Assembly (NCBI GenBank): GCA_028870115.1
Contig: JAGWQH010000064.1
Location: 1-58,919, forward strand
DNA: 58,919 nucleotides
Source of the DNA: Candidatus Methylomirabilota bacterium
Lineage (GTDB): Bacteria; Methylomirabilota; Methylomirabilia; Methylomirabilales; Methylomirabilaceae
Direction of reading: 5' to 3'
In this document: piece after piece, positions 1 through 58,919 of the stretch
Numbering within the stretch: position 1 is the first letter of the stretch
How the letters are laid out: every line of letters begins with the position of its first letter
The notes under the pieces: model-generated
The model's input: only the letters and a program-made list of their open reading frames with translations
Told to the model about the DNA's origin: nothing
Databases searched by the model: none
Translations under genes and position numbers: made by a program

Positions 1-1
1 C

Positions 2-907
2 CTGGTAAGCGGATTTATCCAGGACCAGATCGCGCTGATCCAGGATCGGCTCACGCTTACCCTCGGGTCCAAATTCGAGCACAACTCGTTCTCCGGTTTC
101 GAGTTCCAGCCGAACGCGCGATTGCTGTACTCCCCCAACGATTGGAATCGGGTATGGGCGGCGGTCTCGCGGGCGGTTCGGACGCCATCTCGAGCGGGAC
201 GCGATATGCGGATCGATACCGCCGCGTTTCCTGGCCCCGGCGGGCTTCCTACGCTCGTCCAAACGGTGGGTAACTCCGACTTTACCTCTGAGGAATCGCT
301 CGCCTTCGAGCTGGGTTACCGGGTACAGCCGGTCGAGTGGCTGACGCTCGATCTGGCCGGTTTCTACACGCACTATGACAACCTGGGAACGGCCGATCCT
401 GGCGCCCCTACGCTTGTGACGGACGCGGGCCTGCCTCATATCGTGCAGCCTCTGCTGTTCGCCAACCAGATGTCCGGGAACACGTATGGTATCGAGATCG
501 CCACTACCTGGCAGCCTCTGAGCTTCTGGCAACTCCATCTCAACTACTCCTACCTTAATATCGAACTCCACCCCAATGCGGGCCAGCACCCAATTGGCGT
601 CAACATAGGACATTCACCACGCCACCAAGTGCAGGCGCGTTCTCTTCTGGACCTCCCCTGGCATCTTCAGTTCGATGCGGCAGCCTTCTTTGTCGATCGA
701 CTGTCTGACCTGAACCCGGCAGTTCCGAGTTACCTGCGACTCGATCTCCGCCTGGGGTGGCGTCCAACCAAGGCGTTCGATCTGAGCCTGGTCGGCCAGA
801 ACCTTCTGGACAACCGCCATCCGGAGTTTCGTCGCGTTGATGTTGACCCTATCAGCGCTACAGAGATCCAGCGCAGCGCCGTAGTGAAGGCTACGTGGCG
901 ATTCTAA
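2..907 (+). CDS. TonB-dependent outer-membrane receptor, C-terminal part (5' end outside window)
   Basis: The reading frame is open from base 2 and runs to TAA at 905-907, so the gene begins before the window. The visible part alternates amphipathic beta strands typical of the porin barrel, with receptor-like phrases such as FIQDQIALIQDRLTLTLGSK, the RAVRTPSR segment, NTYGIEIATTWQP and DLSLVGQNLLDNRHPEF. It ends in aromatic phenylalanine (KATWRF), the usual signal for outer-membrane barrel assembly. The family imports siderophores, cobalamin or other substrates using TonB energy; the plug and TonB box are not visible here, so the substrate is unknown. The ATG at 122 is internal, not the true start. 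It is followed after 25 nt by a YfiR gene, a pairing common in diderm signalling operons. Confidence 0.9.
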   Translation: MVSGFIQDQIALIQDRLTLTLGSKFEHNSFSGFEFQPNARLLYSPNDWNRVWAAVSRAVRTPSRAGRDMRIDTAAFPGPGGLPTLVQTVGNSDFTSEESLAFELGYRVQPVEWLTLDLAGFYTHYDNLGTADPGAPTLVTDAGLPHIVQPLLFANQMSGNTYGIEIATTWQPLSFWQLHLNYSYLNIELHPNAGQHPIGVNIGHSPRHQVQARSLLDLPWHLQFDAAAFFVDRLSDLNPAVPSYLRLDLRLGWRPTKAFDLSLVGQNLLDNRHPEFRRVDVDPISATEIQRSAVVKATWRF

Positions 908-932
908 TCTAAAGGTTGGCCGCTGGGCGAAT

Positions 933-1481
933 ATGATTCGAAAGGTCGCACTCTTCGTCGCGCTGTCGGTCGCCGGTTTCGTGGGGGGCGGGATGCCCCT
1001 TGCGGAGCCCGCCTCTCCACCCCCCCTTGAGTATCAAGTCAAGGCGGCGTTTCTCTACCAGTTCATTAAGTTTGTCGAGTGGCCCCCTCAAGCGCTTCGC
1101 AACAGCACCATCATCATCGGTGTGCTGGGCGAGAGCCCCGTATCGGATGCGCTTACCGCTATTGAGGGGCAGGAGGTAAAGGGCCGTACGGTGGTGGTCA
1201 AACGGTTCAAGGGGCTGGCTGATCTGGAATTCGCTCATGTCCTGTTTCTCAGCCCCGAAGCAGCAGGTCGCTTGAAGGAGATTTGGAACAGACTGGCGGG
1301 TTCTGGCACGTTGGTGGTCAGTGATGTAGAAGGATTTGCCCGGAGCGGCGGGACGATCAACTTCATCAGGGTCGAGAATAAGATCCGGTTTGAGATCAAC
1401 CTCGAAGCCGCCGAGCGGGCACACCTGAAGATCAGCTCGCAACTACTCAAGCTGGCAAGGATCGTCCAGGGGGTGGAGTAA
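933..1481 (+). CDS. YfiR/DUF4154 family periplasmic protein
   Basis: A 182-residue protein with an N-terminal hydrophobic signal segment (about residues 4-24, ending near AEPAS). The hallmark YfiR opening YQVKAAFLYQFIKFVEWP follows, then IIIGVLGESPVSDAL and the later block GTLVVSDVEGFARSGGTINF. In Pseudomonas, YfiR is a periplasmic repressor that binds the periplasmic domain of a membrane signalling partner. Here the stop codon is one base before the start of a histidine kinase with a CHASE-type sensor, so I infer that it modulates that kinase. The TonB receptor / DUF4154 / kinase / regulator order suggests a single transport-sensing operon. Family assignment is confident; the ligand is unknown. 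Confidence 0.88.
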   Translation: MIRKVALFVALSVAGFVGGGMPLAEPASPPPLEYQVKAAFLYQFIKFVEWPPQALRNSTIIIGVLGESPVSDALTAIEGQEVKGRTVVVKRFKGLADLEFAHVLFLSPEAAGRLKEIWNRLAGSGTLVVSDVEGFARSGGTINFIRVENKIRFEINLEAAERAHLKISSQLLKLARIVQGVE

Positions 1482-1482
1482 G

Positions 1483-3084
1483 ATGCGCTTCCTTCGGGAT
1501 GCCCCGATCCGTAAGAAGCTGATGGGCATCTCCCTACTCACGACGGCTATGGCGTTGGTGCTGGCCGGGACGGCCTTTGTGATCTACGAATTGGCAATCT
1601 TCCGGTCTGGCATGACGCGTGAGCTTATGAGCACAGCAGATATCCTGGGCGCGAACAGTACGGCCGCGCTGACCTTTAACGATCCCGGGGGGGCAGAACT
1701 GACGCTACAGGGACTGCGAGCGATTCATCGAATCAACTCGGCGGCTATCTACACGAAGGAGGGAACCCTCTTCGCTACATACCATCGTGGGGATCGGCAG
1801 CCGGAGGTAATCCCCCTCAGACCCCGAGCAGATGGCGACACCCTGGAGGGAACGCGCTTGACCCTCTTTCGGCCGATCGTCCTTGACCATGAAAGGATTG
1901 GCACGATCTGGCTTCAGTCCGATCTACAGGAGGTAGCGAGGCATCTTATATTGTATGCCATCGTCACCATCGTCGTGTTGCTTGCCTCCTCCGCGGTGGC
2001 CTTCTTCGTGTCATCACGACTTCAAGAGGTGATCTCCGAACCGATCCAGCATCTGGTGCGGACGGTGAAGGCCGTCTCAGAGACACGAGACTATTCGGTC
2101 CGGGTGCAAGGGTCTGGTCGCGATGAGCTTGGGGTGCTCACCGATGGATTAAATGAGATGTTGATACAGATCCAAGAACGCGATATCGCGTTACAGACCG
2201 CGCACGATACACTTGAAGAGCGCGTGGAGAGGCGCACGACAGAGTTGCAGCGTGAGATCGCCGAGCGGAGACGAGCCGAGGAAGCGCTGGCCCAGACCCA
2301 GAGCGAGCTCCTCCATTCCGAGAAGATGGCATCCTTAGGATTTCTGGTGGCGGGAGTGGCTCACGAATTGAACAATCCCATCAGTGTCGTCCATTGCAAT
2401 ATGGATTTCATCAGGGAACATGTCCTGAGACTGAAAGGGATCATCGAGGCCTATGAGGCGCTCGATCTGCCCGATTGGCCCGCCCTTCAGCAGCTGGAAG
2501 AGCTGAGAAAAGGAGCAGAACTCGGCCTGAATGCATTGGATGAACTGGTTTCCAGTTGCAAGCGGGGAACGGAACGGATTACGAAGATTGTCATGGACCT
2601 CCGGACCTTTGCCAGGGCAGATGATGTCACTCCTGTGCCTGTCGATCTGCATGAGGGAATCGAGACAACCCTCAGCCTCCTGACAAAGGAGTACAAGGAT
2701 CGGATCACTATCCATCGAGAGTACGGGAGTCTGCCACAGGTGGAATGTCATCCCGGCCAGATCAACCAGGTGTTCATGAATCTGCTGCTCAACGCTGCCC
2801 AAGCGATCCCTGAGACAGGAGAGGTCTGGATCAGAACGGCTTCCCATGGAGATAAGGTCATCATCGTCATCAAGGATAACGGCTGCGGCATTCTTCAAGC
2901 GAATCTCGCCAAGATCTTTAACCCCTTCTTTACCACAAAGAAGGTGGGGGAAGGAATGGGCTTGGGCCTGAGCATCAGCTATGGGATCATCCAAAAGCAC
3001 GGCGGCAACCTGCGCGTGTCGAGCCATGATCGCCAGGGGACGGAGTTCACCGTCGAGCTCCCGGTGAAGTGGAGGGGGGTGTGA
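1483..3084 (+). CDS. Membrane sensor histidine kinase (CHASE-type sensor, HAMP, HisKA, HATPase)
   Basis: 533 residues. A transmembrane helix lies at about 13-35, a periplasmic sensor of about 110 residues resembling the YfiN-type CHASE8 domain follows, and a second helix is at about 155-177. Then come a HAMP linker, a long coiled coil (about 235-280, rich in E/R/Q) and the dimerisation/phosphoacceptor block VAHELNNPIS with His294. The catalytic domain shows an N box (NLLLNAAQAI), a G1 box (DNGCGI) and a G2 box (GMGLGLSI). It starts one base after yfiR-like and ends one base before the sigma-54 activator gene, so kinase and regulator are very probably partners. Expected role: autophosphorylation on His294 and transfer to Asp53 of the next protein. 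Confidence 0.92.
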   Translation: MRFLRDAPIRKKLMGISLLTTAMALVLAGTAFVIYELAIFRSGMTRELMSTADILGANSTAALTFNDPGGAELTLQGLRAIHRINSAAIYTKEGTLFATYHRGDRQPEVIPLRPRADGDTLEGTRLTLFRPIVLDHERIGTIWLQSDLQEVARHLILYAIVTIVVLLASSAVAFFVSSRLQEVISEPIQHLVRTVKAVSETRDYSVRVQGSGRDELGVLTDGLNEMLIQIQERDIALQTAHDTLEERVERRTTELQREIAERRRAEEALAQTQSELLHSEKMASLGFLVAGVAHELNNPISVVHCNMDFIREHVLRLKGIIEAYEALDLPDWPALQQLEELRKGAELGLNALDELVSSCKRGTERITKIVMDLRTFARADDVTPVPVDLHEGIETTLSLLTKEYKDRITIHREYGSLPQVECHPGQINQVFMNLLLNAAQAIPETGEVWIRTASHGDKVIIVIKDNGCGILQANLAKIFNPFFTTKKVGEGMGLGLSISYGIIQKHGGNLRVSSHDRQGTEFTVELPVKWRGV

Positions 3085-3085
3085 G

Positions 3086-4504
3086 ATGAAACGATACGGA
3101 ATCCTGATCGTAGATGACGAAAGGGATATCTTAACGACTCTCTCCCTTACGTTCGAAGAGGACTATGATGTCTTTCTGGCCCGCAGTGGCGCTGAGGGGC
3201 TGGCAATCCTGGAGCGGCAGGAAGTCGCCCTCATCATCGCGGATCAACGAATGCCGGAGATGACAGGGGTCGAATTCCTCGAGCGATCCATTGACAAGCG
3301 CCCCCAGGCTATCAGGATGATCCTCACAGGTTATACAGACACCACGTCCCTCATCCGAGCCATCAACGCCGGCAGAATCTATCGATATATCACCAAACCT
3401 TGGAGTCGGGATGAATTGAAGATCACCGTCAAGCGCGCCTTCGAAAGCTATGAGCTGACCATGGAGAATCAGCGACTCCTTAAGGAGCTTCAGACGGCCA
3501 ATGAACGGCTACAAGCGGAGAATCTCTATCTGAAGCAAGAGGTCGAAAGGGATCCTCTTTCCGGCACCATCATCGGCAAGAGCCCAGCCATGAAGCGGGT
3601 CTTCGATCTCATGGAGAAGGTCATCGATAGCTCTGTTACGATTTTTCTAACCGGAGAAACAGGAACAGGGAAGGGGGTAATCGCTCACCACCTCCACCAT
3701 CACGGCCCGAGACGAGGAAGACTGTTTATCGAGCAAAACTGCGGGGCGCTACCGGAGACCCTTCTGGAAAGCGAGCTGTTCGGCCATCGGCGCGGCGCCT
3801 TTACGGGGGCCGTACAGGACAAGAAAGGGCTCTTCGAGGTGGCACACGGGGGGACCCTCTTCCTGGACGAGGTCAGCGAGATGAGCCCTACGATGCAGGT
3901 CAAGCTGCTTCAGGTTCTTCAGGATGGCAGGATGCGGCGGATCGGAGAGACCGAATCCCGACAGGTCGATGTTCGAATCGTCGCGGCAACTAATCGAGAC
4001 CTGGAGTCAGAGGTCAAAAAGGGCACCTTTCGGGCGGATCTATACTACCGCCTGAGTGTTTTTCCCATCAGAACTCCTCCCTTACGAGAACGACGGGAGG
4101 ATATTCCCTTGCTGGTCGACTTCTTTTTGGAAAAACAGTGCAAGAAGCTGAAGAAGCCGGTCATAGGGCTGAGCCAAGAGGCCATGCAGCGCCTGTACGA
4201 ATACGACTTTCCGGGTAACGTCAGGGAATTACAGAATTTGATAGAGCGAGCGGTCCTTCTCAGTAACGGATCCAGGCTCGATCTGGATGAATGGCTGCCG
4301 AGTCCCTCTGATCTCTCTAAGTCCGCAGGGAGCCCTACTCTAACGCAGGTTGAAAAAGACTGTATTCTGGAGCGACTCCAGTCGCGGAAAGGTAATCTCG
4401 CGCTGGTCGCTAAGGATCTGGGGATCAGTCGCACCACACTGTGGCGTCGAATGAAGGCCTATCAGATCCCCTGGGGTTCCCGCCAGGTGGACTCCGGCGA
4501 ATAA
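3086..4504 (+). CDS. Sigma-54-dependent response regulator (NtrC family)
   Basis: 472 residues in three parts. The receiver domain (1-120) has the acidic pocket DD at 10-11, phosphoacceptor Asp53 in ADQRMPE and a conserved Lys in ITKPW. The AAA+ domain follows, with Walker A GETGTGKG (unusual for GESGTGKE), the sigma-54 contact loop GAFTGA at about 237-242, Walker B LFLDE and the arginine-finger region. A C-terminal Fis-type helix-turn-helix ends it ([19 protein letters not shown]). The GAFTGA loop shows that it remodels sigma-54 polymerase. It directly follows its likely kinase. The obvious candidate target is the -24/-12 promoter at 4741 with palindromes at 4597-4639. Confidence 0.93.
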
Positions 4505-4596
4505 GACCGATCCGACAATCCGGACTTCTCCTTTTACTGCCCTTCTCATAGACAGAGGCCTACCAGATTAACTGCTGACGCCTACGGGCCGTTGAT

Positions 4597-4639
4597 GTTT
4601 CAGAGTGAAACCGACTGAAACATCCCGTTTCACGTGAAA
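4597..4639 (+). promoter_or_regulatory. Candidate enhancer (activator-binding palindromes)
   Basis: Three overlapping inverted repeats are built from the half-site GTTTCA/TGAAAC: GTTTCAgagTGAAAC at 4597-4611, TGAAACatcccGTTTCA at 4616-4632 and TTTCACGTGAAA at 4628-4639. They lie about 100-145 bp upstream of the -24 element, which is where NtrC-type activators normally bind. The palindromes are seen directly; their use by either neighbouring activator is inferred. Confidence 0.6.
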
Positions 4640-4740
4640 GTTACCTCTTGCATATGATCCTCTCTGTCCGCTGGCCAAGTCACTCTATTAACTAGCCTGA
4701 AATCGAAGAGTTAGAGAAATCTATTGTGGGATTTCCGTTT

Positions 4741-4756
4741 TGGCATGCCTCTTGTT
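4741..4756 (+). promoter_or_regulatory. Sigma-54 (-24/-12) promoter
   Basis: TGGCATGCCTCTTGTT matches the consensus TGGCAYG-N4-TTGCW at every conserved position except the C of TTGC, with correct GG to TTG spacing. It lies 47 bp before the ATG at 4803, between two sigma-54 activator genes, and downstream of the palindromes at 4597-4639. Confidence 0.72.
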
Positions 4757-4802
4757 ATTAAGGACAGTTGTCGTGATAGAGATCTTAACGGAGGGGCATA
4801 AC

Positions 4803-5990
4803 ATGGAGCAGTATTTCAAGCAACCAGTGAGGTCAGACGAGCCCACGCTGAAGATCAGCGCGACGGATCATATCTGCTGCAGTGGCTCCCCAACAGGCTG
4901 GTCGGAGCGGCGCACCAGCCGATGGGCCGGTGCCGGGGTGCTGGCGATGACGCTCGGGGCGTTGGCGATCGGGCTGGTGGACTCCTCCCACACGCGGCCT
5001 GCCAGTGCCGTCCGGACTACCGCCATCCCAGCCACCCCGCCGCCGGCTGCGCACTCATCCGCGCCGACGGCAGAGGCGACGCGAAGGGGAACGATGCAGA
5101 TAGCCCGTAGTCAGTCCCCTGTCGCTCTTATCGAAAACCGAGGGCGGATGGCTTCTCGCGTTAGTTACGATGTTCAGGGGCGAGAAACCATTCTGTCCTT
5201 TACGCCGCAGGGTCTCACGCTCACCCTAACCGGATCCAGCTTCTCTCCAGGCATCGCCCAAAAGATCACTTGGAACCGATGGCCAATTGCCCGGGAGCAA
5301 GCAACCGTCCCCTCGCGCTGGGTCGGTGCGCTCAACTTTGTGGGTAGCAATTCGGCTGCGATCCCCCAATGGCAGGAGTCGACGCCAGCCACCATCCGCC
5401 CCTCAACCGACTCCCAACCAGCGGAGAAGACCAGACGTCCTGCCTCTGCTACTCTGCACTATCGGGACGTCTGGCCGGGTATCGATCTGCTCTACACGAT
5501 CACAGGCGACCGACTGCGATCCACCTTCGTTGTCAAGCCCGGAGCGGACCCGAATCAGATTCAGTTCGCTTACCAGAACGTCACCACTATCAGGCGCACC
5601 GAGGCCGGACAGCTAGAGGTGAGTACGCCGGTTGGAAGCTTCGCCGAAGAGATGCCCGTCGCCTATCAGGAGAGCCATTATCTGGCGCGGTTAGCGCGTC
5701 TGCGGGATAACGTCTACGGGGAGATGCCCGGTGTATACCAGGAGCGAGATGGACAACGGGTACCGGTGGCCGTAGCCTATACGCTGCAGCCATCAGGGAA
5801 CAGCTCAGTCTGGGGCATCCACGTGGAGGCCTACGACCCGCACATCCCGCTCATCATCGACCGGGTTATCCGCTATCCTGGCTCCATTGGAGGAAGCGAT
5901 ACCGATATGGACCCCGGCCTTGTCGCAGACCGTGACAGGGCTGCCTATGCAATCGCCTCATCGAGTTCTCCGATCCCATTCACCCCGTAA
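4803..5990 (+). CDS. Exported DUF7948 / SBBP-type protein, ending after the first repeat
   Basis: 395 residues from the ATG at 4803, chosen because a GAGGGG ribosome site precedes it and because the sigma-54 promoter fits it. An N-terminal cytoplasmic stretch is followed by a hydrophobic helix (about 38-60, LAMTLGALAIGLV) and a low-complexity Ala/Pro/Thr linker. Then comes the domain usually found ahead of SBBP beta-propeller repeats: LIENRGRMASRVSYDVQGR, YRDVWPGIDLLYTITGDRL and FVVKPGADPNQIQF. After that domain one degenerate SBBP-like unit is readable (IGGSDTDMDPGLVADRDRAA then SSSSPIPFTP), and the gene stops. Relatives usually carry many such repeats, so this copy looks truncated or is a minimal version. 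Function unknown; probably secreted or surface-anchored. Confidence 0.72.
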   Translation: MEQYFKQPVRSDEPTLKISATDHICCSGSPTGWSERRTSRWAGAGVLAMTLGALAIGLVDSSHTRPASAVRTTAIPATPPPAAHSSAPTAEATRRGTMQIARSQSPVALIENRGRMASRVSYDVQGRETILSFTPQGLTLTLTGSSFSPGIAQKITWNRWPIAREQATVPSRWVGALNFVGSNSAAIPQWQESTPATIRPSTDSQPAEKTRRPASATLHYRDVWPGIDLLYTITGDRLRSTFVVKPGADPNQIQFAYQNVTTIRRTEAGQLEVSTPVGSFAEEMPVAYQESHYLARLARLRDNVYGEMPGVYQERDGQRVPVAVAYTLQPSGNSSVWGIHVEAYDPHIPLIIDRVIRYPGSIGGSDTDMDPGLVADRDRAAYAIASSSSPIPFTP

Positions 5991-6124
5991 GGGACGACCC
6001 GCATCCGATTTCTCCTGGCGCATAAGTCTTGTTGACTTTCAGAGGGGCACTACAGTATCCTGCCCCGACAGCTTCTGGCGCAGACTCATGAAACGATAAT
6101 CTTTGCCGATGCGGAGCACGCACG

Positions 6125-7492
6125 ATGATCCCCAGCCACAGCAAGATCCTGATCGTAGACAATGACCACGACATTCGGGAGGTAATGCGTGATCGCCTGA
6201 AGGCTATGGGGTGTGAGGTCGTGGAGGCGTCCGACGGTGTCCAGGCGCTGACGCGACTGAGAGAGGAGTCGCCGACGATCACTCTCCTCGATCTTATGAT
6301 ACCGGATAAGAGTGGTCTCGAGGTGCTGAAGGCGATCCGCGATGAGGGGCTCGAGACGACAGCCATCGTAATGACTGCGTATGGCACTATCGATAAGGCA
6401 GTGGAAGCTATGCGGGCCGGCGCCTACGACTTCTTGACCAAACCGCTCAGTCCGGGTCATTTGGAAGTGGTCATCGGTAAGGCGCTGGAACGCGAGGCGC
6501 TGAAGCGGGAAAACCTCCTGCTCTCGGGGGAGATCCGGGAACACGATCGGCCGATCATCGGTCACAGTTCGTCGATCCTGAACGCCATCGAGGCCGCTAA
6601 GCGAGCGGCGGCCAGCGGTTCGACGATCCTCCTGCTGGGCGAGAGCGGAACCGGAAAAGAGGTGTTCGCGAGAGCCATTCACCAATGGAGTCCAAGACGG
6701 GATAAGCCCTTTGTGGTCGTCAACTGCGTGGCGTTGTCGGAAGAGTTGCTCGAAAGTGAACTGTTCGGACATGAGCGGGGGGCCTTTACAGGCGCCCACC
6801 AGCGCAAGTACGGGAAGTTGGAGCTGGCCGATGGCGGGACGGCCTTCCTCGATGAGATCGGTGACCTGAAGCCGCGCCTTCAGGCGAAGCTGCTCCGCGT
6901 CCTGCAAGAGCAGGAGTTTGAGCGGGTTGGCGGGACGAAGCCGATACGGGTCGATCTTCGCTTTGTCGCCGCCACCAACCGACGCCCGGACAAAGCGATC
7001 CGGGAAGGATTATTCCGAGAGGACCTCTTCTTCCGACTCAATGTCGTCTCCGTCTCTCTTCCCCCACTCCGAGACCGCCTAGAGGACATTGTCCCTCTGA
7101 CCAATCACTTTCTGACCCGACACTGCGACAACCTGGGCAAGCGAATCAAGGAGATCACTCCGGATGCATGGGAGTTGCTGCAACACTACCATTGGCCGGG
7201 CAATGTGAGAGAACTGGCGAACTTTATCGAGCGAGCCGTTGTTCTGAGCACTCGTGATCGAATCACCTCGGAAGACCTCCCACTGACTGTCCTCACCAGC
7301 GCACTGGAGTCGCCCGCATCAGATGTACCTCGTGACTTCCATGAGGCTGTGGTGGCGTACAAGCGACAGATCATCCGGGAGGCCTTGCATCGTTCGGGAG
7401 GCAATCAATCGAAGGCCGCGAGCGCCCTCGGCCTGCAGCGAATCTATCTTGCCCGTCTGATTAAGGAATTACAGGTGCGCGAGAAGAGCTGA
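6125..7492 (+). CDS. Second sigma-54-dependent response regulator
   Basis: 455 residues. Receiver with phosphoacceptor Asp56 ([12 protein letters not shown]) and Lys in LTKPLSPG; the pocket reads DND rather than DD-D, which is tolerated. The AAA+ domain has Walker A GESGTGKE, the sigma-54 loop GAFTGA at about 219-224 and Walker [10 protein letters not shown]. The C-terminal Fis-like HTH is [20 protein letters not shown]. No kinase gene adjoins it. A modest possible promoter (TTGACT at 6032, TATCCT 18 bp downstream) lies in the 134-nt gap upstream. Together with the regulator at 3086 it brackets the only obvious sigma-54 promoter in the region. Confidence 0.92.
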
Positions 7493-7525
7493 TCTTCACG
7501 CTAACAAATTTTTTTCTTGACGTAG

Positions 7526-7545
7526 TAGTCTAATGTATAATACTA
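7526..7545 (+). promoter_or_regulatory. Candidate LexA operator over the lexA -10 box
   Basis: The 20-bp site reads TAGT-N12-ACTA and is symmetric at most positions. It contains TATAAT (7536-7541), so repressor binding would block polymerase. A related site covers the imuA promoter (10854-10873): 15 of 20 positions agree, including TAGTC and ATGTATA. The TACTA half-site recalls the LexA boxes of Xanthomonadales. Position and sharing with imuA support autoregulation; no experiment is implied. Confidence 0.5.
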
Positions 7546-7586
7546 GGAGTGTAGACGATTGAGAGGAGAACAACCAGGGAGACCCG

Positions 7587-8180
7587 ATGGCGCTCACCGA
7601 CCGGCAGCGGCAGATCCTGAATTTCATCGCCACCTATAAGGCCAGGCATGGCGCCCCCCCGACGCAGCGCGAGATCGCCAAGCACGTGAAGATCTACATC
7701 CGGGGCGTCCAGTATCATCTCGAGCGGCTGGAGCGGGCCGGCCATCTCACACGCACGCCCAAGCGGGCTCGGGCCATCGACCTGCGCCGGGAGCAACGCG
7801 CCACCCTTACACCCCTGCTCGGCCGGGTGACGGCCGGCCGGCCGATTCTGTCCGACGAGCACGTTGAGGCCACCTATCCGCTTCCCCGGGAATGGACCGG
7901 AAGTGGGAAGACCTTCCTCCTGAAGGTTCAGGGCGACAGCATGCGCGATGCCCGCATCTTTGACGGTGACCTCGTACTCGTAACGGCGCAGTCGGAGGCC
8001 CACCCCGGCGAGATCGTGGTAGCGATGATCGAGGACGAGGTCACGGTCAAGCGCTTCCAATTGGACGGCACGACGGTCGTTCTCAAGCCGGAGAATGAGC
8101 AGTTCTCGCCGATTAGGATCGAGAACGGGGAGCGCGTCAGGATTCTGGGTAAGGTCATCGGCGTCTTTCGGAAGCTGTAA
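7587..8180 (+). CDS. lexA: LexA SOS repressor
   Basis: 197 residues. The N-terminal winged helix (TDRQRQILNFIATYKARHG, then PTQREIAKHVKI) contacts DNA. The self-cleavage bond is Ala83-Gly84 in VTAGRPI. The S24-type protease dyad is Ser118 (QGDSM) and Lys155 (VTVKRF). RecA filaments trigger self-cleavage and derepress SOS genes. The recognition region (AKHVKIYIRGVQYHLERLE) differs from E. coli LexA, consistent with a non-enterobacterial operator. The GGGAG ribosome site ahead of ATG fixes the start. It heads a region that also carries imuA, imuB and dnaE2, its expected targets. Confidence 0.95.
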   Translation: MALTDRQRQILNFIATYKARHGAPPTQREIAKHVKIYIRGVQYHLERLERAGHLTRTPKRARAIDLRREQRATLTPLLGRVTAGRPILSDEHVEATYPLPREWTGSGKTFLLKVQGDSMRDARIFDGDLVLVTAQSEAHPGEIVVAMIEDEVTVKRFQLDGTTVVLKPENEQFSPIRIENGERVRILGKVIGVFRKL

Positions 8181-8189
8181 GCCAAGTAC

Positions 8190-8480
8190 ATGAAATTTGA
8201 TGAGTTTTATCCTTTGTACCTTAGCGAGCACTCCAATCATATCTGTCGACTGCTGCACTTCATCGGCACCACGATCGGTGTCTCGCTACTTCTTGCTGCC
8301 GTGGTCACGCAAACGTGGTGGCTGGTTCCGGTGGCATTTGTGCAAGCCTACACCTGTGCATGGATCGGTCATTTCTGCTTCGAACATAACAAGCCGGCCA
8401 CGTTCAAATATCCCAGGCTCAGCTTCCTCGGTGACTGGCGTATGTGGTGGGAGATACTCACGAACAAAATTCGGATGTGA
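8190..8480 (+). CDS. DUF962 / Mpo1-like small membrane protein
   Basis: 96 residues beginning FDEFYPLYLSEHSNHICRLL, the typical DUF962 opening, with two hydrophobic helices (about 24-40 and 43-60) and the His-containing GHFCFEHNKPATF motif. Relatives of yeast Mpo1 are Fe(II) dioxygenases that act on 2-hydroxy fatty acids; the conserved histidines (HSNH, HFIG, GHFCFEHN) are present. It starts nine bases after the lexA stop and may be read with lexA, but nothing links it to DNA repair. The ribosome site is weak. Confidence 0.82.
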   Translation: MKFDEFYPLYLSEHSNHICRLLHFIGTTIGVSLLLAAVVTQTWWLVPVAFVQAYTCAWIGHFCFEHNKPATFKYPRLSFLGDWRMWWEILTNKIRM

Positions 8481-8543
8481 TCCTGCGCTTGACAGCTCTT
8501 CGAAAAGGCAAGAGAATCAGCCTCGTCTAGGTATGGTACAACT

Positions 8544-9934
8544 ATGAAACAAAATCTCCAAGCACCCATGCGCTCTGTAAACGGCACCTCGAACAAGCTT
8601 GCGGCTGAGGATCGGCTCGCACATGACTGGTATCGGTTCGTCCTTTCGTTTCCACCCCACCTGGTGCGCGACTATCTACACCGGTTCGGCATGGACCGGG
8701 ATTCCATGGTTCTCGATCCATTCTGCGGGACAGGTACGACAATCGTAGAATGCAAGAAACTCGATATTCCGAGCGTCGGAGTGGAGGCGAATCCATTTGC
8801 GTATTTTGCGAGTATCGTGAAGACAGATTGGTCACCTGACCCCGACGAACTTCTGAAGCACGCCAGGGAAGTGGCTGAACTGGCAAGTAAAAAGCTCGCT
8901 TCGGAAGGATTCGACGATCAGTCTCCCCTACCGCTGTTCAATCGGACTCGTGGAGCCGGCCCAGGCTGCACGGAAGCCCTGCGGAAACTTCCCCCGGAAA
9001 AGGAAAAACTTCTCCTAGCAAATTCGATCAGCCCACTTCCCCTGCATAAGACACTCGTTCTGCTTGAGTGCCTCGATCAAATCCGCGACGACCGGTACCG
9101 AAACCATGAACTGTTGGCGCTAGGCAAAACACTTGTCAACGTGATCAGCAATCTCCATTTTGGCCCGGAAGTCGGTATTGGTCCTGCTAAGCCAGATAGC
9201 CCAGTTGTCGCGCCGTGGCTGGCTACTGTCGAGACGGTCGCCGCTGACCTTCGATGTTTGCAAAGGACGGGTGGTGCATCCGCGACAGTCTATAATGGGG
9301 ACGCTCGTCGGATTTCACAGCTCCTATCCGGTTTCACAATCGATGCCGTCATTACTTCGCCACCGTATCCTAATGAAAAGGACTACACCAGGACAACTCG
9401 TCTCGAGTCGGTATTGCTAGGTTTCATCAACAGCAAGGATGATCTCCAGGCCTTGAAGCAAGGCTTGGTCCGTTCCAATACACGTGGAGTGTACAAGGGG
9501 GACGATGACGACAAGTGGATCGCTGATCAGGATGAAATCCAGCGCATTGCGAAGGCAATCGAACAGCGCAGAATCGAGCTCGGGAAAACATCGGGTTTCG
9601 AGCGTCAGTATCATAAAGTTGCGAAACTGTATTTTGGTGGCATGGCACGTCATCTTGCGGAATTACGCACCGTATACTGCGCACAGGTGCGCGATTGGCA
9701 TACGTCGTGGGGGATCAAGCCTCTTACCTGCGAGTCATGATTCGGACGGGCCAGTTATTGGCGGATATTGCCGAATCGCTGGGTTATCAAGTCGAGAGCA
9801 TAGAATTGTTTCGCACCCGTTTGGCAACCGCAACAAAGGATCAACTGCGTGAAGAGGTGGTGATACTGCGCTGGCCCGGTCCCAGAAGTCATCATCAGCA
9901 TACAGGCGTAAAGCTTATCGAAGCCAAAAGGTGA
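8544..9934 (+). pseudogene. DNA methyltransferase (DPFCGTGTT / TSPPY type), frameshifted near its 3' end
   Basis: The first frame (8544-9740) has the AdoMet motif DPFCGTGTTIVECKK and the catalytic motif ITSPPYPNEKDYTRT, so this is an amino-methyltransferase (N6-A or N4-C) acting on DNA. After HLAELRTV the frame leaves the family pattern. The proper continuation (LRTGARLAYVVGDQASYLRV ... EEVVILRW) is found in another frame and ends at 9934. The shift is at about 9675, where two extra bases (TA) would explain it. Either a true inactivating mutation or a read error is possible. A truncated ORF follows at once, as expected for a decaying restriction-modification pair. Confidence 0.78.
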
Positions 9935-9938
9935 TCGA

Positions 9939-10052
9939 ATGGCCGAAGCCAACCGATATTCGCAGATTATCGAGAAGCTCTTCCATTCCTGCTTCAAGCC
10001 GGGTGCGATGGAGGTACCGTCGATTTGGATGCTTCAGCTTGATTTGCCGTAG
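9939..10052 (+). pseudogene. Truncated ORF, possible 5' fragment of a cognate restriction endonuclease
   Basis: The ATG lies four bases after the methyltransferase stop. The 37-residue product starts MAEANRYSQIIEKLFHSCFK and then PGAMEV, which recalls the first residues of endonuclease-like partners of TSPPY methyltransferases. It then stops at TAG (10050-10052), and nothing of the rest of such a protein is visible before the DUF5131 gene. I infer a large internal deletion. Assignment is from memory of the family pattern only; the alternative is an unrelated short ORF. Confidence 0.4.
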
Positions 10053-10062
10053 GGAGTTCACT

Positions 10063-10824
10063 GTGTCCCAAGGCACGAGCATTGAATGGACCGACGCGAC
10101 CTGGAATCCTGTGACAGGTTGCACGAAAATTAGCCCAGGATGCCTACGTTGTTATGCGGAGCGGCTGGCCCATCGCCTGCAGGCCATGGGCAACTACAAC
10201 TACCGAAACGACTTCGAGGTGACGCTTCAGGAACAGATGCTCCGGCTTCCACTCAGTTGGAAGCGGCCTCGTCGGGTCTTCGTTAATTCGATGAGCGATC
10301 TCTTTCACGAAGAGGTGTCCGTCGAGTACGTCACGCGAGTGTTTGAGGTGATGAGACAGGCGCACTGGCATCAATTCCAGATACTCACCAAGCGATCCGA
10401 GCGACTCCGACAATTGGCGTCGTCGCTGCCGTGGGCGGACAACATCTGGATGGGTGTCAGTGCTGAGGCTAGACAGTATCTGTACAGGATCGATCACCTT
10501 CGATACACCTCGGCAGCCATGAAGTTCATCTCCTTCGAGCCGCTGTTGGAATCGCTTGGCGCTGTCGAACTGCGCGGCATCGATTGGGTCATTGTCGGCG
10601 GCGAATCAGGGCCGGGGGCGCGTCCGATGGAGCGATCATGGGTCATCGAAATCTTGCAGGCATGTCGTCAGGCCAGCGTACCCTTTTTCTTCAAGCAATG
10701 GGGCGGTACGAACAAGAAGCGCGCGGGTCGTATCCTGGACGGCAAAACCTGGGATGAGGTGCCGGAGAGCGCGACACGGAAGGCTCTATCTTCAAGCCGA
10801 CCTCTGCGCACTTGCAGTCACTGA
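10063..10824 (+). CDS. DUF5131 family (phage Gp37/Gp68-like) protein
   Basis: 253 residues from GTG at 10063, chosen because TAGGGAG precedes it and because the family begins exactly at SIEWTDATWNPVTGC. Family signatures follow: CTKISPGCLRCYAERLA (three cysteines), FVNSMSDLFHE, FQILTKRSERL, NIWMGVS, FISFEPLLE, IDWVIVGGESGPGARPM and PFFFKQWGG. The cysteine pattern suggests a radical-SAM-like metal centre. These genes occur in phages and near DNA-modification or defence genes; the biochemical role is unknown. Here it sits between a decayed methyltransferase and imuA. The final residues (SSSRPLRTCSH) are unlike family members and may reflect a local disruption. Confidence 0.88.
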   Translation: MSQGTSIEWTDATWNPVTGCTKISPGCLRCYAERLAHRLQAMGNYNYRNDFEVTLQEQMLRLPLSWKRPRRVFVNSMSDLFHEEVSVEYVTRVFEVMRQAHWHQFQILTKRSERLRQLASSLPWADNIWMGVSAEARQYLYRIDHLRYTSAAMKFISFEPLLESLGAVELRGIDWVIVGGESGPGARPMERSWVIEILQACRQASVPFFFKQWGGTNKKRAGRILDGKTWDEVPESATRKALSSSRPLRTCSH

Positions 10825-10827
10825 TGG

Positions 10828-11481
10828 ATGGGTGTTTTTTTGGCTCACAGTATTAGTCATATGTATAGTAAGAAATTGTATGGTAGCCAGTTCCTCTTGC
10901 TGCGGCGAGAGAGAAGCACACAAGAGACATGGTGGAGTCTTGAGCAGATCGCCGGGCGGCTGGTGGAGATCTCGGGTATGGGGGCAACGGCCCCGCTCAC
11001 GCTGGCCTTCGGGCTGGTGTTGGAGGCGCAGCGGCATGGGGAGCCGGTAGTCTGGATCACACGTGACAACAGCCTCTTCTATCCTCCCGACGTAGCTGAG
11101 GGAGGAATCGATTTCGACGCCATGGTGATTGTCCGGGTCCCTGACAGCAGGGCCGCGGCTCGCGCCGCGGACCAACTCGTACGGTCGGGCGCCTTCGGCC
11201 TGATCGTACTCGACTTGGGTGCCAATATCAATGTGCCTACTCCGATCCAGACCCGTCTGGCAGGGCTTGCGCACAAGCATCAGACCGCGCTCCTCTGCCT
11301 TACGGCGAAGGGGGATGAGGCCCCGTCGCTGGGTCCACTCGTCTCTCTCAGGGTTGCCGCTCGGCGAGAGCGGCTTGCCGATGGCCGGTTTTCGTGTGGG
11401 CTTACCGTCCTCAAGGATAAGCGTCGAGGTCCGACCTGGCGGTATGCGGAGGTCTGTCATGGACCGGATGGCCTGCGTTAG
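10828..11481 (+). CDS. imuA: ImuA-type RecA-like mutasome protein
   Basis: 217 residues with a RecA-fold pattern: GRLVEISGMGATAPLTLAFG (P-loop position, but lacking the Lys-Thr/Ser of a true Walker A), PVVWITRD, and FGLIVLDLGA in the Walker B position. Arg-rich C-terminal segments (LRVAARRERL) follow. Position just before imuB and dnaE2 supports ImuA, the accessory factor of the LexA-controlled mutagenesis cassette. The degenerate P-loop suggests no ATP hydrolysis. The start is uncertain: ATG 10828 is the longest, but the candidate promoter/operator (10854-10873) overlaps the first codons. A start at 10861, or at a later TTG, is therefore possible. The 3' end overlaps imuB by 23 bp. Confidence 0.78.
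   Translation: MGVFLAHSISHMYSKKLYGSQFLLLRRERSTQETWWSLEQIAGRLVEISGMGATAPLTLAFGLVLEAQRHGEPVVWITRDNSLFYPPDVAEGGIDFDAMVIVRVPDSRAAARAADQLVRSGAFGLIVLDLGANINVPTPIQTRLAGLAHKHQTALLCLTAKGDEAPSLGPLVSLRVAARRERLADGRFSCGLTVLKDKRRGPTWRYAEVCHGPDGLR
10854..10873 (+). promoter_or_regulatory. Candidate LexA operator/promoter before imuA
   Basis: The site starts TAGTCATATGTATAGTA and agrees with the lexA site (7526-7545) at 15 of 20 positions. TATAGT (10864-10869) could be the -10, with TTGGCT (10840-10845) as -35 at 18 bp. If real, the message starts inside the annotated imuA 5' end, which would move the start codon downstream. Confidence 0.42.
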
Positions 11482-13039
11482 CCTCCCTGCCCTCCCCTTG
11501 CAGCTTTTGCTCCGGCGTCATCCCGAGTGGGTGGCCTGCCCGGTGGCCGTGGCTGCTGAAGATAGACCACAAGGGCTCATCTGCTACGTGAATACAGCAG
11601 CGCGGAAGGCCGGCGTGCGTCCAGGTCTCCGCTACGCCGCCGGCTGTTCGCTTGCGGCCGACCTGCGGGCCGGCGTGATCCCGTCAGTCGAAATCGACGA
11701 GGCGGTCGAGGCAGTTGCGGAACAGCTCAGACGCTTTACGCCGGAGGTCGAGCCGTCCACTGAGGAGCCCGGCGTCTTTTGGCTCAACGGAATAGGGCTT
11801 ACTCGCCTCTATCGGTCGTATGAGGCGTGGGCGCGGCTGATCGCGGCCGACCTGAACGACGTGGGCTTTCGCGCGACGGTAGTCGTAGGCTTCACACGTT
11901 TTGGTACCTATGCCATGGCCAAGGCGCAGGATGGGACGGTGGTATTTGATAATCCCGCCGATGAGCGCGCCGCAGCGCGGCAGGTTCGGCTCGAACACCT
12001 GAAGCTTGATCCGGACCTCCGGGATACGCTCGTGAAGCTGAGTGTAACGACCGTAGGCGCGTTCCTCGCCCTTCCGGCCGGCGGGCTGCTCACACGCTTC
12101 GGACCAGCAGCCTATCGCCTTCACCGGATGGCGTCCGGCGAGTTATGGACACCTCTGCAGCCACGCAAGTTACAAGAGCCGATCCGGCAACGGCTCGTCC
12201 TCGACGATCCCGAGACCGACGCGACGCGCCTGCTCTTCCACCTAAAAGGGCTGCTCCATCCGCTACTCAAAGCGTTAGTCGTCCGAGGCGAGACGCTTGT
12301 CTGGCTCACGCTTCGCCTCCGGCTGGACCTGTCTGCCAGCCAGGCAGGCGGGAACGGACCTGCTTGTGCGTCGCACGCAGACAGGTGGCGCGAGGAGCAC
12401 GTCTGTCCAGCGGCCCCGACGCTGGATCCGGTACAGATCCTCGATTTGGTTCGGCTGCGGCTTGATGCGATAGAACTGCCGGCTGGGGTGATTGAGATGG
12501 AGTTGATGGCAGCGGGTATCCCAGCGCCAGCCGAGCAGTATCGACTGACCTGCCTGTGTCGGCACGGTAGACAGGTCGTAGAGCGGCCCCGGCGCGATCT
12601 GGAGGCAGCCAATCGGGCGCTGGCCCGCATCCGGGCTACCTTTGGAGATGAGGCGGTAGGACGAGTACGACTCGCGGACGGTCACCTGCCTGAAGCGAGT
12701 TTTAGGTGGGAGCCATTAGAACAGGGGTTGGGGATTGAGGGTTGGAGATTAGAGGTAAAACCAGGAACCAGGAAGCAGGCGCTAGGGACCGCAAAGCGGA
12801 GTCTGGTGCGTCGGATCTTTGCCAAGCCGATCCCGCTGCGTCTACCGCCCGGCTCACACCTGCACGGACCGTATATCATCAGCGGCGGATGGTGGGGACG
12901 GGATCTGTCTGCGTGCGAGCACGCACAGGCAGAGACGCATCGCGACTACTACTTCGCCGAGACTCGGCGCGGCGAGCTGCTCTGGGTCTATTACGACCTG
13001 AATCGCCGTTATTGGTTTCTTCATGGAACAGTTGAGTAA
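11459..13039 (+). CDS. imuB: ImuB, Y-family polymerase-like mutasome subunit
   Basis: 526 residues from ATG 11459, preceded by GGAGG and overlapping imuA (the longest open frame begins earlier at 11219 but lacks support). It begins MACVSLPALPLQLLLRRHPE and keeps the Y-family fold (GLRYAAGCSLAADL, VFWLNGIGLTRLYRSY, VVVGFTRFGTYAMAKA), with helix-hairpin-helix and little-finger regions after it. ImuB proteins lack the catalytic acidic residues and serve as the hub between ImuA, the beta clamp and DnaE2. Odd: four palindromic elements are embedded in frame (12328-12348, 12359-12385, 12549-12575, 12904-12933). They encode low-homology peptides such as DLSAS, PACASHADR and DLSACEHAQAE in the C-terminal half. 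Confidence 0.9.
   Translation: MDRMACVSLPALPLQLLLRRHPEWVACPVAVAAEDRPQGLICYVNTAARKAGVRPGLRYAAGCSLAADLRAGVIPSVEIDEAVEAVAEQLRRFTPEVEPSTEEPGVFWLNGIGLTRLYRSYEAWARLIAADLNDVGFRATVVVGFTRFGTYAMAKAQDGTVVFDNPADERAAARQVRLEHLKLDPDLRDTLVKLSVTTVGAFLALPAGGLLTRFGPAAYRLHRMASGELWTPLQPRKLQEPIRQRLVLDDPETDATRLLFHLKGLLHPLLKALVVRGETLVWLTLRLRLDLSASQAGGNGPACASHADRWREEHVCPAAPTLDPVQILDLVRLRLDAIELPAGVIEMELMAAGIPAPAEQYRLTCLCRHGRQVVERPRRDLEAANRALARIRATFGDEAVGRVRLADGHLPEASFRWEPLEQGLGIEGWRLEVKPGTRKQALGTAKRSLVRRIFAKPIPLRLPPGSHLHGPYIISGGWWGRDLSACEHAQAETHRDYYFAETRRGELLWVYYDLNRRYWFLHGTVE
12328..12385 (+). repeat. Two palindromic elements inside imuB (21 nt and 27 nt)
   Basis: Copy one (12328-12348) has arms CCTGTCTG and CAGGCAGG around CCAGC. 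Copy two (12359-12385) runs from CCTGCTTGTGCG to CGCAGACAGG. Both lengths are multiples of three, no stop is created, and they encode residues of about 290-309 of ImuB. Confidence 0.75.
12549..12575 (+). repeat. Palindromic element inside imuB (27 nt)
   Basis: Runs from CCTGCCTGTG to GTAGACAGG with the same arm pattern as the other copies but more diverged at its centre. It is read in frame as LTCLCRHGRQV at about residues 364-372. Confidence 0.6.
12904..12933 (+). repeat. Palindromic element inside imuB (30 nt)
   Basis: TCTGTCTGCGTGCG pairs with GCACGCACAGGCAGA around a short centre. It is read in frame as DLSACEHAQAE near residue 482, close to the C-terminus. Confidence 0.75.
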
Positions 13040-13083
13040 AACGTCATAACTAGCTGTAATACACAGATACATTTACATAGCAT

Positions 13084-13187
13084 GTCGTTGCGAGCGACCA
13101 CCGGGAGCGTGGCAATCTACTCGTTCTGCTCTACAGATCATCAAGAACGGTGAGATTGCTTCGGTCGCTACGCTCCCTCGCAACGAC
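13084..13187. repeat. Dispersed inverted-repeat element, family A (GTCGTTGCGAG ends)
   Basis: Ends GTCGTTGCGAG and CTCGCAACGAC are exact inverted repeats about 104 nt apart, with GTGGCAATCT and AGATTGCTTC as inner inverted segments. It fills most of the gap between imuB and dnaE2. Other copies are at 17967-18002 (half), 20305-20415 and 32480-32569. There is no coding potential, so it is probably a MITE/REP-like unit. Confidence 0.8.
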
Positions 13188-13211
13188 GCGGGTGAGGGGG
13201 TTTTCAGAACT

Positions 13212-16478
<3,267 letters not shown>

Positions 16479-16479
16479 T

Positions 16480-16652
16480 GTTCGCCATTCTTTTGCCACA
16501 CCCATCTGCCAGAAAAGGGTTACGATATCCGGACGGTCCAGGAGCTGTTGGGTCATCGGGATGTCAGCACCACGATGATCTATATCCATGTTTTGAATCG
16601 CGGCGGTAGAGGAGTCCAGAGCCCGGAGAGTGGTTCGGCTAGAGTGGAATAG
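16480..16652 (+). pseudogene. C-terminal remnant of an integron-integrase-like tyrosine recombinase
   Basis: Immediately after dnaE2 the frames encode VRHSFAT (Arg-His catalytic box). After one frame change [19 protein letters not shown] follows, then [19 protein letters not shown], ending at TAG (16650-16652). The second histidine (LLGH) and the nucleophilic tyrosine (MIYIHV) are recognisable. The GGRGVQSP tail is characteristic of IntI-type integrases. Only the last part of the gene survives and it is frameshifted, so it is dead. No attC array is seen nearby. Confidence 0.75.
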
Positions 16653-16863
16653 GTTGACAACAATACGTGCAGTGTTGCTCCCATTTGACATAGCCAGAAA
16701 TTCCTTGCCCATCGTTGAACAACACAATAGAATCATCGCTAACTACGAAAATAGCTAACGAGAGTAAGCCGACCAATCTACTTCATAGTCAGAACGCTGC
16801 TGAATGGGTTGCCCAGTAGCTGCCTTAGTATCAAAACGCAACCGTGTAGTTGAGGAGACGAAA

Positions 16864-17205
16864 ATGGATGAGAAAATGACCTCTACAGGGGAAAAAATCG
16901 AAAACGCTGGGATGCACTTTGTTGCCCATTGGACCCATACTCCGGAAAATTGCCCAGGCAGGTGTAAAGAAGGCGCTCAAATGCTCATTGACTTTTGGGC
17001 TAAACGTGAGGAAGCAGCAAAGAAGGGACTCAAAATTCTTGGAGCCTATGTTGGCGCAACAGAGCATGTCTACTACATCATTGTGCAAGCTAAAGACTAT
17101 CGTAGCATGCTTGAGTTTTTTGAGCCCCTTATCCCAACGCAGCAAGGTGCGATCCATCCTGTGGCAACGATGGATGAATGGACAAAGTTTATTCAACCCA
17201 AGTAG
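16864..17205 (+). CDS. Small conserved-looking protein, possible dimeric alpha/beta barrel
   Basis: 113 residues from ATG 16864, preferred over an earlier in-frame ATG (16804) because GAGGAGA precedes it. The core reads MHFVAHWTHTPENCPGRCKE, then AQMLIDFWAKREEAAKKGLK, ILGAYVGATEHVYYIIVQAKD and YRSMLEFFEPL. This alternation of strand, helix and strand resembles ferredoxin-like (DUF3303/EthD-type) barrels, and the two Cys residues are in CPGRC. No signal peptide or membrane helix. The function is not recognised. It stands alone between a dead integrase and a small CXXC ORF. Confidence 0.65.
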   Translation: MDEKMTSTGEKIENAGMHFVAHWTHTPENCPGRCKEGAQMLIDFWAKREEAAKKGLKILGAYVGATEHVYYIIVQAKDYRSMLEFFEPLIPTQQGAIHPVATMDEWTKFIQPK

Positions 17206-17303
17206 CCGGGTAGTCTTGGCAACGGCTACATCGTTGCCTGACATTTTCGATTAACATACCGAATGATTTCGTTTGTCCGATATGTGCCGGAAGAGGACTC
17301 ATT

Positions 17304-17492
17304 GTGACCGAGCAGATGGGGGAGAACGACCCCACCGAGTACGTTGAAGTGTCTTGCCCATACTGTGCTGCCCGGGTCTCGATACCGCTCCCTCACGACC
17401 AAGCAATCTGTGTCGAGGTTTCGGGTAGGCGAGCTTCTGAGGCTGAGAGCGTTCTGGTTTCGACACTTCGACAACTGCATCCGACAGCATGA
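17304..17492 (+). CDS. Small CXXC zinc-ribbon-like protein
   Basis: 62 residues from GTG 17304, with GGAAGAGGA ahead. The motif VSCPYCAARVSIPLP has one CXXC knuckle, and a further Cys follows in QAICVEV. This could be a half zinc ribbon. Length and composition are plausible, but no family is certain and the start is non-ATG. It may be a genuine small gene or a remnant. Confidence 0.4.
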   Translation: MTEQMGENDPTEYVEVSCPYCAARVSIPLPHDQAICVEVSGRRASEAESVLVSTLRQLHPTA

Positions 17493-17497
17493 GCTAG

Positions 17498-17749
17498 GGG
17501 CATGCACGAAGTACCGACATTGTAATCCTGGTTGCTCTTGACAAGGGACTGGCCGCCGTCCTTCGCAGCGCCGGCCCGTGGGAGCGGTATCAGGCCTCAA
17601 GCGACATTCGCACGCTCTACACGTCCACTACGCCGGCTGGTCTCTCGGTCGTCACGGAGGGCGTTCCTACCTACGCTACGCACCTGCAGGGCCGCGCTTA
17701 CACCCGAACAGTAGACCACAGTGAGTCAATTGTCGGGGGCACTCGATAG
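17498..17749 (+). other. Open frame without start codon, possible gene remnant
   Basis: This stretch between the CXXC ORF and tRNA-Gln is open in one frame for 83 codons to TAG 17747-17749. Its composition is protein-like (DIVILVALDKGLAAVLRSAG, then PAGLSVVTEGVPTYATHLQG). There is no ATG or good ribosome site and I do not recognise it. It might be the tail of a deleted gene. The rest of the gap to 17816 shows nothing. Confidence 0.25.
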
Positions 17750-17816
17750 AAAGCCTGATGGCGCACGAGAATTATGCGGGGGCTGGCTAACGGCGATATA
17801 ACAACTGTTCACGAGT

Positions 17817-17890
17817 TGGCTGGGGGGCAAGGATTCGAACCTCGATAAGCAGATCCAGAGTCTGCCGTCCTACCGTTGGACGACCCCCCA
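17817..17890 (-). tRNA. tRNA-Gln (anticodon CUG)
   Basis: The minus strand folds as a full cloverleaf. The acceptor is TGGGGGG/CCCCCCA, the D stem GTCC/GGAC, and the anticodon stem GCAGA/TCTGC with loop CTCTGGA. The T arm is CGAGG-TTCGAAT-CCTTG, with discriminator G followed by an encoded CCA (17817-17819). The anticodon CTG reads CAG (Gln). It lies downstream of the greA terminator on the same strand. Confidence 0.95.
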
Positions 17891-17899
17891 AGCAAAAAT

Positions 17900-17930
17900 G
17901 AATGTCCAAAGGGAATCCCTTTGGACATTC
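17900..17930 (-). terminator. Rho-independent terminator after greA
   Basis: A perfect 15-bp inverted repeat (GAATGTCCAAAGGGA and its complement) has a one-base centre. On the minus strand it is followed by ATTTTTGC. It lies between the greA stop (18032) and tRNA-Gln, so it would end the gltX-greA message. Confidence 0.75.
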
Positions 17931-17966
17931 ACACTATCTACAAACAGTAGAGAAAAGTCAAGGTGA

Positions 17967-18002
17967 AAAACGGTGAGATTGCTTCGCTATGCTCGCAATG
18001 AC
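17967..18002. repeat. Half copy of dispersed repeat family A
   Basis: The segment ACGGTGAGATTGCTTCGCTA ending in CTCGCAATGACC matches the right half of the family A elements at 13084, 20305 and 32480. The left half is missing. It abuts the 3' end of greA. Confidence 0.7.
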
Positions 18003-18031
18003 CACGAGAGGTTGCAGGGTACGATTGAGTG

Positions 18032-18532
18032 TCATGAGCCCGCCCCATCGGAGTTGCCTTGTGATCTCTCGTGCAGCGTCTGAAGCCTCATCATTTCGAA
18101 AGCCTTGGTCCCACTTGGCATATTCATGACGACCCGATCGCCGGCCTGCTTGCCGATGAGGCTTCGCCCGATCGGGGAGGCCACCGAAATCCAGCCACGT
18201 GTGCTGTCCATCAGCTCGGGAAAAACCAGGGTGTAGACGCATTCCTCCCCGGTTTCTTCGTCCACAAGATGGACGGTGCTGCCCAGAGCGACGCGGTCTT
18301 TCGGGATAGCTCTCAGATCAATCTTGCTGATCTCCGCGATCCGCTGTTGCAGGAAGGCCATTCTGGCCTTGACAAACCCCTGCCGATCCTTGATCGTTTC
18401 GTACTCGCCGCTCTCCCGCAGATCACCTAACTCCCTGGCGACCTGAATCTTCTTCGGAATCTCCAGCCTGAACTCCCGATCAAGTTTGTTGAACTCCTGC
18501 CGAAGCTCATCAAGCAGCGCCTCAATCTTCAT
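18032..18532 (-). CDS. greA: Transcription elongation factor GreA
   Basis: 166 residues from ATG at 18532, chosen over an upstream start because GGAGG precedes it and the family begins here. The N-terminal coiled coil (about 1-75) carries the acidic tip LRESGEYE that reaches the polymerase active site. A C-terminal FKBP-like domain follows (GSTVHLVDEETGEECVYTLV, then ASPIGRSLIGKQAGD). It stimulates cleavage of backtracked RNA. Its start overlaps the gltX stop (ATGA), so translation is coupled. The C-terminal tail after MRLQTLHER is longer than usual and lies beside a repeat, perhaps a repeat-extended end. Confidence 0.93.
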   Translation of the reverse strand: MKIEALLDELRQEFNKLDREFRLEIPKKIQVARELGDLRESGEYETIKDRQGFVKARMAFLQQRIAEISKIDLRAIPKDRVALGSTVHLVDEETGEECVYTLVFPELMDSTRGWISVASPIGRSLIGKQAGDRVVMNMPSGTKAFEMMRLQTLHERSQGNSDGAGS

Positions 18533-19977
18533 CCTGCCTCCTCCAGTGCTTCTTCTACCCGACTTCGCACCGCGTCCCATCCCATTAACTCCATAATCGG
18601 GAAGATGGGGGGACTGACGGTTTTTCCAGACAGCGCAACCCTGAACGGCTGGGCCAAGTCGACCAGCTTCAAACCGAGGGCCGTCCCCCTCGTCCGGAAC
18701 AGCGACTCCAGGGGTGCGGCAGTAAAGGTCGGCAACGCCTCGATTTCCGGCACGAGCGCGCGGATCCTCTCTTTTGCTTCCGTAGTGAGAACTTTTCTCA
18801 CTGCAGATTTGTCGCGCTCGATCTTCCCATCAAACACGAACCTCGACGAGGACGCGAGCTCCGTCAGGGTTCTGGCCCGCTCCTGAAAAAGGCCGCCTAC
18901 CCGCTGTAGCCAGCCCTCACCCCTCTGGTCCATCTCTTCTCGACTCACGCCGGCCGCTTCCCAGAAAGGTCTGAGCAACATCGTCAGTCGATCAGGGGCG
19001 GTTTTCTTAATATACTGGCCATTCAGCCACTCGAGCTTAACCGGGTCGAAGACCGCGGGAGTCTTGCCCACCTTCTCGAGGCTGAAGTATCTGATTAACT
19101 CGTCCTGGGTGAAGATCTCCTGGTCGCCGTACGACCAGCCAAGCCGCACCAGGTAGTTCACAACCGCCTCAGGCAGGTAGCCCATCTGCTGGTAGGCCAA
19201 GGCCGACGTAGCGCCATGCCGTTTCGAGAGGCGGGTGCGATCAGGCCCTAGGATCATCGGGATATGGGCAAAGTAAGGGATTGACAGGCCTAGCGCCTCA
19301 TAGAGCGTGATCTGACGTGGCGTATTCGAGATATGATCATCACCCCTGATGACGTGCGTAATGCCCATCAGCACGTCATCCACCACGACGGCAAAGTTGT
19401 ACGTCGGCATCCCGTCGGAGCGGAGGAGGATGAAGTCATCCAGATCGCCGGTCTCGAAGCGAATGGGGCCATGAACGAGGTCCGCAATCTCGATGCTCCC
19501 GTCCTCCCCGACCAGCAAGCGGACGACAGCGCCTCTTCCGCCCACTCCCCCCAGGTCGTTACCCCGTTGACGGCAGCGGCCGTCGTACTTCGGAGAGGTC
19601 CCAGCCGCAAGCGCTGTCTTGCGCCGGGTCTCCAGTTCTTCCGGCGTACAGGTACAGTAATAGGCCTTCCCTTCATCCAGGAGTTTCTGGGCGTACTCCT
19701 GGTATAGCTTCAAGCGCTCAGCCTGGCGGTATGGTCCAACCGGCCCGCCCACTTCCGGACCCTCATCCCAGTCCAGGCCCAACCAGCGAAGCGCCTCGAG
19801 GATCGTCGTCGTCGATTCATCTGTAGATCGTTCCGCATCGGTATCTTCAATGCGAAGAATGAAATCTCCGTTCTCATGGCGGGCGAACAGCCAGTTATAC
19901 AGCGCGGTCCTGGCCCCTCCAACGTGCAGATATCCTGTCGGGCTCGGCGCGAATCTGACCCTGACCTTGGACACCAC
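18529..19977 (-). CDS. gltX: Glutamyl-tRNA synthetase
   Basis: 482 residues from GTG at 19977 (a second GTG follows at 19974), chosen because AGGGCG lies just upstream and because the class I opening VRVRFAPSPTGYLHVGGART follows. The HIGH-type motif is HVGG, the KMSKS-type motif is RLSKRHG, and the body (ALRWLGLDWDEGP, YCTCTPEELE, FETGDLDDFILLRSDG) is canonical. It charges tRNA-Glu, and in many bacteria also tRNA-Gln for later amidation. It lies nine bases downstream of the Trm112-like gene and overlaps greA by four. Confidence 0.96.
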   Translation of the reverse strand: MVSKVRVRFAPSPTGYLHVGGARTALYNWLFARHENGDFILRIEDTDAERSTDESTTTILEALRWLGLDWDEGPEVGGPVGPYRQAERLKLYQEYAQKLLDEGKAYYCTCTPEELETRRKTALAAGTSPKYDGRCRQRGNDLGGVGGRGAVVRLLVGEDGSIEIADLVHGPIRFETGDLDDFILLRSDGMPTYNFAVVVDDVLMGITHVIRGDDHISNTPRQITLYEALGLSIPYFAHIPMILGPDRTRLSKRHGATSALAYQQMGYLPEAVVNYLVRLGWSYGDQEIFTQDELIRYFSLEKVGKTPAVFDPVKLEWLNGQYIKKTAPDRLTMLLRPFWEAAGVSREEMDQRGEGWLQRVGGLFQERARTLTELASSSRFVFDGKIERDKSAVRKVLTTEAKERIRALVPEIEALPTFTAAPLESLFRTRGTALGLKLVDLAQPFRVALSGKTVSPPIFPIMELMGWDAVRSRVEEALEEAG

Positions 19978-19985
19978 GTATCGCC

Positions 19986-20165
19986 CTATTGCTTCGACGG
20001 CGGTCCAGACTCCGCCTCGTCGATCAGCATGACGGGGATACCGTCCCGAACAGGATAGCGCCGCCCGCAGGCGGTACAGACGATCCTTGACGCAGGCTCG
20101 TCGAGCACCACCTCGGCCTTGCAGGCGGGGCACGCCAAGATCTCAAGCAGTTCCTTATCGATCAT
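19986..20165 (-). CDS. Trm112/UPF0434 family zinc-ribbon protein
   Basis: 59 residues from ATG 20165, with AAGGAG upstream. Sequence MIDKELLEILACPACKAEV then IVCTACGRRYPVRDGIPVML shows the two CXXC knuckles (CPAC, CTAC) and the YPV-DGIP signature. In yeast, Trm112 activates methyltransferases; bacterial relatives are small zinc proteins of mostly unknown partner. It begins the gltX-greA unit. Confidence 0.88.
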   Translation of the reverse strand: MIDKELLEILACPACKAEVVLDEPASRIVCTACGRRYPVRDGIPVMLIDEAESGPPSKQ

Positions 20166-20304
20166 CTGTGCTCCTTCTCCCCCAGCTACGCTTACCACCC
20201 GCTCCTCTTTTACTTCACTTACTATAGCCTATTGCCGCAGAAGGCTGAAAGCAGATTTTACAACTCAAGAATAGCGCTTGGCAAGGCAACCCGTTCATTC
20301 GACT

Positions 20305-20415
20305 GTCGTTGCGAGCACCCGAAGAGTGCGTGGCAATCTCACCGTCCTGTTTTCATGAGATCGGGAAACTTGCGGGCGAAGAACGGTTAGATTGCTTCGC
20401 TGCGCTCGCAATGAC
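20305..20415. repeat. Dispersed inverted-repeat element, family A
   Basis: Left end GTCGTTGCGAG and right end CTCGCAATGAC, with inner GTGGCAATCTCACCGT and ACGGTTAGATTGCTTCG. It occupies most of the 293-nt gap between the Trm112-like gene and rimI; otherwise I see nothing in that gap. Confidence 0.8.
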
Positions 20416-20458
20416 CCATTGCAATCTTTATTTCTGAGTATACCAGGCCCCCGTGAAG

Positions 20459-20938
20459 TTAGAGCGGCTCCCTGCGCATTACGATGGCATCTTCCCGCGG
20501 GTGTTCGTAGTAGTTGCGGCGACGGCCGATCGGCTGAAAACCGTAAGACTTGTACAACGCAGCAGCCGCCTCGTTCGATGCCCTCACTTCCAGGTAGCCC
20601 ACTGTCACACCCTTGATATGGGCTCGGCCAAGCATCGTATCCAGCAGTTGAGAGGCGACTCCGCGACCTCGATAGCCCGGATGCACCGCGATATTGTTAA
20701 TATGCAACTCCCCGCTAACGATCCACGCGCACAGGAAGCCCACAATTCGCTCGCCAGAGCCTTCGTCCATCCTAGCCACGAGCGATTCGGCGATCCGCTC
20801 GGAACTCAGCTCGTGCAAGAACATCTCCTCGGTCCACGGTTCGGCGAACGAGAGGCTCTCAATGACCAGAACCTCCGGCAGGTCTTCTCTGCGCATCACA
20901 TCGCACGTGACTCCGAGTCTCGTCTTACTCATCATCAT
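20459..20938 (-). CDS. rimI: Ribosomal protein alanine N-acetyltransferase (GNAT)
   Basis: 159 residues with the GNAT core: IVGFLCAWIVSGELHINNIAV (beta4), HPGYRGRGVASQLLD (acetyl-CoA loop, R/Q-x-x-G-x-G/A type), and YLEVRASNEAAAALYKSYGF leading into YYEHPREDAIVM. RimI acetylates the N-terminal Ala of ribosomal protein S18. It follows tsaB by 22 nt; a rimI-tsaB neighbourhood is a common bacterial arrangement. Three consecutive in-frame ATG codons leave the exact start open by two residues. Confidence 0.9.
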   Translation of the reverse strand: MMMSKTRLGVTCDVMRREDLPEVLVIESLSFAEPWTEEMFLHELSSERIAESLVARMDEGSGERIVGFLCAWIVSGELHINNIAVHPGYRGRGVASQLLDTMLGRAHIKGVTVGYLEVRASNEAAAALYKSYGFQPIGRRRNYYEHPREDAIVMRREPL

Positions 20939-20960
20939 AATGTGGGCTTGCGTCCCGGTA

Positions 20961-21665
20961 CTACGAACCTACCTGAGCGAATCTGCCAAGGCGTTTCAAC
21001 TCCGCTTCGGATGGCCGCAGATAATGGGGGGCCAGTTGGGCGAGATCATCCCGGTGGCCTTGCAGGAGACGGCGGCGTCCCAGTTCTGCGACAGCAGCGG
21101 CGCGTCCTCCGCGTCCAGAGAGAGGGGGGAAAAGCGCCAGCTCCTTCAGCCTCGATTGCAACAGCCCTTCGTAGGACGCCACGCCATCACCCAGGAACAC
21201 GGTTGGCTCATGAATGCGGTTCAACAGCTCATCCGGCGCGACGGCCGCATCGTCCGCCAGGCGGATCAGCCGATCTCCCTCGTGGCGAAACAGGGCACAA
21301 TAGATTTCACCTTTTCTGGCATCGAGGATGGGACACACCGGATGAGCGCAAAACGGGAGCGTCCAGGCCATGGCTTCAAGGGTCGATACGCCGACCAGCG
21401 GTTGACCCCCCGCAACCGCCAGACCTTTGGCGGTACTCAGGCCGATTCGCAGACCGGTGAAGGAGCCCGGCCCGACAGCCACGGCGAGACCTTCGACTTG
21501 GCCCATGGTGATCCCGGCATCCTGCAAGGCTCGATCGATCAAAGGCAACAGTCGCTCGCTGTACGTCGCCTTGACATTCAGAGTATATTCGCAGAACACT
21601 CCCTGCCCTGATACGAGCGCTACCCCTCCCTGCACTGTCGATGTTTCTATCCCCATCACCAGCAT
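20961..21665 (-). CDS. tsaB: tRNA threonylcarbamoyladenosine biosynthesis protein TsaB
   Basis: 234 residues of the ASKHA fold: GIETSTVQGGVALVSGQGV (phosphate 1 loop), YSERLLPLIDRALQDAGITM, and the diagnostic AVGPGSFTGLRIGLSTAKGL. TsaB pairs with TsaD and, with TsaE (encoded at 22977), makes the t6A37 modification of ANN-decoding tRNAs. Length matches the family. tsaD is not in the window. Confidence 0.94.
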   Translation of the reverse strand: MLVMGIETSTVQGGVALVSGQGVFCEYTLNVKATYSERLLPLIDRALQDAGITMGQVEGLAVAVGPGSFTGLRIGLSTAKGLAVAGGQPLVGVSTLEAMAWTLPFCAHPVCPILDARKGEIYCALFRHEGDRLIRLADDAAVAPDELLNRIHEPTVFLGDGVASYEGLLQSRLKELALFPPLSGRGGRAAAVAELGRRRLLQGHRDDLAQLAPHYLRPSEAELKRLGRFAQVGS

Positions 21666-21717
21666 GGCAATCTGACGATACTACAGACGAATTGATCCGG
21701 CAAGGGCCTCAGCACGA

Positions 21718-22977
21718 TCATATCCCAGTGCAAGAGACGCCAGGGATCATCTCCCCAGCCTGACTGGTCGGTCCCCCGGCCCGCACACGCGCCAGCAGAA
21801 TGAGACCTATGAGGAAAAACAGCCCGATAGCAAGAATCGCCGCGCGCTGGTTGCCTGCCAGGGTGTAAGACACCGCGCCAAAGACGAGAGGCCCAAGGAT
21901 GGACGCGGTTTTCCCGCAGAGGGCGTAGCAGCCGAAGAACTCCCCCTCTCGCCCCTTCGGAATCAGACTGGCCATGAAGGTTCGGCTTGCGGCTTGGATC
22001 GCGCCGAGACCGGAGCCGGCGACCGCAGCAAGAAGGTAAAACTGCCGCTGTGCCTCGACGAAATAGGCGGCGATCACCACACCGATCCAGAGGACTAACA
22101 TGCAGAGTACGACGACTTTCGGGCCAAGGTAATCAGTGGGCTTCCCCCACAGGAAGGCCCCGATCAATGCCGTAACTTGGACGAGAACGTACAGACCGAT
22201 CAACTGCGCCATCCCAAAGCCGAGCGTCCTGGCCGCGAAGATCGAGGAGAAGAATATCACCGTATTCACACCATCCTCGTACAACAGATAGGCTCCGAGG
22301 AACCGCCGTAGTTCACGGAACGTGAGCACATCCCTGACCGTTTGTATTGTGCCCAGAACGCTCTCACAGACCGCTTCAATAACCTCGATCCGGCCGGGCC
22401 GATCCTCTGGAAGGATCAGAAAGGATGGGATGGCGAAGAGCCCGAAGAGCACCGCCGCGGACAGGAAGCACCAGTCGAGCGCGCCTACTCTCACAAATGG
22501 GAGCGCAACGAGAAGGGCCACAATTGAACCGGCGTAGCCGACCGCGAAACCGTAGGCTGAGACGCGTCCTTGCCACTGCCGGGAAGCAATATCCGGGAGA
22601 TAGGCGTTGTAGAAGACCAGCGCCCCTTCAAATCCCACCATGCCGAGAACGCCCAGCACAAATCCCCGGAGCACCATCCCCTGCTCCACGGTTGCCATCA
22701 ATGCAGTAGCGCCGACGCTCAGGTAAGTGGTAATGAAGAAAAGACGCTTGCGGATCCCGGCCCGGTCAGCAATGGCCCCCAGGATGGGGGAGGTCAGCGC
22801 CACAATGGCCATAGAAGTAGAGATCAGTCGTCCCCACCACAGATCACCCTCCCCATGAACGTTGCCGACGACAACCTGGGCATAGTAGGTCGCATAGATG
22901 GTCGCCGCGATGACCGCCGCAAAGGATGAGTTCGCAAAGTCGTACAGGGTCCAGGCTACGACCTGACGGCGATTCAT
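21718..22977 (-). CDS. UMF1/Atg22-like MFS transporter
   Basis: About 419 residues, twelve predicted membrane helices. It starts MNRRQVVAWTLYDFANSSFA, the recognisable Atg22-like opening (YDFANSSF), and continues with TSPILGAIADRAGIRKR (MFS loop 2-3 motif) and GSGLGAIQAASRTFMASLIP with GREGEFFGCYAL. Relatives are annotated as amino-acid or solute exporters; the substrate here is unknown. ATG 22977 shares a base with the tsaE stop (TGATG); a GTG one codon earlier is also possible. Confidence 0.88.
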   Translation of the reverse strand: MNRRQVVAWTLYDFANSSFAAVIAATIYATYYAQVVVGNVHGEGDLWWGRLISTSMAIVALTSPILGAIADRAGIRKRLFFITTYLSVGATALMATVEQGMVLRGFVLGVLGMVGFEGALVFYNAYLPDIASRQWQGRVSAYGFAVGYAGSIVALLVALPFVRVGALDWCFLSAAVLFGLFAIPSFLILPEDRPGRIEVIEAVCESVLGTIQTVRDVLTFRELRRFLGAYLLYEDGVNTVIFFSSIFAARTLGFGMAQLIGLYVLVQVTALIGAFLWGKPTDYLGPKVVVLCMLVLWIGVVIAAYFVEAQRQFYLLAAVAGSGLGAIQAASRTFMASLIPKGREGEFFGCYALCGKTASILGPLVFGAVSYTLAGNQRAAILAIGLFFLIGLILLARVRAGGPTSQAGEMIPGVSCTGI

Positions 22978-23480
22978 CACACCACTGTAACATCGCGCAT
23001 CAGCTCACGGACCAACCTCATATATCGATCGCCGACCGGAACGATCTCGATCGCTCGCGTATCCGACCCGGTATGCTGAAGTCTGAACGTCAGCATCTCC
23101 TTTGGCAAGTACCCCCAGCCATGATTGGCCCACTCGATCGCTGCCACACCATCCCCCTGCAGATACTCATCCAGCCCCAAGCCGACAAATGCCTCCGGCG
23201 TCTCGATACGGTACAGGTCGATATGGTAAAGGGGAAGGCGGCCACAGTATCGGTGCATGATCGTGAAGGTCGGACTACTCACGTACGCCGCCGGGTCTAC
23301 GCCAAGTCCGTCGGCCAATCCCCCGACGAAGAGTGTTTTTCCTGTTCCAAGCTCACCGATGAGCGCGATCACATCGCCTGCATCCGTAAGCTTGCCGACC
23401 GCCTTCCCCAGCGCGCGCGTCTGCTCGGGTGAGGCTGAGTGATACACGACCACCGACGAAAGTGATGCACCCATACCCAA
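22977..23480 (-). CDS. tsaE: tRNA threonylcarbamoyladenosine biosynthesis ATPase TsaE
   Basis: 167 residues. P-loop GELGTGKT, then SSPTFTIMHRYCGRLPLYHIDLYR (conserved SPTF and HxDxYR), and LDEYLQGDGVAAIEWANHG (Walker B-like IEW). It hydrolyses ATP to reset the TsaB-TsaD complex. It is encoded four bases after the nnr-type gene and overlaps the MFS gene, consistent with one operon. Confidence 0.93.
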   Translation of the reverse strand: MGMGASLSSVVVYHSASPEQTRALGKAVGKLTDAGDVIALIGELGTGKTLFVGGLADGLGVDPAAYVSSPTFTIMHRYCGRLPLYHIDLYRIETPEAFVGLGLDEYLQGDGVAAIEWANHGWGYLPKEMLTFRLQHTGSDTRAIEIVPVGDRYMRLVRELMRDVTVV

Positions 23481-23484
23481 CTTG

Positions 23485-25062
23485 TTAACTCTCCGCCGGC
23501 ATCGTATGGGACTTCAGTTGCCGAATGGCCTCCGGGATCTGCGCCATCAGATCGGAGGCCACCATCGCCTCCTGGCCAACCGCCTCGGCCGCGAGATCCC
23601 CGGCCAGACCGTGCAGGTAGACCGCGGTTTTGGCTGCCAGGCCGGCGCTCACACCCTGAGCCAGGAGGCCGGCGATCAGACCCGTCAGCACATCACCCGT
23701 TCCGCCCGTCGCCATCCCCGGGTTCCCCGTCATATTGATCGCCACCCGACCGTCCGGACTCGCAATGAGGGTGCGGGCGCCCTTCAGCACCAGATGGACG
23801 CCGAAACTCTCGGCGACCTTCTGCGCAATCGGAATCCGGTGCCGGACCACCTCATCCCGATCGATGCCGAGTAGACGGGCGAGTTCTCCAGGGTGGGGGG
23901 TGAGGATTGGCGGGAGTGAAACATCGCGCAGCATTTCCAGGTTCGGTCCAAGGGCATTGATTCCATCGGCATCCACCACGATCTGTGTCCTGGCGGTATT
24001 CACGACTGCCCGGACCAGCTCGGCGGTCTCGGGATGGGTGGATAAGCCGGGACCGATCGCGACCACCCGTTTGCCCTGCATCAGATCCAGGACCCTCTCC
24101 AAGGCGGCGTGGGCAACCGTGCGCTCCCGAGTTTCCGGCAGCGGCTCCGTCATGACCTCCGTGAGCTTCGCCTCCATGGCGTCGTTCAGGCTCTCCGGCA
24201 ATGCGAGCGTCACCAACCCTGCGCCGATCCGAAGTACTGAAAGCGCGCACATTGCCGCTGCCCCGGTCTTGCCGGGCGAGCCGGCCAGGACCAGGGCGTG
24301 ACCATACGTCCCTTTGTGGGCATTCGGATCGCGTCGCGGGAGCGCGCTCACCAGGTCCTCGGCCTGTACGAGCGAGACATCGAGAAGCGGATCAGTGACC
24401 AGTTGCCGAGGGAGGCCGATGTCCACCGTTACGCTCCGACCGGCGCAAGAGGCCGCCGGATAGAGGATCAAGCCCCGCTTCGGCAGACCGAAGGTAACGG
24501 TGAGGACCGCGTTGGTACTCGGTCCGTAGATGATCCCTTCATCACTATTCAGGCCGGAGGGGATATCCAGGGCCACGATCGGCCTGCCGGATCGGTTGAG
24601 CAGCTCGATAGCTTCGCCGAAGAGGCCTTTCGCGGGCCCCATTATCCCGGTTCCCAGGATGGCATCTACGACGACATCGGCCCGTTCGACCAGCCACCGG
24701 CTCGCGTCGAGCCCCTGGCTGGTCGTCACCTCATGGATCGGCACACCTAATTTATGAATAATCTCGAGATTAGTCCCGGCATCCCCCTTGATCTCCGTCG
24801 GTTGAGCCAGCAGCACGACCTCGACCGCGATCCCGCGGTTGAACAGGTGACGGGCCGCGACGAAGCCGTCGCCGCCGTTGTTGCCCTTGCCGCAGACGAT
24901 GACCACGCGGCATTGCGTCAGGCGCGGAAACGCGCGCTCCAGTTCCAGGACTGCCTGAAGCCCTGCATTCTCCATCAGCAGCAATGACGGGATGCCGTAC
25001 TCCTCTGTTGCCCGTCGATCGAGCTCCCGCATCTGACTCGCCGTCACAACGCTCACGGCCAT
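23485..25062 (-). CDS. nnr: Bifunctional NAD(P)H-hydrate epimerase / ADP-dependent dehydratase
   Basis: 525 residues, two domains. The N-terminal YjeF_N epimerase (about 1-215) has MRELDRRATEEYGIPSLLLM and VVIVCGKGNNGGDGFVAARHL. The C-terminal YjeF_C / CARKD kinase-like dehydratase has NAHKGTYGHALVLAGSPGKT, ILTPHPGELARLLG and the ATP loop NMTGNPGMATGGTGDVLTGL. Together they repair hydrated NADH and NADPH. Fused length is normal. It lies downstream of acpS with a short gap. Confidence 0.95.
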   Translation of the reverse strand: MAVSVVTASQMRELDRRATEEYGIPSLLLMENAGLQAVLELERAFPRLTQCRVVIVCGKGNNGGDGFVAARHLFNRGIAVEVVLLAQPTEIKGDAGTNLEIIHKLGVPIHEVTTSQGLDASRWLVERADVVVDAILGTGIMGPAKGLFGEAIELLNRSGRPIVALDIPSGLNSDEGIIYGPSTNAVLTVTFGLPKRGLILYPAASCAGRSVTVDIGLPRQLVTDPLLDVSLVQAEDLVSALPRRDPNAHKGTYGHALVLAGSPGKTGAAAMCALSVLRIGAGLVTLALPESLNDAMEAKLTEVMTEPLPETRERTVAHAALERVLDLMQGKRVVAIGPGLSTHPETAELVRAVVNTARTQIVVDADGINALGPNLEMLRDVSLPPILTPHPGELARLLGIDRDEVVRHRIPIAQKVAESFGVHLVLKGARTLIASPDGRVAINMTGNPGMATGGTGDVLTGLIAGLLAQGVSAGLAAKTAVYLHGLAGDLAAEAVGQEAMVASDLMAQIPEAIRQLKSHTMPAES

Positions 25063-25086
25063 CGTGTCCTCCTCGTCGCGCGCTCC

Positions 25087-25470
25087 CTATCTGCCGTCAG
25101 TGGCCACGACACAGGCCATCGCGTAGTCGTCATCGTGTGTGAGAGTTACCAGCATCTGCATGATCCCAAGGTTCGCGGCCACGTCGCGGGCGCGGCCCGA
25201 AAGGACCAGGCTGGACGGCTCACGCCCGCCGCCCACGATCTCCACATCCTGCCACACCACTCCCTGCCCCCATCCGGTACGGAGCACCTTGAAGGCCGCC
25301 TCCTTCGCCGCAAAGCGAGCCGCGAGGTGCCGCGCCGGCGATCGATAGCTTCGCAAACGCGCCTGCTCCGCCGTTGTGAAAAGGCGATCCAGCAGGCGGG
25401 TACCGTGGCGCGCGGCGACCTGCTCAAATCGACTGATCTGAACCAGATCAATTCCGATGCCTATCACCAT
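25087..25470 (-). CDS. acpS: Holo-[acyl-carrier-protein] synthase
   Basis: 127 residues from ATG 25470 (GAGGGA precedes it; the family begins [16 protein letters not shown]). The Mg2+/CoA site is seen as GIDLVQISR and in [17 protein letters not shown]. It transfers the phosphopantetheine arm of CoA to ACP. Overlaps pdxJ by 23 bp on the same strand; pdxJ-acpS-nnr is a widely conserved order. Confidence 0.94.
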
Positions 25471-26203
25471 CGCCGTCCCTCGCACGGTCAGTATCCATCG
25501 CTGACAGCATTTCGCGGACCGCCCGCTCCAGACCTACAAGTATGGCTTTGGCCATAATACTGTGCCCGATACTCAACTCCTCCACCTCCGGGATCGCTGC
25601 TATGGAACCGACATTGCGATAGTCTAAGCCATGCCCGGCATTCACCCGAAGGCCCAACTCCCTTCCCGCTGTCGCCGACTGAATGAGGCGGGTTAACTCA
25701 GCCTGCTGGGCCTTGTGTCCCCTCGCCTCCGCATACGATCCGGTATGAAGCTCGACGAAGTCGGCGCCGGCGCGCGCAGCGGCCGATACCTGGCTGTGTT
25801 CCGGGTCGATGAAGAGGCTGACGATGATACCGCCCTCTCGCAAGCGGCGCACGGCCTGACCTATCTCGTCGCCGCGCCCGTCAACGTCCAGTCCCCCTTC
25901 GGTGGTCAACTCCTCACGCCGCTCCGGGACAAGCGTCGTCATCTCGGGCTTGATCGCCAGAGCGATCCGAAGCATCTCTTCCGTGACGGCCATCTCCAGG
26001 TTCAGCTTGGTCTTGACCAGCCGCCGGAGGAGTTCGACATCCCGATCCTGGATATGTCGCCGGTCCTCGCGCAGGTGCACGGTGATTCCGGACGCGCCGG
26101 CCAGCTCCGCAATGAGCGCCGCCTGCACCGGATCAGGCTCCTCACCCCGTCTTGCCTGCCTGATCGTCGCGATATGATCGACGTTCACACATAACGTCAC
26201 CAT
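25448..26203 (-). CDS. pdxJ: Pyridoxine 5'-phosphate synthase
   Basis: 251 residues from ATG 26203 (upstream in-frame ATG rejected because the family starts [17 protein letters not shown]). Catalytic and substrate motifs: [46 protein letters not shown] and [15 protein letters not shown], with [13 protein letters not shown]. It condenses 1-deoxyxylulose 5-phosphate with 3-amino-2-oxopropyl phosphate to give vitamin B6. Confidence 0.95.
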
Positions 26204-26297
26204 CGCCTCGCTCCGCTCGCTTTCACGGTTTCGCGTTCCGAGTCCGGGGTTTCGGGTTGAATACTCGAAACTCACAACTCAAAACTCGAAACGGTTG

Positions 26298-27647
26298 TTA
26301 GCCTAGTTCTTTCTCGATTACCAGCGCAATCTCTCGAGCCACCCGCTCGATTTTAGTCGGTTCCTCGCCTTCCACCATCACACGGGCTACCGGCTCGGTA
26401 CCGGACAAACGAACCAGGATCCGTCCTCTGCCTCCCATATCCGCCTCCGCCGATCGAATCGTCTCCTGTACCCGTGGCAACTCCTCAATGGCGGTTCGGC
26501 GTCGGACGGGTGCATTGATCAACACCTGAGGGTACGAGGTCATGCATGCTTTGAGCTCCGAAAGCGGCTTCCCACTTCTCTGCATGGTTGCCAGCACCTG
26601 CAGGGCGGTTACGATCCCGTCTCCGGTAGTATGGTGGTCCAGGAAGATGATATGCCCGGACTGCTCGCCCCCCAGCACGTATCGCTTCGCCAGCATCTCC
26701 TCCAGGACATATCGATCGCCTACCGCGGTTCGAACGACCGTGATTCCCGCCTCCTGCATCGCAAGATCCAAGCCGATGTTGCTCATCACAGTCGCGACAA
26801 TCGTGTCTTCGCGCAGACGGCCTTCTCGCTTCAGGTTGAGGGCACAGAGTGCGAGAATATGATCGCCATCCACCAGCTCACCCTGTGCGTCCACGCACAG
26901 GACCCGGTCTGCGTCCCCGTCATGGGCAAACCCAAGGTGGGCCTTATGTGTTACGACCGCCTGCCGCAGCTCTTCCGGATACAGCGAGCCGCACGCTTTA
27001 TTGATATTGGTTCCGTCGGGCTGGACGTTTAGCGACACAACCTCGGCGTTCAACTCCTGAAGGACCGCCGGCGACACCTTGTAGGCCGCGCCGTTGGCGC
27101 AATCAACCACGACCCGCATCCCTTTCAGCGTCGTTCCCTTAGGGAGGGTGTTTTTCACAAATTCGATATAGCGGCCGACCGCATCGCCTACACGGTACGC
27201 TTTGCCGATCTCACTGGGGGCCGACCTGATTCCGTCAATCTCTCCATTACGGATCAGCTCTTCAATCCGCTGCTCCATTCCATCGGGGAGCTTCAGGCCA
27301 TCGTGCGAAAAGAACTTGATGCCGTTATCCTCGTACGGATTATGGGAGGCCGAGATTACTATCCCGGCGTCGGCTCGAAGGCTTCGGGTGATAAACGCGA
27401 TCCCCGGCGTTGGGAGCGGGCCAACCAACAACACATCCACACCCATCGAGGTGATGCCGGAGGTCAGCGCCGTCTCCAGCATGTAGCCGGTCAGACGTGT
27501 GTCCTTCCCGATGACAATCGTGGGCCGTTCAGCCGATCCCCTCAGAAGATGGGCGGCTGCCCGACCCACTTTCACCATGGTCTCCGGGGTCATCGGCTCT
27601 CTGTTGGCCACACCCCGAATCCCATCGGTGCCGAATAGTTTTCGCAC
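26298..27647 (-). CDS. glmM: Phosphoglucosamine mutase
   Basis: 449 residues: [18 protein letters not shown] at the N-terminus, active-site phosphoserine loop [19 protein letters not shown], metal loop [11 protein letters not shown], sugar loop GGEQSGHII and phosphate loop [17 protein letters not shown]. It makes glucosamine-1-phosphate for peptidoglycan and LPS. It follows cdaR and cdaA, the classic neighbourhood in which GlmM and CdaR modulate the cyclic-di-AMP synthase. Confidence 0.96.
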
Positions 27648-27691
27648 GACTCGCTCCTTTCTCCTCGATGTGCCTCTTCCCGTCGGTCCCC

Positions 27692-28353
27692 TTATGAAGA
27701 CGAAGGCTTGGGATTCGTCCTGATCTCAACGGAGACTTGGACGAGGGCCGGTCCTTCCACTTTGATCAGCTTCCCCATAGGTTCAAGAGAGGTCATGGCG
27801 CCAAAGTCATGAGACCGCCCCTCAATACTGATAGTTGAGGTATAGACCTTCTCCAGACGATTCACCTCGCTCCGCGGTCCGACCAGCCGGACATGATCAG
27901 GGTGCGTCGAGGCCCGCTTGAGATAGTACCCGGCAGCCGGGTTCCCCTCCACGCGGGCTGCGACCCGCACTACCCGCTCTGCCACGGATTCCAGGACCAG
28001 ACGAACCCACCTCGGCGAGATCTGGACGACCTCTACTCCACGAGGGACGTCAACCTGGTCGGGCTTCACAGCCACGAGGTTTCCCCTTCTTTTAGGGCCG
28101 AGAGATCAAGATTTACGTCCACCTCATTGGGTGACAGACCCGAGATCAGACTTTTCGGACCACGCACCTGGACCGTCACGAAGTCTCCAGGAACATTCAG
28201 GAGGGCCGTGTTTTTCGGAAGTCGCACCAGCGAAAGCGGAGCATTCAGCGTCCGCTCATCCCTCTGCTCTCCGGCTACGACCATCCAGAGTGCAAACGCG
28301 AGACCTAAAGAAGCGAGCTTCAGGCCGAGATTATCAAAGAGTCCTCTGGACAT
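27692..28353 (-). pseudogene. cdaR: YbbR-domain regulator CdaR, split by an apparent frameshift
   Basis: Two overlapping frames make one YbbR protein. Frame one (28353-28066, ATG with GAGG ahead) has an N-terminal helix (LASLGLAFALWMVVAG) and the first YbbR repeat, ending LDLSALKEGETSWL then TGA. Frame two (28075-27692) carries on with PDQVDVPRGVEVVQISPRWV and a second repeat (YYLKRASTHPDHVRLVGPRS). The junction at 28066-28075 is exactly where a strand should be continuous. A GTG at 28075 could restart translation, so it may still be made as two pieces, or the shift may be a sequencing error. CdaR is the membrane partner of CdaA. Confidence 0.75.
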
Positions 28354-28441
28354 AATCCTCATCAGGGACGTTGAGTGATCAGGCGCGTAGGGTGTGCTGC
28401 TTGCTGCGCCCTCTTTGGGCAGGGCGAGCCCTGCCCCTACG

Positions 28442-29260
28442 CTAACCGCCGACTGCTGATGATGCGGTAACTTCCCTGGACTTCGCGCCGGGACCGCCGC
28501 TACGAGGCGGCCCCAACAGCTCCACGAGTTGACGCCGCAACCGCTGAGCATCAAGACCCTCGCTGATGGCGCCTGCCTGAACTAAAGACACGCTGCCCTT
28601 CTCTTCCGAGACGACGACGACAAGCGCGTCTGTTTCCTCTGTCAACCCTATGGCTGCGCGATGACGCGTCCCGAGTTCCTCGTTGACGTCGCTGGTCAGC
28701 GTTAAAGGCAGCAGGCAGGAGGCGGCCGCTACACGCCCGCCCTGGATGACGACCGCCCCATCGTGGAGCGGCGAACCTGGATAAAAAATCGATTCCAATA
28801 ACCGCCGCGACACGCGCGCGTCAAGAGACACGCCGGAATCGACGTAGTCGGAGAGCTTTGTCTCTCGCTCCAGGACAATAATCGCGCCGGTCTTTTTCGA
28901 GGCTAAGGACGTTGCCGATCGGACAATCTCATCAATCATGTATGCCTCTTCGCGCTTGACAAAGGTGCGAAGCAGACGGGATCGAAGGCCGAAGGTAGCC
29001 AGGGCTCGCCGGAGTTCCGGCTGAAAAAGAACAATGATCATCAGAAACCAGACACCCAGCGAGTTCTGCAGGACCCAGTTCACGGTCAGCAAACCACCCT
29101 TCAAGGCAATTCGTGATGCCAGGTAGACAAGCGCGAGGCCCAGAATCATTTGCAGCGCCCGGGTGCCTTTGAACATCAGGAGGAGCTGATAGGCTACGAA
29201 CGCCACGATCAACACATCGACGGCGTCAATCCACCCGAACTGAATAATTGTGGACCACAT
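28442..29260 (-). CDS. cdaA: Diadenylate cyclase CdaA (cyclic-di-AMP synthase)
   Basis: 272 residues from ATG 29260, the start of the family (IDAVDVLIVAFVAYQLLLMF). Three N-terminal membrane helices (about 13-32, 38-57, 62-83) precede the DAC domain with the catalytic motifs SPLHDGAVVIQ (DGA) and LGTRHRAAIGLTE (RHR). It joins two ATP into c-di-AMP. A short GC-rich palindromic sequence lies between it and cdaR (about 28400-28440) and supplies the last codons. It is read from the folP side, five bases after folP. Confidence 0.95.
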   Translation of the reverse strand: MWSTIIQFGWIDAVDVLIVAFVAYQLLLMFKGTRALQMILGLALVYLASRIALKGGLLTVNWVLQNSLGVWFLMIIVLFQPELRRALATFGLRSRLLRTFVKREEAYMIDEIVRSATSLASKKTGAIIVLERETKLSDYVDSGVSLDARVSRRLLESIFYPGSPLHDGAVVIQGGRVAAASCLLPLTLTSDVNEELGTRHRAAIGLTEETDALVVVVSEEKGSVSLVQAGAISEGLDAQRLRRQLVELLGPPRSGGPGAKSREVTASSAVGG

Positions 29261-29265
29261 GGCCG

Positions 29266-30147
29266 CTAGGCCCTCCTGATGGCGTCCAGCATCCTGACCA
29301 GATGCGCACAGGACCGCACATCGTGAACCCTGACAAAGGTCGTGCCCTGCAGCACCGCTGCCGCAATGCACGCCGCCGTGCCATGTTGGCGCTGCTCAAC
29401 CGGCAGATTCAGCACCTCCCCGACCAGCGACTTGCGGGATGGACCGATCATGATCGGCTTGCCGAGACGATGAAACTCCGTCAGACGCCGGAGCAGGGTG
29501 AGGTTGTCTCGTCCCCGCTTCCCGAAGCCCAGTCCGGGATCGACCACGATTGACTGCGGGTCAACGCCCATCTGTTCAGCGAAGGCGACGCGATCCGCCA
29601 GAAAGCCCAGGACCTCGGCCACGACATCGTTGTAGCGGGGTTCGATCTGCATATCCTGAGGGGCCCCGTGCATGTGCATGATGATCAGGCCGGCGCGTTT
29701 CTCAGCCACCACCGCTGCCAGGCGTCCCTCTCCCCGAACGCCATAGACGTCGTTAATGATATCCGCCCCCTCCTCCAGGACCACCCTTGCTACCTCCGGT
29801 TTGTAGGTGTCTACCGCTACCGGAATCGTAAGCTTGGGCCGCAGGTCGCGTAGCGCCGGAATGATTCGGCGAAGTTCCTCGTCTACAGGGACAGGGACGG
29901 CACCCGGACGGGTTGACTCACCACCCAGCTCCAGGATATCGGCTCCCTCCTCCACCAGCCGCATGGCCTGATCGGTGGCCGCTCCGCGATCCAGGAAGCG
30001 ACCGCCATCGGAGAAGGAATCCGGAGTAATATTTAATACCCCTACAATCCAGGTCTTTTCCTGGATATTCAGCAGATGGTCCCTGCATCGGAAGCTCGCA
30101 GGTCTGTCATCACTCACAGCCGGGCTCACCTGTATCTGTTGAATCAA
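29266..30147 (-). CDS. folP: Dihydropteroate synthase
   Basis: 293 residues. Signature blocks: VGVLNITPDSFSDGGRF, ADILELGGESTRPGAVPV, VAVDTYKPEVARVVLEEGAD, IINDVYG, IIMHMHGAPQDMQ, VVDPGLGFGKRGRDNLTLL, MIGPSRKSLVGEVL and RVHDV. It condenses p-aminobenzoate with the pterin diphosphate in folate synthesis and is the sulfonamide target. It immediately precedes cdaA. Confidence 0.96.
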   Translation of the reverse strand: MIQQIQVSPAVSDDRPASFRCRDHLLNIQEKTWIVGVLNITPDSFSDGGRFLDRGAATDQAMRLVEEGADILELGGESTRPGAVPVPVDEELRRIIPALRDLRPKLTIPVAVDTYKPEVARVVLEEGADIINDVYGVRGEGRLAAVVAEKRAGLIIMHMHGAPQDMQIEPRYNDVVAEVLGFLADRVAFAEQMGVDPQSIVVDPGLGFGKRGRDNLTLLRRLTEFHRLGKPIMIGPSRKSLVGEVLNLPVEQRQHGTAACIAAAVLQGTTFVRVHDVRSCAHLVRMLDAIRRA

Positions 30148-30324
30148 CTTGGTCTCTTTAAGCTATCTGGTCTATTTGGTCGATTGGGTCATTGAGTCCC
30201 TTGAATCTGTGGTTCGAACCAACAGCCGGTACAGAAGGTGGGCGAGAACAGTGGGTGAGGCTGCAGGAAAACGAATCTCAGGCGTTCTCGCCTTACACCC
30301 GGTCAAGGGGCAGAGAACTACGTC

Positions 30325-32136
30325 TTAGACGCGCGCTTGGGCCGGGGCCGCAGCCCCGTTCACGATCGCATCGATCTGAAAGCCGTCAAGCGCCTCGGTT
30401 TCCAGCAGGGCCTTGGCCAGGGCGTGCAGAATACCAATACGCTCGATGATCAGCGTCTTGGCCTTTTCGTAGTTGGTTATGACGATCTGTTTGACTTCTC
30501 GATCGATCTCTACCGCCGTATGTTCGCTGTAATCCTGATGCTGGGCGATCTCCCGGCCCAAAAAGATCATCTCTTCGCGCTTGCCGAATGTAAGAGGGCC
30601 AAGCCGCTCGCTCATGCCCCACTCGCACACCATCTTTCGGGCCAGATCAGTCGCCCGCTCGATGTCATTGCCCGCCCCGGTCGTAATCTGACCGATGACC
30701 AGCTCCTCCGCAACGCGCCCGCCCATCATGATGGCAATCTCGTTCAGGAGATACTCCTTGGCGTAGTTGTGCTTCTCGTCGACTGGCAACTGTTGGGTCA
30801 TGCCGAGCGCTCTGCCGCGCGGGATAATCGTGACCTTATGAATCGGGTCGGTTCCGGGGAGGACCTTAGCCACCAGGGTATGTCCGGCCTCATGATAGGC
30901 GGTCACCTTTCGCTCCTCCTCGCTGATGACGATACTCCTCCGCTCTACGCCCATGAGTACTTTATCTTTGGAATTCTCGAAGTCGATCATGCACACCGTT
31001 TTCTTATTTTGCCGGGCGGCCAACAGGGCTGCCTCATTGACAAGGTTGGCCAAATCCGCTCCGGAAAAACCGGGGGTCCCGCGCGCCAGGAGCGTAAGGT
31101 TCACATCGGCGTCAATAGGAATCTTTTTCGTGTGGACGCGCAGGATACCTTCGCGACCTTTGAGATCAGGTCGCGCCACCACGACCTGGCGATCGAACCG
31201 TCCGGGTCGGAGCAGCGCCGGGTCCAGGACATCAGGACGATTGGTCGCTGCGACCAGAATTACCCCGTCGTTCGACTCGAAGCCGTCCATCTCGACCAGA
31301 AGTTGATTCAAGGTCTGCTCCCGCTCGTCGTGACCGCCACCGAGACCCGCGCCCCGATGCCTGCCCACGGCATCGATTTCATCCATAAAGATGATACATG
31401 GAGCATGCTTCTTACCCTGTTCAAAGAGATCCCGTACGCGCGAGGCGCCGACGCCGACAAACATCTCCACGAAGTCCGAGCCCGAGATGCTGAAAAACGG
31501 GGCATTGGCCTCGCCGGCGATGGCCCGCGCCAGTAGCGTCTTACCCGTGCCCGGGGGACCCATGAGCAATACACCCTTAGGGATCCTCCCGCCAAGCTTC
31601 TGAAACTTCGGCGGGTCCTTCAGAAACTCAATAATCTCCCGCAGCTCCTCCTTGGCCTCGTCTGCGCCCGCAACATCGGCAAAAGTCACTTTATTCTGCT
31701 TGTCGGACAGCAGGCGCGCCCTACTCTTGCCGAATGAGAGGGCCTTCACGCCTCCGCCCTGCATCTGCCGCATGAAGAAGATCCAGACCCCGATAAACAG
31801 CAACATCGGAAGCCATGACAGCAGCATGTTGACATACCAGGGATTCCCGTCAATTGGTTTCGCGATAATCCGAACCCCTTTCTGCCGCAACTCTGAAATC
31901 ATATCCTTGTCATCAGCGGCATACGTCCTGAAGATTTCACCGCTGGTGAGCTTGCCCTTGATATCCGCACCCTTCACAATGACCTCGGCAACCTCGCCTT
32001 TGGTGACTTTGGCCATGAAGTCGCTGAAAATCATCTCCTTTTCCTGTGGCTGATTCTGGCTGAAAATATTGAAGACCAGCACCATAATGAGTCCGATCAC
32101 AAGCCACAGCGCCAGATTCTTAAAAAACGGGCTCAA
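30325..32136 (-). CDS. ftsH: ATP-dependent zinc metalloprotease FtsH
   Basis: 603 residues if translation starts at TTG 32136; GGAGG sits seven bases upstream and the product then starts [15 protein letters not shown], as in other FtsH. The longer ATG at 32214 adds 26 residues of unlikely sequence. Two membrane helices (about 8-26 and 106-125) flank a periplasmic domain. The AAA domain has Walker A GPPGTGKT, Walker [10 protein letters not shown] and the SRH ([20 protein letters not shown]). The zinc site is HEAGH. It degrades membrane and regulatory proteins. Confidence 0.96.
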
Positions 32137-32211
32137 CCTCTTACCTCCTCCGAACAATCTCTTTCCCTCACCAGACAAATCGATACAAATCAGTGGAAGC
32201 GTAAAATAGTT

Positions 32212-32293
32212 CACCCCCTTTTCGCAAAGAGGGGCGCGGGGGAATTTGAACGATCAGAAAATCCCCATCAATCTCCCTTTTATAAAGGGGGAC
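32212..32293. repeat. Dispersed C-rich inverted repeat, family B
   Basis: Two hairpin arms (CCCCCTTTTCGCAAAGAGGGG and CTCCCTTTTATAAAGGGGG) flank a spacer containing TTTGAACGATCAGAAAATCC. The same spacer occurs in inverted orientation in the element at 57350-57432. Located in the ftsH-tilS gap. Confidence 0.75.
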
Positions 32294-32479
32294 GTTACTT
32301 GAGATGTTATGCGAGCGTGTAATCTCGCGTGCGCTCCCGGCAAAAGCAACTGTTGATTTTATAACTTACTATATCAAATCGCTTACGCGTCTTCAACGTA
32401 ATAAGCTGATGATCGTCTTTCCAACCCATATCCCATGTGTCAATGGCACGCCCATGGGCATAAACGCCCTTCCGCCCCC

Positions 32480-32569
32480 GTCATTGCGAGCGACCGAAGG
32501 GAGCGCGGCAATCTCACTGTTGTTGTTCTGAAGAACTGTGAGATTGCTTCGGCTTCGCCTCGCAATGAC
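32480..32569. repeat. Dispersed inverted-repeat element, family A
   Basis: Ends GTCATTGCGAG and CTCGCAATGAC; inner segments GCGGCAATCTCACTGTTG and GTGAGATTGCTTCGGC. With the family B unit at 32212 it accounts for most of the gap between ftsH and tilS (32137-32668), where no gene is visible. Confidence 0.8.
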
Positions 32570-32668
32570 ACGAAAGAGTTTCGAAGCAATGGAAGGCGCC
32601 TGTGACTGGCTGGGCCAAAAAGCTTCAATACGCCTGTGTCTCACGTCAATGAGAACGTGATTGGTGGA

Positions 32669-34084
32669 TTACCCTGCATGTTCACCTGTAGTGGATGCAC
32701 GCACACGAAGGACGCGCCGCGTTGAATCGGTCACCCTGAACCGGTCATCCACTCGAAAGCCCACGACCCATGCGATCTGCCCACCTGAAACCACCAACGG
32801 GATACTGTCGCGTTGATCGCGCGGCACCTTGGCATCCACAAAGAAGTCCTGGAGCTTTTTCCGGCCCCTCATCCCGAGGGGGATGAACCTGTCACCCTCA
32901 TCCCAACTCCTCACGCGTAACTCCATTCCGGTGCGGTCGACATCAAGGAGAGCGGTCCAGACATCCGGGGCAAGGTGGTCCATCGCCCGCTTCTCCAGAA
33001 GTTCGCTTCGAAGGCTCAATGATGATCCCGGAATGACCGTGAGGCCTGGAACGACGAGGGGGCCAGGTAAAATCCGACCCTTCACCTGGCCTTTCCCCAC
33101 CGACAGGACGATGCCATCACCCACTCTTCTGGCGCGCAACCCGCCCGGCGCTTGAATGATGCCCTGCGCGCCATTTGTCATCAACAGTCGATCAATGGCC
33201 AACGTCTGTCGGAAGGTCAACCCTGGGCGGCCCTCTCGCAGCTCTTCGGCGGATCGCCGGATGATGCGCCATCTCAGAGCGGTGGGAAGGGTCGTCATGA
33301 AGGGAATAGACAGCGCCAACTCCTGGCGCGATCGCGAGATCAGGCCGGCACGAAGCTCTCTCTCGGCCATCTTATTCAGCAGCGTATCCTCAGCTTCAAG
33401 GATCGTAGCTGCATTCGCCAGGGAATGCATGACGCGCGGGTTATACCGCTTCGCCAGTTCCGGTAGGAGCTCCAGCCGAATCCGATTCCGACTGTACGAG
33501 AGAACCCGGTTCGAGGAGTCCTCGACGTAGGGAATCCCCTCCTTCCGCGCGTATCGCTCGATCTCCTCCCGTGAGCAATCAATCAACGGACGAATGATGC
33601 GACCCCTGACCGGCGGGATCCCTCCGAGCCCCCTTATCCCGGATCCCCGGAGCAGATTCATCAGAACGGTCTCCGCCTGATCGTCACGGTGATGACCCAA
33701 AGCGATCCTGCCCGCCCCCTGTTGGTCCGCCACTTGTTCGAGGAATCGGTAACGCAGATCCCGGGCGGCAGCCTGAAGCGAGCCTGATCCGCGTTCCCGC
33801 AATGCCCTCCCATCGGCCGCGGTAATGGTCACAGGGATCTGATAGGCATCGCATTGGCTGTGCACAAAGTTGGCGGCATCAGCCGACTCAGCCCCTCGGA
33901 GGTTGTGGTTCAGATGGGCGACATGGAGTGAGGTGTGATAGCGGGTTCGAAGGCGCAACAGAAGGTGGAGCATCGTCATCGAATCGACGCCGCCCGAAAC
34001 GGCGACAATGACAGTCTCTCCCACTGGCAGCATCCGATGCCGGTCGATCGTCTCTTGAACCCTGTAAAGCAGTGCGTCCCTCAT
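32669..34084 (-). CDS. tilS: tRNA(Ile)-lysidine synthetase
   Basis: 471 residues. The PP-loop ATP-binding motif is VIVAVSGGVDSMTMLHLL. Next come VAHLNHNLRGAESADAANFV, ALGHHRDDQAETVLMNLLRG and GLGGIPPVRGRIIRPLIDCS, then the C-terminal TilS domain with GRKKLQDFFVDAKVPRDQRD. It converts C34 of tRNA-Ile(CAU) to lysidine, which is essential for AUA decoding. It is the last gene in this minus-strand block; the divergent exopolysaccharide locus lies beyond an AT-rich gap. Confidence 0.95.
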   Translation of the reverse strand: MRDALLYRVQETIDRHRMLPVGETVIVAVSGGVDSMTMLHLLLRLRTRYHTSLHVAHLNHNLRGAESADAANFVHSQCDAYQIPVTITAADGRALRERGSGSLQAAARDLRYRFLEQVADQQGAGRIALGHHRDDQAETVLMNLLRGSGIRGLGGIPPVRGRIIRPLIDCSREEIERYARKEGIPYVEDSSNRVLSYSRNRIRLELLPELAKRYNPRVMHSLANAATILEAEDTLLNKMAERELRAGLISRSRQELALSIPFMTTLPTALRWRIIRRSAEELREGRPGLTFRQTLAIDRLLMTNGAQGIIQAPGGLRARRVGDGIVLSVGKGQVKGRILPGPLVVPGLTVIPGSSLSLRSELLEKRAMDHLAPDVWTALLDVDRTGMELRVRSWDEGDRFIPLGMRGRKKLQDFFVDAKVPRDQRDSIPLVVSGGQIAWVVGFRVDDRFRVTDSTRRVLRVRASTTGEHAG

Positions 34085-34450
34085 GGAGTGAAACCCGCAA
34101 ACTAGCCTCCGACGGCCATTCGCCGCTAATGGCCTTTACGCCTACTCTAATCGGCCCCCATGCCTCTGTCAATATAAATTGCTCGCACAGAGTGATACCC
34201 CCCCCCGCTCTCCAATACGATCAGCACACTCTCTGCCGACCAACCTCGCTATGCTCGCAGAGTTCCGCACTCGATCATTGAGCCACCGATAAAAATCGCC
34301 AATAGTACAGATAAGCCACTACAGATCATCGTAATAATTCTGCGATCTACATAAAGATACCAAAAAGCGGAATAATAGAATAAACTCCGTAATCATAATA
34401 CATATAAATATACAAGCTTATTATTTATCACATAACTTGCAATAATCTAC

Positions 34451-34479
34451 TTGACATTTGGTCTACAGAGGTTTATATA
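34451..34479 (+). promoter_or_regulatory. Sigma-70-type promoter for the exopolysaccharide locus
   Basis: TTGACA (34451-34456), a 17-bp spacer and TATATA (34474-34479) form a near-consensus promoter in the most AT-rich stretch of the window (about 34330-34500). A direct repeat GTCTACAGAG sits in the spacer (34461-34470) and again at 34501-34510, a possible regulator site. The leader to ATG 34615 would be roughly 130 nt. The rest of the gap 34085-34450 shows no gene. Confidence 0.65.
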
Positions 34480-34614
34480 GCTTTCGGTATAAAAGATAGC
34501 GTCTACAGAGAACACGTATCGTCACACTTCTGTATGCGCCGTCTGGACAGTCGATGCGAAAGTTTGTTAATGAACCCTAAGCGGGTTGAGTCGTCTGGAG
34601 AAGGAGGGTGGACA

Positions 34615-35694
34615 ATGCGCATGACCTGCCATGAGCGTCTTTTCCGGAGCCGCTGCACGTACACGACCCTTGCCGCCTTCTTGACCTGGTCTATGGCCGC
34701 GGTCGTACCGCCCACCGCGCGAGCTGTAGAACCGCCGCTGGGGACGGCAACCGGGTCGAAAGAAGCCCAAATCACCACAGATGGGAAGCAGTGGATCACG
34801 CTATCAGCTTCCTCTAACCCGTTATATGAGGGCGGCATGATACGGACTGCCAAGGGGACAGCGTCGATACTCCTGAAAGATGGTACTCAGCTTGAGCTCC
34901 AGTCGCAAACAGTTGTCGGGCTATCCGGATCACGGACGGCGCCCGTCGTGAAAATTGCCGTTGGCCAGGTCCTTTTCAGGCTACCCTCGTCATCTCGCGG
35001 GGCGTTCGTGACCCCAACCGTTCGCTATCAGGCCGAGGGCGGTAACATGGGGAATCGTCCAGATGTCCTGCAAGCAAAGGTATCCACGCTGTCCGTTGCA
35101 GACCCCGTTGGGGAGATTACTGTGAACCCGCAGGGAGGGTCCCGCATCGGCTTACAGCAGGGGGAAATGTTCGCCAAGTCGGTGAACGATCCGGGCCTTC
35201 ATATCGTGAAGGCAGGTCAAAGCGTCTACATCCCCCATATCGGCCCTTCCGATCCCAGTTTTGGGGTGCTGCTCGCTCAGGTGTTGCCCGGTGAGCCGTC
35301 CGGCATGCCCGTAGGCGGGATCCCGGTCTATACCGTAGACGGTAAGAGTATCGGCTACATCACCGCTGATGGCTCCTTCTCGTCATCCCCAGGCTTCACA
35401 CCAAACCTGCCGAATCGCGTGCCGGCAGATACCATCCCGCAGGATGCTACTATCCCGCCAGGTGCCACACCGATCTTCACGGCAACGCCAGAGTATGCCG
35501 GTTACATCCTCGACGATAAGCTCTTTGCGTATGCCCCGCCCATCGGCGATGGTATGGCTGGAGTAGGAGGTGGGGCCGGAGCGGGCATGGGAACGGGAGC
35601 TGCTATAGGACTGGGCGTCACTGCCGCAGCGATAGGCGTGGGCGTTGGGCTTGGCGTAAGCCACTCCGGCAAGGCGAGCCCCTCTGCTCCGTAG
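34615..35694 (+). CDS. FecR-domain exported protein
   Basis: 359 residues from ATG 34615, which has AAGGAGG seven bases upstream. Signal peptide at about 16-42 (LAAFLTWSMAAVVPPTARA). A FecR-like beta domain follows (QWITLSASSNPLYEGGMIRT, ASILLKDGTQLELQSQ, KIAVGQVLFRLP). A central beta-rich region ends in a Gly/Ala-rich helix (GAGAGMGTGAAIGLGVTAAA), probably membrane-inserting. FecR domains sense or scaffold at the envelope and are common at the head of exopolysaccharide loci. The exact job is unknown. Confidence 0.82.
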   Translation: MRMTCHERLFRSRCTYTTLAAFLTWSMAAVVPPTARAVEPPLGTATGSKEAQITTDGKQWITLSASSNPLYEGGMIRTAKGTASILLKDGTQLELQSQTVVGLSGSRTAPVVKIAVGQVLFRLPSSSRGAFVTPTVRYQAEGGNMGNRPDVLQAKVSTLSVADPVGEITVNPQGGSRIGLQQGEMFAKSVNDPGLHIVKAGQSVYIPHIGPSDPSFGVLLAQVLPGEPSGMPVGGIPVYTVDGKSIGYITADGSFSSSPGFTPNLPNRVPADTIPQDATIPPGATPIFTATPEYAGYILDDKLFAYAPPIGDGMAGVGGGAGAGMGTGAAIGLGVTAAAIGVGVGLGVSHSGKASPSAP

Positions 35695-35776
35695 TGAGTC
35701 TGCTGGCCTATTTGGTCTATCTGGGCTGTTGTGAGACCGAGCGACCGAATAGACTAAACAGACTAAAGAGACTACG

Positions 35777-36799
35777 ATGAGGCAAGGATATATCCTCTAC
35801 ATCGGCTTGGGTATTCTGGTTGCAGGATGCGCCTCGACAGGTCCCTCCAAAGAAACCCTCATGGCGATGGCTTCCGCCTCACAATCCTCCGAGTCGACAG
35901 GTAACGTCGCCGTTAACAGCAAGATCATCAGCACCGCGGCAACCGATGGATTTGTCGGGGATTACGTCATCGGAGCGGGTGATCTCCTCGTCATCTCGGT
36001 ACTTGATCTGAGCGAGTTGGAGAAGTTGAAGGTCCGAGTCGGGGCAGAGGGATTCATTAATCTCCCGCTGGTGGGTTTGGTCAAAGTCAGAGGACTGACT
36101 GCACGCCGACTTGAACGTGAACTCGCCGATCTCGTTGGCCAAAAATTTCTCTACAATCCTCAGGTAAGTGTCTTCATCGAGGAGTACCGAAGTCAGCGCG
36201 TGGCCGTTCTGGGAGAGGTCAATAAGCCGGGAATCTACGAGGTGAACGATCGACGGATGCTCACCGATATGCTGGCCCAAGCCGGCGGGCTCGGCAAAGA
36301 GGCCGATCGAGTTGTCTACGTCCTGCGAAAAAATGGCGGCACAGGAACCGCCTCGTCGAGCACTGGAGATCTGCTCAAGGTCGACCTTGATGAACTGCTG
36401 CTTGGATTGGATCCTTCCTTGAATGTGAAGGTGAGTTCCGGAGACGTGATCAGCGTGCCCAAGTCCGGAGAATTCCTCCTGGGGGGAGCGGTCAGGAAGC
36501 CTGGTCCGTATCCGCTGAAAGGGAAGCTGACCGTTGATCAGGCGATCTATTTTGGCGAATCGCTGAAAGACGAGGCTGACTTGAGCAACATCGAGGTCTT
36601 ACGGTTCAACGGGCCAAAAATTGAAGTGTTTCACGTCGACCTCGAACAGTTGAGACGGGAGGGCAAGCCGGCACAAGCCATTCAGAAAAACGATGTCGTC
36701 TTCGTCGGTACAAGCGGTCCCAAGGCCGCCCTGTATGGAGCGGTAGACGTTTTCAAAGCGGTGGTTCACTTTGGATTGTATCCTACAATGACGCCCTGA
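35777..36799 (+). CDS. Polysaccharide export outer-membrane lipoprotein (Wza-like)
   Basis: 340 residues. Lipoprotein signal with lipobox LVAGC (acylated Cys about residue 15). Poly_export domain YVIGAGDLLVISVLDLSELE then FINLPLVGLVKVRGLTARRL, followed by SLBB repeats (VAVLGEVNKPGIYEVNDRRM and FLLGGAVRKPGPYPLKGKLT). It forms the outer-membrane channel for the polymer and works with the Wzc-like protein encoded next. Confidence 0.92.
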   Translation: MRQGYILYIGLGILVAGCASTGPSKETLMAMASASQSSESTGNVAVNSKIISTAATDGFVGDYVIGAGDLLVISVLDLSELEKLKVRVGAEGFINLPLVGLVKVRGLTARRLERELADLVGQKFLYNPQVSVFIEEYRSQRVAVLGEVNKPGIYEVNDRRMLTDMLAQAGGLGKEADRVVYVLRKNGGTGTASSSTGDLLKVDLDELLLGLDPSLNVKVSSGDVISVPKSGEFLLGGAVRKPGPYPLKGKLTVDQAIYFGESLKDEADLSNIEVLRFNGPKIEVFHVDLEQLRREGKPAQAIQKNDVVFVGTSGPKAALYGAVDVFKAVVHFGLYPTMTP

Positions 36800-36939
36800 G
36801 TAACGGCCACAATCAGGACTGAGTCAAAGCGATTGTTCACTTTAGGTTCTATGCCGGGGCGGGTTATTAACCGCCGGCCCGCCAAAAACCATGGGGAGTG
36901 GTTTGCACCGATGGCAAACAAAGGAGGTAGCGCTCGCAT

Positions 36940-39279
36940 ATGGATGCCTTAGTCAAGGCAGACGGGAATCCTCCCAGTCCCCGTGAGCAATTACTGCAGC
37001 GCTATTACCTCCAGCAGGACGAAGAGACGCACCTTCGCGATTATTGGCGGATCATCCGGAAGCATCGCTGGATAGTCCTCACCTTCTTCGCCATTATCGT
37101 GACTACCGCGACGATTTATACCTTCAGCCTGACCCCCACCTATCAAGCCACTGCCAGTCTCAAGATCGATTATGAACGGCCTCAGATCCTTTCCTTCCAG
37201 GAGATCGGGTCTCCTGGACACCAGAACTACGGTCCCGAATTCATGGGTACCCAGCAGAAACTGTTGCAGAGCCGCAGTTTGGCAAAGCGGGTGATCGAGA
37301 CGCTCAAGGCAAGCGGTCAGCCGATCCTGATGAGCCAAGAATCGTCCGGTTTCGCGCAGATGCAGAGCCTCGTGATGGCCTGGATCACAAGACTGCTCAG
37401 TGGCCGTTTCTCGAAGCCAATAGAAACAACGGAGCCTGCCCTTACTGAGGAGCAGTTAAGTTCCCGCAGCGTTGATACCCTGCTGACGATGCTGACGGTA
37501 GAACCGATCCGGACATCGAACTTGGTCAAAATCTCCTTCACTACCCCCTCGCCAACTCTCTCTTCCCTCCTGGCTAATACCTGGGCCAAGGCCTTCATCG
37601 ATCACAGTCTCGACATGAAATACAACGCCACCGCCCAGGCCGGGGAGTGGCTTTCGAAGCAGCTTCAGGATGTGCGGGACAAACTCGAACAATCGGAGGC
37701 CGCCCTGCACGAGTTTGTAAAGCGGAAACAGATTCTCACCATCGGGGAGAAGAAAGATATCGTCACGACAAAACTGGCCGATTTGAGTGAGACGCTGACA
37801 AAATCCCAGGGGGAACGAATCGCCAGGGAGGCGCTGTATCGCCAGAGTGAAACGATGCGATTCGATTCGATCCCGGCTGTCCTGGAAAACTCCATGATCT
37901 CCAACTTGAAAGCCGAGTACTACAAGCGGGATTCCGAGCATCGCCAATTAAGCGAGACCTATAAACCGGGCTACTCCAAGATGGTTCGTCTGCGCGAGAG
38001 CATGGACCAGATCAAACGTCAGATCGAGGTGGAGATCGCCCGAATCGTTGACGCCATCAAGCAGGACTACGAGGCTGCCCTCAAGAAGGAGCAACTTCTT
38101 CAGGCGGCCGTCAACGAACAGAAGCGGCTGGCCATCACATTGAATCAGGAGCTCATCCAGTACGACATGCTGAAACGCGATGTCGATACGAATCGCCAGA
38201 TTTATGCCGGTATTCTTGAGCGCCAAAAGCAGGCGGGTATCTCCCAGGGGCTTGAAGCGAGTAACGTCCAGATCGTAGATACTGCCGAGGCCCCGTTGGT
38301 TCCGTTCGGCCCAAACAGGACCAGAAACATCTTGCTAAGCATTATCCTGGGGCTGACTGTGGCCATCGGTATGGCTTTTTTCTTTGACTACCTGGACAAC
38401 ACCGTGAAGCAGCCTGAGGAACTCGAGCGCAGGCTTGGCATCCCGAGCCTGGCGCTCATCCCTTCGCTGGCTTCTGCAACCCCTCGGCTGGGGCGTGGCA
38501 GGCGCTGGCGAGATGCCGGCACCGGGGATCACAACGGCAGACCGATCTTTGCGACGGTTGCCCACAGCGACCTGCACTCTACACTTACAGAGGCATTTCG
38601 GACGCTCCGAACCTCGCTCCTCTTCTCCTCCGCTGGCTCTCCTCCGAAGTCTATCCTGTTCACCAGTGCCCAGCCGGCGGAAGGTAAGACCGGACTGTCC
38701 ATCAACACAGCCATTACCCTCTCTCAATTGGGGGGCAGTGTGCTCCTCATCGACAGCGACATGCGGCGACCTAGCTGCCATTCTCCTTTGGAGCTTCCCC
38801 TCAAGCCTGGCCTCTCGGACTATCTGACCGGCAATGCGGATCTGGTCTCGATTATCAAGCAGACCACAGTGCCGAACCTGCATTGCATCCCCGCAGGAAC
38901 CATCCCCGTGAATCCCGCGGAGCTGTTGGCATCTCCCAGGACAAAGGACACGATCGATCTCCTCTCCCAACGGTTCGACTACATCGTCGTAGACTCGCCC
39001 CCGATCTTCGCAGTGGCCGATGCGCTAATCCTCTCGACAGTGGTCAAGGGCGTGATCCTGGTTGTTCATGGGGGGCGGACGCCACGCGAGATGGTTCAGC
39101 GGGCCTTCAAGAACCTCATCGAGCTCAATGCGCCGGTCCTGGGCGCTGTGCTGAATAATGTCGATATCCGAGGCAACGGCTATCCCTACTACTACCACTA
39201 CCATTACAGCCATTACTACCAGCAGACCCCCGCCGATGAGGCTCAGGTGGTAGAAGATACACCGATACCCAAGGCTTGA
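36940..39279 (+). CDS. Wzc-like polysaccharide co-polymerase with BY-kinase domain
   Basis: 779 residues, AAAGGAGG upstream. A first membrane helix (about 46-66) opens the Wzz domain. A long periplasmic coiled coil (about 230-430) and second helix (about 467-487) follow. The cytoplasmic tyrosine kinase has Walker A TSAQPAEGKTG (Lys583), Walker A' LLIDSDMRRPS and Walker B YIVVDSPPIF. The tail GYPYYYHYHYSHYYQQ is a dense tyrosine cluster, the autophosphorylation target in BY-kinases. It controls polymer length and export with the Wza-like lipoprotein just upstream. Confidence 0.94.
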   Translation: MDALVKADGNPPSPREQLLQRYYLQQDEETHLRDYWRIIRKHRWIVLTFFAIIVTTATIYTFSLTPTYQATASLKIDYERPQILSFQEIGSPGHQNYGPEFMGTQQKLLQSRSLAKRVIETLKASGQPILMSQESSGFAQMQSLVMAWITRLLSGRFSKPIETTEPALTEEQLSSRSVDTLLTMLTVEPIRTSNLVKISFTTPSPTLSSLLANTWAKAFIDHSLDMKYNATAQAGEWLSKQLQDVRDKLEQSEAALHEFVKRKQILTIGEKKDIVTTKLADLSETLTKSQGERIAREALYRQSETMRFDSIPAVLENSMISNLKAEYYKRDSEHRQLSETYKPGYSKMVRLRESMDQIKRQIEVEIARIVDAIKQDYEAALKKEQLLQAAVNEQKRLAITLNQELIQYDMLKRDVDTNRQIYAGILERQKQAGISQGLEASNVQIVDTAEAPLVPFGPNRTRNILLSIILGLTVAIGMAFFFDYLDNTVKQPEELERRLGIPSLALIPSLASATPRLGRGRRWRDAGTGDHNGRPIFATVAHSDLHSTLTEAFRTLRTSLLFSSAGSPPKSILFTSAQPAEGKTGLSINTAITLSQLGGSVLLIDSDMRRPSCHSPLELPLKPGLSDYLTGNADLVSIIKQTTVPNLHCIPAGTIPVNPAELLASPRTKDTIDLLSQRFDYIVVDSPPIFAVADALILSTVVKGVILVVHGGRTPREMVQRAFKNLIELNAPVLGAVLNNVDIRGNGYPYYYHYHYSHYYQQTPADEAQVVEDTPIPKA

Positions 39280-39300
39280 GTATATTCCATAGAGACCAGC

Positions 39301-40584
39301 ATGGTAATTCGCCTGCACGCGCGACCATCGCGAGTCGCACTCTCCAGCATAATGATGCTTGGCTTTCTCTTCGCCTCATGGGCCGCCCTGCGGCCTTGGG
39401 TCGCCCAAAGAACTTTAAGCCAAAGCCCGGTCGACCAGGCAGCCCGTCAGGCGCTCTCGCTCGATCCTGGTAACGACCGCATTCAGGCCACGCTCGCGAC
39501 ACTGTATCACTACAGCCTGTTTCTCAGAGATTACCCTGCGGCGATCGCTGCCTACCAGTCACTCCTGCGCAACAATCCGCTCGACAGCGCCTCCTGGATG
39601 CATCTCGGCAAGTTGTACGAGAGGCTCGATCAAATACCGGAGGCCGAACGAGCATTCCACATCGCTACAGATCTAGGCCAGAGCAACTCAGCACTTCTCT
39701 GGGAGATTGCTGTTGCGTATCTGGACCAGGAACAGACCCCCAAGGCGTTGGACACATTAGGTCGGTTTCTTTCAGTCACGAATAACTCCTCCGATCTCGC
39801 AAAAGGGTACGAACTGGCGCGCAGACTCCTCTCTCCAGAGGAGGTGCTGAATACGTTAATTCCGCCCAATGTTCCTCACTACACAAACTATGCGAATTAT
39901 CTGCTCGATCGCAACCTCGGCGATCAGGCTCTCGCGGTGTGGAACCGGCTCGCAGAAACGGCTACCCGCACCGGTGAGTCGATAGACCGGGACCTTCAGC
40001 TCCGGGTGGTCGATCTGCTGATGGCTTTGGATCGGCTTGACGAGGCGCACCGCGTGTGGACCAGCCTCATGGTGCAGACAGAACCCGACGCGGGCCCCAC
40101 GACATCGAATCTTGTGTCCAACGGCAGCTTTGAGCGCAAATCGACAATCGGTAGAGGATTCGATTGGAGGATTGGGGGCGCACCGGGAGTTACCTGGACC
40201 TTTGACTATGACACTGCCTACACGGGGCGCCGATCCCTCAGACTCTCGTTTGTAAAAAGTCGCGCTGACTTCTCAAACATCTCACAACTCATCCCGGTTC
40301 AGCCCCATTCCATGTACGCCCTCCAGACCCACATCAAAACTGATAGATTGGCCGGGTCGAAGGGGATCACTGTTGAGGTAATCGATTCCGCTGAGGGGAT
40401 CCTGGCCAAAACCGATGCGGTCGGAGAGATACGGGACTGGCGTCCCGTTACGGTGAAATTCCAAACATCAGCTACCGCCAGGGCCGTCACACTCAGAGTC
40501 CATGTCGAACCTCCCCCTCCCTATCTTCCCCCGCTCTCCGGGTCGGCATGGATCGATAACGTCTCTCTAACCAAGGTGGAGTGA
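39301..40584 (+). CDS. TPR protein with C-terminal carbohydrate-binding-like domain
   Basis: 427 residues. An N-terminal helix (about 14-34) anchors or exports it. Tetratricopeptide repeats follow (ARQALSLDPGNDRIQATLAT, AIAAYQSLLRNNPLDSASWM, HLGKLYERLDQIPEAERAFH). The C-terminal third (NLVSNGSFERKSTIGRGFDW, YTGRRSLRLSF, WIDNVSLTKVE) has the jelly-roll pattern of CBM-like modules. Such proteins accompany EPS machinery and may help assembly or polymer retention. It starts 21 nt after wzc-like. No catalytic residues seen. Confidence 0.82.
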   Translation: MVIRLHARPSRVALSSIMMLGFLFASWAALRPWVAQRTLSQSPVDQAARQALSLDPGNDRIQATLATLYHYSLFLRDYPAAIAAYQSLLRNNPLDSASWMHLGKLYERLDQIPEAERAFHIATDLGQSNSALLWEIAVAYLDQEQTPKALDTLGRFLSVTNNSSDLAKGYELARRLLSPEEVLNTLIPPNVPHYTNYANYLLDRNLGDQALAVWNRLAETATRTGESIDRDLQLRVVDLLMALDRLDEAHRVWTSLMVQTEPDAGPTTSNLVSNGSFERKSTIGRGFDWRIGGAPGVTWTFDYDTAYTGRRSLRLSFVKSRADFSNISQLIPVQPHSMYALQTHIKTDRLAGSKGITVEVIDSAEGILAKTDAVGEIRDWRPVTVKFQTSATARAVTLRVHVEPPPPYLPPLSGSAWIDNVSLTKVE

Positions 40585-40599
40585 GGGTCGAGGTTGAAA

Positions 40600-41940
40600 A
40601 TGCCACGCGCAACGCCGAACCACGGGGCTTTTGACTCGAATGACGCGGGTTGCCTTCAACTGATCGAAGCGTTAGCCGACGGCAATCCGGTTCCTGATAC
40701 ATCTACTATCTGTCCGGACAGGCAGCGACTCATCGCCCTTCTCGCAGAGATCAGCAAGGGGGAGCGATCGGAGCTTTTCCAGAATATCCGACAGGTAGCA
40801 GAGCGTAGACGGCTCTCCGCGCAAGAGATCGCCTCCAGGGCGGCCTTTCTCCTCGCCTGCCTGGATACCCCTGGCGCCGATGACCCGTATACCATCCTTG
40901 GGGTCGATTCGACCGCAACGAGTCAGGAGATCAAGGAGGTCTGGCTCAATCGCCTGACTCTCTATCATCCGGATCGCCATCCGGAAAATAGTGACTGGTT
41001 CACGCGACAAACGGCGCGTTTGAACGAGGCATACTACACTCTGAAAGACCCCGCGCGTCGGCAGGCGTACGATGAGCGAAGACGCCGCGAGCTGCTTGTG
41101 CGGCATCAAAGCGGCCCCTTCGCGATCCCTCACGCTTCGTCCGCACCGCCTCTCATGCCGTCTCAGTCTCCGCGCCTGCCGCGCTATCGAACGCCGGTAT
41201 TTATTGCGGCTGCATTAGTGGCGGCAGTTGGGTTGGCTGTGATGGTGCTGTTCGGTCGCCATTCCGAAGGACCGCAGCTATATCTCGAGACCGTTCAGCC
41301 CATGGCCGCGGTCACCCTTCCATCCTCTGCCCCCATCAATGGTCCTCCACCCGGAAGACTGACGCGAGGGAGACCCCTTTCGCTCGATGCGTCCGCTACC
41401 CCTCCCCTGGATCACCAACCGGAGCAGAGGCGCACGAAGCACATAGATCAAGTCTCCCTGCCTTCCGTACTCCCAGCAGGTCAACCCGACTCTTCCCACG
41501 ACCCGATCGTCTCTGAACGTTCAGCAGCAAATCCGACACTACTGGCCCAGGCTCTCCCACCAATTATGCCTGAGCCGAAGGCTCTGGATCGACAGGAGAT
41601 CGACGCCTTGCTCGACGAATATGTTGACGCCTATGAAAAGGCCGACGTGGAACGCGTGATGGCCATCCTCTCGACTCAGGTTCGAGAGAAGGGAACCATG
41701 GATTACCAGGCCATCCGTAACGCCTACATAAAAGGATTTGCCGGACGAGACCAGATCATCTATCGGGTGAAGAACGTGCAGGTCGTGATTAAAGGCGAGC
41801 AGGCCACCGTAACTGCGCAGTACTTGATCTTAGCGAGGAATGCCGCTCATTCCTCAAAAGGGACCACCGTATCGGGGCGTATCGAATGGAAGATCCAGCG
41901 GGAGGGCGACAAGCTCAAGATTGTATCAATCAATTATTAG
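40600..41940 (+). CDS. J-domain membrane protein with NTF2/SnoaL-like C-terminal domain
   Basis: 446 residues from ATG 40600 (GAGG six bases ahead; a TTG two codons earlier is too close to it). The J domain at about 90-160 reads DPYTILGVDSTATSQEIKEV, with the HPD triad in YHPDRHPEN and LNEAYYTLKDPARRQAYDE. One membrane helix at about 203-223 (VFIAAALVAAVGLAVMVLFG), a Pro/Ser-rich linker, and a terminal domain (IDALLDEYVDAYEKADVERV, KNVQVVIKGEQATVTAQYLI) typical of NTF2-like folds. It presumably recruits DnaK to the membrane at the EPS site; the substrate is unknown. Confidence 0.82.
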   Translation: MPRATPNHGAFDSNDAGCLQLIEALADGNPVPDTSTICPDRQRLIALLAEISKGERSELFQNIRQVAERRRLSAQEIASRAAFLLACLDTPGADDPYTILGVDSTATSQEIKEVWLNRLTLYHPDRHPENSDWFTRQTARLNEAYYTLKDPARRQAYDERRRRELLVRHQSGPFAIPHASSAPPLMPSQSPRLPRYRTPVFIAAALVAAVGLAVMVLFGRHSEGPQLYLETVQPMAAVTLPSSAPINGPPPGRLTRGRPLSLDASATPPLDHQPEQRRTKHIDQVSLPSVLPAGQPDSSHDPIVSERSAANPTLLAQALPPIMPEPKALDRQEIDALLDEYVDAYEKADVERVMAILSTQVREKGTMDYQAIRNAYIKGFAGRDQIIYRVKNVQVVIKGEQATVTAQYLILARNAAHSSKGTTVSGRIEWKIQREGDKLKIVSINY

Positions 41941-41944
41941 GCGT

Positions 41945-43204
41945 TCAGTCTACCGCAGCATTCTTCTCTGGATGCTTGATGACGGGATAAACTCCCGTGG
42001 AGGGTCGCAGCACGCCAATCATCTGCCCGCCACGTTTCACTAAGGCCCGCCATAAAAATCCACGCGTAGCCGAATTGCGCCAGAGAGCCTGGATGGTGCT
42101 CTTATGCCAGTTAAATGAAGCGTGGTTACGGATAAGCTTGGCCATCGGCTCTCGAGCGACCAATTGAAAGGCCTCGTCAATCTGCGCATCAGAGAGCTGA
42201 GATGCAAAGATTCGGAACAGCGCCCCCGTCCGGATCTCTGATCCGAGGGCGGTGCGCCAGGCAGCCTGATACCGGCTCAAGAACCGGGCAGAACCATCCC
42301 CCGCATCCAACGCCTCGCCAACGGTGGCAGCCGCAAGCTCCGCGCTCAATAAGCTGTAATAGACTCCTCCGCCGGTCGTCGGTTTGGCGAGGCCGGCAGC
42401 ATCCCCGATCACCAGCACGCGGTCGGCGAAGGTCTCTGAAAGCGGCCACACAGGGACGGGTCGGCGCGCATACGGCCAGATACAGCCTGGTCGGACTCTG
42501 GACGCAACCAGTGGCGATCGAAGGAAGCGGGTCAGGTATCGCACGGCATCCCCGGATGCCAGGACCCCGATCTTGGCCTTGGTCACCCCTTGCTGCGTGA
42601 AGGGCACGACCCACGCGAACGATTCAGGCGCCACCTCATTTCCAAAGTACACCTCTACCTCGGAGGTCTCTTCGAACTCGACCTCAACCTGGACGCCATA
42701 GACAAAGCGATCAGGCAACCGAAGTCCGAGCCCCCGGTGAAGTCCATAAGACGCACCGGTGGCCACGATGCCAAGTCGTCCACGAACCAGCCGCCCCGTG
42801 CCGCGACCGTTAGAGGTTCGGGCCACCAGGTTCCTTCTGAGCCGGCGAAGCGCCTCAACTCGGTGATCTAAAAAGATCTCGGCGCCCGCCGCGAGCGCCT
42901 GGTCTGCGAGCCCCCGGTCAAACGCTGACCGGTCCAGCACAACCGTCTCGTCTTTTTCCGAGGTCACAGAAAGGACGTACCCACCGGGAGAATGAAATCG
43001 AGCGCGTCGCAGTGCTGCACGGTTCGCCTGCTGGGGCACATCAAACCGTGTAAAGCTCTCCGAGGCCACCAGCCCCGTGCAATGTACGGGACTCCCGATT
43101 TCCGGGTGCTCCTCAAAGACCGCCACGCTTCGTCCTGCCTTGGCCAGGCAATAGGCCGCATAGAGCCCTGCCGGCCCGCCCCCAATGATTAAGACATCAT
43201 ACAT
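41945..43204 (-). CDS. Geranylgeranyl-reductase-family FAD-dependent oxidoreductase
   Basis: 419 residues. Rossmann motif DVLIIGGGPAGLYAAYCLAK with Glu acceptor (VFEEHPEIG), the family cysteine motif PVHCTGLV, and the second FAD motif RVLVIGDAAGLAKPTTGGGV. The family reduces isoprenoid double bonds (for example on polyprenyl lipids). In this locus it could act on a lipid carrier for polysaccharide assembly, but that is inference. It is convergent with the J-domain gene, four bases apart. Confidence 0.88.
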   Translation of the reverse strand: MYDVLIIGGGPAGLYAAYCLAKAGRSVAVFEEHPEIGSPVHCTGLVASESFTRFDVPQQANRAALRRARFHSPGGYVLSVTSEKDETVVLDRSAFDRGLADQALAAGAEIFLDHRVEALRRLRRNLVARTSNGRGTGRLVRGRLGIVATGASYGLHRGLGLRLPDRFVYGVQVEVEFEETSEVEVYFGNEVAPESFAWVVPFTQQGVTKAKIGVLASGDAVRYLTRFLRSPLVASRVRPGCIWPYARRPVPVWPLSETFADRVLVIGDAAGLAKPTTGGGVYYSLLSAELAAATVGEALDAGDGSARFLSRYQAAWRTALGSEIRTGALFRIFASQLSDAQIDEAFQLVAREPMAKLIRNHASFNWHKSTIQALWRNSATRGFLWRALVKRGGQMIGVLRPSTGVYPVIKHPEKNAAVD

Positions 43205-43220
43205 CGAATCTCGACCCCTT

Positions 43221-43865
43221 CTAGAACTTTGCGCCCCGTACTTCCCAGCGCCCTCGAAAGGTCACCCAGAACGAGATCGCCACTAATCGGATGTCCAGCC
43301 AGAAGCTTCGTCGCCGGATGTACAGGAGGTCATACCGGAACTTCTGACGGCTGGGAATATCCCGATCTGCAAAAATCTGCGCGATCCCCGTAAGCCCAGG
43401 TCGAACAACGTGCCGTTGCCAATATCCTGGGATCTGCTCCAATGGCGTCACTGTCCCCCCATCGGCACCTCGCACCTCAATCTCTCCCGGCCGGAGCGCC
43501 CGCGGGCCCACAAAACTCATCTCCCCCCGAAAGATGTTCCAGAGCTGAGGCAACTCGTCCATCGCCGTCGCTCGCAGCAACCTTCCCACTCGCGTGACCC
43601 GTGGGTCGTCCTCAATCGCCTGACGCGGACCGAAAAGGTTATCTGCGTCACGCACCATGGTACGGAATTTCAACACCGTGAAGCGCTCCCCGTCCTGTCC
43701 TACACGGAGGTCCCGAAAAAAAATCGGTCCGCCATCCTCCCACTTGATGGCAACCGCGATCCCGCCCCAAAGCGGAAGTGATGCCAGCAGTCCAACGCCG
43801 GACACTACCAGATCGAACAATTGCTTAGCGCGATTTCGTCTGTCTGTCCGATCCCAGCTCTTCAT
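43221..43865 (-). CDS. Undecaprenyl-phosphate sugar phosphotransferase (bacterial sugar transferase)
   Basis: 214 residues. Membrane helix at about 17-40, then the catalytic core: GGPIFFRDLRVGQDGERFTV, LKFRTMVRDAD, RLLRATAMDELPQLWNIFRG, EMSFVGPRALRPGE and PGLTGIAQI. This is the PglC/WbaP catalytic domain without the long WbaP membrane part. It puts the first sugar phosphate on the lipid carrier and so begins repeat-unit synthesis. Sixteen bases separate it from the FAD reductase. Confidence 0.93.
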   Translation of the reverse strand: MKSWDRTDRRNRAKQLFDLVVSGVGLLASLPLWGGIAVAIKWEDGGPIFFRDLRVGQDGERFTVLKFRTMVRDADNLFGPRQAIEDDPRVTRVGRLLRATAMDELPQLWNIFRGEMSFVGPRALRPGEIEVRGADGGTVTPLEQIPGYWQRHVVRPGLTGIAQIFADRDIPSRQKFRYDLLYIRRRSFWLDIRLVAISFWVTFRGRWEVRGAKF

Positions 43866-43950
43866 TCCATCTTTCCTGCCTTCAGCTTATCCTGTTCCCT
43901 CCACACTTTTTGCTATCACAGTCTCTTCTTGAATGAATATATCCAACCCG

Positions 43951-44994
43951 TCACGGTCTCCGCAGCCAGCCAAAACGTCCCTCAGTAGACGCATACTTGG
44001 CTTCCCCGATGGCCGGCAGGCCTGCCGCATCGAGGTCCGCATCGACCATGATTCGGACCAAGTCGGTAAATCGCACCTGCGCCTCCCAGCCGAGTTGTCG
44101 CTTTACCCGCGATGGGTCTGCCTTGAGCAACTCAACCTCCGTCGGGCGAAGATAGCGCAGATCCAGCTTCACATGCTCGCGCCAGTCGAGACCCGCATAC
44201 TCGAACGCCGCCTCCACGAATTCGCGGACGGAATGGGTCTCGCCTGTGCCGAAGACAAAGTCCTGCGGCGCCTCCATCTGCAGCATCCGCCACATCAGCT
44301 CTACGTACTCTGGCGCATAGCCCCAGTCGCGCTGGGCATCGAGGTTGCCGAGATAGAGCGCCTGCTGGCGCCCGGCCTTGATCGCCGCCACGGCACGGGT
44401 GATCTTGCGCGTGACAAAGGTCTCGCCGCGCCTGGGCGACTCGTGATTGAACAGAATCCCGTTACAGGCAAAGAGCCCGTAGCCTTCCCGATAGTTATGC
44501 ACCATCCAGTGGGCGTAGACTTTGGCCGCCGCGTACGGGCTGCGCGGCTGAAACGGGGTGACTTCGCTCTGCGGCGCCGGCGCATCACCAAACATCTCGC
44601 TGCTCGAAGCCTGGTAGAGCCGGCAACGCACCCCGCTTCTGCGGATCGCCTCCAAGAGGCGCACCGTACCGAGGCCCGTGACGTCGCCGGTGTAGTCGGG
44701 CATATCGAAGCTGACTCGGACGTGACTTTGGGCGCCCAGGTGGTAGACCTCATCGGGCTTGACCTCGTAGAAGAGGTTCGTGAGCTGGCCTGAGTCGGCA
44801 AGGTCGCCGTAATGGAGGAAGAGCGTCGCCTTCGGGTCATGCGGGTCCTGGTAAAGGTGATCAATTCGATCCGTGTGAAACGAACTCGCCCGCCGGACCA
44901 GCCCATGGACCGTGTAGCCTTTGGTGAGCAGAAGCTCAGCCAGATACGAGCCGTCCTGACCCGTGATGCCGGTGATGAGGGCCACCTTCAGCAT
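43951..44994 (-). CDS. gmd: GDP-mannose 4,6-dehydratase
   Basis: 347 residues from ATG 44994 (GCGAGG upstream; the longer form adds 14 unlikely residues). SDR fold: [32 protein letters not shown] and [17 protein letters not shown]. The catalytic segment has [13 protein letters not shown] and [14 protein letters not shown] (YxxxK). NADP/GDP-mannose motifs: [16 protein letters not shown] and [11 protein letters not shown]. The product, GDP-4-keto-6-deoxymannose, feeds fucose, rhamnose or perosamine units. No epimerase/reductase partner is visible in the window. Confidence 0.95.
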
Positions 44995-45184
44995 TTGATT
45001 GGCCTCGCTGGAAAAGGGTAACTCATGAGTGCTCACACAACTCGGTCATAGAGTACACGTCACTCGGGTATCCGGCGATGTGGCCGGTCGAAACTGTCAT
45101 CAGTCTACCCGGTCCGAAAAGATACACCTGCACAGCATGATGTCGATTGGCCTGTTAGATCTGTTGCTGGTCTAACACAGGTGA

Positions 45185-46462
45185 TCAAGAGGAGCCATGG
45201 ACCGGGATCGTTTCATGCCTTCGCTTAACCGACTGCAGATATTCCAGAAAGAAGACCAGCATAACACATGTCATCAAAGCGACAGCACCAGCAAGTGCTA
45301 CGTTCCGCATGACATTTCGACCGCGAGGAGTTATGGAGGCAACGGCCGGATCAAGAATCTTCAGTTCGGTAACGCGTGAACCAACTGAGATCGCGGCCTC
45401 GTCAAACTTCTTGGCAAAGAGCTCATAGGCGGCTTTTGCCAACGAATAGTTTCTGGTTAATTCCTCCAATCGAGCCTCGGTGTTGGCGATCCTCCGGTTG
45501 ATCGAGATGAGCTTAGCCTCGTTCTCTTTGAGCTTTGACGCCACATGATCGAGTTGGCTCTTGAGCGAGGCTAACATTGTCTGGCGATTGATCAGGTCCA
45601 ACTGGAGAGATTGATAGAGATTATTAATCTCCTGGCTCTTGAGCTGAACAGAGGAGAGCGATTTTAAATCCATCGCGCCTCGCTCTTGGACAGCCGCCAA
45701 CATCGAGGGATCGCTAAAGATCGATTTGTTGACGGACAAAAGTTGCTCCTGTTTCGTGAGCGCTCGCCCCAGCTCTGCCACTGCAGATTCCAAGCCTTTT
45801 AACTGGTGGGTGTCATCCGAATCTTGCTGGGCCAGCTTGAGCTTCTCCTGCAAGAAAAAACTTTGCTCAACGCGGAGAGTCTCAAGATTTGCGCTCTCTT
45901 GGAACTCGGTAAGAGTCGCCTGCGCAGTCTCCATCGCCAGTCTGGCTTGATCACGCTGCTGCTGGATAAACTCTTTGGTCGAAACGGTGTCGGCCTGGTT
46001 GAGACGCGCATTTAATTCCACCGCCTTTTGGGCTACGAAATTTGCCACGGCGGCTGCCAGTTTTGGATCGGGAAGGATGGCTGTGAGGATGAGGAGGTTT
46101 GTCCCGCGTTGCGGTTTTATTGAGATAATGTTATTCAGGAATTTCGTCGGAGTCATGGCAAATGGTTCCTTATCCATCCCAAACTGCTGAATGGCCTGCA
46201 ACGCCAAAGCCTGACTCTTGATCATCGCCTCAAAGGCTTCCGGGGATATCTCTGGTTTGCCTGCCCCCTCGCCGCCTTCGAGACGAGCGATTTTGGACCC
46301 CGTAATCAGTAAGAGCACTCTGGCTTCGAAGGTTCTGCTGGTTATCATGCTCACCGCAAAGGCGGCGGAAGAGACGACAAGTGTGCCAACAAGAATCAGA
46401 AGCTTCCACTTCCAGAGAGTATCCAGATAATCGATGACCTCGACCTCGTCCGATTCAGGCAT
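45185..46462 (-). CDS. Wzz-type chain-length determinant protein (no kinase domain)
   Basis: 425 residues. Two membrane helices (about 18-40 and 390-412) bracket a periplasmic coiled-coil domain with many heptads (about 150-360: QQQRDQARLAMETAQATLTE, SLKSQLDHVASKLKENEAKL). The N-terminus EVEVIDYLDTLWKWKLLIL is typical of Wzz. There is no Walker motif, unlike the protein at 36940, so the locus encodes two co-polymerases, one with and one without a kinase. Confidence 0.9.
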   Translation of the reverse strand: MPESDEVEVIDYLDTLWKWKLLILVGTLVVSSAAFAVSMITSRTFEARVLLLITGSKIARLEGGEGAGKPEISPEAFEAMIKSQALALQAIQQFGMDKEPFAMTPTKFLNNIISIKPQRGTNLLILTAILPDPKLAAAVANFVAQKAVELNARLNQADTVSTKEFIQQQRDQARLAMETAQATLTEFQESANLETLRVEQSFFLQEKLKLAQQDSDDTHQLKGLESAVAELGRALTKQEQLLSVNKSIFSDPSMLAAVQERGAMDLKSLSSVQLKSQEINNLYQSLQLDLINRQTMLASLKSQLDHVASKLKENEAKLISINRRIANTEARLEELTRNYSLAKAAYELFAKKFDEAAISVGSRVTELKILDPAVASITPRGRNVMRNVALAGAVALMTCVMLVFFLEYLQSVKRRHETIPVHGSS

Positions 46463-46854
46463 TGGGATCGACTCCGTACTCTTTCAGTACAGTTTTGAGT
46501 GCAGCCAACCTCGGGAGAGGTCCTCTCTTCGAAATACCGCTATTAGTCGACGCGGGCAGCGCCCTCCTCCGCGCTACTCGAATGACTTTGCCCGGTTTGC
46601 AACCTATCAATGTCACCGGTACCGGTCAGTTTGAGCCCGTGTGGTCCGTCGAAGCGGTCCTTCACATGCTACGCCTGCAGGAGAGATAATCCTCGATCTC
46701 TTGTCCTTCATAAAGCGTTTCCTGATACGCGCACTATATCCTTGGAGACCGCACCGGCCCCACTGCCGCCTCGCGTATTATACGCGTCCGGCCATTTATT
46801 ATAACCAATTGTTTCCCGATTCTCAACTTGCCTGCTATGCTCTCCCAATCGATC
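46463..46854. other. Gap of 392 nt between wzz-type and glycosyltransferase genes
   Basis: No gene I can support. On the minus strand a frame of about 55 codons ends at TGA overlapping the wzz start. Its tail (PLPRLAALKTVLKEYGVDPN) faintly recalls the N-terminus of AraC-type regulators, but there is no start codon. The stretch 46730-46850 is AT-richer and could hold the wzz promoter; I see no convincing boxes. Confidence 0.3.
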
Positions 46855-48114
46855 TTACTGCCGGCCGCTGACGAGGCCAGTGAGAAGTTCGTGATAGGCC
46901 CGCACCGCAACCGGCCGATCGAAAGCCTCAGAGGCCTTCCGAGCGTTGGCCGCCAAGCGCTCCAGCAGCGCCCGGTCGCCGTACAGCGTCCGCAGTCGAG
47001 CGGCCAGCGAACCCGCATCGTCTGGCGCCGCAAGCAGGCCGCAACCCTGTTGTCGCGTAATCGCTGCCACCTCCGACTCGTCGTCTACCGCCGCCACATA
47101 CGGCTTTCCAGCCGCGAGGATCGAGTAAAGCTTCGAGGGGACGATGAAGCCGGAGAGGCCAGGTTTGAGCGAGATGACGAACAGATCCGCAGCGCCGTAC
47201 GACTCCCGCATTCGTTCCCTGGGCAGGAACGGCAGGAAGCGGATGTTCCTGGCTCCAACCCTCTGAGCCCGAGCTTCGAGCCCGACCCGCTTCGCCCCAT
47301 CTCCGACAAAGATCAATTCGAGCTTCGGACACTCCGGCGCGAGCAGTACCGCCGCGTCCACCAAGGATTCGAGTCCCTGACTCAGGCCAAGGTTACCCGC
47401 ATGCATCACGACGAACCGGCCGATAAGCCCGTGTTCCCGTGCAAAGGCGCTGTCGCGTGCTCCCCCGCCCAGCGCGGCACGGTCACCCCAGTTGTGGATC
47501 ACGGCGACCTTCGCCGGGTCCGCCCGCCGCAGCGACACAAGCCGCTCCTTCATCGTCTCACCGAGCGCGACTACCCGCGTGGCCCTGTGAACCAGGAGGC
47601 GGTTCACACGCTCCAGCGCCCGCTCGATCGTAGGGCTGCGAAAGTCATCAAGCAGCCGCGCCACCTCAGGGAAGATATCCTGACAGAGAAAGACGAACGG
47701 GACCCGCCACCGTCGGGCCCACGCCAGGGCGGCCAGCCCAAGGATCGGCGGGTCGGTCAGACTCATCACGACATCCGGTCGGCGCGCCCATCCGCCGGCC
47801 AGCGTCGCGGAGGCAAAGTATGACACGTAGTTCGCCGCCCGCCCGGCGAACCGCGCCTTGGGAAGTCTGGTCCCAGCAGCGCGTACGACGGCGACGCCGC
47901 GCACAGCTTCTTGTCGCACCAGACTCCAGCCTGCCCCCTCTGTACCGTTGTCGGACCCGTTCGTGCCATTCAAACTGACGGTCGGAGGGCCGGCCACGAC
48001 AGTCACCTCCCAGCCGTAGTGGGCAACAAGGTCCTCGCACAGCTCGGTGAGGAGCTGACCCGTTGCTCCCAGGTCCGGGTAGTAGGAGCGATTAAAGACA
48101 AGCAGGTGCGGCAT
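46855..48114 (-). CDS. Glycosyltransferase family 4
   Basis: 419 residues from ATG 48114, which shares one base with the stop of the carbamoyltransferase gene (TGATG), so translation is coupled. GT-B fold: LLVFNRSYYPDLGATGQLLT (acceptor domain), DIFPEVARLLDDF, VVMHAGNLGLSQGLESLVDA, and the nucleotide-sugar site FVISLKPGLSGFIVPSKLYS ILAAGKPY (E-x7-E equivalent region altered to GLSGFIVPSK). It resembles WbuB/WcaI-type fucosamine or mannosyl transferases. Sugar specificity cannot be read from sequence. Confidence 0.9.
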   Translation of the reverse strand: MPHLLVFNRSYYPDLGATGQLLTELCEDLVAHYGWEVTVVAGPPTVSLNGTNGSDNGTEGAGWSLVRQEAVRGVAVVRAAGTRLPKARFAGRAANYVSYFASATLAGGWARRPDVVMSLTDPPILGLAALAWARRWRVPFVFLCQDIFPEVARLLDDFRSPTIERALERVNRLLVHRATRVVALGETMKERLVSLRRADPAKVAVIHNWGDRAALGGGARDSAFAREHGLIGRFVVMHAGNLGLSQGLESLVDAAVLLAPECPKLELIFVGDGAKRVGLEARAQRVGARNIRFLPFLPRERMRESYGAADLFVISLKPGLSGFIVPSKLYSILAAGKPYVAAVDDESEVAAITRQQGCGLLAAPDDAGSLAARLRTLYGDRALLERLAANARKASEAFDRPVAVRAYHELLTGLVSGRQ

Positions 48115-49874
48115 CAGATCGACGTCTCCTTCTCCACCACCCAACTCCCCATCACCACCAAATCCATATCCGTCCGCAGAAAGCAGTCCAGCGCTTCCTC
48201 GGGCTTATGGACGATCGGCTCATTCTCGTTGAAAGAGGTGTTGAGGAGAACCGGCACGCCTGTCAGCTTCTCAAACGCCTTAATAAGATGCCAGTAGCGA
48301 GGATTCGCATCACGGCTGACGGTCTGGAGTCGCCCGGAACCGTCCACGTGGGTCACTGCCGGGATCATGTCCCGCTTGTCCGGACGCACCGGATAGACCT
48401 GGATCATGAAGGGGTCCGGGACCGCCCCGACGAAGTATTCGTGCACCGCCTCTTCGAGTACCGACGGCGCGAACGGCCGGAACTTCTCCCGACATTTGAT
48501 CTTCGTGTTGATGATCTCGCGCATATCGCAGCGACGCGGGTCGGCCACAATGCTCCGGTTGCCGAGGGCGCGGGGACCCCATTCCATCCGCCCCTGGAAC
48601 CAGCCAACGACCTTCCCTTCGACAATCCGCTCCGCCGTTACGCGGCACAACTGCTCCTCATCCCCAATCTTTCGTACCCGGCACCTCTGCTTGTTGAACT
48701 CGTTGCCATACGCTTCCAACACGTGACGTATCTTTTCTTCTTCACATTCCGGCCCCCAATACGCATGTTCCATCACAAACCTGCGCGACCGCCCGAGTAC
48801 GTGATGCTGAACGTACAGCGCCGCGCCGAGCGCCGTGCCGTTATCTCCGGCCGCCGGCTGGATGTAGACCTCCTGGAAGGGCGTCAACTCCCGAATCTTC
48901 CCGTTCATCACGCTGTTCATGGCGCAGCCTCCAGCGAGGCAGAGCCGCGAAAGCCTCGTCTTCTCGTAGAGAGCGTTCAGGACGTGGAGCACCGCCTCCT
49001 CGAAGACCACCTGAAGCGACGCCGCAATCGCCTCGTACCGGGGCGTGAGGGGCTCTTCGGGCTTGCGGGCCGGCCCCAGGAGCTGCTCGAGCTTCGGCGT
49101 GTACACGGTCCCCATTGTCGGCTCGCCATCGTCCCAGGTCATGGTCACCCCCTCAGAGTAGTGACGGAAGTAGCCGAGGTCGAGCTCGAAGCGGCCTTCT
49201 GGTTTCAGTTGGATAAGCCGGCGGAGTTCGCTGACGCAGTCAGGCCTCCCGTACGGCGCAAGCCCCATGACCTTGAACTCATCGCCATACTTGGGAAAGC
49301 CCAGAAACTGGGTGATAGCCAGGTATATGAGCCCGAGAGAGTGAGGAAAGTAGATCTGGTCCAAGACCCCGAGCGTGTGGCCTCGCCCGATGGCCGAGGA
49401 GGTGCTCACAAAATCACCAAACCCATCAATGGCGCAGACTGCCGCCTCTTCAAAGGGCGATACGAAGAAGGTGCTCGCCAGGTGCGCCGGGTGATGCTCA
49501 ACCCGGCGCACCTTTGCCGTGATCTCCTCCCTCTTTACTCCTAACGCCTCACTCAAAACACTCGCCACATCCTGGACCCGCCCGGCATTCTTTAGTCGAT
49601 CCGTCACCAGCCCAAGGCTCGGTCGATTTCGCACCGCGAAAATCGCTTTCCGGAGCAGGTTCGCCCGAGGATCCCGGGATACGGCAACGTGATCTACCTG
49701 CTCCGACGTAATGCCCGCCATCTCGAGGCAGATGCGGATCGCCTCACGCGGGAATCCCGCCCAGTGCTTCACGCGGCGGAACCGCTCCTCCTCGACGGCG
49801 GCGACGAGTGCGCCATCGCGAAGCAACACCGCCGACGCATCCCCATGATAGGCGTTAATCCCGAGGATGATCAT
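48114..49874 (-). CDS. NodU/CmcH-family carbamoyltransferase
   Basis: 586 residues. The N-terminal Kae1-like domain starts ILGINAYHGDASAVLLRDGA and has the metal-binding VEHHPAHLASTFF. The C-terminal YrdC-like part has WFQGRMEWGPRALGNRSIVA (the diagnostic block), KCREKFRPFAPSVLEE and LLNTSFNENEPIV. These enzymes transfer carbamoyl from carbamoyl phosphate via a carbamoyl-adenylate to sugars or antibiotics. Here it probably decorates the polysaccharide. Length is normal for the family. No gene is found immediately upstream apart from FkbM debris. Confidence 0.95.
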   Translation of the reverse strand: MIILGINAYHGDASAVLLRDGALVAAVEEERFRRVKHWAGFPREAIRICLEMAGITSEQVDHVAVSRDPRANLLRKAIFAVRNRPSLGLVTDRLKNAGRVQDVASVLSEALGVKREEITAKVRRVEHHPAHLASTFFVSPFEEAAVCAIDGFGDFVSTSSAIGRGHTLGVLDQIYFPHSLGLIYLAITQFLGFPKYGDEFKVMGLAPYGRPDCVSELRRLIQLKPEGRFELDLGYFRHYSEGVTMTWDDGEPTMGTVYTPKLEQLLGPARKPEEPLTPRYEAIAASLQVVFEEAVLHVLNALYEKTRLSRLCLAGGCAMNSVMNGKIRELTPFQEVYIQPAAGDNGTALGAALYVQHHVLGRSRRFVMEHAYWGPECEEEKIRHVLEAYGNEFNKQRCRVRKIGDEEQLCRVTAERIVEGKVVGWFQGRMEWGPRALGNRSIVADPRRCDMREIINTKIKCREKFRPFAPSVLEEAVHEYFVGAVPDPFMIQVYPVRPDKRDMIPAVTHVDGSGRLQTVSRDANPRYWHLIKAFEKLTGVPVLLNTSFNENEPIVHKPEEALDCFLRTDMDLVVMGSWVVEKETSI

Positions 49875-49919
49875 CCTGTCCCCACCACCAGACCGCCAGG
49901 AAATGAATCGAGGGGTTGC

Positions 49920-50300
49920 TTATCGTCCCACCACTTCCGAACACAACTCAAGGTTGTCACCCACTTCGGGCCGAAGGGTATAGCCAAGCCCGGCAAGCAA
50001 CCGTATTTCTCCCTCGTCATCATAGACGGCGCCCTCCATGACCACGGTGTTTCTCACGTGATTCAGAGCCAGATGCTTGCGCAGATAGGCCAGGTTGCGG
50101 GGAAAAGGCTCGAACGCCACCACGCGGCCGGCGGGTCCCACAAGGACTGAAGCGACCCCACGCACATCCTCACCACACTGCCCGCAGACCCTGGCCAGCG
50201 GCCTCAACATTATCACGTCCCTGGGACATACACTCTTCATCCAGGTACAGACGCAGCACTTGGAGCCACGATGTCTTCTATATACAGACAGAAGGATTGT
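49920..50300 (-). pseudogene. FkbM methyltransferase remnant, copy 1 (internal deletion)
   Basis: The minus-strand frame keeps FkbM sequence ASVLVGPAGRVVAFEPFPRN then LAYLRKHLALNHVRNTVVME and GAVYDDEGEIR. It then jumps to the C-terminal piece LLAGLGYTLRPEVGDNLELC, losing the central block that copy 2 (57504) retains. The glycine-rich AdoMet segment before ASVL is also corrupted (RVCGQCGEDVRG). The 3' flank GGAAATGAATCGAGGGG is shared with the other copies. Not expected to be active. Confidence 0.75.
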
Positions 50301-50667
50301 ATCACAACGCTGAATGGAATTCCGAAGCGTCGCGGCATCTGCGGGACAGGTCATTTTGTCTTACAGCCTTCTAGTTCCCGAAGCCCGGCCACGAGCCCAG
50401 CCGCGACAAATACCAGAATAAAACCACTGACCTTCCACGTCTTCATCAGAAGACAATTTCCTCTGGAGAGGGTTGGCATATCGAAGGGCTCGCCCTGAAC
50501 GGATAGTTGTGCGGTACGTTTTTCATTACTCATGCAAGCTTCAATAGGCAAGAACGGAGATTGAATAGCCAGGGTGCAGCGCGCTGACGATCAGTTGGTG
50601 TAGAGTCACGCACTCCTTTGGTGGAGTGTTGGGCCGGAAGGGACTTCGGAAACCGGAACAGCACTAT
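50301..50667. other. Degraded intergenic stretch
   Basis: No supportable gene. It includes TTCAGGGCGAGCCCTTCGAT-like sequence (complement of 50476-50505), which resembles a repeat seen in many bacterial genomes, and a short minus-strand open frame (50551-50351) that is probably repeat-derived. Confidence 0.3.
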
Positions 50668-50925
50668 CTATGCGGCAACACGAACCGAGGTATAGATCAG
50701 TCTGCCTTTGACAGTCACCCGTCTCCGGGACGGTGTTGGGATTGGTTCGCCGTGTTTACGCAGACTCCCGAGGTAGCTGGCGATGGCTTCTCTCGTATTA
50801 CTCATCACTGCTTCAAAGGTTTCCCCTGACGTTGAGCAGCCCGGAAGATCCGGAACCTCAGCGTAATACCCGTCCTCATCAACCGTGATATGAATCGGAT
50901 ACTCAAATTGTTCCTTTGGTTTCAT
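50668..50925 (-). CDS. hicB: HicB-family antitoxin
   Basis: 85 residues: EYPIHITVDEDGYYAEVPDL, PGCSTSGETFEAVMSNTREA, the partial RNase H fold of HicB with the PDLPGC motif, then a short C-terminal tail. HicB blocks HicA and usually represses the operon. It overlaps hicA by four bases, with toxin first, as is common. Confidence 0.88.
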   Translation of the reverse strand: MKPKEQFEYPIHITVDEDGYYAEVPDLPGCSTSGETFEAVMSNTREAIASYLGSLRKHGEPIPTPSRRRVTVKGRLIYTSVRVAA

Positions 50926-51158
50926 ATTGTCTCGATGACCTCCAACACTTTCTTGACATCTTTCGGGTGTAAGGTATTACGCCCACCGTGAGGTCTTATC
51001 AACACCAATCGCTTCCCTTCTTTCAAAAAAGTATAATGCGATCCAACCGTATTGTCTACAGCCCAATTGTAGGCTTCGAGTATACGCCGCGCGTCAGCAA
51101 ACCGCACGTTACGAGGGTTCGCCGTTATCCGTTGGATGAGCTTTTCAATTCGACTCAT
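50922..51158 (-). CDS. hicA: HicA-family mRNA interferase-like toxin
   Basis: 78 residues from ATG 51158 (a GTG two codons earlier is possible). The dsRBD-like fold reads RFADARRILEAYNWAVDNTV, then GSHYTFLKEGKRLVLIRPHG with GRNTLHPKDVKKVLEV. The G-S-H-Y position carries the catalytic-type His. HicA cleaves mRNA. Paired with the hicB gene at 50668; this module looks intact. Confidence 0.86.
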   Translation of the reverse strand: MSRIEKLIQRITANPRNVRFADARRILEAYNWAVDNTVGSHYTFLKEGKRLVLIRPHGGRNTLHPKDVKKVLEVIETI

Positions 51159-51282
51159 ATACACGCTTGAGAACCGAGATATCGCTCAAGGCTTCATGCT
51201 TCGCAGCTCCCAGGAGAGCCCCTGGCCTTCTGACCCACGAGGCAACAGGTTCGTCCTCTGCCCTCCCCTGAGGACGACTTGG

Positions 51283-51382
51283 TAGGCCACCGGTAGTGTA
51301 TCGGTTCCTCGACAGCGTGGCCGACCTCGTCGTCCCAAATCCCCCCAATCCCCCTTTCACAAAGGGGGGCGAGGGGGGATTT
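51283..51382. repeat. Composite repeat D (without palindrome) joined to family B hairpin
   Basis: 51283-51336 (GGCCACCGGTAGTGTATCGG ... GCGTGGCCGACCTCGTCGTC) matches the repeat at 52364-52440 but lacks its 27-nt palindromic element. The break would be near 51293/51294. It runs directly into a family B hairpin (51337-51382, AAATCCCCCC ... GGGGGGATTT). Confidence 0.65.
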
Positions 51383-51490
51383 CAATCCCGAAGTGCCGAC
51401 ATAGGTTACCATTCCCTTTCTCCACCCATATCATCGAGATTATGAGCCGCGATTCTGCGGAGCTGTGAGCCTCCATGCCACGCCGGCCCC

Positions 51491-51556
51491 GCCTCACTCA
51501 CGAGTGAACCTCCCAGCCGTTCGTCCTGAGGCTATCGCTCGCATCGCGATTATTGC
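51491..51556. repeat. Dispersed repeat family C
   Basis: GCCTCACTCACG ... CCCAGCCGTTCGTCCTGAGG ... GCATCGCGATTATTG; related copies at 53203-53268 and 56151-56205. No coding potential. The surrounding stretch 51159-51617 has no gene otherwise. Confidence 0.7.
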
Positions 51557-51617
51557 ACCTTTTCGTGATTGACAAGTCACCCATAATGTATTACATAAAA
51601 TCGAAAGGAGGTATCAC

Positions 51618-51893
51618 ATGAAGACCAAGGCGTCACCAAAGACCATCCGCCGGAGTGTGGCTCTCCCCCGCCGGCTCGTCGAAGAAGCGAGCGCGATGGC
51701 GCCCCGAGATCTGCGCAAGAACTTTAACCGCCTCGTGACCGTGGCCTTGCAAGAGTTCGTTATCCGACAAACGACGCGTACGTTCGAGGACGCAATGGCC
51801 TGCATGGCAGCCGATCCCGCAATTCGGGCTGAATGTGCTGCAATCGGCAGGGACTTCACGATTGCCGAAGGGGACGGGCTGAAGGATGATTAG
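51618..51893 (+). CDS. Antitoxin of a MazEF-like module (ribbon-helix-helix type)
   Basis: 91 residues with AAAGGAGG ahead of ATG. The N-terminus KTIRRSVALPRRLVEEASAM is the RHH strand-helix pattern. The acidic, variable C-terminus (AAIGRDFTIAEGDGLKDD) would wrap the toxin. It overlaps the MazF gene by eight bases. Confidence 0.75.
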   Translation: MKTKASPKTIRRSVALPRRLVEEASAMAPRDLRKNFNRLVTVALQEFVIRQTTRTFEDAMACMAADPAIRAECAAIGRDFTIAEGDGLKDD

Positions 51894-52248
51894 CCGCGGC
51901 CAGATCTACTTTGTGAACCTCAGCCCCACCCACGGCCGGGAACAAGCCGGAAGACGTCCCGTCCTGGTGGTCTCAGCAGATGCGATCAATCGACAGCCAC
52001 TGGTGGTCACGGTGGTCGTCGGTACCGACGCGGAGAATATACCTCGTGACTACCCGACAAACGTCCGCATGACGGCTCAGGAAACCGGTCTTCAGAGGGA
52101 TACTGTATTCCTCTGTTTTCAAATTCGCTCGTTGGATCCTATCCGTTTCCTTGACCTCAAGACCCATCGTCCAAACCTTGCGGGAACCGTACCTTCCGCT
52201 CGCATGGCAGAGATAGAGGAAGCTCTCAGGTTGGCGCTGAGCTTGTAA
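51886..52248 (+). CDS. mazF: MazF/PemK-family endoribonuclease toxin
   Basis: 120 residues: ISRGQIYFVNLSPTHGREQA, GRRPVLVVSADAINRQPLVV and the typical LDPIRFLDLKTHRPNLAGTV region. This SH3-like barrel cleaves mRNA at short motifs. Conserved Arg and Thr/Ser positions (GRRPVLVVS, DTVFLCFQIRSLD) are present. Forms an operon with the antitoxin upstream. Confidence 0.92.
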   Translation: MISRGQIYFVNLSPTHGREQAGRRPVLVVSADAINRQPLVVTVVVGTDAENIPRDYPTNVRMTAQETGLQRDTVFLCFQIRSLDPIRFLDLKTHRPNLAGTVPSARMAEIEEALRLALSL

Positions 52249-52352
52249 GCCTTCCGCCTCACAGTTTTTCACGCCGCCCCCTGGTGCTCCTACCTTCCTG
52301 CTCATTACTACCCGTAACTCTATCGCTCTTCCCCGCCCGTGCCCGCCCGCAG

Positions 52353-52482
52353 CGCCAATTGCCTGGCCAATCGGCCTGCCTGTGCGCGGCACGCAGACAG
52401 GTAATGCATCGGGTCTTCGATAGCGTGGCCGACCTACTCGTCTCAAATCCCCCCAACCCCCCTTTCACAAAGGGGGGCGAGG
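52353..52482. repeat. Composite repeat D (with palindrome) joined to family B hairpin
   Basis: GCCAATTGCCTGGCC, then a 62-nt segment (52369-52430) holding the palindrome, then GACCTACTCGTCTCAAAT and a family B hairpin (52444-52482). The copies at 57251 and 58733 lack the 62-nt segment between TGGCC repeats. The copy at 51283 lacks only the palindrome. The whole stretch 52249-52576 has no gene. Confidence 0.7.
52375..52401. repeat. Palindromic element, intergenic copy (27 nt)
   Basis: CCTGCCTGTGCG-CGG-CACGCAGACAGG, the same family as the elements in imuB and dnaE2 and identical to the copy at 56086. No stop codon occurs in any of its six frames. Confidence 0.78.
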
Positions 52483-52576
52483 TCAGAGCGGCATGATGAG
52501 ATTGCACCGGGTCCGAAATGGCACATGCGACAGGGTGCTTGATCGCGTCGATCTTCTTCGTAATTTGTAGGTTGCT

Positions 52577-52839
52577 GTTACGAGATCAGACCGAGGCGTT
52601 TGGCGTCAGCGAGGTTCCATCCCACCGCTTCAAGCACGCTCTTGAGTGTCTTGCGTGTGAGGGTGTCACTACCGTGATGGTAATGAACGACAAGTCAGTC
52701 GGCCGTCCTCATGCATGTAAATCCGCCCGCCTGTTCGGGTAGATCGGCGGAGCGTGAAGCCGTCGCGTTCAAGAGCGGTGATGAGGTCGCTGACGGGAAG
52801 ATTCCTGAGGAGGTGGACGAGCTCGCCCGCCTCACTCAT
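52577..52839 (-). pseudogene. hicA: HicA-like toxin, frameshifted
   Basis: Starts at ATG 52839, overlapping the hicB stop (ATGA): MSEAGELVHLLRNLPVSDLI then TALERDGFTLRRSTRTGGRI. The frame then ends prematurely (LTCRSLPSR). The lost part VVHYHHGSDTLTRKTLKSVL and EAVGWNLADAKRLGLIS is in another frame up to TAA 52577-52579. The shift is near 52690. The toxin is probably dead, leaving its antitoxin as an orphan. Confidence 0.75.
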
Positions 52840-53075
52840 ACGACGACAGCAAGAGCGGGGATCTCGATAATTTCTCCATTGGGAGGAGGTTGCGGGATAG
52901 GCCGGCCTGCTTCACGCAGGGTAAAGATGTAGGCGTCGATGGCTTCCTGCAAGGCCTTGACGGCTTCCTGCTGCGTATATCCCCAGGTCGCGCAACCGGG
53001 GAGAGAGGGCACGACAGCGCTCCACCGACCGTCTTCTTCCTGTTCGACTTCAATCGGATAGATAAATGTTCTCAT
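52836..53075 (-). CDS. hicB: HicB-family antitoxin (orphaned)
   Basis: 79 residues: YPIEVEQEEDGRWSAVVPSL, PGCATWGYTQQEAVKALQEA, then IDAYIFTLREAGRPIPQPP. Complete HicB fold. Its partner toxin downstream is frameshifted. It differs clearly from the hicB at 50668, so the two are not recent duplicates. Confidence 0.88.
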   Translation of the reverse strand: MRTFIYPIEVEQEEDGRWSAVVPSLPGCATWGYTQQEAVKALQEAIDAYIFTLREAGRPIPQPPPNGEIIEIPALAVVV

Positions 53076-53202
53076 TGACAGTCCTCTTCAAAACACATTT
53101 CATTATAAATCCCTCAGAGCCTGTCCTGCAAACTTCTTGTTGTGCTTTCACGGACTTAGCCTTTTCTCTTGTTTTATCTGCCTTCCGTCAGCCGCCCGTT
53201 AC

Positions 53203-53268
53203 GCCTCACTCACGACTCAACCTCCAAGCCGTTCGTCCTGAGGCGCTCGTTCGCATCGCGATTATTGA
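53203..53268. repeat. Dispersed repeat family C
   Basis: GCCTCACTCACGACTCAACC ... GCCGTTCGTCCTGAGGCGC ... GCATCGCGATTATTG. The gap 53076-53439 shows no gene besides this repeat. Confidence 0.7.
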
Positions 53269-53439
53269 ACGGACTACACCGCTCGGCTTTCTTCGAATGC
53301 CAAGATTTCAACAGTCACCTTTTTTTCTTAACCGTATTTTCTCCGTGTGGGTGAACGAAAGAATATACCTCCCAGCTCGAATCTTTGCGCGTATTGGTTC
53401 TATATCCATCTTTGACTCTTGGTGATATTGCTCTGGCGC

Positions 53440-54489
53440 TCACACGCGGCGCCGAATGAGACGAGAGAGCAGCAGAGGAGGATCGAACAGTGTATGCCGC
53501 AAGAACAGACGCTGGTCATCGCTGAGTGTGCCGCCACGCATGGCCTTCAGGGCCACTTGAGCGAGCGACACGCTCTCATCTGTGACGGTGCGAGCAGCCG
53601 AAGTGGTCCCGGTCAGAATCCACTCAAGCCCGGCGCGAATGAAGTTCAGGCCCATCAACGTGAGGGCATTCATGCTGCCCCAGACTCTTGGATTGGCTTC
53701 AATGAGATTCAGCTCTCCGGTCCTCGAGTCCACGCGAGCATCAATGTGCACGATCCCCGACAGGCGTAACGCCTCTGCTATCGTGGCGGCACGGTGCACG
53801 AACTCCGAGTTGTGAACGAACCACAGACGACCGTCGATATACGTCTGCACGGCGTGGTGGAGAATACGGCCGTCGATGCCGAAGACGCTGATGTCAATAT
53901 CGTGACCCGGCACAAAACTTTGGGCGACAAGCGGCTTGAACGCGTAGTTCTGACCTAGAACGGTTTCCTGATAATGCTCCCGAGAAGTGATCACCCGGAA
54001 GCCTGCGCTGCCCTCCTTGTCGGTGGGCTTGATCACGAACGGGTATTTGAGTTCCTCGCCCGGCCAGTTTCTGGACAGATCATATTTATCGTCGAATACC
54101 TTCGTCCGCGGCGTCTTGATTCCCAATGCCGTGCACAGGTTGAAGAATGCCCACTTGTCATCAAGTTGCGCCACCGCGTCGAGGCTGGGCACTGGGAACG
54201 TGAGCACGCGCGGTCCGTGCGCCACCGCGACACTCTTGACGCTGGCCACGTCAACCGGCACCAGAATCACTTCCTCGAACGAGGACTGCAAGGCGCAGAG
54301 GTGCAGGGCGGTGGCGTGGTAGTCGGACTCGTCTGAGAACATGTGCCGTACGCACCACCTCGAGCGAGCAACCCCTTTTACGGCCGCAGGACCGACGAGG
54401 ACGAACTCGGGCCTGGAAAGCGGGAGTGCCCGTACCGCATTCCAGCAAGAAGCGGGGTTGGAGCCAACGATACAGATCTGTCTCGGCAT
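53440..54489 (-). CDS. ATP-grasp enzyme (carbamoyl-phosphate-synthase-like fold)
   Basis: 349 residues. The N-terminal pre-ATP-grasp segment is ICIVGSNPASCWNAVRALPL. Nucleotide-binding parts follow: QLDDKWAFFNLCTALGIKTP, LKYPFVIKPTDKEGSAGFRV, VAQSFVPGHDIDISVFGIDG, and the Mg2+ site IDARVDSRTGELNLIEANPR. ATP-grasp enzymes make amide or ester bonds via acyl phosphates; relatives act in peptide or cell-envelope tailoring. It has no operon partner and is flanked by toxin-antitoxin genes. Substrate unknown. Confidence 0.85.
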   Translation of the reverse strand: MPRQICIVGSNPASCWNAVRALPLSRPEFVLVGPAAVKGVARSRWCVRHMFSDESDYHATALHLCALQSSFEEVILVPVDVASVKSVAVAHGPRVLTFPVPSLDAVAQLDDKWAFFNLCTALGIKTPRTKVFDDKYDLSRNWPGEELKYPFVIKPTDKEGSAGFRVITSREHYQETVLGQNYAFKPLVAQSFVPGHDIDISVFGIDGRILHHAVQTYIDGRLWFVHNSEFVHRAATIAEALRLSGIVHIDARVDSRTGELNLIEANPRVWGSMNALTLMGLNFIRAGLEWILTGTTSAARTVTDESVSLAQVALKAMRGGTLSDDQRLFLRHTLFDPPLLLSRLIRRRV

Positions 54490-54591
54490 CCGCAGATGAA
54501 CGCGTCCTCTCGGTCAATGATGTGGATTCCGGGCCCCATTCCCGATGGCTGCTGCCGTGTCTATCGATGGCCTCTTGCGAGCAATATCGGC

Positions 54592-54637
54592 TTGATATTA
54601 CGGACTATTTCTTATATCTTTACTGTAAAGAGTAAAG
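54592..54637 (+). promoter_or_regulatory. Promoter and operator of an AbrB/PemK module
   Basis: TTGATA (54592-54597), 17-bp spacer, TATCTT (54615-54620). Overlapping the -10 is the palindrome CTTTACT-GTAAAG-AGTAAAG (54618-54637), just before the AAAGGAGG ribosome site, well placed for autorepression by the antitoxin. Confidence 0.5.
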
Positions 54638-54648
54638 GAGGCTTTACG

Positions 54649-54873
54649 ATGCTTACGAGCAAGCTTTCCAGCAAGGGTCAGGTAACCATTCCGAGGGAAA
54701 TTCGTGAGACCGTTGGCCTGAAGCCCGGCGATACGATTGCCTATGATATCTACGACGGCGTCGTGACCTTAAAGCAGATTGAGCCCTTTGACGCCGCATT
54801 CCATGCGACGCTTTCCCAGACCCTCGACGAATGGGCCACCCCCGAGGACGAAGAGGCGTTTCGTGATCTCTGA
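54649..54873 (+). CDS. AbrB/SpoVT-type antitoxin
   Basis: 74 residues from ATG 54649 with AAAGGAGG upstream. Swapped-hairpin domain LSSKGQVTIPREIRETVGLK then PGDTIAYDIYDGVVTLKQ. The acidic tail (TLDEWATPEDEEAFRDL) binds the toxin. Overlaps the following PemK-type gene by 11 bp. Confidence 0.9.
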   Translation: MLTSKLSSKGQVTIPREIRETVGLKPGDTIAYDIYDGVVTLKQIEPFDAAFHATLSQTLDEWATPEDEEAFRDL

Positions 54874-55168
54874 ACGATGGGATGTGGTCATTGTCCCCTT
54901 CCCTTTTACTGAAAGAGCGGACAGAAAACGGCGACCTGCATTAGTACTCAGCACTACGGCATTCAACAAAAACGGACAGACCGTTCTCGCCATGATCACA
55001 ACCACCACTCACCGACCGTGGCCCGGGGACACTGTCATCGAGGAGCTTGGCGAAGCGGGACTCACCATGCCGTGCATAGTTCGCCTAAAAATGTTTACCC
55101 TCGACAACCGTCTGATCATGAAAAAGATCGGCCGCTTGTCGCCGATTGACCGCTATTCTCCAGCCTGA
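54863..55168 (+). CDS. PemK/MazF-like toxin
   Basis: 101 residues from GTG 54863 (AGAGG six bases upstream; the longer open frame has no support). ERWDVVIVPFPFTERADRKR, RPALVLSTTAFNKNGQTVLA and PCIVRLKMFTLDNRLIMKKI show the MazF barrel. It is convergent with the PIN gene, overlapping its end by 16 bp. Confidence 0.85.
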   Translation: MISERWDVVIVPFPFTERADRKRRPALVLSTTAFNKNGQTVLAMITTTTHRPWPGDTVIEELGEAGLTMPCIVRLKMFTLDNRLIMKKIGRLSPIDRYSPA

Positions 55169-55641
55169 GCCAGCACCATTGCTATGAGTTCGTCGCTCAG
55201 CCACTGCCCGGAGGCACGCAAGCTCTCGAGGACCGGTCGGACAGCCTCGAGGTGTCCAGCCTGTTTGGCTTTGATAAGCACACCCACGGTCCCGGTGTAC
55301 GTGAGGCGGTTGAGCGCTGCCATCCGGCGCGCTAATTGGTCGTCCAGGATCAGCAAGCTACCCGGATGCTCTAGCCCCAAGGCGATGACTTCCGCCTCTC
55401 CGGAACCCAGATCTACTACAGCAGGAATGAGTGCCCGCGATTGAACGGTCTTCACCGCGACCCACGGTAACGTTGGGATATCGGGAACACCCACTTTTGC
55501 CATGGCACCGGCCTCAAGCTCAGCCAGCACAGCAGGAGGTGTCACGATAGCTCCGTACAGAAGCTGTAACAAACCGAGGTGGCCAACCAGATGCAGGTAC
55601 AGGAGCGGCGAAGTATTCGCAATGATGAGCCGTTCAGGCAT
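55153..55641 (-). CDS. PIN-domain protein of the DUF3368 type (toxin)
   Basis: 162 residues from ATG 55641. Motifs: ERLIIANTSPLLYLHLVGHL (N-terminal acidic position replaced by Asn as usual in DUF3368), AVLAELEAG, DLGSGEAEVIALGL and LLILDDQLARRMA, then VGVLIKAKQAG. Presumed RNase toxin paired with the UPF0175 gene that overlaps it by eight bases. Confidence 0.87.
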   Translation of the reverse strand: MPERLIIANTSPLLYLHLVGHLGLLQLLYGAIVTPPAVLAELEAGAMAKVGVPDIPTLPWVAVKTVQSRALIPAVVDLGSGEAEVIALGLEHPGSLLILDDQLARRMAALNRLTYTGTVGVLIKAKQAGHLEAVRPVLESLRASGQWLSDELIAMVLAQAGE

Positions 55642-55885
55642 TCGCCACGTCCGCAGCAAGCTCCTCGGCGGTCAGGGTAAATGGGGAGACCCGGTAGCGC
55701 CCCAGGGCGGAAAGGAACTCAACGCGAGACATCCCGGCTAACTGGGCAGCTCGCCCGGACGACAACTTACCCAGTTCGAATAACTTCACCGCGGCCAGCA
55801 GCCGGAGATCCCGAGAGAAAGACTCGGGGTCTTGCTTCAAGCTGATCAGGGTTTCCTCGGGAATTTCAATGTGCATAATCGGCAT
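55634..55885 (-). CDS. UPF0175 family antitoxin
   Basis: 83 residues: EETLISLKQDPESFSRDLRL, LAAVKLFELGKLSSGRAAQL and AGMSRVEFLSALGRY, a short helical DNA-binding protein. UPF0175 plus DUF3368 PIN is a known toxin-antitoxin pairing. A start three residues later (ATG 55876) is possible. Confidence 0.87.
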   Translation of the reverse strand: MPIMHIEIPEETLISLKQDPESFSRDLRLLAAVKLFELGKLSSGRAAQLAGMSRVEFLSALGRYRVSPFTLTAEELAADVANA

Positions 55886-56085
55886 TCAATCACCCTCTCC
55901 TCTCGGGTCAGGCTTGCTTACCATCACAACCACCACATGCTTGCCGTCCCACAGGTCATTGTACCACCAAGAGAACAGCTTGGCGCCAGCGAATCGAGCG
56001 GACCTGTGAACTTGATCCGGATCCGAAAGCGTTTCCACGATCCGCCCGACTCCTCACCCGCATAGTCAATTGCGTAGCCAATCGG

Positions 56086-56112
56086 CCTGCCTGTGCGCGG
56101 CACGCAGACAGG
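56086..56112. repeat. Palindromic element, intergenic copy (27 nt)
   Basis: Same sequence as 52375-52401, and its flanks (AATCGG before, TAATGCATCGGG after) also match, so the two sit in copies of composite repeat D. The gap 55886-56363 has no gene. Confidence 0.78.
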
Positions 56113-56150
56113 TAATGCATCGGGACCTCGATATAGTGTCCAACATCCTC

Positions 56151-56205
56151 GCCTCACTCACGACTCAACCTCCCAGCCGTTCGTCCTGAGGCTCTCGAAG
56201 GACAC
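56151..56205. repeat. Dispersed repeat family C
   Basis: GCCTCACTCACGACTCAACC then TCCCAGCCGTTCGTCCTGAG and GCTCTCGAAGGACAC. Shortly after (56283-56308) is the GGAGGAAATGAATCGAGG segment found downstream of the FkbM remnants, but here without FkbM sequence. Confidence 0.65.
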
Positions 56206-56363
56206 GGCTGGGTGCTCCCGTCATGGGCCGACACGGTCGACAGCTCACGGTCGCCGCTGACCGGCGTCCCAAGAACCTACAGCAAGGAGGAAATGAATCG
56301 AGGGGGTGCTGTCAGCCACCGCCCTGGCCCCACTCCCCACTTCCCGGTTTCCCACCCCACCTT

Positions 56364-56807
56364 TTATCCTGAATCCGGCGCAGCAATAGCCAATCCTGGC
56401 AAGCGGCCGGCAATGCGTCGAAACTCACCCACATTATTGGTGATGACCGTTGCCCCGATCTGTCTTGCGGTCAACGCGATCAAGAGGTCGTCGATTGCCC
56501 CCAGCCGATCGCGAAGTCCGGAGCCATCCCCATAAAGAATTCGAAACAACTGGCCGGCATGGTCAAAGAGTTGCGGAGCCGGCGCGATGAGTCGACCAGC
56601 GGGGAAAGCCGCCTTTATCCGGTCCACAGCCCTGTTGCGGCGTGGTGTGTTCGCGCCAAGGCGAAGCTCCATCAAGACGACTGAAGAAAGAAAGCGGATG
56701 ATATCGCCGACACGGCCAAATACCCAATCAGCGTAGAGTTCGTCCCGCAGATAATCGACAAAGATGTTCGTATCGAGAATCACCTTTCCGCTTACAGGTA
56801 CGGCCAT
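56364..56807 (-). CDS. vapC: VapC-type PIN-domain ribonuclease toxin
   Basis: 147 residues. Acidic catalytic residues are visible in VILDTNIFVDYLRDE (Asp), SSVVLMELRLGA (Glu), GAIDDLLIALTAR (Asp) and TNNVGEFRRI. VapC cleaves RNA, often initiator tRNA or rRNA. It overlaps its antitoxin gene by 16 bp on the same strand. Confidence 0.9.
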   Translation of the reverse strand: MAVPVSGKVILDTNIFVDYLRDELYADWVFGRVGDIIRFLSSVVLMELRLGANTPRRNRAVDRIKAAFPAGRLIAPAPQLFDHAGQLFRILYGDGSGLRDRLGAIDDLLIALTARQIGATVITNNVGEFRRIAGRLPGLAIAAPDSG

Positions 56808-56998
56808 GGCCTCCGGTCTGCTTTCAGGGTTCCTTTCAAGGGTCTCATCGCTGTGACGATGCGTTGTTCCTCCATGAGTAATGACAGCGTCCTGTCGATG
56901 GCCTCTTGCTCGGTTGCAACGCCGAAATAACGTTTGGCAAAGTCGATCTTCCTCTGATCTAATCTGAGATGCTTGTGCTTCAACACCGCTCTTTGCAT
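56792..56998 (-). CDS. vapB: VapB-type antitoxin
   Basis: 68 residues from ATG 56998 (AAGGAGG upstream; a longer form is not supported). LRLDQRKIDFAKRYFGVATE then QEAIDRTLSLLMEE is a ribbon-helix-helix pattern, followed by a basic tail (LKADRRPWPYL). Preceded by an operator-like palindrome. Confidence 0.85.
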   Translation of the reverse strand: MQRAVLKHKHLRLDQRKIDFAKRYFGVATEQEAIDRTLSLLMEEQRIVTAMRPLKGTLKADRRPWPYL

Positions 56999-57020
56999 GG
57001 ACAGACCTCCTTTATGTACA

Positions 57021-57038
57021 TAGCTTGTACACAAGCTA
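57021..57038 (-). promoter_or_regulatory. Operator-like palindrome of vapBC
   Basis: TAGCTTGT-AC-ACAAGCTA is a perfect 8-bp inverted repeat 23 nt upstream of the vapB ATG, with further TGTACA half-sites alongside. Likely bound by the VapBC complex for autoregulation. Confidence 0.6.
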
Positions 57039-57250
57039 CCATGCATCCTCTCTTAGCGCAAGCCCGCTCACCTCTTACTCCCCACTCCGTTGTCCCCAAG
57101 CCTTCCTTGCCTTCCCTCACCCGGCGCAACCGCCTCCTCCTGCCATCCCCGATCTCTCACCCAAGCGCCACAATATCGCTCTCTCTACATCTTTATTGGG
57201 TCACATGTGATTCACGGGCTAACGATTCCCCGCCCGCATCTGCCTGCGTA

Positions 57251-57312
57251 GCCAATTGCGTGGCCGACCTCGTCGTCTCAAATCCCTCCAACCCCCCTTT
57301 TATTACGGGGAG
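57251..57312. repeat. Composite repeat D (62-nt segment absent) joined to family B
   Basis: GCCAATTGCGTGGCCGACCT then CGTCGTCTCAAATCCCTCCA and a partial family B hairpin. Lacks the TGGCC-bounded 62-nt segment present at 52369-52430. Confidence 0.65.
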
Positions 57313-57349
57313 CACTAACTAGATTGCACTCTTGCACGACATCTCAAAC

Positions 57350-57432
57350 GGCCTCCCCCTTTAAAAAGGGGGATTGAGGGGGATTTTCTGATCGTTCAAA
57401 TCCCCCCTTGCCCCCCTTTACGAAAGGGGGGA
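57350..57432. repeat. Dispersed C-rich inverted repeat, family B
   Basis: Hairpins CCCCCTTTAAAAAGGGGG and CCCCCCTTTACGAAAGGGGG flank ATTTTCTGATCGTTCAAAT, the reverse complement of the spacer in the 32212 element. Confidence 0.75.
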
Positions 57433-57503
57433 GCAAGCTATTTTATGCTCCGAGTAATAAAAAGGGGGGGGATAAGCGAGGAGGAAATGAATCGAGGGGG
57501 TGC

Positions 57504-57735
57504 TCATCGCGCTACCACTTCCGAACACAATTCAAGATTGTCGCCCATCTCGGGCCGAAGGGTATAGCCAAGCCCGGTAAGCAACCGACAGCACTCGGTA
57601 TGCAACTGCGGGCCGTGGGTAGACAGGAAGATGAGCGGCCGCTTCTCTGTCAGGAGTTGGATACCCCTTCGAAGGACCGCATGCTCGGCGCCCTCCATGA
57701 CCACCGTGTTCCTCAGCATCCATCGCTTGCTCATG
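57504..57735 (-). pseudogene. FkbM methyltransferase remnant, copy 2 (different deletion)
   Basis: Minus-strand frame LRNTVVMEGAEHAVLRRGIQ, LLTEKRPLIFLSTHGPQLHT, ECCRLLTGLGYTLRPEMGDN, LELCSEVVAR then stop. Here the segment VYDDEGEIR and what followed it is missing, as if a deletion joined two EGA-encoding stretches (VMEGA and the usual DVEGAEHA). The N-terminal half is absent. Confidence 0.75.
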
Positions 57736-57759
57736 TTTACTCTGAAAATCCCCCACGAC

Positions 57760-57812
57760 TGAAATCCCCCCGTGCCCCCCTTTGCCAAAAGGGGGGGTTG
57801 GAGGGGATTTTC
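57760..57812. repeat. Dispersed C-rich inverted repeat, family B
   Basis: GAAATCCCCCCGTGCCCCCC, TTTGCCAAAAGGGGGGG and GGAGGGGATTTTC form a long hairpin beside the FkbM fragment. Confidence 0.7.
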
Positions 57813-57999
57813 ATGATGCACGGATGGGCCGAAGGGCCATAACGAATCAACCCGATCGGTTCAATGCCGACGTGTCAGTAAGACTGAAGCAGCGCGTAAA
57901 CTTGCCAGGCAGGGCGAGCGTGTATGCGCCACGGTCAATGATTAAGCCTTGACTCCACAGCAGAAAAAGCCGTACAGTCACCAGAGAAAGGAGGATGCG

Positions 58000-58290
58000 A
58001 TGGCGAAAATCGAGATCAGCACCACTGAGCCAGAACGGGTACTCCCCGTCCTTCGGGATGCCATCGAGCGGCAGAGGCGCCTCCTCTCGCAGAGCCTCGC
58101 CCGAACCGAGGAGAGGATTCAGCAGTTGGCCACTCATCTCCACGTGAATTCCGACCTCCTCCTGGCTGGAGAAATCCCCCATCCGGAGGAACAGGATATG
58201 GACCTCCTGGAGCTGGAGGGAGAGCTGGAACTACGCCGTCACTTACAGGAGCAACTGGAGAGCCTGGACCGCCTCACGCTATGTCCATAA
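58000..58290 (+). CDS. TumA-type antitoxin
   Basis: 96 residues from ATG 58000, with AAAGGAGG six bases ahead. Mostly helical and charged: RVLPVLRDAIERQRRLLSQS, LARTEERIQQLATHLHVNSD, LELEGELELRRHLQEQLESL. It overlaps the TumE-like gene by 10 bp, and the pair matches the TumAE arrangement. Confidence 0.8.
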   Translation: MAKIEISTTEPERVLPVLRDAIERQRRLLSQSLARTEERIQQLATHLHVNSDLLLAGEIPHPEEQDMDLLELEGELELRRHLQEQLESLDRLTLCP

Positions 58291-58661
58291 AAGACTACCT
58301 GGCTACACTCCAGGCTCTCCTGGCGGCAACGCCTTTTGTCACGGGTACCTCCCTCTCTTACGAAGAACGGCCTCCTTCAGCCGGCTTGACCACGGGTTGC
58401 GTCCGCTTTATTGATGGCTCACAACTTGACTTCAAAGAGTTCCTCAGCAGCCAACCGACGCTCCACGTGATCAAATATGGCTACCACTACCGAATAGGTG
58501 ATCACCTTATCTTCCACTATGACAACGCTAATGACCCAGCGGCAAGACACCTTCCGACGTTCCCGCACCATAAGCATGTCCCCGCTGAAATCCTTGCAAT
58601 CGAACAACCCTCAATAGAACAGGTATTGCAAGAAATCGTCTCACAGCTTAAATTTCTATAA
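58281..58661 (+). CDS. TumE family (DUF6516) toxin
   Basis: 126 residues. Core GCVRFIDGSQLDFKEFLSSQ, KYGYHYRIGDHLIFHYDNAN and LPTFPHHKHVPAEILAIEQP match the TumE/DUF6516 pattern (YxYxYxD/RYDN and FPHHKH). The conserved histidines suggest catalysis or metal binding; the activity is not well defined. Translated with the antitoxin. Confidence 0.85.
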   Translation: MSIKDYLATLQALLAATPFVTGTSLSYEERPPSAGLTTGCVRFIDGSQLDFKEFLSSQPTLHVIKYGYHYRIGDHLIFHYDNANDPAARHLPTFPHHKHVPAEILAIEQPSIEQVLQEIVSQLKFL

Positions 58662-58732
58662 GACTTCCCGAGTGAGGATTAAGTTCACCAGTACCCCTCG
58701 TACCCCCTTACTCCAGACTCCTCACCCGCAGA

Positions 58733-58800
58733 GCCAATTGCCTGGCCGACCTCGTCGTCTCAAATCCCTCCAACCCCCCCCTTTCATAAGGGGGGGGATA
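58733..58800. repeat. Composite repeat D (62-nt segment absent) joined to family B
   Basis: GCCAATTGCCTGGCCGACCT, CGTCGTCTCAAATCCCTCCA, then CCCCCCCTTTCATAAGGGGG. It leads into GATAAGCGAGGAGGAAATGA, exactly as at 57470-57490, and then into the third FkbM remnant. Confidence 0.7.
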
Positions 58801-58829
58801 AGCGAGGAGGAAATGAATCGAGGGGGTGC

Positions 58830-58919
58830 TCATCGCCCTACCACTTCCGAACACAACTCAATATTGTCGCCTATCTCGGGCTGAAGAGTATAGCCAAGCC
58901 CGGTAAGCAGCCGACAGTA
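58830..58919 (-). pseudogene. FkbM methyltransferase C-terminus, copy 3 (runs off window)
   Basis: The minus strand encodes LLTGLGYTLQPEIGDNIELC-like sequence ending in SEVVGR and stop TGA (58830-58832). It closely matches copies 1 and 2. The rest lies outside the window, so it may be a complete gene or a third remnant. Confidence 0.6.

Follow-up and report, generated by a model that had tools for sequence, protein, structure and literature searches.

Duplicated putative enhancer-promoter cassettes in a proposed self-contained sigma-54 two-component locus of Candidatus Methylomirabilis

NtrC, AtoC and ZraR are NtrC-family two-component systems with sigma-54 promoters. The locus described here lies in a 58,919-nucleotide stretch of DNA (the window, by which we mean the whole stretch analysed) from Candidatus Methylomirabilis, a genus linked to denitrifying methane oxidation. 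It resembles the NtrC family in its regulator of receiver, GAFTGA-bearing AAA domain and Fis-type helix-turn-helix (HTH), its upstream palindromes and its -24/-12-like box; it differs in that several near-identical cassettes are confined to the regulator's own locus and in that the -12 element reads GT in 15 of 15 aligned copies. We read it as a sigma-54 two-component locus that is self-contained and whose enhancer-promoter cassettes have been duplicated, and consider it probable that the site in the window is one copy of such a cassette, belonging to the private regulon of the pair formed by the kinase and the regulator RR1. The genes concerned are as follows.

2..907, + strand: C-terminal part of a TonB-dependent receptor (PF00593, 127 bits), running off the contig start
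933..1481, + strand: YfiR-like periplasmic protein (DUF4154; PF13689, 157.7 bits; NF053591, 157.3 bits, cut-off 125)
1483..3084, + strand: chimeric sensor kinase with CHASE8-HAMP input (Pfam; NF053592, 230.2 bits, cut-off 194)
2230..2299, + strand: junction zone of the chimera at about residues 250-272, immediately ahead of the H box (alignment and identity in 10-residue windows)
3086..4504, + strand: RR1, with receiver, sigma-54 AAA+ domain with GAFTGA and Fis-type HTH (Pfam); proposed reader of the palindromes
4803..5990, + strand: DUF7948 protein of 395 aa, the target gene here (PF25778, 132.8 bits, gathering score 27)
6125..7492, + strand: RR2, a second GAFTGA regulator and genus core gene (Pfam), probably outside the circuit

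The element lies between the two regulators and comprises the following features.

4597..4640, + strand: enhancer-like element, with four half-sites conserved and the fifth poorly so (15-copy alignment)
4597-4602: half-site 1, GTTTCA
4606-4611: half-site 2, TGAAAC
4616-4621: half-site 3, TGAAAC
4627-4632: half-site 4, GTTTCA
4635-4640: half-site 5, TGAAAG
4701..4723, + strand: spacer block agtTAgagaAa, a third and weaker conserved block (15-copy alignment)
4740..4757, + strand: -24/-12-like promoter TTGGCATGCCTCTTGTTA (pattern matches; 1.72 bits per column over 15 copies)

Half-sites and box were found where the initial annotation had placed them, and the two flanking response regulators, as it had claimed, both carry GAFTGA (motif in the sequence) and share the domain type receiver-AAA-HTH_8 (Pfam). 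Two of its descriptions need adjustment. 'Three palindromes' is fair for the window copy, but the fifth half-site (TGAAA) is kept in only 4 of the 15 copies. The box TGGCATGCCTCTTGTT (4741-4756) does come within one mismatch of the consensus TGGCAYRNNNNTTGCW, yet 'textbook' is slightly too strong, because the -12 C is replaced by T and the spacing is GG-N10-GT, not GG-N10-GC. In the sigma-54 consensus the G of the -12 element is usually followed by C, which is not taken here as indispensable. By the usual -12 spacing, transcription is predicted to start at about 4767. Neither feature stands out clearly from chance in the window by itself (one promoter match against 1.42 expected; three palindrome matches at up to two mismatches, including one exact match, where 1.17 were expected), so that recurrence elsewhere is needed to decide. 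Sigma-70 matches in the region numbered two against a mean of 0.8 in shuffles; a sigma-70 promoter was set aside as an alternative, with one weak match at 4629-4658 that overlaps the enhancer.

A blastn search with window positions 4560-4802 against 41 genomes, 15 in the genus and 26 outside it, matched the element in nine, all of them within the genus (9/15), and gave no match in the 26 others. The promoter pattern TTGGCAYRNNNCTTGTTA had 16 matches in eight of the 15 genus genomes, where its reversed control had none. In the same 15 genomes a three-half-site pattern gave 14 matches and its control pattern none; 12 of the matches, with no or one mismatch, are all copies of the element, and the other two, with two mismatches each, lie outside elements and are probably due to chance. 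The search that had been proposed at the outset, for the same palindrome before other -24/-12 boxes, thus came out positive by blastn, by pattern and in the alignment of 15 copies, and we accept the element as real because the block recurs in the genus. Homology between these copies extends over as much as about 230 bp, and the contig ends of G001, G007 and G022 fall within copies, as might be expected of a non-regulatory dispersed repeat, a mobile remnant whose likeness to a promoter is incidental. This we hold to be highly improbable, however, given that all 16 promoter matches are confined to one kind of locus, that the geometry is fixed and that conservation is centred on the half-sites and the promoter. 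A phage or virus origin was likewise rejected: the element had no match in phage records, nor the exact half-site pattern in viral contigs.

The 15 aligned copies are 14 of the 16 promoter matches plus an altered copy from G003. The other two matches start no more than 43 bases from a contig start, so that their enhancer is not visible; also left out were an enhancer copy in G008 (75695-78767 region, L062) with no recognisable promoter behind it and a fragment on contig C60 of G001 that begins inside the -12 box. Enhancer and promoter are 142-144 bp apart in every aligned copy. Conservation reaches 1.48 bits per column in the half-sites and 1.72 in the promoter, against 0.90 in the spacer and about 0.76 in the flanks; its overall level is biased upward because similarity to the window element is how most copies were recovered, the contrast within the block being less biased. 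The conserved half-sites start at 0, 9, 19 and 30, that is, roughly one helical turn apart.

The promoter consensus over the 15 copies is TTGGCAyr..CTTGTTA, and the -12 is never GC. GT was part of the search pattern for one aligned copy but not for any copy found by blastn, and the three other TGGCAYR-N4-TTGY matches in the window's genome all read TTGC; the GT is a genuine deviation from the sigma-54 consensus. The TGGCA block and the GG-N10-G spacing are present, as is rpoN (one gene in the window's genome, with a single PF04552 match of 208.3 bits), and the C after the -12 G is missing. Since T stands there in all 15 copies, we say that the box may work like a sigma-54 promoter and do not assign it to the class. 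An IHF site in the spacer is unsupported, matches with one mismatch occurring in three of the 15 copies and with two to four in the others, no better than shuffled sequence.

A rival reader of the palindromes is the small LuxR/GerE-type protein encoded in the locus; RR1 or some other enhancer-binding protein would then serve the -24/-12 box through different sites, for example the spacer block. Such a LuxR-type protein is encoded under the element in G000 (the window's genome, on contig C82), G005, G008 and G021, its GerE domain having been scored for G005, and the conserved spacer block also favours this explanation. Against it, a position of about -170 to -127, with 6-bp arms and gaps of 3-5 bp, fits a sigma-54 response regulator: a study of one sulfate reducer reports, for its response regulators, inverted repeats that are mostly of 4-6 bp and 3-8 bp apart (PMC3333781). 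We therefore regard a LuxR-type reader as unlikely and favour RR1.

RR1 has the make-up of an NtrC-type response regulator, or bEBP, with PF00072, PF00158 and PF02954 above cut-off and GAFTGA present. Orthologs at 86-91% occur in five other genus genomes, making six of 15 with the window's own. Among the nine good genomes (completeness of 90% or more, contamination of 5% or less), RR1 and element are both present in the same six and both absent from the same three (Fisher p 0.012, without correction for relatedness). In each of the five genomes that show the downstream flank of RR1 (G000, G005, G008, G021 and G022), a copy stands close behind RR1; another precedes the LuxR/FecR/CHASE2-kinase/RR1 genes in G005, G008 and G021, and in G001 a copy precedes the same gene block as far as the contig reaches. 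The RR1 recognition helix is identical in the four genomes compared. From this association, RR1 is probably the reader of the element.

The element occurs without an RR1 match in G001 (99% complete, 8% contamination), G003 (83%) and G012 (80%). In G001 the element contig C62 ends inside the FecR gene and C60 inside the promoter, and the G012 element contig is only 3 kb long; contig gaps could be hiding RR1 in these two genomes. In G003 the stretch from recA to RR2 is continuous and has no RR1; in keeping with RR1 as the reader, the element retained there has an altered -24 box and a broken DUF7948 gene. Further afield, a Competibacteraceae contig with a 60% RR1 homolog showed no such palindrome within the 21 kb examined, and a TTTCA-gap-TGAAA palindrome was absent from eight of nine distant RR1-homolog loci scanned (out of 80); in the ninth, L079, it lies at 5381, inside an open frame and far from the RR1 homolog (432-1883).

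RR2 adjoins the DUF7948 gene in the window and bears GAFTGA, which would make it a natural candidate for activating the promoter, and the initial annotation had named both regulators as flanking the promoter. A role for RR2 is not supported. Its close orthologs (79-88% identity, the window's own gene apart) are found in all nine good genomes, three of which lack the element, and it is therefore probably unrelated to it; in G004 RR2 adjoins recA, with neither element nor locus between. For G006 and G009, where recA is not within the flank seen, no such claim of an empty site is made. We see very little chance that RR2 activates this promoter. Its receiver acidic pocket reads VDND in the window and VDDD in the G003 ortholog.

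Upstream of RR1, the TonB-receptor and YfiR input to the kinase that had been read from the sequence was borne out by Pfam, and both the YfiR-like TOL_0243 family model and that of its associated kinase input (NF053591 and NF053592) score above their cut-offs. The kinase itself is, as the alignments indicate, a natural chimera, a YfiR-linked CHASE8 sensor joined to a core that elsewhere carries CHASE2. Residues 1-258 are 58% identical to their nearest relative in the same genome, a YfiR-linked CHASE8 kinase (G000:C15), and residues 1 to about 250 show 36-70% identity per 30 residues to the YfiR-linked CHASE8 kinase of G005; residues 271-533 show 46-96% per 30 residues to the CHASE2 kinases of other RR1 loci. 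The core types differ as well, the YfiR-linked relatives having SHELRTPL as against AHELNNPI. The junction falls in a presumed coiled segment before the H box. An assembly artefact would leave the sensor half near 100% identical to its nearest relative in the same genome; the figure is only about 58%, and this explanation was rejected. A CHASE2-like kinase likewise precedes the RR1 homolog of Competibacteraceae (sequence reading and alignment), so CHASE2 is probably the older partner.

The gene behind the promoter in the window is indeed of DUF7948 type, scoring above the gathering threshold of PF25778, with full-length homologs in two other genomes (57-59%); a hydrophobic stretch near residues 41-60 suggests that the protein is probably exported, with a single membrane anchor. 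Comparison of the loci indicates that the gene behind the promoter differs among species. In G021 the order is recA, element, exported 204-aa protein, LuxR-type protein, FecR-TPR-barrel protein, 122-aa protein, CHASE2 kinase, RR1, element, DUF7948 protein and YhdP/AsmA-like protein, where FecR, TPR and CHASE2 rest on Pfam scores of the homologs in G005 and G008. G005 has the most promoters per locus, five within 16.7 kb: the first precedes an unclassified 375-aa protein and the remnant of a TonB receptor, the second the LuxR-FecR-CHASE2 kinase-RR1 genes, the third a DoxX-like protein (Pfam below cut-off), the fourth a calpain-like C2 peptidase, and the fifth a second kinase, behind which lies a broken DUF7948 gene. 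This locus also contains an IS200-type transposase (L043 4394-4828). In G008 a PIN-type toxin-like gene with a small upstream partner, named by eye (L044 8774-9247), stands between RR1 and the conserved element.

In G007 and G022 the element precedes an exported protein with a 24-residue repeat, several units of which lie around NDPIAMAYRRTLE (L068 136-1062 and L069); the NDPIAMAYRRTLE repeat corresponds to a 72-bp DNA repeat of about five copies (TRF), and the protein has a weak, sub-threshold HbpS-like match and a shorter relative on G000 C82. C82 carries the second element copy of the window's genome, adjoining recA and followed by the repeat-bearing exported protein, a LuxR-type protein and, at the contig end, the start of a TonB receptor. 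The first 100 bases of the window, within the TonB receptor gene, are identical to the first 100 of G000:C15 (L214), which points to an assembly broken at a repeat, a duplicated receptor. Probably C82 continues into the window; C15, which begins with the same 100 bases, offers a competing join. On the other side of the locus, window positions 7587-16475 hold genes for LexA-like, ImuA-like (RecA family), ImuB-like (IMS) and DnaE2-like (DNA polymerase III alpha) proteins, a probable SOS mutagenesis cassette.

The altered G003 copy looks like the product of a deletion between two cassettes, followed by decay. All 44 bases of its element agree with the C82 copy, which its far upstream flank also resembles more closely (77-88% vs 55-61%), whereas its leader (88% vs 71%) and its spacer are nearer to the window copy; over the last 60 bases ahead of the element the comparison favours neither. 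The -24 reads TTGGTA, with T for C, and the DUF7948 gene is cut short. Deletion and later decay would explain the mixed flanks, the altered -24 and the broken gene together; an ancestral single-copy state is the alternative.

We infer RR1 binding, the use of sigma-54, the direction of regulation and the signal from this arrangement, as follows. A periplasmic or outer-membrane signal would enter here through the TonB receptor, the YfiR-like protein and the CHASE8 sensor, and in relatives through the FecR-TPR-barrel protein and the CHASE2 sensor. The kinase would then phosphorylate RR1, which may occupy the four half-sites along a single face of the helix and loop over about 100 bp, its GAFTGA-bearing AAA+ ring opening sigma-54 polymerase at TTGGCA-N5-CTTGTTA. 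A cassette before the kinase-RR1 operon would provide autoactivation, and further cassettes would act on one to several envelope-related genes alongside, in the window the DUF7948 gene. The cassette probably switches on several envelope-related genes, and the locus may form the circuit from surface signal to surface protein initially suggested. More tentatively, and with rather less than even confidence, the locus may be a plug-and-play hub, in which RR1 and cassette stay constant while sensors and targets are exchanged, duplicated cassettes serving as crossover points for cargo. The proposed scheme offers a testable operator sequence, regulator and regulon for Candidatus Methylomirabilis. Among close relatives, the input and the output of this two-component system have both been replaced while its regulator and operator stayed the same; with both sensor and target genes swapped between species, it is a natural example of bacterial signalling rewiring, and the kinase chimera, joined before the H box, is a natural counterpart of engineered sensor swaps.

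A search of the open-licence literature, subscription papers lying outside its coverage, found no description of the locus or operator, and written forms of the palindrome returned no known operator use, only a yeast paper. The locus recalls PrsK/PrsR of PEP-CTERM systems, where a sigma-54 regulator stands over envelope or matrix proteins. Membership was rejected by score for PrsR/PrsK (RR1 366.3 against a TIGR02915 cut-off of 502.6; kinase 90 against a TIGR02916 cut-off of 300) and for AtoC (NF008469, RR1 369 and RR2 449.8 against 714). The BiofilmReg operon comprises a response regulator, a LysM-FecR protein, a CHASE2 kinase and DUF4136 (PMC5192318), and shares with the Methylomirabilis relatives a FecR protein, a CHASE2 kinase and a regulator; its regulators are of CreB/BasR/QseB rather than GAFTGA type (PMC5192318), and the window operon has neither CHASE2 nor FecR. 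With YfiBNR, the window locus shares a periplasmic YfiR family protein and a membrane input of CHASE8-HAMP type (YfiN, via an NF007423 match), but the output here is a histidine kinase with RR1 instead of a diguanylate cyclase.
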